Source of the DNA: a virus | IMG/VR virus record: IMGVR_UViG_3300025695_000054 | Span: 1 to 34,474 of that record | DNA: 34,474 nt | Strand: one strand, 5' to 3' | In this document: piece after piece, positions 1 through 34,474 of the stretch | Layout: each line of letters starts with the position of its first letter | Position numbering within the stretch: the stretch's first letter is position 1 | Translations under genes and position numbers: made by a program | The notes under the pieces: generated by a model | Told to the model about the DNA's origin: nothing | Seen by the model: the letters and a program-made list of their open reading frames with translations, nothing else | Database searches by the model: none

Positions 1-3000
1 TAGCGTACCATCTACCATAGTATTAAAAATTGTTAATCTATCAGTAATACTTAGGTATACTTCACCATTTGGTCCGTACACTTCTAACCCGTAGCTACTA
101 CCAGAAGGAGGTACTACAGTATTCTCTTCTGTTGTAGTTACTACCACATCTTGGTTAGCCACTCCTCCATCACTATCTGTAACGGTAACTCTAAAAACTA
201 GGGTGCCATTCTCGTCTGGAGCAGTAAACGACGCAGATGCTGTAGCATTATTAGTGTCAATTCCTGTATTACTTGTAGTACTTAGGCTAACTGTAGTTCC
301 AGACATTTGACTAATAACTGCACTTGCTATAGTACCATCAGTATCACTTAACCCTGTTGCATAAAGTGTAACAGCTTGCAGGCCTACCGTAGAGCTAGGG
401 CTTGCTATAAAAGAGCCTATACTAGGGCCCTGGTTTACGAATTGTATTGTATAAGTTTGGGTATCTGTAGTAGTTCTTCCAAGAGAATCAGTAACTGTTA
501 CCGTCACACTAGCTGCACTATTCGTACTAACATCACCAAAGTACACAATAGGGCTTTGCGTAGTAGTAGAGCTAAGACTTAAAGCACCTGTTGTAGTCCA
601 AGCGTAAGAGGATATACTAACATCAGGATCTGTAGCGACAGTAGCTGTAACCTGATCTGATGTGTTTTCATTAGGAGTAGTGTCCCCTACAGACGTAATA
701 TCTACAGTAGTTGCAGTTGCGGCGCTTTCTGTAACTGCGAGAACGCTGCTGGTAACAACACCAGCAACATTGTCACTAGCTTGAGTTCTGTACCAGACAG
801 TACGGCTACTACCAGAAATATGCGCTGTAGTTGCATATGTAACTGTTTTGGCGTCAGACGTACCAGTGGCTACTGTAGAAAACCCTGTAGTAGAGCTAGT
901 GGTACTTCTTTGTAGCGTAGTAGTGATGGTCTGTCCAGCATCATCAGGATCACTAGAAGTAGCAGTTATCTCGTAGTCATCACCAGCCGGTATTGTATTA
1001 CCCTGATTGCTTGTAGGGATATTAGCTACTGGAGGCTGGTTAACAAAGCCTATAGTAAAAGCCTGAGACTTAGTAATAGTCGCACCAAGGCTGTCAGTAC
1101 ATGTTACAGAAACAGTGCCTGTAGTATCTGCAGTGACGTTACCAAAAGAAGCAGTAATATCTCTAGTGGTAGTATCTGATAAGGATATTGCAGAACTGTC
1201 ATCAGACCAAGCGTAACTTGTTATTGTTACGCCGTCATAGGTAGTATAATCAGCGGTTAAGTCTTGACTAGTATTTTCGTTAGGCGCTGTAGTAGTAACA
1301 CCCGTCAATGTTAACGTAGACGCTCTAGGGTCTACTGTAAGGCTTACTGCACTACTTACTGTAGTATTTACAGAACTAGTGGCCCTAGCCCAGTAATAGT
1401 TTGTGGTGTTTCTAGTCTGCGTAAATACGCTGCTTGATTGCCATCCTGTCGTAGGAGCAACGTTAGTAGCAGTTTGTGCGTAGCTGGTAGTACCACCCGT
1501 AACACTCACATCAGACAGAGTTACTGTCACTGTTCCTGCGTTTGCGTCGTCATGTGAAGCGGTAGGGGTAGCTATATTGGCTATCTGCCTACCTACAGTA
1601 AACGTATCATTTGTAGCATCATACAGTCCATCACCACCAGAAGCGGTACTTCTAGCAGCAAATATCTCGTAAGTAGTAATAGTACCGGCACTAGGTAAGC
1701 TATCAGTAAAACTAACATCGCCATTATCTACTACTGTACCTAAATTATCAGTACCATTATTGACACGTACAGCATAAGTATCGTTACTGCTTCCACCGGC
1801 TATTGTAGTAGATGTAGTAGTTGCAGTGTTACTTATAGTACTAGAAGTAGCTGTAACGCTTGTATCAGGTAACAAATATCCTACATATAGTGATTTACTT
1901 GCAGCTGTTCGTGATATCGTACCGTTTATATTACTGGCCCAGTAGTACTTCGTAGTACCTCTTGCTTGAGAAAAGGTAGCACCAGTTTGCCATCCAGTAG
2001 TAGGTACAATGTTAGTACTTGTCTGCGCGTAATGTAAAGTTCCATTAGACCCGCCAGAAGATGCTACTGTTACTGTTACACTGTCCTCAGCAACATCGTC
2101 AGAAACTGCAGTAGGACTGTTAGGTGCAGTTACTATTTGTGTAGTCGTGTTTGCTGCTGCAGATGAGCCATTATCGTTTTCGCTTACATCTAGAGAAAAC
2201 TCTACGGAAGAAGAGCTAGGGGCAGTGATACTTCCCGATACGCTTCCGCCTATAGTGTTAAAATTGCCCTGGCTTACTATTGCGTTAGTGTCGAGGCGTT
2301 TAATAACCCAAGATGCAACCTCTTGATCTTGTCCTGCCCAAGATACCGACCCACTTATGGATATAGTATCTCCATTACCTACTAAGGATGTAGATGTAAA
2401 AGACGTAATACTTATAGAATTAAGAGGGCGAGCTCTTTGAGTAGATGTACCTACTGTAAATACTCGTGCATACCCGTTTCTAGTAACAGTACGGAGCACA
2501 CTAGCAGTTCTTACGCTAGAAGTGGTGTTATTGCTCCAAGTAACAGCACCTGTACTACTGTTTATAGTAGCTCCGGTACCAGAAATAGACCATGTACCTT
2601 CTGTTCCTGTAAATACTGGAGACCCAGTAGGAGATGTAGTGCCTCCAGTATAACCTTCTTGTGCATAACTATACGTACCGGAAACACCAGGACCGCCTAA
2701 TCTAGACACTGTATAGTTTTCTGAGTACGTGCCTTCCGCGTTAGTAGCAGTAGCAGTTACTGTAGTAGATTGTGTAGAAGTACTACTATTTGCGTAAATC
2801 CAGGTAACAGCACCAGTATTACTATTAATAGTTATGTTAGAGGCGCTTTCTGAAAAACTATAAGCTATAGGAGCAGTACCATTTGCAACAGGAGACGTAC
2901 TAATACTACTTATAGAGGAAGCCTCAGCACTAGCTACTGTCCAGACTGGGTTAGTAGTAAAATCAACAGGGGCATCAAAACCACCATTATCAGTTAGATA

Positions 3001-3423
3001 AACAGTATGAGAAGTCCCACTTGTCGATACAGCAGATTGCGACGCAGTATTCCAGCGGTAGCTGTGACCTCCTGTTATAGTATACTTTGTAGCGTCTACT
3101 CGTTTATAACTAGCTGTTTGATTTGATGAATTTTTAAGTTTTAGATCATACCATGAAGCAGAATCATTACTAATCTGAAAATGCAGGAAGTTGTCAGCAC
3201 TGTTACTACGCTTATAGTTATACAGTCCTATTAGATTAGTATTTAATGAACTAATATAGTCTTGAGAAGTACTTCCGTCTATTGTACCAATATTACTACC
3301 AGGGTTAGTAGTAGAAGAAACAAATCCTGTTAAATCTATAACATATTGAAGACCTCCATAACTATCGTATATGGATGTACTACTAAACCCTGTTACTAAC
3401 GCACTTTCATATATAGTTGCCAT
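1..3423 (-). CDS. Giant Ig/PKD-like repeat tail protein, C-terminus cut by window edge
   Basis: The minus-strand frame is open from an ATG at 3423 to base 1, giving 1141 residues with no stop. The ATG directly follows the TAA of the upstream gene. The protein is almost entirely Thr/Ser/Val-rich beta sequence with Ig/PKD/cadherin-like modules. Two module types recur. One contains SYAQTATNVAPTTGW and ends in YYWA (1387-1495 and 1934-2035). The other starts PNENTS and ends FVNQ (425-688 and 1031-1292). Near the cut end, residues about 1104-1130 read YGLEVYGPNGEVYLSITDRL, which resembles the start of a short phage tail domain usually found as a stand-alone small protein. The likely role is a virion surface or tail fibre/adhesion protein. 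Family-level function is inferred from modules and from its place after the J-like tail gene. The real C-terminus lies outside the window. Confidence 0.8.
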   Translation of the reverse strand, partial: MATIYESALVTGFSSTSIYDSYGGLQYVIDLTGFVSSTTNPGSNIGTIDGSTSQDYISSLNTNLIGLYNYKRSNSADNFLHFQISNDSASWYDLKLKNSSNQTASYKRVDATKYTITGGHSYRWNTASQSAVSTSGTSHTVYLTDNGGFDAPVDFTTNPVWTVASAEASSISSISTSPVANGTAPIAYSFSESASNITINSNTGAVTWIYANSSTSTQSTTVTATATNAEGTYSENYTVSRLGGPGVSGTYSYAQEGYTGGTTSPTGSPVFTGTEGTWSISGTGATINSSTGAVTWSNNTTSSVRTASVLRTVTRNGYARVFTVGTSTQRARPLNSISITSFTSTSLVGNGDTISISGSVSWAGQDQEVASWVIKRLDTNAIVSQGNFNTIGGSVSGSITAPSSSSVEFSLDVSENDNGSSAAANTTTQIVTAPNSPTAVSDDVAEDSVTVTVASSGGSNGTLHYAQTSTNIVPTTGWQTGATFSQARGTTKYYWASNINGTISRTAASKSLYVGYLLPDTSVTATSSTISNTATTTSTTIAGGSSNDTYAVRVNNGTDNLGTVVDNGDVSFTDSLPSAGTITTYEIFAARSTASGGDGLYDATNDTFTVGRQIANIATPTASHDDANAGTVTVTLSDVSVTGGTTSYAQTATNVAPTTGWQSSSVFTQTRNTTNYYWARATSSVNTTVSSAVSLTVDPRASTLTLTGVTTTAPNENTSQDLTADYTTYDGVTITSYAWSDDSSAISLSDTTTRDITASFGNVTADTTGTVSVTCTDSLGATITKSQAFTIGFVNQPPVANIPTSNQGNTIPAGDDYEITATSSDPDDAGQTITTTLQRSTTSSTTGFSTVATGTSDAKTVTYATTAHISGSSRTVWYRTQASDNVAGVVTSSVLAVTESAATATTVDITSVGDTTPNENTSDQVTATVATDPDVSISSYAWTTTGALSLSSTTTQSPIVYFGDVSTNSAASVTVTVTDSLGRTTTDTQTYTIQFVNQGPSIGSFIASPSSTVGLQAVTLYATGLSDTDGTIASAVISQMSGTTVSLSTTSNTGIDTNNATASASFTAPDENGTLVFRVTVTDSDGGVANQDVVVTTTEENTVVPPSGSSYGLEVYGPNGEVYLSITDRLTIFNTMVDGTL
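425..688 (-). repeat. Ig-like module copy 2 (PNENTS...FVNQ)
   Basis: Encodes an approximately 88-residue module that starts TPNENTSDQVTA and ends in IQFVNQGP. It is a diverged copy of the module at 1031-1292, offset by about 606 bp. The similarity was seen at protein level. Confidence 0.7.
1031..1292 (-). repeat. Ig-like module copy 1 (PNENTS...FVNQ)
   Basis: Encodes a module that starts APNENTSQDLTA, has SYAW in its middle, and ends in IGFVNQPP. It pairs with 425-688 in the same protein, which points to duplication of an Ig/PKD-like domain. Confidence 0.7.
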
Positions 3424-3774
3424 TTACCAAGGAACCCCAATCCCTCTAGTTCTGATAGGATCTTTTTCTAAGCACATAAGGTAAGCTTCATGCTGTAATT
3501 TATCTACAAGTGTCATTCCAGTTGTATTATCTCTAGGCTCTATATCTAATAAAGTTTGTTTTGTCCATCCTATTACATCTTCTTCCGTAAGAGCATCAAA
3601 AGGTATAAATTCTTCTATATTATCTACTTCTAGTTGTACATTTCCCCAAGTGTAGCCTTTGTAGCCTTCTTCATCTACACATTCAACCCAAAAGTGTACA
3701 TTTCTTATCACTTTTGAATTACTATTGAGTTCTTCAATCCATTCTATATTTAGTACTTTCCAACTAAAATTCAT
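3424..3774 (-). CDS. Small phage tail-region protein ending in GVPW (DUF7936-like)
   Basis: This 116-aa protein has an N-terminal SWKV beta strand and an aromatic-rich beta region. Around residues 60-75 it has the motif FIPFDALTEEDVIGW, and its C-terminus is GIGVPW. From memory this pattern matches a family of small phage proteins (DUF7936) found near tail genes; no biochemical role is known to me. The start codon overlaps the stop of the glycosyltransferase (ATGA at 3771-3774). The stop is immediately followed by the ATG of the giant Ig-like protein, so the three genes are probably translated as a coupled set. It may be an assembly factor or a minor tail component, but that is only context. 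Confidence 0.75.
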   Translation of the reverse strand: MNFSWKVLNIEWIEELNSNSKVIRNVHFWVECVDEEGYKGYTWGNVQLEVDNIEEFIPFDALTEEDVIGWTKQTLLDIEPRDNTTGMTLVDKLQHEAYLMCLEKDPIRTRGIGVPW

Positions 3775-4526
3775 TTTTCTACCTTAATTACTTCTTCTGT
3801 AAAATTTAAATAGATGTTATCTAAGGCGTCAAACTTTTTTATATCTGCTTGGCCTTCAGTATTTATCTCTTTCCAAGGCTTATCTAGCCAAGTACTTTCT
3901 GTGCAGTCTATATTTCTGCTATTGTTTACTGCTGAGCTATAAACTTCGTACACTTTGTAGCCCTTAGAAAGCGCTCGTTTAGGAAAATTTACGTCTTCTC
4001 CGTAAACTAATCCTCTTGAAGGATGGGTAATAAAGTTTGTATTAAAAAACAATTCCTCATTATACCGTTTTCTAAAGTTTTTTACTATAAAGCATCCAGT
4101 AATTATATGATTTGTAGTTTTAACTCTATGGTAAGTACTTAGATGATAAGGAGCGTAGCAAAGATTTCCATGTGTTACAGTTAATACATCCCCTATGTCT
4201 TTTTTTCTAAGTGTATCTATTAAATCGTCACCTTTTGCTATCCATGTATCATCATCAAGTATTAAGCAGTAGTCATCATCCGTACTATAAAAATGGTTAA
4301 GTGCGATATTACGAGCATGCGCAGGAGGCATTCTAAAATCAGAACGTATCCATTTAACCTCAGAAAATTTTTTATAGGCCTCTTCAGGCCACTCCATTGC
4401 TATAATGCAAGGAACTAGGTCCTTACTTTTGCACCATTCTATGGATTGTTTAATAAGGTCTAGTCTCTGCTCTATAGTTTTTGAGTTACCTAACCAAGAT
4501 ATTATGTACGCAGTATTAAGTATCAG
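3771..4526 (-). CDS. GT-A fold glycosyltransferase, probable non-ATG start
   Basis: The first ATG in frame (4397) gives 208 aa but would remove the first strand of the fold. Upstream the frame stays open to a TAG at 4539-4541 and encodes NTAYIISWLGNSKTIEQ and IEWCKSKDLVPCIIAMEW, a typical glycosyltransferase N-terminus. The best candidate start I see is CTG at 4526, nine bases after an AGGGG; ATA 4523 or ATT 4535 are alternatives. With the CTG start (251 aa) the DxD-type metal/nucleotide-sugar motif LDDD is at residues 90-93. The acidic GEDVNF motif is near residues 176-181. The gene overlaps the end of the tail gene by about 11 bp. A role in modifying virion proteins or a host surface sugar is inference; sugar and acceptor are unknown. 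Confidence 0.7.
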   Translation of the reverse strand: MILNTAYIISWLGNSKTIEQRLDLIKQSIEWCKSKDLVPCIIAMEWPEEAYKKFSEVKWIRSDFRMPPAHARNIALNHFYSTDDDYCLILDDDTWIAKGDDLIDTLRKKDIGDVLTVTHGNLCYAPYHLSTYHRVKTTNHIITGCFIVKNFRKRYNEELFFNTNFITHPSRGLVYGEDVNFPKRALSKGYKVYEVYSSAVNNSRNIDCTESTWLDKPWKEINTEGQADIKKFDALDNIYLNFTEEVIKVEK

Positions 4527-7500
4527 GAGATAAATCCCCTAGTCTTACTCTAATCTGCCCATTGTTGTACACAGATACTCCCTTAGTATCCATAATAGTT
4601 CCCGTATAGTCATTAGCTACAACAGGACGAGTACCAGACAGTGATGTACTTCTAAAACTACCTGATCCTATCGCTTCTGCAGCTAGTGTGCCGTTTATGA
4701 CTTGATTACCATTAACCGTAAAAGTACTAGTTGCTGCCCAGACTGTTCCAGAGTACTCGTATATGTGAGTCCATCCAGCAGCAGTGTCGGTGTTATTAAG
4801 TATAAGGGTATCGCCAGTTATTTCACCAGCATAGGCAGCAGGGGCAGCAGTATCCCAGTAACCAGCAATTTTAGCTATAGTGCCTGCGTCTCCAGGCTCT
4901 GCATCACCTAAATCGCTAGCATTATGTGTAAGAGTAGCCGTACCTCTAGGACCTGTAACACTAGTTCCTTTATCACCTGTAAGTTTTACAGGGGTATTCC
5001 AAACAGTGTCACTACTAGTCCAATTACCTGTGCTGTCTATCTGTTTAATAGTTAAAGAGCTTCTCCATGTAAACTCTCCAGATGCTAAAGTTTGAGGGCT
5101 TACATACCATCCATCAGTACTTACTGCATTACCGCTAGTTGAAAAAGACCCGCTTACTCCAGGTACTGTAGGGGTACTTGTTGCATTTTTATATAAAAAT
5201 ATTTCTTTATATGAAGTAGCACTATTGCCATCGATACCGGTTATAGCAACAGGCCCATTCCAGTTGTCATCTATAGCAGACCAGTTGCCGTCATTATCGA
5301 CTTGACGCATTGTTATGTTTATTCTGTATATTTTTTGTGTAGCGGTAGTAGGTGCTATAGAACTTACTGTCCAATCACCAAACGCTATTGCATTACCTGA
5401 AGAAGCAGTAAATCCTTGTAACTTAGTAGGAAATACTGTGGGTACAGCAGCTGCAGTCTGATATAAGAATATTTCTTTATAATTATCTGCAGCAGTACCT
5501 GTACTACCTTTTTCAAAAAATTTAGCTGGAGTGCTCCAATCACTTCCTGTCCAAGTAGTACTTGCTGACCCATTAGACAGTGTTTGTGTATAAACTCTTT
5601 TTGATACCCAAGTAATACTATCCGATGCTACTACAGGATCATCTGACCATGTTCTAGTAACCTCACTAACGACTGTAGTAGGCATAGTCTCAGAAGTACC
5701 GTTGTAAGAACCGCCCGTAGGGACTCCAGGAGCTGCAGTATGCGTAAGGAATACGTAACTTACATAACTACCAACGCCATCGTTGTAGTCTGTACCTTTT
5801 ACAGGAGTAGTACCATTTTCACCTCTAGCTCTAGACCACGCGTAGTCTTCTTTGTTTGTAGGAGCAGTATTACTAGTGCCTACGTATATACCTACATAAA
5901 CCTTATCGCCTGGAACATCATTAAAGCCAGTACCATCTGCGACATCGCTATAACGTATATGAAAATGCTGTTCAGAAGCCTCTAGACTAGCTAAAAACTC
6001 TGCTTCAGTTCCTGTATTGTCTGCAGCTACCCACAATTCGTACGCACTGCTTCCATTAGTCCCGTCTATACGCTGGGCATATACAGATGGAGTAGACCAT
6101 TTATCCTCTAGTGAAACAGATGTTTCTGTGATGTTGCCTGAAGCTAGGGCTGTAATTCTGTATACTTTCTTGTTGTCAGGTACATCGCTAGGAAAGCTAG
6201 TACTCCATGAAGTATGATTTTCTGTTATAGTGTTAGTAGAAAAGTTATATGTAACTTCCGTAGTAGGTACAGCAGGTGCAGAGTCGACAGCAGCAGAATA
6301 AAGAACTACTTCTCTAACTATATCTGCTTCTATTACTCTTTTATCGGAATACTCTACAGTACTTCCGTTATTAGTAGTTTTCTTTTTGATAGACCAAAGC
6401 TTGCCGCCACCTTCAGGCACTACAACGCTATTTACATCGGTGTACCAATTACCATCAGCGCCGCCAGGATCTTGAGGAACATCATCTTTTCTGATGAATA
6501 AAAAGTCAGTAAAGTCGCCTGTGATGCCTTGAATACCTTTAGCACCTACAAACGCTACTTTTACTTCGTTAATACTTCCACCATCTCCTGTGGAAGACCA
6601 CAACGCTATAGTGTTAGTACCAGTAACTAGGTTGTCTGCACCAAACTCATACCATCTGACTTGATTGTTATTTCCTGATAATGAGCCTAGGACTTCTCCG
6701 TTTAGAGCTACTTGAAGACCGCCTTCTGCATCAGTAGCATTAACTCTAAGGAAAGCGTTCCCTGCAAAAGCAGAGTCAAAAGTAAAAGTATGTGCACCGC
6801 CTATACCAGTAGACGTAGGCCATGACACGCTTCCTGCCCATTCAAATAATAAGGCACTTAAACCATCTTTAGCAGTAATCTGTACAGGTTCCGCCCATGA
6901 ATACGTACCAGTACCGTTGGTTTGCTTGCCTAAGGATTGCCAAAGAGTATTATTAATGGTTGAAGGTATATCATCAACCCACCCTGTGTGAGCATCGTCA
7001 GTAGGAGCACTAGGTTTAGTTAGATTATCTTTATACACATATTTATAAACATCTGCATCAATACCGTCTTGTCTAAATGCGTATACAGCAGGCTCAGACC
7101 AACTAATATCAACACTGGTTTGTGTATTATTACCTGTGACTAAAGCAGTGCTTACATATATTTTGTGGTTATTAGTAGTAATACCAGGAACAAACTTGTT
7201 CCAGTCATCACTGTCAATGGTTAAAGTATCAGTACTAAGGTTGTATGTACTAGTTGTTGGAGCCGTTACTGCACCAGTAGTAGGATCACTGTATATAGTT
7301 AGCTCTCTAATCATAGGAGCTTCAATGATACGTTTATCAGTATACGTAGCTATTACTTCTCCAGCGTTTGTGACTTTTTTAATAGACCACAAGTCACCTT
7401 CACCAGTAGCATCAACAGCGTTTGTTTCCCAATCTTCATTTGCAGGAGGATCGGTAGGAACGCCGACAGATCTGATAAACAGGAAATCAGTAGTTCCACC

Positions 7501-10269
7501 TGATAGCCCACTAGCACCAGAAAAAGCTACTTCAATCTTTTTAATAGAACCGCCATCATCAGATGTAGACCATATTTTTATTGAATTATCACCAGCAATT
7601 AAGTTATCAAAACTAAACTCATACCACTCTTCCGTGTTGTCTGCTAGTGATCTAGAGAAGGGTATAGCACTACCATCGTTTAGAGATAGTCTTACTCCGC
7701 CTTCTGCGTCATAGGCCAACACACGTATGATAGCATTACCGGCAAAAGAAGATGTAAACGTATGCTCATCTGCACTAGCAGAAGTAGTGTTTACAGGCCA
7801 TGTATCAGTTCCTTCAAATTCGTACAATAAAGGAGATGTACCTTGTGCAGCAAGTAATTGCCATTTAGTGTCGTCACTGCCTGGAGTTACGCCTGTAACA
7901 GTCACACGAGCTACGTAACTAGAGTTATTAAAAGTTACTATATCGCCTTCAACATACTCTACTAACGCTGCATAAGAGCCTCTAGGCCTGTTTCTAGTAG
8001 CTTCTGTATGCTCTAGTCCTAAACTTATACCTGTGGCTGTTACTTGGAACACTGCTTCTATTTCTGGATAGCTAGGGCTTTTTAATACAAACCTTTCTGC
8101 GTTTACGTAAAACTCACTATCAAAAGCAGAATCTTCAGATTCTCCTGTAGGAGGATTGGTCTCGTTTTGTGCAACACCAACAGTGTTCATACCAAAGCCA
8201 GACTTGTAGTACGCCCCATTAAGGTATATCACACTTTCATATTCAAACTTGTTTGTAACACCTGTAACAGCAGTATCTGTATAAGCTTCACTATCAATAC
8301 GTAAGTCTACAAGTCCTTGAGCTACGCCATTAGGCCCTCTTACCGCAGTGTCTAGATCTAGGAAATAACTACTTTGCGATATAATACCGGTAGGGCCTGT
8401 GCGTTCCCATGCAGTACCATTGTAGGAGTAATTAGAAATGTCTCCATCAGTAGGGTCGAATACAGTTACTATATCGCCTTCTGCTGCATATGCATTTCCT
8501 GTGCCGGCAGCAGTAGGTACTGCAGTCCATTCTGTTGATGGTTTATAATATAAAATACCGTCTGTTTTATACCAATATAAAAAGTTATCTGCAGATACAG
8601 TAACTTGATCTTCTACAGGATCTGAAGGGTTTCTTACGTAATCTGCAGGAGCAGCAGTACCACCCCAGGCATAAAATTGTGATACTTTACCGTCTGCAGC
8701 GCCTTGGGCTGTTGCAGCATCTTGTAACGCTTGATACATAGACGTATCTGTCACAGTTAGCCAGGCAGGAGTGCTTGCTTGATACCAGTAAGCATTAGTA
8801 GTATCTTTAAAGTAAACTATATTACCGTTCGCAGCGTCTTTTAGTTCTGGAGTACTCCAAGTATTATCTATTATGTCTAAAGCATCAGCCTCATTAATAG
8901 CTTCTACTTCGCTAACATCAAGTACATCAGCAAAAGTATCATAGAAATAGTACTCTATTTTACCGTCTAGCTGTCTATGTATAGCAGCGCTATCAGGGGT
9001 ATATGTATTATCTATAAAATATTGAGCTTGTTCGTCCGCAACTGCCCAATCTCCTGCGTTATACGTATTTGCTCTTGCTGTAGTAGCTACTTTAACTACA
9101 CTAGGGGATGTACTGTTATCTACCCAAAGGTCACCTTCGTCATAAGGAGCAAAAGGAATAGCTACAAATACTCTTCTTTTTTGGTCTGCTAAGTCTGCCG
9201 CATTAAGTGCTGCTACGTAAGCAGATTGTGAATCCGTGTCTGTTACTAGCGCCCAAGTATACCCTTGCGGGTCTGTAGCAAAAGGAGAAGTTGTATCTTG
9301 AGCAGTTTTTATAAACTTGTAGGATTTTACGTAATTACCGGTGCTTGCATCGTATTGGATATACACGTCACCTACGTGAGCAGAGCGTTCTGCTTCATCA
9401 TTATTAGTAGTATCTGTAGCTATCCAAGTAGCGTAAGGCTCCGCTGCAACATCTAGCTCATCGTCATCTAGGTTGGAATCCCCAGGGCTTACACCTGTCA
9501 TTACATCGTACGTACCTGTAGTGTACTCTATAACCCCATCATTTTGGTTTTCTAGTACTTGGACACGCGCTAGCATCCCTGTACCGTTAGGATCGTTAAA
9601 GGCTGTCAAACCTACATAGGTACGTAATCCATCTATTGCATCTGATGTACCCGCTAACTCGCCGTCTTGACTAACTACTTTACCGGTAAGAACATCGATA
9701 CGTTGTCCTAAAGCAGTATCAGCAGAAGTATAACCAGATGTTATATTGGTAAAACGGCTTTCGTTATTGTCAAATTCTGCTCTAAGATCGCTTACCCTAG
9801 CAGTAACAGCTTCACTTGCGGTAGCCCTTACGGTGTCTATATCTACAATACTACTAGACACAGCCCCAACAGTGGCGTTAAGACTTTGAAACGTACTGCC
9901 TACAACACCTTCTACAGAAGTTGAAAAATCGACTTTTTTTACAAAAGTATTTTTTGCTATATCAATAGAATCTACAGCACTTCTAACATCCCCCACCAGC
10001 TCTGTGTAATTCTCAAATCGTTCTCTTGTACTATTTTCTACTACGGTATCAATTATAGAAACAAGCCACTGTGGAGCTTCATCGGCCCCGATAGAAGCAT
10101 ACAGACCATCTCCTACTATAGAGTATTCTTTTTTAATACCTGTAATAGTAGGGCTGTCTTCGATTTCTACACAATGCGTATTGGTACCAACTAGGTCTTT
10201 AGTAACGCTAGGGGTTATCTCTGTAGTGTCTGGAGTTACTTCTATAGTGGTAGTAGTTTTAATCGACAT
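4516..10269 (-). CDS. Modular J-like tail tip / central fibre protein (1917 aa)
   Basis: I place the start at the ATG at 10269 (MSIKTTTTIEVTP). An upstream in-frame start at 10323 would overlap the previous gene by 65 bp. The order of parts is: about 60 residues of N-terminal beta sequence; a predicted helical coiled-coil region (residues about 65-250) with repeated Asp/Val/Ser heptads; a long stretch of repeated short sheet modules with many YTWALV and DLWVDNST type motifs; a large tandem duplication (DNA 7063-7836 and 6061-6858); two shorter modules containing YKEIFLY; and a C-terminal segment beginning TFTVNGNQVINGTLAAEAIG. Short Gly-x-y connectors (GAKGIQGITG, GDKGTSVTGPRG) separate modules. 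The C-terminal segment and coiled coil resemble host-specificity protein J and related tip proteins. A host-contacting tail role is likely; exact position in the virion is inference. Confidence 0.75.
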   Translation of the reverse strand: MSIKTTTTIEVTPDTTEITPSVTKDLVGTNTHCVEIEDSPTITGIKKEYSIVGDGLYASIGADEAPQWLVSIIDTVVENSTRERFENYTELVGDVRSAVDSIDIAKNTFVKKVDFSTSVEGVVGSTFQSLNATVGAVSSSIVDIDTVRATASEAVTARVSDLRAEFDNNESRFTNITSGYTSADTALGQRIDVLTGKVVSQDGELAGTSDAIDGLRTYVGLTAFNDPNGTGMLARVQVLENQNDGVIEYTTGTYDVMTGVSPGDSNLDDDELDVAAEPYATWIATDTTNNDEAERSAHVGDVYIQYDASTGNYVKSYKFIKTAQDTTSPFATDPQGYTWALVTDTDSQSAYVAALNAADLADQKRRVFVAIPFAPYDEGDLWVDNSTSPSVVKVATTARANTYNAGDWAVADEQAQYFIDNTYTPDSAAIHRQLDGKIEYYFYDTFADVLDVSEVEAINEADALDIIDNTWSTPELKDAANGNIVYFKDTTNAYWYQASTPAWLTVTDTSMYQALQDAATAQGAADGKVSQFYAWGGTAAPADYVRNPSDPVEDQVTVSADNFLYWYKTDGILYYKPSTEWTAVPTAAGTGNAYAAEGDIVTVFDPTDGDISNYSYNGTAWERTGPTGIISQSSYFLDLDTAVRGPNGVAQGLVDLRIDSEAYTDTAVTGVTNKFEYESVIYLNGAYYKSGFGMNTVGVAQNETNPPTGESEDSAFDSEFYVNAERFVLKSPSYPEIEAVFQVTATGISLGLEHTEATRNRPRGSYAALVEYVEGDIVTFNNSSYVARVTVTGVTPGSDDTKWQLLAAQGTSPLLYEFEGTDTWPVNTTSASADEHTFTSSFAGNAIIRVLAYDAEGGVRLSLNDGSAIPFSRSLADNTEEWYEFSFDNLIAGDNSIKIWSTSDDGGSIKKIEVAFSGASGLSGGTTDFLFIRSVGVPTDPPANEDWETNAVDATGEGDLWSIKKVTNAGEVIATYTDKRIIEAPMIRELTIYSDPTTGAVTAPTTSTYNLSTDTLTIDSDDWNKFVPGITTNNHKIYVSTALVTGNNTQTSVDISWSEPAVYAFRQDGIDADVYKYVYKDNLTKPSAPTDDAHTGWVDDIPSTINNTLWQSLGKQTNGTGTYSWAEPVQITAKDGLSALLFEWAGSVSWPTSTGIGGAHTFTFDSAFAGNAFLRVNATDAEGGLQVALNGEVLGSLSGNNNQVRWYEFGADNLVTGTNTIALWSSTGDGGSINEVKVAFVGAKGIQGITGDFTDFLFIRKDDVPQDPGGADGNWYTDVNSVVVPEGGGKLWSIKKKTTNNGSTVEYSDKRVIEADIVREVVLYSAAVDSAPAVPTTEVTYNFSTNTITENHTSWSTSFPSDVPDNKKVYRITALASGNITETSVSLEDKWSTPSVYAQRIDGTNGSSAYELWVAADNTGTEAEFLASLEASEQHFHIRYSDVADGTGFNDVPGDKVYVGIYVGTSNTAPTNKEDYAWSRARGENGTTPVKGTDYNDGVGSYVSYVFLTHTAAPGVPTGGSYNGTSETMPTTVVSEVTRTWSDDPVVASDSITWVSKRVYTQTLSNGSASTTWTGSDWSTPAKFFEKGSTGTAADNYKEIFLYQTAAAVPTVFPTKLQGFTASSGNAIAFGDWTVSSIAPTTATQKIYRINITMRQVDNDGNWSAIDDNWNGPVAITGIDGNSATSYKEIFLYKNATSTPTVPGVSGSFSTSGNAVSTDGWYVSPQTLASGEFTWRSSLTIKQIDSTGNWTSSDTVWNTPVKLTGDKGTSVTGPRGTATLTHNASDLGDAEPGDAGTIAKIAGYWDTAAPAAYAGEITGDTLILNNTDTAAGWTHIYEYSGTVWAATSTFTVNGNQVINGTLAAEAIGSGSFRSTSLSGTRPVVANDYTGTIMDTKGVSVYNNGQIRVRLGDLSPDT
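6061..6858 (-). repeat. Internal tandem module, downstream copy
   Basis: Encodes SALLFEWAG ... AGNAFLRV ... WYEFGADNL ... GGSINEVKVAF ... DFLFIRK ... LWSIKKK ... YAQRIDG. It matches motif for motif with the copy at 7063-7836. The start-to-start offset is about 978 bp. The copies are clearly diverged, so the duplication is old. Confidence 0.8.
7063..7836 (-). repeat. Internal tandem module, upstream copy
   Basis: Encodes SPLLYEFEG ... AGNAIIRV ... WYEFSFDNL ... GGSIKKIEVAF ... DFLFIRS ... LWSIKKV ... YAFRQDG in the same order as the downstream copy. Its first half looks like a beta-sandwich, carbohydrate-binding type domain; this is inferred from pattern only. Confidence 0.8.
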
Positions 10270-10633
10270 AGACTTCTGGCACCTTAGCAATAAAATTACC
10301 GTTATTTGCAGTATTACACTCAATAATCAGTCTGTACGTAGGACGTAAGTAATAACGATCCGTTTTCGCACCTTTATCACTTACTAAGGCAAGAGTAGAA
10401 CTTTCTGGAATATCTAAAGTAACCTTACCAGAAAGTAGGTTACTAGGTAGTGTTAATGGGACAGCAGAAAGACCTGTAGTAGTATCTTCAGGGTCTAGAG
10501 GAACTAGGTCAGCAACAAACGTATCTGTTCCTGTAATTTCCATAGGAAGAGTAGAGCCGTCAGCTTTAATGGTGAAAAGGAAGGTATTATCTACCCCTTT
10601 AGTGATAGTAAATTTAGCTACTGAGCAGCTCAT
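10259..10633 (-). CDS. Small beta-rich virion-type protein, unknown function
   Basis: This 124-aa protein is almost all beta sequence: FTITKGVDNTFLFTIK, then a strand with DTFVADLVPLDP, then SGKVTLDI, and a C-terminal IAKVPEVYVD. It resembles the small beta-sandwich proteins found just before tail-fibre genes, but I cannot name a family. It has a clear AAGGA site before the ATG and starts about 30 bp after the terminator that follows the preceding gene. No promoter fits in that gap, so expression probably depends on read-through. It overlaps the J-like gene by 11 bp. A connector or baseplate part is possible. Confidence 0.65.
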   Translation of the reverse strand: MSCSVAKFTITKGVDNTFLFTIKADGSTLPMEITGTDTFVADLVPLDPEDTTTGLSAVPLTLPSNLLSGKVTLDIPESSTLALVSDKGAKTDRYYLRPTYRLIIECNTANNGNFIAKVPEVYVD

Positions 10634-10662
10634 AGTCTAATCCTTCATTATGTATAAATGTA

Positions 10663-10684
10663 AAAGGGCCCGTAGGCCCCTTTA
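10663..10684 (-). terminator. Rho-independent terminator with UACG tetraloop
   Basis: On the minus strand AAAGGGGCC, TACG, GGCCCTTTT form a 9-bp stem (one G-U pair) with a UNCG-family tetraloop and a U-run. It abuts the stop of the 164-aa gene. Confidence 0.85.
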
Positions 10685-11179
10685 TTAAACGTTTTCGTAT
10701 GAAATCGAATAACGGGGACGCATCTTAACCATAGACAGTCCTGATTTGTTATCACGTACATGCAGCGGAATTTTTACTTCTGCCAGTGTACGGATATGAC
10801 CCATAGATACTTCAATCTTTTCGTTTAAAGGTAAAATTCTAGTACCTAGGTCGAAATAAGAGTTTGAGCAGTTAACTACGCAAGTCGTAGTCTGGTTATT
10901 AACTCGTTGATCATTATCAATAATAGTAACAATCTTAGTTTCTCGTGCAGCTTTTTCACGAGCAATACGCTTAGCTACTTTTGGATCTTGTGCATTGTCA
11001 GCCTTTTTAGGTGCTGCTTTTTCTTTTTCTGCAACTACTGCTTCTAAAGCAGGTCCAGAAGTTTCTCCAGCTTCGTAAAAAGCTTCAATCTTTTCAGCAA
11101 GTTTACTGGCACCAATGTTTTTGTTGTACGTTAGGCCAAGCTCATCTGCTTCTTGTTTCATTTCTTGTAATGTAGACAT
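10685..11179 (-). CDS. HeH/LEM-like N-terminal domain protein next to capsid gene
   Basis: This 164-aa protein opens with a helix-extended-loop-helix pattern at residues about 11-37 (LGLTYNKNIGASKLAEKIEAF), as in HeH/LEM or SAP-like domains. A Lys/Ala-rich linker follows (residues 50-85). The rest is a compact beta domain with two Cys (CVVNC) and a C-terminus MRPRYSISYENV. It sits right after the major capsid gene. It is flanked by its own promoter (11234-11262) and its own terminator (10663-10684), so it can be a single-gene, high-level transcript. That fits a capsid-decorating or head-stabilising protein, but the function is inferred from context. The start has an AAGGA site seven or eight bases upstream. 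Confidence 0.7.
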   Translation of the reverse strand: MSTLQEMKQEADELGLTYNKNIGASKLAEKIEAFYEAGETSGPALEAVVAEKEKAAPKKADNAQDPKVAKRIAREKAARETKIVTIIDNDQRVNNQTTTCVVNCSNSYFDLGTRILPLNEKIEVSMGHIRTLAEVKIPLHVRDNKSGLSMVKMRPRYSISYENV

Positions 11180-11233
11180 TTTCTAAGTCCTTACTAGGTT
11201 ATTTAGAGGTTAAAAGGTTATTCTTGCTTGTCT

Positions 11234-11262
11234 ATTATATAAAATACTGCAAATAATGTAAA
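11234..11262 (-). promoter_or_regulatory. Sigma70-type promoter for the 164-aa gene
   Basis: On the minus strand TTTACA (11257-11262) and a perfect TATAAT (11234-11239) are separated by 17 bp. The promoter starts directly after the terminator of the capsid gene. Confidence 0.75.
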
Positions 11263-11269
11263 GCTATAA

Positions 11270-11295
11270 AAAAACCCCGCCGAAGCGAGGTTTTT
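11270..11295 (-). terminator. Rho-independent terminator of capsid gene with UUCG tetraloop
   Basis: The minus strand reads AAAAACCTCGC, TTCG, GCGGGGTTTTT. The six-base-pair core includes a U-G pair, which on the plus strand would be a C-A mismatch. The loop is a stable C(UUCG)G tetraloop. Direction is therefore minus. Confidence 0.85.
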
Positions 11296-11320
11296 ACTTA
11301 GTGTCTTAAAAGACTAGTTA

Positions 11321-12463
11321 TTATGCAGAAGCAGAAACTAGGATCTTAAGCAACTTCTCTTCTTCAAGGATAATACCTGCGTAGAAGAAGTTGTAAGAGA
11401 AGAAACCGTTAGTACCGTACGGGTTAGCATTCTCTACAGACTCTGGAGACTTAGAGTTAAACTTGATTTTGCCCTGACCTTTAAGACCAACAGTTGCAAA
11501 ACAACCTTGAGTTGGGAATAAGATAGGGAACACATCGAAGTTACTACCAGTAGTAGATAAACCACCAGTGTGACCAGTAGAATCTGCGCCTTGACCTGCA
11601 TATACAACTGCAGACTCAGACTCGATGAAACGCACTTCGTGCATTGCACCAACTTCACCTTCAGCTAAAGTAGTAGCAGAACCATACTTGTGTGCTGGGA
11701 TGTAGACAAACTCAGTTGCACCGTTGTCAGCAACAGTACCACGAGTAAGAGTTTCTAAATCGCCTTTAACATTAGCGCCGATAACAGCGTAGAACGCTTT
11801 AGCTACTGTGTTAGTATCGATTTTAGTAGAACCAGTTACTAGTTGAGTGTTTTTCTGTGCACGGTTGCGAACTAGTTTACGAACAGCCTTACGGATAAGG
11901 TCATAAGAAACAGTAGAGTCAGCATCGATCTCACCAATTGCAGTTGCATCACCAGCGTACATTACGGTAGGAGTAGCAAGCATGTCTAATTGAAGTAAAT
12001 CTTCCATACGAGAGTTTGCTAATTCACCTAACTCTTCACGGTAGCGTACTTGGATAGCGTCTTCAGAGAATAACTCTACTTCATCAGTATAGTCAATCAT
12101 CTCGCCGTAACGAGCTAAAGAAGTTTCCATTGTAACTTTCTGTAAAGATTTTTTGTTAACCGCACCAGCGCCTTCAGCTAAAGTAGCAGAAGTTAACGCA
12201 GTGTTTACATCGTCGATGTCACGAGCTGATAAAAAGCCTTTTTCAGCGAACGCGGCATCAGAGATAGCACGGTCATACATGTGTAAGAACTTAGAGATCT
12301 TAAAAGTCTTACCCATTTTAGTAGGCATAGATTTGCGATCTGCGAATTGACCGTAGACGTTAGTGCGGTTAGCCGCTTTAACACCTGCACGATCATAAAA
12401 ATGAACGATAGTATTAGCACCCGCTGTGCTATTTGTACCGTTACCATAAACATTAGTAGCCAT
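11321..12463 (-). CDS. Major capsid protein, N4-gp56-like family
   Basis: Start chosen at ATG 12463 (MATNVYGNGTNST, 380 aa) because GAGGA lies eight bases upstream. A TTG five codons earlier (12478) falls inside that ribosome site. The protein has HK97-type capsid features: an extended N-terminal arm with FADRKSMPTKMGKTFKI, a long helical segment (YREELGELANSRMEDLLQLD), a central domain with DLIRKAVRKLVRNRAQKN, and a C-terminal beta strand region ending EEEKLLKILVSASA. Overall pattern and length match the N4-gp56 capsid family as I know it. It follows the acidic scaffold gene and is followed by a strong terminator, as expected for the most abundant structural protein. No large N-terminal prodomain is visible, so scaffolding is probably supplied by the separate upstream gene. 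Confidence 0.88.
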   Translation of the reverse strand: MATNVYGNGTNSTAGANTIVHFYDRAGVKAANRTNVYGQFADRKSMPTKMGKTFKISKFLHMYDRAISDAAFAEKGFLSARDIDDVNTALTSATLAEGAGAVNKKSLQKVTMETSLARYGEMIDYTDEVELFSEDAIQVRYREELGELANSRMEDLLQLDMLATPTVMYAGDATAIGEIDADSTVSYDLIRKAVRKLVRNRAQKNTQLVTGSTKIDTNTVAKAFYAVIGANVKGDLETLTRGTVADNGATEFVYIPAHKYGSATTLAEGEVGAMHEVRFIESESAVVYAGQGADSTGHTGGLSTTGSNFDVFPILFPTQGCFATVGLKGQGKIKFNSKSPESVENANPYGTNGFFSYNFFYAGIILEEEKLLKILVSASA

Positions 12464-12491
12464 TGTAGTTGTCCTCAATATAAGCTATTAA

Positions 12492-12507
12492 GGGGATTTT
12501 ACTCCCC
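12492..12507 (-). other. Small hairpin upstream of capsid gene
   Basis: GGGGA and TCCCC pair around a six-base loop in the 58-bp gap between the scaffold stop and the capsid start. There is no U-run, so it is not a terminator. It may protect or help process the capsid mRNA. Confidence 0.4.
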
Positions 12508-12521
12508 AAACAAAAAGATAG

Positions 12522-13733
12522 TTAAATATCGTTCTGTAGTTTTGTATACCACTCATCAAAGTCAACATCTGACGCATCTAAGTAATCAACTACATCCCGA
12601 CTTGCTACTGCATTCTTTGTAGGTGCAGCGGCTTTGCGCTTTGCAGAGGCTTTAGTTGTAGCTGTACGCTGTTGCGACTTAGCTTTTACGTGAGCTAGGC
12701 GGGCTTGTTCTGCCTCCCTGGTCTCTAGTTCCGCTTGTCTTGCAGCTCTACGCTCCGATAAAGCATCTTGCTCTGCGACTTGAGTAAAGTGCTGTTGCGC
12801 AGCCTCTTTATAATAATCTAAATCAGATTTTTTACCGCCATCATAGACTTTTAGCTTTTCTGCTACTGGCTGTAACGTTTGAAACATGCCAGATTTAACG
12901 TCTGTGTGTAGTAACCTAATCATCTCAGGGTTCTGTGTCATGGTTCCCCATGAAGCATCATCCCATTCTTTAGATAGAATATTATGAGTCGTTGCATACT
13001 CTTGGTCTCGGCTAATATCGTCAACGATATCTTTAATTGCCAAGGCACTGTCATCGCGACCATAATCCTTAGCTACATAGGGGTCATTGTCATCTGCATC
13101 TAAGTCGAGGGTATCAGTACCTGTTCGCTTTAATACTTCTGCAATTGCGCCTTTGTCGCCCTTCAGTACATCAATCATTAGACTCACGTCTTCATGCTTT
13201 AAGTCTGCACCTTCTATAGCATCAATAGTCTTACGCCAAGGTTTGATGGTTTGCATCTTTTTGGTGTAGTCCATTGCTTGACCAAAGATTTTAGGGAATT
13301 GATCTACGATCTCTTCACTAGAAAACTCATAGTCTTTGCCGTTGGCTTTAAACTTATAGTTTTGTACTGGTTGCTCTTCCTCGTCTTCATCTTCAGCGTC
13401 ATCAGAACTAAATTCTTCATCTTCATCAGAGTCCTCGTCAGGAGCCTCGTCATCAGTTTCGGAATCGTCTTCTTCTTCAGCTTCGTCTGTGTCAGATTCG
13501 TCGCTAGTATCATGGCCGGAGTCCTCAAGGTCATCTTCAGGTTGCTCAGGACCATCGTCAAATTCTTCTTCAGCAGGTTCCTCTTCATAAAGGTCTGCAT
13601 CTTCATTAAATTCTTCTTCAGGCATTTCTGCCTCTAAATCTGTATCTGGGGATTCTTGATTTGCTTGCGCTTCTTTAAAAGCTGCTTCAAGCTCATCATC
13701 AGACATATCCCATAAATCTGCTTCGCTACTCAT
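12522..13733 (-). CDS. Scaffolding protein
   Basis: This 403-aa protein has a very acidic N-terminal third: residues about 27-120 are mostly Asp/Glu/Ser with runs such as DEDSDEDEEF. A globular segment follows (YKFKANGKDYEFSSEEIVDQFPK), then helical, charged sequence. Residues 310-375 are basic and Ala-rich with KAKSQQRTATTKASAKRKA, and the end is YLDASDVDFDEWYTKLQNDI. Acidic, helical and ending in a short charged tail, it fits phage scaffolds that bind capsid protein through a C-terminal segment. Its place between the portal group and the capsid gene supports this. A good GGAGGGG site precedes the ATG. No protease gene is seen nearby, so scaffold release rather than cleavage is possible. Confidence 0.8.
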   Translation of the reverse strand: MSSEADLWDMSDDELEAAFKEAQANQESPDTDLEAEMPEEEFNEDADLYEEEPAEEEFDDGPEQPEDDLEDSGHDTSDESDTDEAEEEDDSETDDEAPDEDSDEDEEFSSDDAEDEDEEEQPVQNYKFKANGKDYEFSSEEIVDQFPKIFGQAMDYTKKMQTIKPWRKTIDAIEGADLKHEDVSLMIDVLKGDKGAIAEVLKRTGTDTLDLDADDNDPYVAKDYGRDDSALAIKDIVDDISRDQEYATTHNILSKEWDDASWGTMTQNPEMIRLLHTDVKSGMFQTLQPVAEKLKVYDGGKKSDLDYYKEAAQQHFTQVAEQDALSERRAARQAELETREAEQARLAHVKAKSQQRTATTKASAKRKAAAPTKNAVASRDVVDYLDASDVDFDEWYTKLQNDI

Positions 13734-13748
13734 GGTCTACCCCTCCAG

Positions 13749-14048
13749 TTATTCGACGTCGTCGTCTTCATCTGTAGGCATAGTACCTAAATTTTCAATA
13801 GTGACAAAAAAGTCTTCTAAGCTAGATATGGCGATTAGGTCTTCCATAACAGCAGTTCTGTGGCCACCTGCAACAATTGCATCTTGTGCCAATAAACTAA
13901 CGCCGTTAACAGCCTTATCTTTAAAGTAACCTTCTAGAACTACTCGCTGAAAATCTTTATTTTCTTTTAAGCGTTCTAAAGAACTCCACATATCCGCCCA
14001 ATAACGGTTTTCTACTTCTAAAAGTTGCTGATCATTAAGGTTGTTCAT
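13749..14048 (-). CDS. Small acidic protein upstream of scaffold
   Basis: This 99-aa protein has helical, Leu-rich sequence with a central motif FQRVVLEGYFKDKAVNGVSL and an acidic tail (MPTDEDDDVE). From memory, short proteins with this LEGYFKDKA pattern occur just before scaffold or capsid genes in several tailed phages; no function is established to my knowledge. It is the first gene after the only sizeable intergenic gap of the head region. That gap holds a promoter and an inverted repeat. It ends 15 bp before the scaffold start, so it is probably co-transcribed with scaffold and capsid. AAAGGA lies just upstream of the ATG. Confidence 0.7.
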   Translation of the reverse strand: MNNLNDQQLLEVENRYWADMWSSLERLKENKDFQRVVLEGYFKDKAVNGVSLLAQDAIVAGGHRTAVMEDLIAISSLEDFFVTIENLGTMPTDEDDDVE

Positions 14049-14090
14049 AAATGAATCCTTTTGGTTGTGTTAATATAAAGTAAATTTACT

Positions 14091-14122
14091 AGTATTAGCG
14101 CACTGTAGTGATAGCTAGTACT
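14091..14122. repeat. Nested inverted repeat in leader of scaffold/capsid operon
   Basis: AGTATTAGC (14091-14099) pairs with GCTAGTACT (14114-14122) with one T-G pair. Inside it CACT-GT-AGTG (14101-14110) pairs with itself. It lies between the likely transcription start and the first gene, so it could be an operator or a 5' leader hairpin. Confidence 0.5.
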
Positions 14123-14134
14123 AACCTATTCGGT

Positions 14135-14164
14135 ATTATACAACAAATCAGTTACTTAGCGCAA
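14135..14164 (-). promoter_or_regulatory. Probable promoter of scaffold/capsid operon
   Basis: On the minus strand a perfect TATAAT (14135-14140) lies 18 bp after a weak -35 box TTGCGC (14159-14164). The -35 overlaps the end of the 57-aa gene. The -10 box is strong, the -35 poor. Confidence 0.5.
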
Positions 14165-14325
14165 CCCCCGGAACACCCGCATTTCTTTTTCTTTCTTGGG
14201 GTACCAGGAGATTTACTAGAACATCCGCAACTAGAAGCTTTCTTTTTCTTGCCTGCATAATAGTGTTTAGTGTTTTGGCCTTGGCCATCCCCATACACCA
14301 TTTGCTGTGCTAGTCCTTGTTCCAT
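14152..14325 (-). CDS. 57-aa Lys/Cys-rich protein with GLAQQM start
   Basis: A short gene reading MEQGLAQQMVYGDGQ at the N-terminus. It then has two Cys-Gly-Cys clusters, each next to a lysine run (KKKKASSCGCSS and KKKKCGCSGGCAK). AAAGGA inside the last codons of the previous gene serves as ribosome site, nine bases before the ATG. The gap to the previous stop is two bases. The five cysteines suggest metal binding, and the lysine runs suggest contact with DNA. I know no named family. It is one of several tiny basic proteins between portal and scaffold, so an internal virion or packaging-accessory role is possible. Confidence 0.65.
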   Translation of the reverse strand: MEQGLAQQMVYGDGQGQNTKHYYAGKKKKASSCGCSSKSPGTPRKKKKCGCSGGCAK

Positions 14326-14327
14326 TA

Positions 14328-14759
14328 CTATTGTCCTTTAAGATATGTAGCTAAACCTGCATCTACTGGTTTACTTGGCTGTGAAGCCCTATCTATTAAA
14401 ATTCTTTCTAAATTATCGGCTGTATTACGTTCAGGTGCAGGTATTTTATACACTTCTTCACCTTTTCCCCAAAAAGGGCTTTTACCTTGAGCTATGCGCT
14501 CTCTAGCGTGCAGTATAGCTTTTTTTACTATAGTGTTTGATGGATCATTACCACTTCGTAAATAATCTAATTCTACTCTAGTTAGCGTAGGTACTACTGA
14601 AGGTATTTCCACTTCTCCTGAGCCAAGATCTACACCCACAGAAAATTCTGTCATGTCTCTATTGGTTCCGTCTAAAGTCTTAAAGGCCCCAAAAAACCCT
14701 GTAGACTTAGAAGTACCATTTTTTCTTAAGCTATTGTCTTTAGCTTTAGATTGTTCCAT
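14328..14759 (-). CDS. Conserved phage head-region protein, unknown function
   Basis: This 143-aa protein contains a conserved block: TGFFGAFKTLDG, then MTEFSVGVDLGSGEVEIPSV followed by VPTLT, and later ARERIAQGKSPFWGKG. The same order of motifs is, as I recall, widespread in small proteins of podo- and siphophage head or packaging regions, with no proven role. The C-terminus DAGLATYLKGQ carries the short GLA motif that recurs in its neighbours. The gene begins two bases after the stop of the 42-aa gene and ends two bases before the next ATG, so it sits in a tightly coupled string. Confidence 0.75.
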   Translation of the reverse strand: MEQSKAKDNSLRKNGTSKSTGFFGAFKTLDGTNRDMTEFSVGVDLGSGEVEIPSVVPTLTRVELDYLRSGNDPSNTIVKKAILHARERIAQGKSPFWGKGEEVYKIPAPERNTADNLERILIDRASQPSKPVDAGLATYLKGQ

Positions 14760-14761
14760 TA

Positions 14762-14890
14762 CTAGTAACCACCGCCACTAGGAGAAGTCTTAGCTACTTC
14801 TTTTTTAGCCATAGGTTTCTTATCCTTAGCTAGGCATCTACCTTTTTGGATACACGCTTTAACAGTTTTACAGCCTTTACATGGAGTCAT
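14762..14890 (-). CDS. 42-aa four-Cys mini-protein
   Basis: Reads MTPCKGCKTVKACIQKGRCL, then a lysine-rich linker, then a Ser/Gly/Tyr tail. The pattern C-x2-C-x6-C-x5-C suggests a small metal-binding knuckle. AGGAAAG lies seven or so bases before the ATG. It fits neatly between the LysM gene and the 143-aa gene without overlap. Similar mini-proteins beginning MTPCKGC occur in marine phage genomes, from memory. The role is unknown; context places it among packaging and head genes. Confidence 0.65.
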   Translation of the reverse strand: MTPCKGCKTVKACIQKGRCLAKDKKPMAKKEVAKTSPSGGGY

Positions 14891-14917
14891 TTTACTTTCC
14901 TATATTTAAAGTTATTG

Positions 14918-15646
14918 TTAACGGCCTTTACGCATTAAAGGGCCATATCTATCTACAGGTTTTTTAGTCTTAGGTACTTCACTAATACTTTCTGCTAATC
15001 CCGGCTCACTAGGTAAATCAGTAATTGTGACTCTTCCTGAAGGGACTCTACTTTTGGTTATATCTTCTGTAGTCGGTTTAGGTGCTTTTGCTTTTTTACT
15101 TACATCAGGCCCTTTTACATTTTTATCTGTATTTTTATTAACCGCTCTAGAAGCTTTCTTATCATTAGTATCAAACTCTCCTGAAGAAAGCTCTTTTTTA
15201 CTGATACTTTTATAAGGATTTTTATTGTTTCCTTTACCGATAGAGATCTTCTGTCCTGCTTTAATATCATTGGAGTTGCTGATACCTGTATTCATTTCCA
15301 TTATCGTATTAACAGATGTACCAAAACGTTTAGCAACTTCAGATAATGTATCGCCACTTTTTATGGTATATGGTTTAGTAGAACTAGGTTTTTTAGCTGC
15401 AGGCTCTTTTTTCTTTTTCTTAGGCATCATTCTACGAGGAGTAGAGTTAGGGTTTCTAGCAGCTACTACTCTTTTTTCTTTCTTCTTTTCTTCTTTTTCA
15501 GGGGCTGATAGGTTAAGCACAGCACCTATACGTATTTTATCAGGGTTAGTGATACTAGGGTTCATAGAAAGCAAAGCTTTTAAACTAAGACCTTTTCTTT
15601 TAGCAATTTGCGACAATGTGTCGCCTTTTTTGATTGTATAACGCAT
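14918..15646 (-). CDS. Double LysM-domain protein without visible hydrolase
   Basis: This 242-aa protein has LysM repeat one at residues 2-46 (YTIKKGDTLSQIAKRKGLS ... IRIGAVLNL). LysM repeat two is at about 92-137 (YTIKSGDTLSEVAKRFGTS ... IKAGQKISI). Both keep the GDTL signature and the Asn-x-x-I loop. A very basic linker joins them (residues 50-90), and a disordered Lys/Ser/Thr-rich tail ends in DRYGPLMRKGR. LysM domains bind peptidoglycan sugars. There is no signal peptide and no catalytic domain, so this is not an endolysin by itself. Being inside the head gene cluster suggests a virion component that touches peptidoglycan during entry; alternatively it is a host-wall adapter. The tail also contains PGLAESISEVP, a copy of the local GLA motif. 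Confidence 0.8.
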   Translation of the reverse strand: MRYTIKKGDTLSQIAKRKGLSLKALLSMNPSITNPDKIRIGAVLNLSAPEKEEKKKEKRVVAARNPNSTPRRMMPKKKKKEPAAKKPSSTKPYTIKSGDTLSEVAKRFGTSVNTIMEMNTGISNSNDIKAGQKISIGKGNNKNPYKSISKKELSSGEFDTNDKKASRAVNKNTDKNVKGPDVSKKAKAPKPTTEDITKSRVPSGRVTITDLPSEPGLAESISEVPKTKKPVDRYGPLMRKGR

Positions 15647-15666
15647 TTTAATACCTTAAATATTAG

Positions 15667-15912
15667 TTAGGATTCTCTAGTTACTTTTGCTTTCTTAGTG
15701 TTACTTACAAACTGTTCTTTGCCGCCTTTAGCACCAGCTTTTTTCTTTTTAGCTGTAGCAGCTCTTTCAGACTTGCTGAGGCTCTCTGCTTTCTTTCTAG
15801 GTAAGCATCTATCAGGGTTCTTCTTGTTTTTAGATGTACCACAAGCTCCTGCAATGTTTCCACTGGAGTTAATGCGTACCCAATCTTCAGACAACCATGC
15901 AGCTAGGCTCAT
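15667..15912 (-). CDS. 81-aa Lys-rich conserved phage protein
   Basis: Starts MSLAAWLSEDWVRINSSG and continues with IAGACGTSKNKKNPDRCLPR, then a basic tail with KKKAGAKGG. The signature W-V-R-I ... ACGTSK ... NPDRCLP is, from memory, a recurrent small-protein family in environmental phages with no assigned function. Two cysteines may pair or bind metal. The ATG overlaps the stop of the previous gene (ATGA at 15909-15912). About a quarter of residues are Lys, so nucleic-acid contact is plausible. Confidence 0.7.
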   Translation of the reverse strand: MSLAAWLSEDWVRINSSGNIAGACGTSKNKKNPDRCLPRKKAESLSKSERAATAKKKKAGAKGGKEQFVSNTKKAKVTRES

Positions 15913-16094
15913 TTTGTTTTCTTCCCTTTACTGCCTTTGGCGTAGTTTGGATCTTTACAATACTTAGAAGCCGCTAGGTTTGCATACGCACTAGGGTACT
16001 TATCAAAAGTACGCTTAGCCCAAGATATACCAGCAGCACAAATCTTGTTGCTTTTTTCTTTTTTGCCAATAGTTTCTGCTAGACCTTTAGCCAT
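15909..16094 (-). CDS. 61-aa basic protein starting MAKGLAETI
   Basis: I chose ATG 16094, which makes a TAATG junction with the previous stop. An in-frame ATG at 16100 is the alternative, with AAGG only four bases upstream. The sequence has WAKRTFDKYPSAYANLAASK, YCKDP and a Lys/Gly tail GSKGKKTK. The N-terminal GLAETI matches a motif present in several neighbours. Family not recognised beyond being a common environmental-phage mini-protein type. A structural or DNA-associated role is a guess. Confidence 0.65.
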   Translation of the reverse strand: MAKGLAETIGKKEKSNKICAAGISWAKRTFDKYPSAYANLAASKYCKDPNYAKGSKGKKTK

Positions 16095-16360
16095 TACCAT
16101 TTCGCCTTGTCAGCCCAGTACGCTGCAGACATCTTGCCTTTCGCAATATTCTTAGCGTGGCGTGCTTTAAAAGATTTTCTACGTTTACGTGCAGCCTCTG
16201 ACTCGCCATCTTTTTTAGGTGAGCCACTAACACCTTGTTGTCCAAAACGTATAGTTTTTTTCTTGCCGCCTTCACACGCTTTAACTACGTGTGATTTAGT
16301 CTTATGGCTAGGTGTACGTTTTGGTGAGTTACACGCTAGTTCTTCAGCTAGTCCAGACAT
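16094..16360 (-). CDS. DUF6321-like 88-aa basic protein
   Basis: Central and C-terminal parts carry KTIRFGQQGVSGSPKK, then ESEAARKRRKSFKARHAKNI, then AKGKMSAAYWADKAKW. This string matches what I remember as DUF6321, widespread in phages and of unknown function. The N-terminus is MSGLAEELACN, with the local GLA motif. The protein is strongly basic (many Lys/Arg/His). It overlaps the next gene by the A of TAATG. Its position two genes behind the portal string suggests a role in head assembly, packaging or internal virion structure, but no direct evidence is visible. Confidence 0.75.
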   Translation of the reverse strand: MSGLAEELACNSPKRTPSHKTKSHVVKACEGGKKKTIRFGQQGVSGSPKKDGESEAARKRRKSFKARHAKNIAKGKMSAAYWADKAKW

Positions 16361-16369
16361 ACCTACTCC

Positions 16370-16543
16370 TTATTTCATTTTTGCTTTACCTACGTTTAAC
16401 GCAAGTAAATCAACAATTTTGTAAAGTTTAGCTACAACTTTGTCATCTTTTGGTGTATCTGTAAGAGAAGCAATTGTAGAAGCAATAGCCACTGCTAAAG
16501 TGACATAATTTACCCAGTCCAGTACTGTACTAATAATATCCAT
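16370..16543 (-). CDS. 57-aa small protein with hydrophobic N-terminal segment
   Basis: Reads MDIISTVLDWVNYVTLAVAI and then ASTIASLTDTPKDDKVVAKL, ending YKIVDLLALNVGKAKMK. Residues about 4-27 can form one membrane helix; the rest is an amphipathic helix. The TPxDDKxVxKLYKIxDxLALNxGKAK pattern is common in small phage proteins, from memory. It sits between the Gln-rich 90-aa gene and the DUF6321-like gene. The ribosome site is weak, so coupling to the upstream gene is likely. It could be a small membrane effector or holin-like protein, though its place among head genes argues for caution. Confidence 0.65.
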   Translation of the reverse strand: MDIISTVLDWVNYVTLAVAIASTIASLTDTPKDDKVVAKLYKIVDLLALNVGKAKMK

Positions 16544-16552
16544 AACTAGGTG

Positions 16553-16825
16553 CTACATCATAGATTGCGCTAAGCCTTGAGGGGCTTGCTGCATAGGTTG
16601 TGCTGCTTGTTGTTGACCTTGAGCTGCTAGTTGTTGCTCTAGCATATCAATAGCCGCCATAATAAGTTCAGGGGGTATGCCTTGCTGGATTAGCTCTTCT
16701 GGGTCAACTCCTTGCATAAGCATTGCAATAATCTGTTCGATCATAGCCATCTGTTCTTGACCACCACCTTGTGGGGCCATTTGTTGTGCAGGAGCACCTG
16801 CCATTTGTTGTGCTAAGCCTTCCAT
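16553..16825 (-). CDS. Gln/Met-rich 90-aa protein downstream of portal
   Basis: Begins MEGLAQQMAGAPAQQM and ends APQGLAQSMM, so the GLA-Q motif is at both termini. The middle, GVDPEELIQQGIPPELIMAA, is a predicted helix pair, and the flanks are low-complexity Gln/Ala/Met. The DPxELxxxGIPPELI pattern is frequent in small proteins next to portal genes in several phage groups (recalled, not computed). The start overlaps the previous stop as TAATG (16823-16827). Function unknown; candidates are a portal-associated or packaging accessory peptide. Confidence 0.7.
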   Translation of the reverse strand: MEGLAQQMAGAPAQQMAPQGGGQEQMAMIEQIIAMLMQGVDPEELIQQGIPPELIMAAIDMLEQQLAAQGQQQAAQPMQQAPQGLAQSMM

Positions 16826-17298
16826 TATTTGTATCCTTGTAGAGTTCTGTCCGCTTCTTGAGCTGCCTTGTTTACTTTATCTTGTTCTGCTAAGAGCTCT
16901 CTTTCAGCAAATGCAGATAGTTTCGGTGTTTCTTTTGAAGGGGCAAACAGGTTACCTACAAGCCCTTTTACTTTATCGTAAATACCAGGGCCAGTATTTT
17001 GATTCTTCAAAGATTGTGAGTAGTTTGCAGCAGCCATGTCTGCATCCGTAGCCCCGCCGTCAGCCATATACCTAGTTTCCTGCAAGAACTCAGCACTATC
17101 AATTCCTGTGTAAGGGCTGTAAGGAGTTCTAGCCCTATCACGAAGTAAACTGTCAATAACAGCTTGATTGCGCGCTCTTTCTTCTAAAGCAGCTGCGTTA
17201 GTTAAAGCTGCTATAGTATCATCTGCCTGCCGGGCTCGAAAAGCTTTTAGCTCTTCTTTATCCATAGCATTCTGCTTAGAACGTTCAATATAACTCAT
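16825..17298 (-). CDS. 157-aa portal-linked protein, unknown function
   Basis: Helical, Ala/Arg/Glu-rich, with no recognised domain. The N-terminus is MSYIERSKQNAMDKEELKAF. The middle has TPYSPYTGIDSAEFLQETRY and ADGGATDADMAAANYSQSL. The C-terminal half has GIYDKVKGLVGNLFAP, a possible amphipathic segment. It overlaps the portal stop as TAATG, so its translation is probably coupled to portal. It may be a minor virion or head-tail connecting protein. I could not assign it to a family. Confidence 0.65.
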   Translation of the reverse strand: MSYIERSKQNAMDKEELKAFRARQADDTIAALTNAAALEERARNQAVIDSLLRDRARTPYSPYTGIDSAEFLQETRYMADGGATDADMAAANYSQSLKNQNTGPGIYDKVKGLVGNLFAPSKETPKLSAFAERELLAEQDKVNKAAQEADRTLQGYK

Positions 17299-19289
17299 TA
17301 CATAACTCCAATATTTTTATCGCCAGCTAGTCGCTGAGCCATCATTTGTTCAAGGTTAGCACGATGCTTAGCCATTTCTGCTTCCATCTTTTGTGCATGC
17401 TTAAGGTCTTCAATCTCTACTTTTTCTAGATGTGAAAATCCTTCGTCTTCTTTAATAAACCTAAGGTCAGTCATATCAGCTTCACTAGTTAGCTTACGTG
17501 CTTTAGCTGCTTCTACTGCTGCTTTGTTACGTTTAAGCTCTGCATCAATAGTATTCTCTTGAGCACGGGCATTCTTATCAGCAATGTCAGCTTTAAGTTT
17601 TTCGTTCTCTAGCACTAAACGCTCTAGTTCTAGCTGCTTAAGCTGTTCTTGTACAGGATCTTGCGGTGCCTGGTAATCACGAATACGCTTAGCTTGATCC
17701 GGCATACGCATAAGTTCCATAATATCTGCCATAAGAGTACGACGAATTACAGGATCTTCATTAGGACCTAAGGTCTGTAACAAAAACGATAACTCTTGCG
17801 ACTTAGCCGCATTGTCTTCTGCAGTAGAAATAGTAATATCTAGGTCTACTTTACCATCTAAGTCATCACGACGAATAGGTACAAACTTTTCATTAGTTAC
17901 ACGTACAACTTCTTCGTCTTCTAAAAACTCAGAGTTGTATGACATCCACTTACGTATAAGCGGCTTAATAAGGTTCTCAGCAACGTTACGTACAATGTTC
18001 ATGCGTCTGGTAGCAGTAGCGTCTAAAGCGCCTCTAGCACCTGTTGCGGTTGCTCCTAGTGCGCCTGCATTGATACCACCACTAAAAGATTTAGTACCAG
18101 TGATAGATTCAATCTCATTATTCATAAGACCAATCATGTCAAACGCAGAACCAGGAATGTTATTGTAACTACCTTGCCAAAAGTCACCAGGACTACCGTT
18201 AAACTCGAAGTTTTGTCCAGCTAAGAATTTTTTACGGTTAATTTGATCTAGTGCGCCTTTACGTATAGCAACTTGTCCATTGTTAGACTGTGCCATATTA
18301 TCGATAATACCACGTACAATAGCTGTCTTAACTTTTTGATTATCACCAATAAGCTCTGCATTCGCTTCGCCATGAATCTTAAAGGGTACACTATTAAAAG
18401 GTACTACGATAAAGGGAGCTTTACCATCTGGATAAGGGTTTGATTGAAGACGTATAATTACATCGTTAACCCAAGCACATACGATAGGTTCTGCAATGCC
18501 ATCATTATTGACATCGTAGTTACCCCAGTACTCATACACAACTAGCTTCTTACGAGGCTCATCAGAAAACTTAAACTCTGTTTCGTCAGGTGGATCGTAG
18601 TCAAAATCTTCACGGTGGAAACGTGCTACTTTATCTAGGTTTTTGTAACGACCATCTTTCTTTAAAGAAGATAGGTCTGTCTCATAACGATAAATAACAA
18701 ACTGTGCGTTGTCTAGATTATCTTGGCATGTAGGATCAATATATATATCTTCATTACGACATACTTTTGCGGTAGGTTGGTTTTTCTTTACTATAGTCTC
18801 AGTAACTTCCTGCTCTACTATAATCTCTCTACCAGTTTCTTCGTCTATAACTACCATTTCTGCCATAGTAGTTACTTCTTCGTCTTCATAGTCCCAGCCT
18901 GTTTGTACAACTAGGGTGCCTTCACGGTCTAGCACTTTAACTGCTTTAGACATAAAATTAAAACGGTCAAACTTACGACAAAATTGCGTATTAAGAAGTA
19001 ATTCGTTCTGACGAGCAGACTCTTCATCTTCCCAGGTAATTGGAACACATTTAATTACGTCTGAAGTACTAACAAACGGGTCTACGATAGTAGCATGTTG
19101 CCATTCAGACTGCTTTTTAATATCTCTAGATACAATAGCAGACTTACCCTTTTTTTCGTTACCGTAAGGGTCGCCATTGTACTCGGCCTTCCATTTAGAC
19201 ATAATAGCATCTTGATCTCTTTTAAGTAGATCAGCTGCTTTTAAATCTGCTTTTAAGGCACTAAGCAATTCAGCTTTTTTAATATTCAT
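17298..19289 (-). CDS. Portal protein
   Basis: Start taken at ATG 19289 (MNIKKAELLSALKADLK, 663 aa) with AAGGA five bases upstream; a TTG at 19301 overlaps the ribosome site. Sequence features: an N-terminal helical clip region; DPFVSTSDVIKCVPITWEDE; the block CRNEDIYIDPTCQDNLDNAQ; IPGSAFDMIGLMNNEIESIT; the motif GGINAGALGATATGARGALD near residue 410; and RNVAENLIKPLIRKWMSYN. The C-terminal 120 residues are a long charged helix (QLKQLELERLVLENEKLKAD). Length and motif order fit large P22-type portals of podovirus-like phages. The portal ring is the DNA entry channel and the terminase dock. The first of the head genes, it is followed by coupled small genes. Confidence 0.85.
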   Translation of the reverse strand: MNIKKAELLSALKADLKAADLLKRDQDAIMSKWKAEYNGDPYGNEKKGKSAIVSRDIKKQSEWQHATIVDPFVSTSDVIKCVPITWEDEESARQNELLLNTQFCRKFDRFNFMSKAVKVLDREGTLVVQTGWDYEDEEVTTMAEMVVIDEETGREIIVEQEVTETIVKKNQPTAKVCRNEDIYIDPTCQDNLDNAQFVIYRYETDLSSLKKDGRYKNLDKVARFHREDFDYDPPDETEFKFSDEPRKKLVVYEYWGNYDVNNDGIAEPIVCAWVNDVIIRLQSNPYPDGKAPFIVVPFNSVPFKIHGEANAELIGDNQKVKTAIVRGIIDNMAQSNNGQVAIRKGALDQINRKKFLAGQNFEFNGSPGDFWQGSYNNIPGSAFDMIGLMNNEIESITGTKSFSGGINAGALGATATGARGALDATATRRMNIVRNVAENLIKPLIRKWMSYNSEFLEDEEVVRVTNEKFVPIRRDDLDGKVDLDITISTAEDNAAKSQELSFLLQTLGPNEDPVIRRTLMADIMELMRMPDQAKRIRDYQAPQDPVQEQLKQLELERLVLENEKLKADIADKNARAQENTIDAELKRNKAAVEAAKARKLTSEADMTDLRFIKEDEGFSHLEKVEIEDLKHAQKMEAEMAKHRANLEQMMAQRLAGDKNIGVM

Positions 19290-19336
19290 GAGTTCCTTCA
19301 ATATTTATCTGGACAATGTAGTACTATACCAAAGAA

Positions 19337-19663
19337 CTAGCCTTTAGCAAGCCACCAAAGAAAAGACCCAGCACCTGCTATTAGTGCAGCCCAAAATATT
19401 TCTATTTTACTAATCACATAAGTATTTTGTGCTTGCGCTTTTTCTAGTACCAAGTGCTTTTTCTCTAGCATTTGAATGTGTTGTTCATGTTTGTCAATCT
19501 TATTGACTAATGTACTCACATCTTTTCTTACACCTAACATTTCAAAACGCATATCACTAAGTTTAGTTATGGCATCAGCCATAGAGACCATAGAATCAGA
19601 CATTGCCTCCATCTTAACCTCTAATTTTATAACTGCATCTCTGATTTGCTGCTGTTCATTCAT
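19337..19663 (-). CDS. XhlA-like coiled-coil protein with C-terminal membrane anchor
   Basis: This 108-aa protein has heptad-rich helices from residue 5 to about 80 (AVIKLEVKMEAMSDSMVSM; VSTLVNKIDKHEQHIQMLEK). A single C-terminal TM follows (IEIFWAALIAGAGSFLWWLA, residues about 87-106) and a two-residue tail. This is the architecture of haemolysin XhlA and related phage lysis accessory proteins. It has its own promoter (19725-19753) and follows the 168-aa membrane protein. A role as a lysis accessory or membrane-tethered factor is likely but unproven. It is also possible that it works with the EF-hand two-TM protein. Confidence 0.65.
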   Translation of the reverse strand: MNEQQQIRDAVIKLEVKMEAMSDSMVSMADAITKLSDMRFEMLGVRKDVSTLVNKIDKHEQHIQMLEKKHLVLEKAQAQNTYVISKIEIFWAALIAGAGSFLWWLAKG

Positions 19664-19724
19664 AGGGAAACCTTCGGATAATTTTTAAACAGCACTAACA
19701 TGCCTTTTATGTACAATTACTTGT

Positions 19725-19753
19725 ATTATATCATAAATAATTTTTGTTGTTTA
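19725..19753 (-). promoter_or_regulatory. Extended -10 promoter before XhlA-like gene and portal operon
   Basis: On the minus strand TGATATAAT carries an extended -10 (TATAAT at 19725-19730) with a moderate -35 TAAACA (19748-19753) 17 bp upstream. It starts just after the stop of the 168-aa gene. No terminator is seen between here and the portal, so it probably drives both. Confidence 0.7.
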
Positions 19754-19756
19754 CTT

Positions 19757-20263
19757 TTAGTTTGCTAGTGGATTATCTAGTGCTCTTTGTAGCTTTTCTG
19801 TTACTCGTTGCTCTAGTTCTTTTAGCTCTCTATCATTACTATCTCGCAGCCTCTGTAACTGGCTGTCATAATTTGCTTGTAGCTGGTTACGCTTATTTTC
19901 AAAACGTTCGTTTGCTTTATCAATCATCTTACGTACATCTTCTTCTGTCTCGCGTACCATATCTTCAACTCTATCTGCTTGTTTCTCGATAGAAATTATA
20001 TCATCCCGTAGACCAGACTTGATGTCTCGTGTGTATTCTATTGCTTCATCTAGTTTGGTTATCACTAGAGTATTCTGTGCTTTGATTTCATCCACATCAA
20101 TATTCTGGACTATCTCCTTCATGTCCATGTAGTCAGCGTAGAATTCAAACGCACCCCATGATGCACCGCCTAGGGTAGAAAGGGCTGTAAGAAAAGCAAA
20201 CGCTTTCCCACCAGTAAAGGACATTCCGCCAAACTCAATAGTAGTTTTCTCTTCTTCAGCCAT
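19757..20263 (-). CDS. Membrane-anchored coiled-coil protein
   Basis: This 168-aa protein has an N-terminal cytoplasmic-type stretch, one hydrophobic segment at residues about 19-43 (GKAFAFLTALSTLGGASWGA), and then a long charged helix. The helix shows strong heptad character from residue 80 to the end (KQADRVEDMVRETEEDVRKM; SQLQRLRDSNDRELKELEQR). It resembles i-spanin-like topology but the spanin pair is already present elsewhere, so it is more likely another envelope factor. It belongs to the run of envelope genes and ends four bases before the -35 box of the next promoter. Function unknown. Confidence 0.65.
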   Translation of the reverse strand: MAEEEKTTIEFGGMSFTGGKAFAFLTALSTLGGASWGAFEFYADYMDMKEIVQNIDVDEIKAQNTLVITKLDEAIEYTRDIKSGLRDDIISIEKQADRVEDMVRETEEDVRKMIDKANERFENKRNQLQANYDSQLQRLRDSNDRELKELEQRVTEKLQRALDNPLAN

Positions 20264-20271
20264 AGTATTTC

Positions 20272-20610
20272 CTATTTAGTTCTGCCTTTTAAAGCGTCTG
20301 CACCAAAAAACGCAGATACTAATACAGCAATAGAAGCAAAATACGTAGGAGCAATATCTGCAATAAGCTCTGCGGCTTTGTCTAGGCCTAGTAAAGATGT
20401 AATAGCTATACCGATTGGGTAAACTAGTAACCCTATTAAAGAGAACCATGCCATTTTACGAATAGCATCTCTTTGTGCATCATTATCCTCAAGTTCTTTA
20501 CGTTTAAACTCTAAATGCATATCCATTTCTTCTTTAGAAACGTGACCATCACCATTAACATCAGCGCCGTGTACTGCAGCAGAATCAATAGTTAGTTTGT
20601 TATCTTCCAT
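20272..20610 (-). CDS. EF-hand two-TM protein, holin candidate
   Basis: This 112-aa protein has a complete EF-hand calcium loop at residues 17-28 (DVNGDGHVSKEE; Asp1, Asn3, Asp5, Glu12). A charged helix follows (residues 29-52). Two predicted TM helices are at about 53-75 (MAWFSLIGLLVYPIGIAITS) and 86-107, separated by a short loop. A two-TM hairpin is the class II holin topology. The endolysin in this cluster has no signal peptide and therefore needs a holin. The EF-hand is unusual. Whether it binds calcium or gates the protein is not known. Context and topology support the holin idea moderately; a regulatory membrane protein is an alternative. Confidence 0.65.
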   Translation of the reverse strand: MEDNKLTIDSAAVHGADVNGDGHVSKEEMDMHLEFKRKELEDNDAQRDAIRKMAWFSLIGLLVYPIGIAITSLLGLDKAAELIADIAPTYFASIAVLVSAFFGADALKGRTK

Positions 20611-20618
20611 TATTACCT

Positions 20619-21026
20619 CTAGTTTACAAAGTTGTTTTGTGAGTTCATACGCTTAAGCGCATCTAGTTCTTGCTGTAGTTTTAGTACTTCAAGTCGTTTT
20701 ATACGAAGTTCTAACTGGTACAAAGAGTTACAGTTAATTCGTTCTTTAGGCTTGTCCAGGGGGATAATAATCCTAGCGTAAACACCCACGTCTTTTGCAC
20801 TACCTATGTCAGAGTTGCTTCCTAGTACAGAAGCGTTATTTATTATACCAGTAACCCCAAATTCTAACTGTGTAGCACCCCCAATAGCATTTTTACAGTC
20901 TAGGTTTCCTGCTCTAATACTATCTTGTCCGTACGTGCTAGGGCTGGACGGTAGTGCAAGATTTAATGAACTAGAGTCTGCCATTGCTGATCCACAAACA
21001 AATAAAAATAGTATTAGTTTTTTCAT
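20619..21026 (-). CDS. Secreted 135-aa protein with paired cysteines
   Basis: The signal peptide is MKKLILFLFVCGSAMA, with cleavage likely before DSSSLNLA. The mature part has SIRAGNLDCKNAIGGATQLE, then FGVTGIINNASVLGSN and VGVYARIIIPLDKPKERINC. It ends in a Leu-rich helix (LYQLELRIKRLEVLKLQQEL). Exactly two cysteines remain after cleavage, consistent with a disulfide. A beta-barrel-like or oligomeric periplasmic protein is possible. I recall similar proteins in marine phages but no function. It is the last of five exported proteins and starts 2 bp after the previous gene. Confidence 0.7.
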   Translation of the reverse strand: MKKLILFLFVCGSAMADSSSLNLALPSSPSTYGQDSIRAGNLDCKNAIGGATQLEFGVTGIINNASVLGSNSDIGSAKDVGVYARIIIPLDKPKERINCNSLYQLELRIKRLEVLKLQQELDALKRMNSQNNFVN

Positions 21027-21027
21027 G

Positions 21028-21414
21028 CTATTTAGCCTTAGAACAAATACGAGAAGATACTGCAGTCAGTCTCTTAACGCTTTTTCTTAGTTTAGATTTA
21101 GAGCATATGTAAACAACTTTGTTGACTGTATCGGCCTTAAAGTACACATCTATGTTTACTTTAGTTAGATAATCTATCTTTACTATCTTATACAAAGAAG
21201 TAAAAGGTACAGAATTAAATTCTGCATCAAAAACACCTATTTCGTAATACTGTACATCTTCCCTTCTGTTATACACAGTCACCTTAGTCTTATAGATAGT
21301 ATCTATATGAGAAGGCTTTGCTTTAAAATAAGTAGGGGTCATCTCATGGGCCAAAGAGTTTGTAAAAAACCCTAAGCCCATAATAAAAATAATACCAGTT
21401 ATTAGCCTAGACAT
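21028..21414 (-). CDS. Secreted 128-aa protein, beta-rich
   Basis: The signal peptide is MSRLITGIIFIMGLGFFTNS, followed by LAHEMTPTYFKAKPSHIDT. The mature part reads like a single beta sandwich: KVTVYNRREDVQYYEIGVFD, NSVPFTSLYKIVKID, TKVNIDVYFKADTVNKV. It ends in VYICSKSKLRKS and a final SRICSKAK. Only two cysteines, both near the C-terminus, suggest one disulfide. The start overlaps the previous stop as TAATG. Family not known to me by name. Similar proteins occur in marine phage genomes, from memory. A periplasmic chaperone-like or adhesive role would fit the fold pattern but is speculative. Confidence 0.7.
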   Translation of the reverse strand: MSRLITGIIFIMGLGFFTNSLAHEMTPTYFKAKPSHIDTIYKTKVTVYNRREDVQYYEIGVFDAEFNSVPFTSLYKIVKIDYLTKVNIDVYFKADTVNKVVYICSKSKLRKSVKRLTAVSSRICSKAK

Positions 21415-21917
21415 TACTTAGCAATACATTCTGCTAAAACTAAAGCAGTATAATCCCCACCTGGGAATGCTTTATCCCCACCTAGGGTTACTTTAGAAGA
21501 TGTCTCAAACCAAGTAGATCCAGTAGCTAGTAAGTCGTAACGGTCTAGCATCCCTAGTTCCAGTTTACTTGACTCATACTGCCCCATACCTGTAGCATCT
21601 GATACCGTTTTTACAGTAGTATTGCCTTGCCATGTAAGCACATCGTCAATAATAGGACTAGTAGAAAACTCTTGAGGTGCAGTAATTTCTGCGTAGTAAG
21701 AATCTGCTAATGACACATCGTAACGTATAACCACAGGATCTCCACCATCAGAAGCATCAGTAGATAACGTATAGGCGTTTGGATTGCCATATGTACCTGC
21801 TGTGTCTGTTTGAATAATACAACGAGACTCAACAAAACCATGAATAGGTGCTGTTTCCCCTAAAACATTCATACTAGCTATAATACCTAGTGCTGTAAAA
21901 CCTAACTTTTTAAACAT
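21414..21917 (-). CDS. Secreted 167-aa protein, possible pilin-like beta sandwich
   Basis: The signal peptide is MFKKLGFTALGIIASMNVLG with likely cleavage before ETAPIHGFVES. The mature chain starts HGFVESRCIIQTDT and ends GDYTALVLAECIAK, so its two cysteines are close to each end. This is the layout of a beta-sandwich subunit closed by one disulfide, as in chaperone-usher pilins and spore-coat U-like domains. No donor strand can be recognised by eye, so this is an analogy. AGGAG lies about seven bases upstream of the ATG. It is the middle gene of the exported set. Confidence 0.65.
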   Translation of the reverse strand: MFKKLGFTALGIIASMNVLGETAPIHGFVESRCIIQTDTAGTYGNPNAYTLSTDASDGGDPVVIRYDVSLADSYYAEITAPQEFSTSPIIDDVLTWQGNTTVKTVSDATGMGQYESSKLELGMLDRYDLLATGSTWFETSSKVTLGGDKAFPGGDYTALVLAECIAK

Positions 21918-21934
21918 GTGGTGCTCCTATAGGA

Positions 21935-22843
21935 CTAGTTGCCGTATTGCATACTAATCATTTTTTCGTGTAATACCTGCTGCGCTAAACCGTTTCTAAG
22001 GCCTTTATAACTATCAGGTAGTTGTTTGTCATTAATAGACACTTCTTCTTTATAAACGCCACCAGGTATAGACACACCGTAGTAAGTACCTATACCAGTA
22101 GCAGAATTAACAGACTCTAATACTTGAGATTGTGCAAAAGCGTTAGTAAATAACAGATTTGTACCTACAACAGATAAGGCTTTTTCTAACCGCTCTCTAC
22201 TATCTAGGTCCTCATCTGATTCCCTTCTCTCTTTATCTTCTTTTGTCTCTAGATCATCATCTTCATATACCGTATCATCAGGATTGTACTGGCTATTGTC
22301 TACATCCTCACCCGCATCGTAGACGTCATAACTAACTTGTACAACTTCTGGTACAGGTTGTTTGTATCCTGGACAGTTAGGGTCGTACTGCGGGTTATAG
22401 CAAGGATCTACCTTATAGGTATAAATCACATTAGCATTTTCTACTAACCCGTTTCCGTTTACCTCAATAGATCCTTTACCCCATAACTCTTTAGGCAAGT
22501 TACCTACAGGAACTGCTTTGCTAATCTGTGTGTTGTCTAGAGAGCCCGGTAACCAACTATCAACCTCTCTGAACACATATCCTTGACCTAATGCATTTTC
22601 GTTCTGTACAGCGACGTCTACACGGTCTTCTGTAGCCTTACGAATGTTATAAGAGTAAATAACGTTCTGTACTGTAAGTCCTGGAGGGCTAGGGAATACA
22701 TTTCCCATAGTCCACTGTAAACTACTGTCCGCTACAGCGTTACCTGTAGAGCCATAGTATGGCGTTATAGAATTAGAGTAAGAGTAGCAAGGCAGCAAGA
22801 GCACCAACGCTAATAGCACCTTTTTCTGTTTTACTAAGTTCAT
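21935..22843 (-). CDS. Secreted 302-aa protein with acidic linker
   Basis: The signal peptide is MNLVKQKKVLLALVLLLPCY and cleavage is probable near SYSNS. Mature parts: an N-terminal beta domain (LTVQNVIYSYNIRKATEDRV; GYVFREVDSWLPG), a two-Cys loop DPCYNPQYDPNCPGY, and a very acidic Asp/Glu/Arg linker (DDTVYEDDDLETKEDKERRE). A C-terminal helical region follows (RLEKALSVVGTNLLFTNAFA) with VLHEKMISMQYGN at the end. The first 71 bp overlap the end of the previous gene in another frame, where both frames encode hydrophobic sequence. It is the largest of the exported set. Function unknown; a surface or periplasm-spanning protein is possible. Confidence 0.7.
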   Translation of the reverse strand: MNLVKQKKVLLALVLLLPCYSYSNSITPYYGSTGNAVADSSLQWTMGNVFPSPPGLTVQNVIYSYNIRKATEDRVDVAVQNENALGQGYVFREVDSWLPGSLDNTQISKAVPVGNLPKELWGKGSIEVNGNGLVENANVIYTYKVDPCYNPQYDPNCPGYKQPVPEVVQVSYDVYDAGEDVDNSQYNPDDTVYEDDDLETKEDKERRESDEDLDSRERLEKALSVVGTNLLFTNAFAQSQVLESVNSATGIGTYYGVSIPGGVYKEEVSINDKQLPDSYKGLRNGLAQQVLHEKMISMQYGN

Positions 22844-23327
22844 CAGACTTCTTTAACTCTTCTTTGGTTTGTTCTACGTGAGTTTCCCAAGCTAGTTGTG
22901 CTTCAGGTCCTATCATACCCATGTAAGGACAAGGAGTTCCAGCATGCATCATAGCATCAAAAACTTTTGTATCTTGGCACATTACTGATACTGCAGCTAC
23001 TTTCATGCCCATGTCGTATAACGTCTTGGCGTTTTTAAGCCTCACACAGTTATCTTCTGTAAATGTAGTACCTGCACTAATACCTAGTATTTGTGTCTGT
23101 ACTGCGCCTGCTACACCGATAGTGCACAAGTCACTATTAGAATTGCTACCTATCTGAGGGGCAATAGCAGAGGGAGGTGGCTGCTTGATAGTAGTAGTCA
23201 TCTGCCCCTGCGTAGTAATAGTACTGTCATTCTTAGAATCTGTACGGATAACATCCGTATCTTCTTGTGCTAGTACTGTACTGCTAAACACTGTTAGTAG
23301 AACTAGGGTGGTAATACGTGCCCACAT
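22773..23327 (-). CDS. Secreted 184-aa protein with four cysteines and hydrophobic tail
   Basis: The signal peptide is MWARITTLVLLTVFSSTVLA followed by QEDTDV. The mature chain has a Thr/Gln/Pro-rich linker, then DLCTIGVAGAVQTQILGISA, EDNCVRLKNAKTLYDMGMK, AAVSVMCQDTKVFDAMM and TPCPYMG. After a charged helix it ends in GALAALLLLL, a possible C-terminal membrane tail. Four cysteines fit two disulfides. The NAKTLYDMGMKVAAVSVMCQ motif is familiar from marine phage hypothetical proteins. A strong AAGGAGA site precedes the start. It is the first gene after the endolysin, and it leads the exported set. Confidence 0.7.
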   Translation of the reverse strand: MWARITTLVLLTVFSSTVLAQEDTDVIRTDSKNDSTITTQGQMTTTIKQPPPSAIAPQIGSNSNSDLCTIGVAGAVQTQILGISAGTTFTEDNCVRLKNAKTLYDMGMKVAAVSVMCQDTKVFDAMMHAGTPCPYMGMIGPEAQLAWETHVEQTKEELKKSDELSKTEKGAISVGALAALLLLL

Positions 23328-23342
23328 GCTGCTCTCCTTAGA

Positions 23343-23786
23343 CTAGATATTTTCTAGCCTAGTCATTAATCGTTCCGCACGGTTACCTACTTGACGGTAC
23401 CAGATACTATCTCTGCCTTCTGGAGCTGCTTCTGCGTATTTACCAGCCACTAGTTTAGCATTAAAGTTTTTAAACTTGCTTAAGCGAGGACGTCCAAGAT
23501 TGAAGAGCATGTTGACCAAGATCTCTTGTACTTCTCCAGGAAAAACTTCCCATGCTTCTTTGTATAGCACAGAGCATTCACTGATGGCGGTTTGTAAGTC
23601 TTTTTCAAAGCATTCACGTACTCGCTCTTCACTGACTGGTGTCCCGACTGGTTCTCCGTGCTCAGGATCCGATTCAAGTACCAAATGCCCGACTCCGAAA
23701 GTTGCATATCCAAGATGGTCTTCGTAGATCTCATATACTACACCTTCATCAATCTTTAACTGCTCGTACACTGCTTGTTTGTTCAT
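23343..23786 (-). CDS. Endolysin, T4-lysozyme type (GH24)
   Basis: This 147-aa protein shows the GH24 catalytic pattern: Glu14 in LKIDEGVVYEIY, Asp23 in YEDHLGYATFGVGHL, and Thr29. Further down it has NMLFNLGRPRLSKFKNFN and a C-terminal IWYRQVGNRAERLMTRLENI that matches the T4 lysozyme tail. It cleaves the glycosidic bond between MurNAc and GlcNAc in peptidoglycan. There is no signal peptide, so release needs a holin. It overlaps the o-spanin gene by 38 bp and follows both spanins. In lambda the order is holin, endolysin, spanins, so here the order is reversed. Confidence 0.88.
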   Translation of the reverse strand: MNKQAVYEQLKIDEGVVYEIYEDHLGYATFGVGHLVLESDPEHGEPVGTPVSEERVRECFEKDLQTAISECSVLYKEAWEVFPGEVQEILVNMLFNLGRPRLSKFKNFNAKLVAGKYAEAAPEGRDSIWYRQVGNRAERLMTRLENI

Positions 23787-24141
23787 TGGTTGTTACCTTT
23801 CTGTAGTAAATAACTACTTGTTGTACTTCACGGATATAACGTTTAATTTCTTGCATGTTATATGACATAAGCTCGTAATCAGGAACAGACATAGCAAAAA
23901 ATACTACCTGTCCTTCTTTCTTTTCTAAATCTTTTATAAACGTATCTAGGTTTTTATTAGACACTACATACCAGTGCGGATCTTTTAAATCAATCGCTCT
24001 TGGCATTATTGGTTGTACTATCTTCCTTTCCACCGGCTTTGTTACTATCTGTACCTCCACCGGCTTCTTTGGCATCAAGCTGCAACCCGTCATCAAGAGA
24101 GTCAATAGTACGGCTATCATCTTCAATACTGTCGAAAACAT
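23749..24141 (-). CDS. o-spanin (Rz1-like outer-membrane lipoprotein)
   Basis: This 130-aa protein begins with a lipoprotein signal: MFSTVLKMIAVLLTLLMTGC, where Cys20 would be the lipidated residue after MTG. The next part is Pro/Val/Lys-rich (KKPVEVQIVTKPVERK), then AIDLKDPHWYVVSNKNLDTF, a region FIKDLEKKEGQVVFFAMSVP and the helix YNMQEIKRYIREVQQVV. It lies out of frame inside and beyond the i-spanin gene (152-bp overlap). This is the typical layout of two-component spanins, which fuse the inner and outer membrane. The mature protein is longer than lambda Rz1, so it may have an extra periplasmic domain. Function assigned by topology and position. Confidence 0.75.
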   Translation of the reverse strand: MFSTVLKMIAVLLTLLMTGCSLMPKKPVEVQIVTKPVERKIVQPIMPRAIDLKDPHWYVVSNKNLDTFIKDLEKKEGQVVFFAMSVPDYELMSYNMQEIKRYIREVQQVVIYYRKVTTNEQTSSVRAVKD

Positions 24142-24466
24142 TTTTAGTTCCTTTGTTAGCTCTTGTTTCTATTAAACTAGGCTTTGCAGCAGCTAGTTTA
24201 GTTAAGTTATGACGTTTAAAGATATCTAGGTACCTATTCATGTCTTCTTGTATCTCTTGGTTTCTTACCTGTAACTCGACTAGGCCCTGGGTCTGTAAAT
24301 CAAAGTCGTTCTGCAATGACGTTATAGCGGCTTCTTGTTCAGTAAACTTAAGTCCATACGCCTGATTTAACGCTGTAAGCTCTTTAATTTCCGCTTGGGT
24401 ACTTGTATAATAAAAATAGCCTGCTACACTTCCTGCAAGTATTATCCCAGCTAGTAGTTGGTTCAT
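23990..24466 (-). CDS. i-spanin (Rz-like)
   Basis: This 158-aa protein has a single N-terminal TM (residues about 4-20, LLAGIILAGSVAGYFYY). A coiled-coil periplasmic region follows (TQAEIKELTALNQAYGLKF to DMNRYLDIFKRHNLTKLA). After this comes a segment KPSLIETRANKGTKNVFDSI and EDDSRTIDSL, which recurs in phage i-spanins as I know them. The tail is Gly/Ser/Lys-rich and disordered. It is the first gene of the lysis/envelope operon, directly after the overlapping divergent promoters. It pairs with the o-spanin encoded partly inside it. Confidence 0.75.
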   Translation of the reverse strand: MNQLLAGIILAGSVAGYFYYTSTQAEIKELTALNQAYGLKFTEQEAAITSLQNDFDLQTQGLVELQVRNQEIQEDMNRYLDIFKRHNLTKLAAAKPSLIETRANKGTKNVFDSIEDDSRTIDSLDDGLQLDAKEAGGGTDSNKAGGKEDSTTNNAKSD

Positions 24467-24493
24467 AAAAACTCTCGAATGTTTAATTAGTAC

Positions 24494-24522
24494 TTGACCA
24501 TAATGCTACTATTATATACAAT
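24494..24522 (+). promoter_or_regulatory. Plus-strand sigma70-type promoter
   Basis: TTGACC (24494-24499), a 17-bp spacer and TACAAT (24517-24522). Transcription would start near 24529. It drives only the DUF6447-like gene. Confidence 0.75.
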
Positions 24523-24539
24523 TATTCTTATAATTTAAA
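24511..24539 (-). promoter_or_regulatory. Minus-strand promoter of lysis/envelope operon, overlapping the plus promoter
   Basis: On the minus strand TTTAAA (24534-24539), a 17-bp spacer and a perfect TATAAT (24511-24516). The two -10 boxes abut (24511-24516 and 24517-24522), so only one RNA polymerase can be bound at a time. Confidence 0.55.
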
Positions 24540-24566
24540 CCCCCTTAACTTCAAGGAACCATATAT

Positions 24567-24791
24567 ATGGAAAACCAAGAAAAAGCAACAATCACTTTAG
24601 ACGACAAAACTTACACAGTTGAAGACCTTTCCCAAGCAGCACAATACTGCTTAGGCCAGATTCAAGACCTACAACAGCAGGGCCAAATTGCTCGTGCACG
24701 AGTAGATCAACTAGGTATGGCAGAACAAGGTTTTATGCAGGCTCTTAAAGAAGAGATTGCAAAAAGTGAAGAAAAAGTTTTAGAAGATTAA
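24567..24791 (+). CDS. DUF6447-like 74-aa protein, only plus-strand gene
   Basis: The N-terminal strand pair reads ATITLDDKTYTVEDLSQAAQ. A helix follows (YCLGQIQDLQQQGQIARARV) and another (FMQALKEEIAKSEEKVLED). The ITLDDKTY-x-x-x-DLS pattern and 70-75 aa size match DUF6447, a small phage protein family of unknown function. It has its own promoter, AAGGAA eight bases before ATG, and a terminator just after. Its isolation from all surrounding operons suggests separate timing, for example early or regulatory expression, but this is inference. Confidence 0.8.
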   Translation: MENQEKATITLDDKTYTVEDLSQAAQYCLGQIQDLQQQGQIARARVDQLGMAEQGFMQALKEEIAKSEEKVLED

Positions 24792-24807
24792 TTCTTTTTT
24801 GTCTAAT

Positions 24808-24837
24808 AAAAAGCCCTAGCAAATGTTAGGGCTTTTT
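24808..24837. terminator. Bidirectional rho-independent terminator
   Basis: AAAAAGCCCTA (24808-24818) pairs with TAGGGCTTTTT (24827-24837): 11 bp, extendable by two pairs, with T-runs on both strands. It ends the plus-strand gene and the tail-fibre operon from the other side. Confidence 0.9.
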
Positions 24838-24855
24838 TCTTTCTTGTTTAGAATT

Positions 24856-25140
24856 TTACGCTGCAGGGCTTATGACGCCACAAGCAATTTTGTGACCTAC
24901 TCCGTTAGCTACTTCTTGTACACGCTCAAGGGTTAGCTCTTCATCATAGACACCGTCTACAAATACAACGTTAACACTTCGTTCATGTACACACCCAGAG
25001 TCTTCGCAAGTAAACCTTACTTGCACATCACGGACATTACTGTCTGTAACCTCAAGAGTTTCACCCTCGTTCTCCGGATCTGGCATTTCGTTAGTACGAC
25101 TGCCTGTAAATTCTTCTAATAGTTCAAATGTAATAGACAT
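24856..25140 (-). CDS. 94-aa protein at end of tail-fibre operon
   Basis: Reads MSITFELLEEFTGSRTNEMP, then RDVQVRFTCEDSGCVHERSV and NVVFVDGVYDEELTLERVQE. The end is VANGVGHKIACGVISPAA. The VRFTCEDSGxxHERxVNV pattern is frequent in small proteins next to tail fibres of marine phages, from memory. Two cysteines in FTCEDSGC suggest metal or disulfide. TAAGGAG lies right before the ATG and nine bases separate it from the previous stop. It is the last gene before the bidirectional terminator. It could be a fibre-associated subunit or assembly factor; function unknown. Confidence 0.65.
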   Translation of the reverse strand: MSITFELLEEFTGSRTNEMPDPENEGETLEVTDSNVRDVQVRFTCEDSGCVHERSVNVVFVDGVYDEELTLERVQEVANGVGHKIACGVISPAA

Positions 25141-25149
25141 AATATCTCC

Positions 25150-27813
25150 TTAGTTTTCTAGTGCATTAATTCGCAATTCAAGTTGTTCAATTTTTGTTAT
25201 GGCTTCTTGTAAAGCCGCTGTTAATAGTGGTACTATTTTACTCTGATCAATACCTTGATGTACAGGATTACCTTCTTCATCAATTTCATTATACTCCCCT
25301 ACAACTGCTTCAGGCACTACAGCCGCAACTTCGTGCGCTATAAAACCATCTACGGTTCTTTCAGGATGCTCAATAAAATTAAAACGTTTAACTGAAAGCT
25401 CCTGAACCCTGCCTAGGGCACTAGTCAAAGGTACCACATTCTCTTTAAGTCTGTAATCAGAAGATGTAGCGTATGTTGTAGTTGAATATGCGCGATAAAT
25501 TCTTCCATACCTAGTGCCATTAGTGCCGCTTACAAAGTCTACAAACGTAGCCCCAGAACCTCCTGTGCTTTCGTGTATAGTAATACAACCGTCTGCTGTA
25601 GTCCTTACGTCTAAACGTCCTGCTGTAGTAATAGACATTACATTAGAAGCAGCACCTGAGGGTCTAAACTGCAAAGCTCCTGATAGGTCATTTTCCTTAG
25701 TAGCAATGTCCCACTTAGTTGAAGTACCGTTCTTAAGCCTTAAGTACTTCCAGTAGTTAGTATTAGCGTCAATATCCATATGGTTGTGGGATGCGGTATC
25801 AGAAAGTTCCATTGTACCTGCTGCGGTAGACTTAAAATGGGTACCGTTGTCATAAAACAGGCCTGTATTATTAGCAAGGTGTATCCAATTTTCTACGTAT
25901 AAATAACCGTTGGTATTGTATTGCGCAATTCTATTAGCTCCCCCTGTTTTAGAAGGTTGTTGCCCATGTAGTAAGTCAGCATCTAATCCAGAGCCTGAAC
26001 CATCATTGCCCGAAGTCCATATTTTGTCCCAACCGTATTCTGTACCAGTTTCCGTTCTACGTACATAAAACCCTGAGTTGTTCCAGAAATTATGTGCAAG
26101 TTGAAAAGAATACTCACCTGAGTCACCCCAAGAGTTGCCCCTACAAGTAATCCAGTTGTACCACTCCGCAGTAGGCGCGTTTGTAGCTGCACTGTAAAAA
26201 TGAAAGCCTGAAACGTTATTATGAAAAGTACTAGTAGACCTGGATTTGTAGTTTCCGTCACCGTAAACAATGCGACTAGCTTGAATACCATCAACTGTAT
26301 CAGCATCTAAGCCAGAACCTGAACCGTCATTAGCACTATCCCAAAAAGTAGCCCAACCGCCCCAAGCTGCATCAGAAGTAGCGGTTCTATGCTTAACATT
26401 AGTCCCTGTGTAAGCTACTTGTTCTTGCCTATGACTGGCGTCGTAACTAGACCATTTAGCAATAGTGTTTACTACGTGCCAGCTATCCCCTCCTGCTCCA
26501 GTATTAGTGTTTTGCTGAAAATCCCAAGAGGCATAACGGTCAGGGTAATAACTAGGTGCTCTAGAAGCCCCACGAGTATCTGGAATATACACTTGTGAGT
26601 GGTAATGACTATCACTAGCTACGGTAGCTGTAATGCTAGCGTTAGCCGAGCCATCCCATGACACTGAGCCTGTAACATCACCTGATAACGTAATAGTCCT
26701 AGCTGTCTGCCATTTGGTTGCTGAACTAGCATTACCTGATAACGCCCCTACAAAAGTAGCTGCCTGAACACTTGCGTTATTAGTGCCACCATCAGAATCA
26801 AAGTGGTATCTACCAACTCCGTTTGCATCGTCATACCTAATGTAATCATTATTAGCAAACTTTATCTTATTACCGCTACCAATAGTTAGGTTTGGCACTG
26901 TGAGTGTGCCAGTCATAGTATCGCCAGTAACATTTACAAAACGACTATCTGACTCTGTTTCAGTATAGTATCTACCATCATGCGTATGACTGTCGTTAGC
27001 AACCGTAGCTGTTAATGTAGCATTCCCTAGATTAGTAAAAGTCGCAGAACCTGTAACATCTCCCGTAAGAGTTAATGTAGGATCAGCAGTAGCTGTGGTA
27101 GAAATACTAATATTGCTTGAACCATCAAAGTTTGCACTACCTGTTACAGCCCCTGTTAAAGCTATACTTCTTGTAGTAGTTAGTTTATCTGCGTTAGGAT
27201 GATAGTTATCATTAAATATACTATACTCCGTAGCCCCATAAACAGCTTTTGGATGATCGCCAGGCTTTAAACGTAAGGTGCGAACTTGGTCTGCAGTAGT
27301 ATCAAAATTTTGGTAAAGCTCAGTATATTTAAACGAACTAGACCAGCTAGTACGTACACTACCCGTTAATTTATCATCAGAGTTGTAAAAATCAATGCTA
27401 TTACCACTAATACTAGTGTTAGTATTTTTTAGTTTAATTTTACTACTAAAAGCTGATTCAATATATAATGGATGTTGAGATACATCACTTACTAATTGCA
27501 TCTTATGGGAGTTTGAATCTACATTCGTGCCAACCAGTACATTACCACCAAACTCTGCAAGAGTCACAGTACCATCATCTTCTACTTCAATAGAAGGAAT
27601 ACCTGATACATCATTTACAGAAAATATAGTGCCTGTTAAAGAATCAGATATAGAAAATAGCTGACCTGCCGAGCCTGAAAATGACAGTGTTCCGTCATCT
27701 AGGGTAGTTAATGTTACTGTATTATTATCACCACCAGTAAATTCAATCTTCGGGTCTGCCGTAGTTGATCCTCTGTTGGGTGTAATTAATATATTTTTAT
27801 CTGCGTCTGCCAT
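25150..27813 (-). CDS. Tail fibre with C-terminal S74 intramolecular chaperone (887 aa)
   Basis: The N-terminal part is Ser/Asn/Gly-rich beta sequence (SIEVEDDGTVTLAEFGGNV). The middle has fibre repeats: YHPNADKLTTTRSIALTGAV, RFVNVTGDTMTGTL, and KWQTARTITLSGDVTG. The fibre domain has several W-rich knobs (EWYNWITCRGNSWGDSGEYS; WDKIWTSGNDGSG). The last 103 residues form an S74 intramolecular chaperone with the Ser785/Lys790 dyad in SSDYRLKENV, plus the conserved FIAHEVAAVVPEAV. These domains trimerise the fibre and then cut themselves off before Ser785. The mature fibre is therefore expected to lose about 103 residues. It likely contacts the host receptor. Confidence 0.88.
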   Translation of the reverse strand: MADADKNILITPNRGSTTADPKIEFTGGDNNTVTLTTLDDGTLSFSGSAGQLFSISDSLTGTIFSVNDVSGIPSIEVEDDGTVTLAEFGGNVLVGTNVDSNSHKMQLVSDVSQHPLYIESAFSSKIKLKNTNTSISGNSIDFYNSDDKLTGSVRTSWSSSFKYTELYQNFDTTADQVRTLRLKPGDHPKAVYGATEYSIFNDNYHPNADKLTTTRSIALTGAVTGSANFDGSSNISISTTATADPTLTLTGDVTGSATFTNLGNATLTATVANDSHTHDGRYYTETESDSRFVNVTGDTMTGTLTVPNLTIGSGNKIKFANNDYIRYDDANGVGRYHFDSDGGTNNASVQAATFVGALSGNASSATKWQTARTITLSGDVTGSVSWDGSANASITATVASDSHYHSQVYIPDTRGASRAPSYYPDRYASWDFQQNTNTGAGGDSWHVVNTIAKWSSYDASHRQEQVAYTGTNVKHRTATSDAAWGGWATFWDSANDGSGSGLDADTVDGIQASRIVYGDGNYKSRSTSTFHNNVSGFHFYSAATNAPTAEWYNWITCRGNSWGDSGEYSFQLAHNFWNNSGFYVRRTETGTEYGWDKIWTSGNDGSGSGLDADLLHGQQPSKTGGANRIAQYNTNGYLYVENWIHLANNTGLFYDNGTHFKSTAAGTMELSDTASHNHMDIDANTNYWKYLRLKNGTSTKWDIATKENDLSGALQFRPSGAASNVMSITTAGRLDVRTTADGCITIHESTGGSGATFVDFVSGTNGTRYGRIYRAYSTTTYATSSDYRLKENVVPLTSALGRVQELSVKRFNFIEHPERTVDGFIAHEVAAVVPEAVVGEYNEIDEEGNPVHQGIDQSKIVPLLTAALQEAITKIEQLELRINALEN

Positions 27814-27827
27814 TGTGTTCTCAGTAT

Positions 27828-28007
27828 CTATATAGTTAGTTCATTATACTCTGAAGCAGTTAATTCATAAATAACTGGTTCACCATTAGGGTCTAATTCG
27901 TTGCTGTCAACAGCTAAGTAAAACGTAAGCCCTGTTTTAGGATCTGCAATTAATTCTGTCTCCACTCCTGGTAAAACTGTTTGATTCGTACTATTCCCTT
28001 GAGCCAT
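27828..28007 (-). CDS. 59-aa small protein overlapping the end of the previous gene
   Basis: Reads MAQGNSTNQTVLPGVETELI, then ADPKTGLTFYLAVDSNELDP and NGEPVIYELTASEYNELTI. AGGAGA lies eight bases before the ATG, one of the best ribosome sites in the window. The frame differs from that of the 325-aa gene, which runs 58 bp into it. It ends 14 bp before the S74 fibre start. Hydrophilic beta sequence, no known family. A fibre accessory or chaperone is possible because of its place between receptor-binding genes. Confidence 0.65.
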   Translation of the reverse strand: MAQGNSTNQTVLPGVETELIADPKTGLTFYLAVDSNELDPNGEPVIYELTASEYNELTI

Positions 28008-28927
28008 TTTATTTTTCTCCTGTTAAAAAAGGTTGATTTAATTTCTGTGTGGCTGGAAGACTTACTAGGCTTTGCTTGTACAAGCATTACGTTATCTATT
28101 AAGTACCTAGCAGCTTCTCCTCCGGACTCACTTCTATAGTTGTAGTTTCTAAGATTTAAGAACTTTATGTATTTAGTGCCGTACCTAAAAGGTGTACCAG
28201 AATTTCTATTTTCACCTGTAAACGGTGCTGTTGTATAAGTAGTCCATGTTTCCGGATAATTAGGCGAACCATGACAATAGTTATACGTTCCACCAGCAGC
28301 ACCCCTAGATATTGGAGTTCCTACAGGCAAAGTTCCTCCAAAATCCGGCAAAGCCCTATCAAGAGTCATCATCCAATCACCATTAGAATGGGAAACAAGA
28401 CCAGTATACCTAACGTAGTTAAACCTTGTGTATTCATGAGGCTTTCCATAGTCTGGGTGTGACGCAGGAAAAAACAGTACGTGCCTAAAAATACCATTAT
28501 TGTTGGTAACATCTGATCCTGTGTACCAACCTGATCCAGATTGTAAGTATATGACCGTATCTCCAGGAGCCGCAGCTCTTGACAAATATGTGTTTCCTAC
28601 GCCTCCACAATTCCTAAGATCGATAAAGTTCTTGTTTTTGTCATAGCAGGCAAAACCTAAATGACCTGAACCTAGTCTATTATTATAACTTCTTTGGTAT
28701 GTTTTTACAGATACAGAATGGTAATAGTACTTAGAGGTATCTACAGGTACAAACTCTTCACCTAAAAGTCCTGAACCCCTAACATTGTAGTCTACAGCGA
28801 AACAACCATCTCCTGATAGCTTGTCAGCAGTATACCAATTATACCCTGTAAAATTTTCATCAGTACCAGACTCTCCACACCCATTTCTGTAAAGACCCAT
28901 TCCTGCTTTTCCGCTATGCGCTGCCAT
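27950..28927 (-). CDS. 325-aa carbohydrate-binding-like tail protein, unusual C-terminus
   Basis: N-terminal MAAHSGKAGMGLYRNGCGES, then a jelly-roll-like block: GLLGEEFVPVDTSKYYYHSV, SGHLGFACYDKNKNFIDLR, VRYTGLVSHSNGDWMMTLDR. The core ends about ARYLIDNVMLVQAKPSKS. This order fits a carbohydrate-binding beta sandwich. The last roughly 20 residues (NRRKIKWLKGIVRIKQFYQE) are encoded in the ribosome site and start of the next gene and look non-native. A TTTTTT run lies just before. One extra T there would place a TAA directly in front of the AGGAGA. Start overlaps the previous stop (TAATG). Confidence 0.7.
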   Translation of the reverse strand: MAAHSGKAGMGLYRNGCGESGTDENFTGYNWYTADKLSGDGCFAVDYNVRGSGLLGEEFVPVDTSKYYYHSVSVKTYQRSYNNRLGSGHLGFACYDKNKNFIDLRNCGGVGNTYLSRAAAPGDTVIYLQSGSGWYTGSDVTNNNGIFRHVLFFPASHPDYGKPHEYTRFNYVRYTGLVSHSNGDWMMTLDRALPDFGGTLPVGTPISRGAAGGTYNYCHGSPNYPETWTTYTTAPFTGENRNSGTPFRYGTKYIKFLNLRNYNYRSESGGEAARYLIDNVMLVQAKPSKSSSHTEIKSTFFNRRKIKWLKGIVRIKQFYQEWRQN

Positions 28928-30105
28928 TAGATTCCATACCTCGCTCTGTGTGCTTCAAAGTTTTGTTTTACTTCTTGGTCTGTAAGTGCTTTGTTATGAC
29001 AATACAAAACAGGGATATCTCCGTTAAAGTACGACTGCTCTCCTCCTTGAGGGGTGTATCCAACGTAGCCATATAAACTTCCATAGTTGACAGTACCTGA
29101 TCTAGATACACTAAACTCTTGTGTACCATTTATATAACCTGACCATGTGTTAGCTTCTCCGTTCCACACCATACAAAAATGATACCAAGTATCGCTGCTT
29201 AAAACAGTCGTGCCATTTTGAAATAGCCAACCACTAGATGGTAGGATATTAAACCGTACTCTGGAATTAGAAATTCGCATAAAATACGGACCGTTCATAG
29301 ATACTATGTTTTGTGTCTGCGCAATATTGTTAGATCTAACCCAAGCACTCCAAGAAAAATTATTATTAATCGGTATACTATTAGAAATATCTAATCTTTG
29401 AGTGCCAGCATTAAAGGTAAATTGCCCTTCAGGAGTATATGAAGGACTTGACGCAGTGATGGTTGCATTGCCTGTTAAGTCTTTTATAGCTTCTGTGTTA
29501 GAACGAGTACCATCCACAAAAGGAGCGTCTACATTTGAATATATTATCTGGAAGTTGTCCAAGTAAAATTCTACCTCCTGACTATTAGAATTTTGACCAA
29601 ATCGCCACCAAGTATTTCCGGCAGCAGTAATTGTGACTTTTCCAGACCAACGTTTCCAACCGTCAGGAAGCTCTGTTATACTCACATCCGAAAGAGTTCC
29701 AGCAGAAGCAGAGCTAGGGTTTTTATAACCATTGGCATAAGTCGATACGCCAGAAGGGTCGCTACCACCTTTTACGTTTATATACTCAAACGATATCCAA
29801 TACACATCGCCTACTTGACTTCCTCCGCTACGTGAAACTTGAAAACCATAATCAGCGTATGGGTTTGATGTAGTAGGTGTGATTGTGCCTTTTATGACGT
29901 CCTTTCTTTTGCCATAACTTACACCAGCTTGGTATGAATAACTTTGAACATGGGCAGACATCCTAGCTAACCCAGAAGAGCAGGTTCTTTGACCTGCTGC
30001 TACTAAATTTTCTACGGGCTTACCTTTCCACGACTTTTTATTTGCCATATCAAACATAAACGCAAGACTATCTGTTACTATTTTTGCTCCGTGTCCTAGA
30101 CTCAT
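28927..30105 (-). CDS. LamG-domain tail protein (392 aa)
   Basis: I chose ATG 30105 (MSLGHGAKIVTDSLAFMFDM). GGAGAG lies seven bases before it and the ATGA overlaps the previous stop. Parts: a short N-terminal region; a carbohydrate-binding-like beta domain (residues about 60-195: YWISFEYINVKGGSDPSG, GWKRWSGKVTITAAGNTWWR, EVEFYLDNFQIIYS); and a C-terminal LamG/concanavalin-like domain (NNFSWSAWVRSNNIAQTQNI, TWYHFCMVWNGEANTWSGYI, LYCHNKALTDQEVKQNFEA). LamG domains in tail proteins bind glycans. An alternative start at 30159 would overlap the previous gene by 58 bp. Confidence 0.8.
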   Translation of the reverse strand: MSLGHGAKIVTDSLAFMFDMANKKSWKGKPVENLVAAGQRTCSSGLARMSAHVQSYSYQAGVSYGKRKDVIKGTITPTTSNPYADYGFQVSRSGGSQVGDVYWISFEYINVKGGSDPSGVSTYANGYKNPSSASAGTLSDVSITELPDGWKRWSGKVTITAAGNTWWRFGQNSNSQEVEFYLDNFQIIYSNVDAPFVDGTRSNTEAIKDLTGNATITASSPSYTPEGQFTFNAGTQRLDISNSIPINNNFSWSAWVRSNNIAQTQNIVSMNGPYFMRISNSRVRFNILPSSGWLFQNGTTVLSSDTWYHFCMVWNGEANTWSGYINGTQEFSVSRSGTVNYGSLYGYVGYTPQGGEQSYFNGDIPVLYCHNKALTDQEVKQNFEAHRARYGI

Positions 30106-30662
30106 TCTTCTCTCCAAACAACAATGTCGCTTATTATGCAAGTGCCGCCTGAAGTACAAGCAAAACCTGCTGCAGGTCCCGCTGGATTAGTACCATTTCT
30201 CCTCCGCTTCATTCTCCATTCTCTGAAACTACCTGTAGCGTGACTTTGGTGAACAAAGTTATCGGAGTTGTTATCACAAGTAAACATTTTAACGGCATAC
30301 TGGCTCAGTTCAAAACAGTTTAAAGGCTTAGAAATGACATCTCCTTGGGAAGGATCCCACGGCATTATGTTATGAGTCCCATTACCATAGCCACTATTAT
30401 TTTCAGCAAAGTCCCAACAAGAAGATCTAAACTCTATTCTAGTTTTCCAAGCGATGTGCGTCCACACAAACGGTATCTTAGAATCGTCTATTATGATGTT
30501 AAACCCAGTAGAACTACAAGAAACATTATTCATTGTACAAGTCCATTGGCCAAACATATCAGGTTTAGTCTTGTAGGAATTTAATGAGCAACTTGTTAAG
30601 TTTACAGAAGATACTTGGGCGCTCGATACTCTGTAACCAGTTTGTCCGTACCCCAATCCCAT
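30102..30662 (-). CDS. Eight-Cys beta-rich tail-associated protein (186 aa)
   Basis: Start at ATG 30662 (MGLGYGQTGYRVSSAQVSSV), with AGGGGA seven bases upstream and a TAATG overlap with the Cys-rich mini-gene. A TTG at 30683 is an alternative. The protein is beta-rich with eight Cys in spaced positions (TSCSLNS, WTCTMNN, VSCSS, SSCWDF, LNCFEL, FTCDNN, FACTSGGTCI), likely four disulfides or metal sites. Basic patch REWRMKRRRNG near residue 150. I cannot name a family. Its place between fibres and glycan-binding proteins fits a receptor-binding or fibre-cap role. Confidence 0.65.
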   Translation of the reverse strand: MGLGYGQTGYRVSSAQVSSVNLTSCSLNSYKTKPDMFGQWTCTMNNVSCSSTGFNIIIDDSKIPFVWTHIAWKTRIEFRSSCWDFAENNSGYGNGTHNIMPWDPSQGDVISKPLNCFELSQYAVKMFTCDNNSDNFVHQSHATGSFREWRMKRRRNGTNPAGPAAGFACTSGGTCIISDIVVWREE

Positions 30663-30844
30663 TACCAATTCCCCTCTGGGCAAGTGTCAGAAGCATATAA
30701 TTTTTTACGTTCGATTAAGCAACCACAAGAAGTACATGTATCGTCGTTTTTATTATATAAAGGGCAGTTGTCACACAACTGCTGCCTTCTTTGCTGTTCT
30801 TCTACGGTTGCTTTAATCTCATCTTCTACTATATTAATTTTCAT
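30662..30844 (-). CDS. 60-aa six-Cys zinc-ribbon-like protein
   Basis: Six cysteines at residues 24, 27, 37, 40, 42 and 55 in the order C-x2-C-PLYN ... C-x2-C-G-C ... C-P-E-G-x-W. This pattern is common in mini-proteins of phage tail-fibre clusters, from memory, and suggests a zinc or metal ribbon. The first 20 residues are a charged helix (VEDEIKATVEEQQRRQQ). It overlaps the large fibre stop as ATGA (30841-30844) and the next start as TAATG. No function known; a small assembly factor or host-directed peptide is possible. Confidence 0.7.
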   Translation of the reverse strand: MKINIVEDEIKATVEEQQRRQQLCDNCPLYNKNDDTCTSCGCLIERKKLYASDTCPEGNW

Positions 30845-33800
30845 TCTACAAACTCCGTTACAAGCTTATCAACATCTTTACGCTCGCCGTACACTACGTA
30901 GAAGCAGTTAACAGTTTCGCCATCAGTGCCTATTGTAACAGAACTAGAGGAAAAGTCTTCTACCCATGTGTGCTGTTTTCCGATAGAAGTAACATCTACA
31001 GTAATAGAGTCTTCATGCACTAGTTCTGACCAGTACTCTGGAAGTTCGATAGTGTTGTCGTCTTTTAGTCTGCCACGTACATATACACCGTTTTCTGGGC
31101 CTTCTAAAGATCCGTAACGAAGTTTATGTCCTTCTTTGGTTGGGTGATCGATAGTAAATGATTTTTGCGTTGCTGTTAGAAGTCCTGTTACGCTAACACC
31201 AGTAAGAGTAGTCTCTAGTTTAGTTGCACCGTTATACCGAAGGTCGACATGACCTCCTAAAGTTCCATATATAAGCCAATTGTTAGAAACGTCATTGTAT
31301 AAACCAAAGCCAATATTATGGTCATGCATTAATACAACTCGGCCGTTGATAGAGTATCCGCCCCAACCATCACGAATAGTATCTGTCTGTACAGTACCAA
31401 AATTTCCTGTCACAGCATCACGTCCTACTCTAAACTCCATAGTAGAATTGTCAGTATAGAAATAAGTACCGTTGTTGTTTTGGTGACGCATTGCCCATGA
31501 ACCGCCTGCATCTAATAATCCGACATTGTTCGCGTTATCGGCGTATAGACTGCCACGGGCAGTACTATTGGTATCTAATATCAATCGAACAGTAGATGCG
31601 TCGCCACCACGGAATATCAAGTCAGAATCGTTACCGTTATCGACGAAACGAACGTTGTCGTTAAAATGAAGTTGGCTAACGTAATCAATACTATGATTAT
31701 TCATATGGACACTTCCGCCCATATTTAAGCGGTATGAGTCAGTACGAGGTTCTGCATTTACACCTAGGTTGCTAGACACTCTCATATTCTGATCAGAGTA
31801 AGTAGTGCCAGAAGTAATTCTTAATCTAGCTGTAGTAGATTGAGCGCGCATTAGATGCAAGTCTTCGTTATAGGATCCTATTAAACCTGTGTCAACACGT
31901 ATTTCTTTATTGATATAGAAGTTACTTCTATCTGTTTCGATGTGACAGTGAGAAGTATTCATCGGACCTATAGATAAGACCCCATCATTTGTTTTAATTT
32001 TAAGGTGGTTAAACCTATCTTGTGTAGCAGAGTTAAGCTCGCCAATAGTTAATACTTTATTTGGACCATCATACTCCAGGCCCATGCCCCCATAACCGTA
32101 TTGGTGGAATTGTATCTGTGGTTTACGTGTATTGGTTCCGTTTGTACCTGACTGTATTTGTATAGCAGTAGAAGCCACAATAGAAGGTTTATGCCAGCCT
32201 GCATTAGTATCGCCTGACCAGTTAGAAACTCCTGTAGCATGGTATTGAGAATAATCGTCTGCGTAATAATCTGCTTCGTCAGTATACCCACCTTTAGCAC
32301 GAATCTGACCATCAACAGCAAGCATACTTCCGGTATGCCCCGTACTTGAGTGCCACTTACCCAATCTCCAACCACCGCTACCAGACCCTCCACTATCAAC
32401 AGCAAAAGTAATACCTCTATCATAAGTAGAAGTACCTTGCATTGTAGTAATTAATAAATCATGGGCTACAGAAGCATCGGCAGATAAACCGCCAGTAAGG
32501 TCTTTAGTGTTAGCAGTTCCCTTGAACCAAGTACCATTACCCGCACCAACCCAAAATTGATTGTGATCTTGAAAATGAAGACTAGTCATACTTCCAAAAC
32601 CTACACTATCCCAAGAAGTACTAGATCCCATGTCTAGTCGTTTTGGAGTGTAATGATCGGTAGATACTCTGCTTAAATAGTTACTGTGGGTATGACTATC
32701 ATTCGCCACTACTGCAGGTACAGATACTGTCCAGTTTCCTGATCCATCTACAGAAGCAGAACCTGACCCTGTTACATCACCTGTAAGAGTAACAGTGTTT
32801 GTGCGAGCTGTAGTCCATTTATCTGCGTTAGGGTGGTAATTGTCCGCAAATACTCTATCCCAACCATTCCAGCCATTTCCTCCATTAGAGCCTCGGAAAT
32901 ACATACGGTTGCCGCCTGCAAATGCGGACAAAGCAACTTGACTACCTCTTACGCTATCACCTTGCTGTATTAAAGACCAATTATATACACCTGTAGCAGG
33001 AGGGTTAGAGGCACTTGACTCTACTCTAGCAATAAAACTTTCATTACTACCATAGTTATATGTGTTCCAGTCAGTACCTGTATTTATGTAATCACTATGA
33101 GTGTACCTGCCGTCAAGATCTACAGTATTACCATTACTAATAGATAACTGTCCCGTACTACCATTCCAAGAAAGGGTCTGGTTATCAGTTTCAGACGTTA
33201 AGTACCTACCATCTAGGTCTACAGTTAAATCAGCTAGTGACCCCGTTCGGCCTATAGTTAAAATACCGTTTGAAGTGTTAAATCCTACAGAATCTACATA
33301 GTTATCAGTGTCTACATAATTTGATACTTGTAAGTAATCACTAGGATTAAAATTTCCTGAATGCCAGATAGACTTCCAAGAACCAAATCCTGTACTGTTT
33401 CTAATTCTAAACTTAGGACCTGAGTTTATATCTGCTTCAAAAACTAGTTGGGCTCTATACCCTGTAGCCCGTAATCCTACTTCAAAACCGCCATTGTAGT
33501 TAGACCCTGATCTATTGGCTGCTTGAAAATTAGACACAAAAGGCCTAAATCTAGTGTCAGATACACTAGGTACAGAATTTAAGTCAGTTATATTAGAGAC
33601 GTCAAAATAGGTATGGTTATGGCTATCGTTAGCTACTGCAGTAGATACGTTTACTGTCCAGTTACCTGTACCGTCTACACTTGCAGACCCCGTACCTGTA
33701 ACGTCACCTGAAAGTGCTACTGTGTTAGTCCTGGCAGTTGTCCATTTATCAGCATTTGGGTGGTAGCCATCATGAAATACTTTATATGAAGTGCCGCCGT

Positions 33801-34474
33801 TATACCTATAATTGAGTCCTGTGCCGCCATCCCATAGTCTATGTTTTTCAGTTCCGTTGTGGTATTTCCATACAATATCACCTGCGTCTTCGTTAGACCC
33901 CGCTAAAAAGTTTAAGTCCGTAGCTCCAGAAAGAGTTAAAGCGCCGGTCATAGTATCGCCAGTAACGTTTACATAACGGCTATCAGAGTCACTTGTATTG
34001 TAGTAACGACCATCAAGATCTACGGTCGCACCCGCACGACCTACACCTGATAACGTTAATACACCACTACTGGTATTAAAACTAGCGGCGTTAATATAAT
34101 CAACTGAGTTATCAATCGGAGGGGGATTAGTAATATTAGAGTAATCAATAGAACCATGAAAAGAGCTAGCATGTACTTGCCCAGAAGAAGTAAATCTAAC
34201 TTTAGTTCCGGCTACATTATGGTCGTTTCCAGTACCAAAATTAAAACGTAAATCTGGAGATGCTCCTGTGGTTCGTGCGATAGACCAAGAGTTTACAAAA
34301 CTGCTAGTACTGCCTTCTCTTAGGTTAATGGCAGAGCCCCAAGTACCTCCGTTAGTACTTGTAATATCTAGGTGTGCATCAACATCTTCGATCATCATAT
34401 CTGCGTAAGAGCTATAACCTGCACCGGTATTTGACTTACTTATAGTGATATTGCTAGAAGTACTGTTTCCTCTA
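30841..34474 (-). CDS. Large tail fibre, N-terminus cut by window edge
   Basis: The frame stays open from the right edge to the stop at 30841. The first in-frame ATG (34398) is probably internal: the 25 upstream residues (RGNSTSSNITISKSNTGAGY...) continue the same pattern. Repeats include YHPNADKWTTARTNTVALSG, its second copy later in the chain, and RYVNVTGDTMTGALTLSG, shared with the S74 fibre. Pyocin-knob-like blocks follow, such as GPKFRIRNSTGFGSWKSIWH. The C-terminal 120 residues have TKEGHKLRYGSLEGPENGVY, then VRGRLKDDNTIELPEYWSEL and CFYVVYGERKDVDKLVTE. This last domain is, from memory, a typical distal domain of cyanophage and other marine phage fibres. No S74 chaperone is present here. 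Receptor-binding role inferred. Confidence 0.85.
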   Translation of the reverse strand, partial: RGNSTSSNITISKSNTGAGYSSYADMMIEDVDAHLDITSTNGGTWGSAINLREGSTSSFVNSWSIARTTGASPDLRFNFGTGNDHNVAGTKVRFTSSGQVHASSFHGSIDYSNITNPPPIDNSVDYINAASFNTSSGVLTLSGVGRAGATVDLDGRYYNTSDSDSRYVNVTGDTMTGALTLSGATDLNFLAGSNEDAGDIVWKYHNGTEKHRLWDGGTGLNYRYNGGTSYKVFHDGYHPNADKWTTARTNTVALSGDVTGTGSASVDGTGNWTVNVSTAVANDSHNHTYFDVSNITDLNSVPSVSDTRFRPFVSNFQAANRSGSNYNGGFEVGLRATGYRAQLVFEADINSGPKFRIRNSTGFGSWKSIWHSGNFNPSDYLQVSNYVDTDNYVDSVGFNTSNGILTIGRTGSLADLTVDLDGRYLTSETDNQTLSWNGSTGQLSISNGNTVDLDGRYTHSDYINTGTDWNTYNYGSNESFIARVESSASNPPATGVYNWSLIQQGDSVRGSQVALSAFAGGNRMYFRGSNGGNGWNGWDRVFADNYHPNADKWTTARTNTVTLTGDVTGSGSASVDGSGNWTVSVPAVVANDSHTHSNYLSRVSTDHYTPKRLDMGSSTSWDSVGFGSMTSLHFQDHNQFWVGAGNGTWFKGTANTKDLTGGLSADASVAHDLLITTMQGTSTYDRGITFAVDSGGSGSGGWRLGKWHSSTGHTGSMLAVDGQIRAKGGYTDEADYYADDYSQYHATGVSNWSGDTNAGWHKPSIVASTAIQIQSGTNGTNTRKPQIQFHQYGYGGMGLEYDGPNKVLTIGELNSATQDRFNHLKIKTNDGVLSIGPMNTSHCHIETDRSNFYINKEIRVDTGLIGSYNEDLHLMRAQSTTARLRITSGTTYSDQNMRVSSNLGVNAEPRTDSYRLNMGGSVHMNNHSIDYVSQLHFNDNVRFVDNGNDSDLIFRGGDASTVRLILDTNSTARGSLYADNANNVGLLDAGGSWAMRHQNNNGTYFYTDNSTMEFRVGRDAVTGNFGTVQTDTIRDGWGGYSINGRVVLMHDHNIGFGLYNDVSNNWLIYGTLGGHVDLRYNGATKLETTLTGVSVTGLLTATQKSFTIDHPTKEGHKLRYGSLEGPENGVYVRGRLKDDNTIELPEYWSELVHEDSITVDVTSIGKQHTWVEDFSSSSVTIGTDGETVNCFYVVYGERKDVDKLVTEFVE

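Follow-up and report, generated by a model that had tools for sequence, protein, structure and literature searches.

What a run of five adjacent genes for exported proteins does for a lytic phage is the question raised by a 34,474-nucleotide viral stretch (IMG/VR record IMGVR_UViG_3300025695_000054, positions 1 to 34,474), hereafter called the window. The window belongs to an N4-like phage, with a portal protein 82% identical to that of Alteromonas phage AD45-P1 (phrog_1216, E 3e-202). Along the minus strand, genes for an Rz-like spanin, an Rz1-like spanin and a lysozyme are followed by the cassette P184-P302-P167-P128-P135, then by P112, P168, a 108-aa gene and the portal gene. The features concerned are:

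23990..24466, minus strand: Rz-like inner spanin (phrog_739, E 1e-12)
23749..24141, minus strand: Rz1-like outer spanin (phrog_812, E 1.5e-16), a lipoprotein by inspection
23343..23786, minus strand: lysozyme (endolysin; PF00959, E 2e-8), directly upstream of the cassette
22773..23327, minus strand: P184, 184 aa, exported, with a 4-Cys domain (phrog_20531 domain)
21935..22843, minus strand: P302, 302 aa, exported, without known family
21414..21917, minus strand: P167, 167 aa, exported all-beta subunit, weakly pilin-like
21028..21414, minus strand: P128, 128 aa, exported single-domain PapD-like (Ig-fold) chaperone candidate
20619..21026, minus strand: P135, 135 aa, exported, candidate outer-membrane export or anchor part
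20272..20610, minus strand: P112, 112 aa, with an EF-hand-like motif and two transmembrane (TM) segments, holin-like by inspection alone
19757..20263, minus strand: P168, 168 aa, sixth linked gene, with an N-terminal TM segment and a long coiled coil

The cassette is absent from AD45-P1 at the corresponding site, between the portal region and the tail fibre genes, and we therefore consider it an accessory block. A 78-kb contig that encodes an N4-type portal also carries the cassette, with proteins matching those of the window.

The first-pass annotation had described five adjacent exported proteins with even numbers of cysteines after cleavage. Export was evaluated with a heuristic that combines charge, hydrophobic core and a small-residue cleavage site; P184, P302, P167, P128 and P135 all have signal-peptide-like N-termini and were all called exported. 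Among non-redundant homologs, 71–94% per family pass the same heuristic versus 13.8% (67/486) of flanking phage genes, hence a run of five exported genes would not be expected by chance. The mature cysteine counts are indeed 4, 2, 2, 2 and 2, and their positions were scored in alignments of 44–53 diverse homologs per family. Four families are invariant: C68, C94, C117 and C133 of P184 are kept in 53/53 homologs, C33 and C164 of P167 in 49/49, C104 and C124 of P128 in 49/49, and C44 and C99 of P135 in 44/44. In the fifth, C148 and C157 of P302 are kept in 47/49. The signal-region cysteines, which had been set aside as irrelevant, are poorly kept (C19 of P302 in 6/49, C11 of P135 in 3/44), and no conserved lipobox cysteine follows the signal in the alignments of any of the five families. 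In view of this positional conservation the even number of cysteines carries meaning, and we strongly infer disulfide bonds in all five mature proteins.

Relatives of the locus were collected in two ways. A scan with P302 gave 17 viral contigs, and an alignment scan with P184 gave at least 577 IMG/VR stretches, the best 80 of which were kept. The order 184-302-167-128-135 is present in every scanned locus, both the 17 from the P302 scan and the top 80 among the 577 or more from the P184 scan, and is broken solely by contig ends. Homologs thus held to the five-gene order rather than appearing as unrelated single genes, yet P184 alone, and the trio P167-P128-P135 alone, occur elsewhere. Carriers include N4-like and T4-like phages, gp23 being present in 4 of the 16 large contigs; the remaining contigs, tested for portal and gp23, were assigned to neither group. 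The same five genes recur in the same order across many unrelated marine phages.

Pairwise distances among the five families correlate with r 0.60–0.83, pointing to co-divergence; for the P302-P135 pair, the maximum r in 1000 label shuffles was 0.28. Median dN/dS values of 0.09–0.12 indicate that the cassette genes are under purifying selection. A P168-like gene lies downstream in 38 of the 40 loci with enough sequence, and its co-variation with the five families is lower (r 0.34–0.48). The five-gene set first described is real, but the conserved unit extends to P168 as sixth gene, and within it P184 and P302 overlap by 71 bp.

Structures were predicted with AlphaFold2 for two proteins, P128 and P167. 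The P128 model (pLDDT 88.8) is all beta. VIA-align matched it to Caf1M (Z 10.8, rmsd 3.3, 103 residues aligned), SafB (Z 10.5), FimC (10.5), DraB (10.4) and PapD (9.8) over 97–103 residues, always in the chaperone N-terminal domain, and pilus chaperones fill Foldseek ranks 2–9. The predicted fold of P128 resembles that of the N-terminal domain in PapD/Caf1M pilus chaperones. Since a GH2 Ig domain (Z 10.8) and MSP/VAP domains (Z about 9–10) tie with these matches, the fold can be called PapD-like Ig, which falls short of proof of chaperone function. Its single Ig-like domain aligned to residues 1–114/141 of chaperones of about 200 residues; the second chaperone domain is absent, and no Pfam chaperone match was obtained. 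C104 and C124 sit on the last two strands of the model.

The P167 model (pLDDT 90.8) is a beta-sandwich in which the mature N-terminus before C33 is predicted to be coil. Foldseek placed FimF first (E 2e-3) with CfaB, PapG and FimG high, all with E-values of 2e-3 or weaker. In VIA-align, Z did not exceed 7.6, the top rows were other beta-sandwiches, and no chaperone-usher pilin was among the rows listed. P167 may be considered weakly pilin-like on these models. A viral fold library gave weak, mixed matches.

Pfam, NCBIfam, PADLOC and PDB-sequence searches returned no usable family for any of the five proteins. P184 matches phrog_20531 (E 5e-16) and consists of a conserved 4-Cys domain at about residues 50–150 and a short hydrophobic C-terminal tail. 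Pelagiphages, roseophages and the N4-like phage JWAlpha have its domain without the trio, and the trio subunit was absent from all seven such phage genomes searched. Several of these phages also carry a P168-like gene, and in several the P184-domain gene is followed by a gene for an acidic protein and then by a TM/coiled-coil gene. In pelagiphages and a related marine phage, the P184-domain gene is paired with one whose product, by inspection, is CBM/jelly-roll-like at the N-terminus; the middle of this protein is very acidic. The acidic pelagiphage proteins were rejected as P302 homologs (profile match of 28% over 14 columns). In JWAlpha, the P184-domain gene (5464–6378) lies among genes resembling N4 early and middle genes and its product has a long Gly/Asn/Gln-rich N-terminus.

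P302 is conserved in an N-terminal region that closes with YxVDPCxxPQxDPxCPGY and again in a C-terminal segment, with an acidic linker between the two. It gave no Pfam or PHROG match, nor any match in 50,697 phage records or, with the patterns used, in GTDB genomes.

In P135, residues 54–60 and 80–90 alternate between hydrophobic and polar, forming two putative amphipathic beta segments that precede a C-terminal heptad-like helix. From this alternation we infer that P135 may be a membrane or oligomeric hairpin, and it is a candidate outer-membrane export or anchor part. P168 has one N-terminal TM segment and a long coiled coil, and ends in KLQRALDNPLAN. Its C-terminal tail, KLQRALDNPLA(N/D), is strongly conserved: 72 of 84 sequences carry an NPL-type motif close to the C-terminus, and this DNPLA-type tail resembles a docking motif. 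Pelagiphages and roseophages have genes with similar tails near the 184-like gene. In PADLOC, the five cassette proteins were without match and the P168 coiled coil gave weak matches alone. The P112 gene is present in some relatives; its product, in which two TM segments come after an EF-hand-like motif, is possibly a calcium-linked holin-like protein.

Three proteins tie the cassette to other replicons. Without P184 and P302, the trio occurs in about 180 records of Vibrio phages from several lineages, in large phages of Klebsiella and Erwinia (where the order is 128-135-subunit), and in bacteria, on Vibrio plasmids and on a Photobacterium chromosome contig, the one chromosome that the bacterial genome survey reached. 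Related exported trios, annotated as hypothetical, were seen in the Klebsiella jumbo phages FBKp24, Miami and Eowyn and in Erwinia phage SNUABM_56. A V. nigripulchritudo plasmid and Photobacterium share the operon order subunit-like gene, gene for a 264/313-aa exported protein, P128-like gene, P135 gene and gene for an EAL-domain protein. The EAL-domain gene that comes last in this order suggests a link to c-di-GMP, which is usual for surface adhesion. Both operons, in which the trio system has no Pfam match, point to a bacterial surface or biofilm system.

Profiles were compared from independent alignments per group, and a P128 comparison against a set containing family members was discarded as circular. 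P135 is one family across the cassette, Vibrio phages, large enterobacterial phages and bacterial loci (hhalign 97–99%). The cassette P128 profile matches those of Vibrio phages at 92%, cellular loci at 94% and enterobacterial phages at 84%, the Vibrio-phage and enterobacterial-phage profiles matching each other at just 0.3%. For P167, the cassette profile matches that of Vibrio phages at 96.5% and those of the enterobacterial-phage and cellular subunits at 2–3%, while the latter two match each other at 90.5%. Cross-family controls did not exceed 6.1%. Given these results, we take P135 and P128 as the steady parts of the trio; outside Vibrio phages, the subunit slot is set by position and by the N- and C-terminal cysteines.

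Our tentative reading, to which we give a probability of about 0.42, is that the cassette, a phage-borne module of chaperone/pilin-like type that does without an usher, assembles protein on the infected cell's envelope. In the periplasm, P128 would hold the beta-sandwich subunit P167. With its two amphipathic strands and coiled coil, P135 would form oligomers at the outer membrane and serve there as a small exporter or anchor, taking the place of the usher. P302 and P184 might be partner or tip proteins, a role that the 264–313-aa exported protein may fill in the two bacterial operons. P168 could anchor the assembly at the inner membrane and span the periplasm, its DNPLA tail docking on a partner. 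The infected cell would come to bear a short fibre or coat, whose most likely purpose would be to block further adsorption (superinfection) or to alter cell adhesion before lysis; superinfection exclusion by the cassette is possible. We counted in favour of the module the strict gene order, the co-divergence, the dN/dS of about 0.1, the chaperone matches of P128, the weak Foldseek matches of P167, the cellular operons with an EAL gene, the P135 and P128 profile ties and the P168-like gene in 38/40 loci. Counted against it were the single chaperone domain, the MSP/VAP and GH2 ties, the pilin likeness of P167 without VIA-align confirmation, the 2–3% reach of its profile, the absent usher, a P135 role deduced from residue alternation and the P168 correlations of r 0.34–0.48. 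A wider proposal, which we hold to be doubtful, is that the trio represents a new class of chaperone-assisted outer-membrane assembly pathway with the P135 hairpin/coiled coil in place of the usher. It would be used on bacterial replicons and by unrelated phages, some of which would couple P184, P302 and P168 to it and display fibres on infected cells.

The first-pass annotation had offered a structure in the host envelope, an altered surface against superinfection or a part in lysis. For a host-envelope structure built by a co-selected, disulfide-containing exported set, the strict order, the co-divergence, the predicted PapD-like chaperone fold and the cellular homologs of three members speak in favour; a general role in lysis was not supported.

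An unlikely alternative is that the exported set masks a receptor without building a fibre, binding and blocking an outer-membrane receptor as T5 Llp and Cor-type proteins do, in a multi-protein version. Known receptor-blocking proteins also sit near tail-fibre genes, and in the Vibrio phages examined, from several lineages, the trio comes after large genes resembling tail-fibre genes. Against this, the five families have no conserved lipobox, C19 of P302 being kept in 6/49 homologs, and neither a chaperone-like member nor bacterial operons with an EAL gene would be expected for a simple blocker.

The position of the cassette in the window, between Rz/Rz1/lysozyme and a two-TM holin-like gene, raises the possibility of an accessory for envelope or outer-membrane lysis, in which the exported proteins and P168 (i-spanin-like in outline) would form a second envelope-spanning complex aiding progeny release. 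Some trio-less marine phages carry both a P184-family and a P168-like gene, in places near an annotated lysozyme or peptidase gene. This phage, however, already owns Rz and Rz1, and the trio exists on bacterial replicons. The linkage to lysis genes, real here, is rare in relatives: the immediate upstream genes match a spanin family in 4/98 cases and an endolysin family in 4/98, and the 105 downstream genes gave a single holin and few endolysin matches. As the flank scan found so few lysis genes, a general lysis role was dropped, and the accessory complex is quite improbable. That the proteins are virion or tail components passing through the periplasm and joining particles at lysis is very improbable: a location in the late region close to fibre genes, as seen both in the window and in Vibrio phages, would fit, but the signal peptides, the conserved cysteines, a cellular operon whose surroundings lack phage structural genes and the cytoplasmic assembly that is the norm for tailed-phage parts all speak against it.

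The surface-assembly module remains our preferred reading. The same five genes recur in order and one of them resembles half a pilus chaperone, so it appears that viruses supply the cells they infect with a small, previously undescribed kit for surface assembly. In lytic phages, few secreted systems made of several proteins are understood, and the present one is widespread: P184 was found in at least 577 IMG/VR stretches, and all of the best 80 have the cassette as far as their contigs reach. It poses a testable question, why lytic phages remodel the exterior of cells that are soon destroyed, and it may reveal an usher-independent assembly route.

The cassette shares with chaperone-usher pili (PapD/FimC/Caf1M/CsuC) the predicted P128 fold, equal to the chaperone N-terminal domain, a cysteine pair on the last two P128 strands and, in P167, an all-beta exported subunit with a free N-terminal segment. 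It differs in having one chaperone domain instead of two and no Pfam chaperone or pilin match, and in adding the P135 family and P184/P302/P168, without counterpart there. The usher (PF00577) was found in 0/16 viral records and 0/3 plasmids with a positive E. coli control; the viral records may be incomplete, and the host may supply an usher. The genes of the phrog_20531 type in pelagiphages, roseophages and JWAlpha share the 4-Cys domain of P184; unlike the cassette, they come without the trio subunit in the seven genomes searched, and their acidic partner has no P302 profile match. The superinfection-exclusion proteins T5 Llp and Cor-type are exported single lipoproteins or small proteins. 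Like them, the trio in Vibrio phages consists of exported phage proteins near tail-fibre genes, but the cassette genes are selected together, include a chaperone-like member and lack a conserved lipobox. No described match to the cassette was found in the literature. CsgG (PF03783) was detected in 0/17 cassette-carrying viral records, which may be fragments, and in all 4 control genomes, and no cassette protein matched a Csg family. The nearest published precedent is in pelagiphages, which encode curli (type VIII secretion) cassettes; the function of these is debated, the proposals being superinfection defence, sibling capture and lysis timing (PMC7029224, PMC9599517, PMC9004378). The present cassette is a different protein set, but it is likewise a putative multi-gene surface-export set common to unrelated marine phages.
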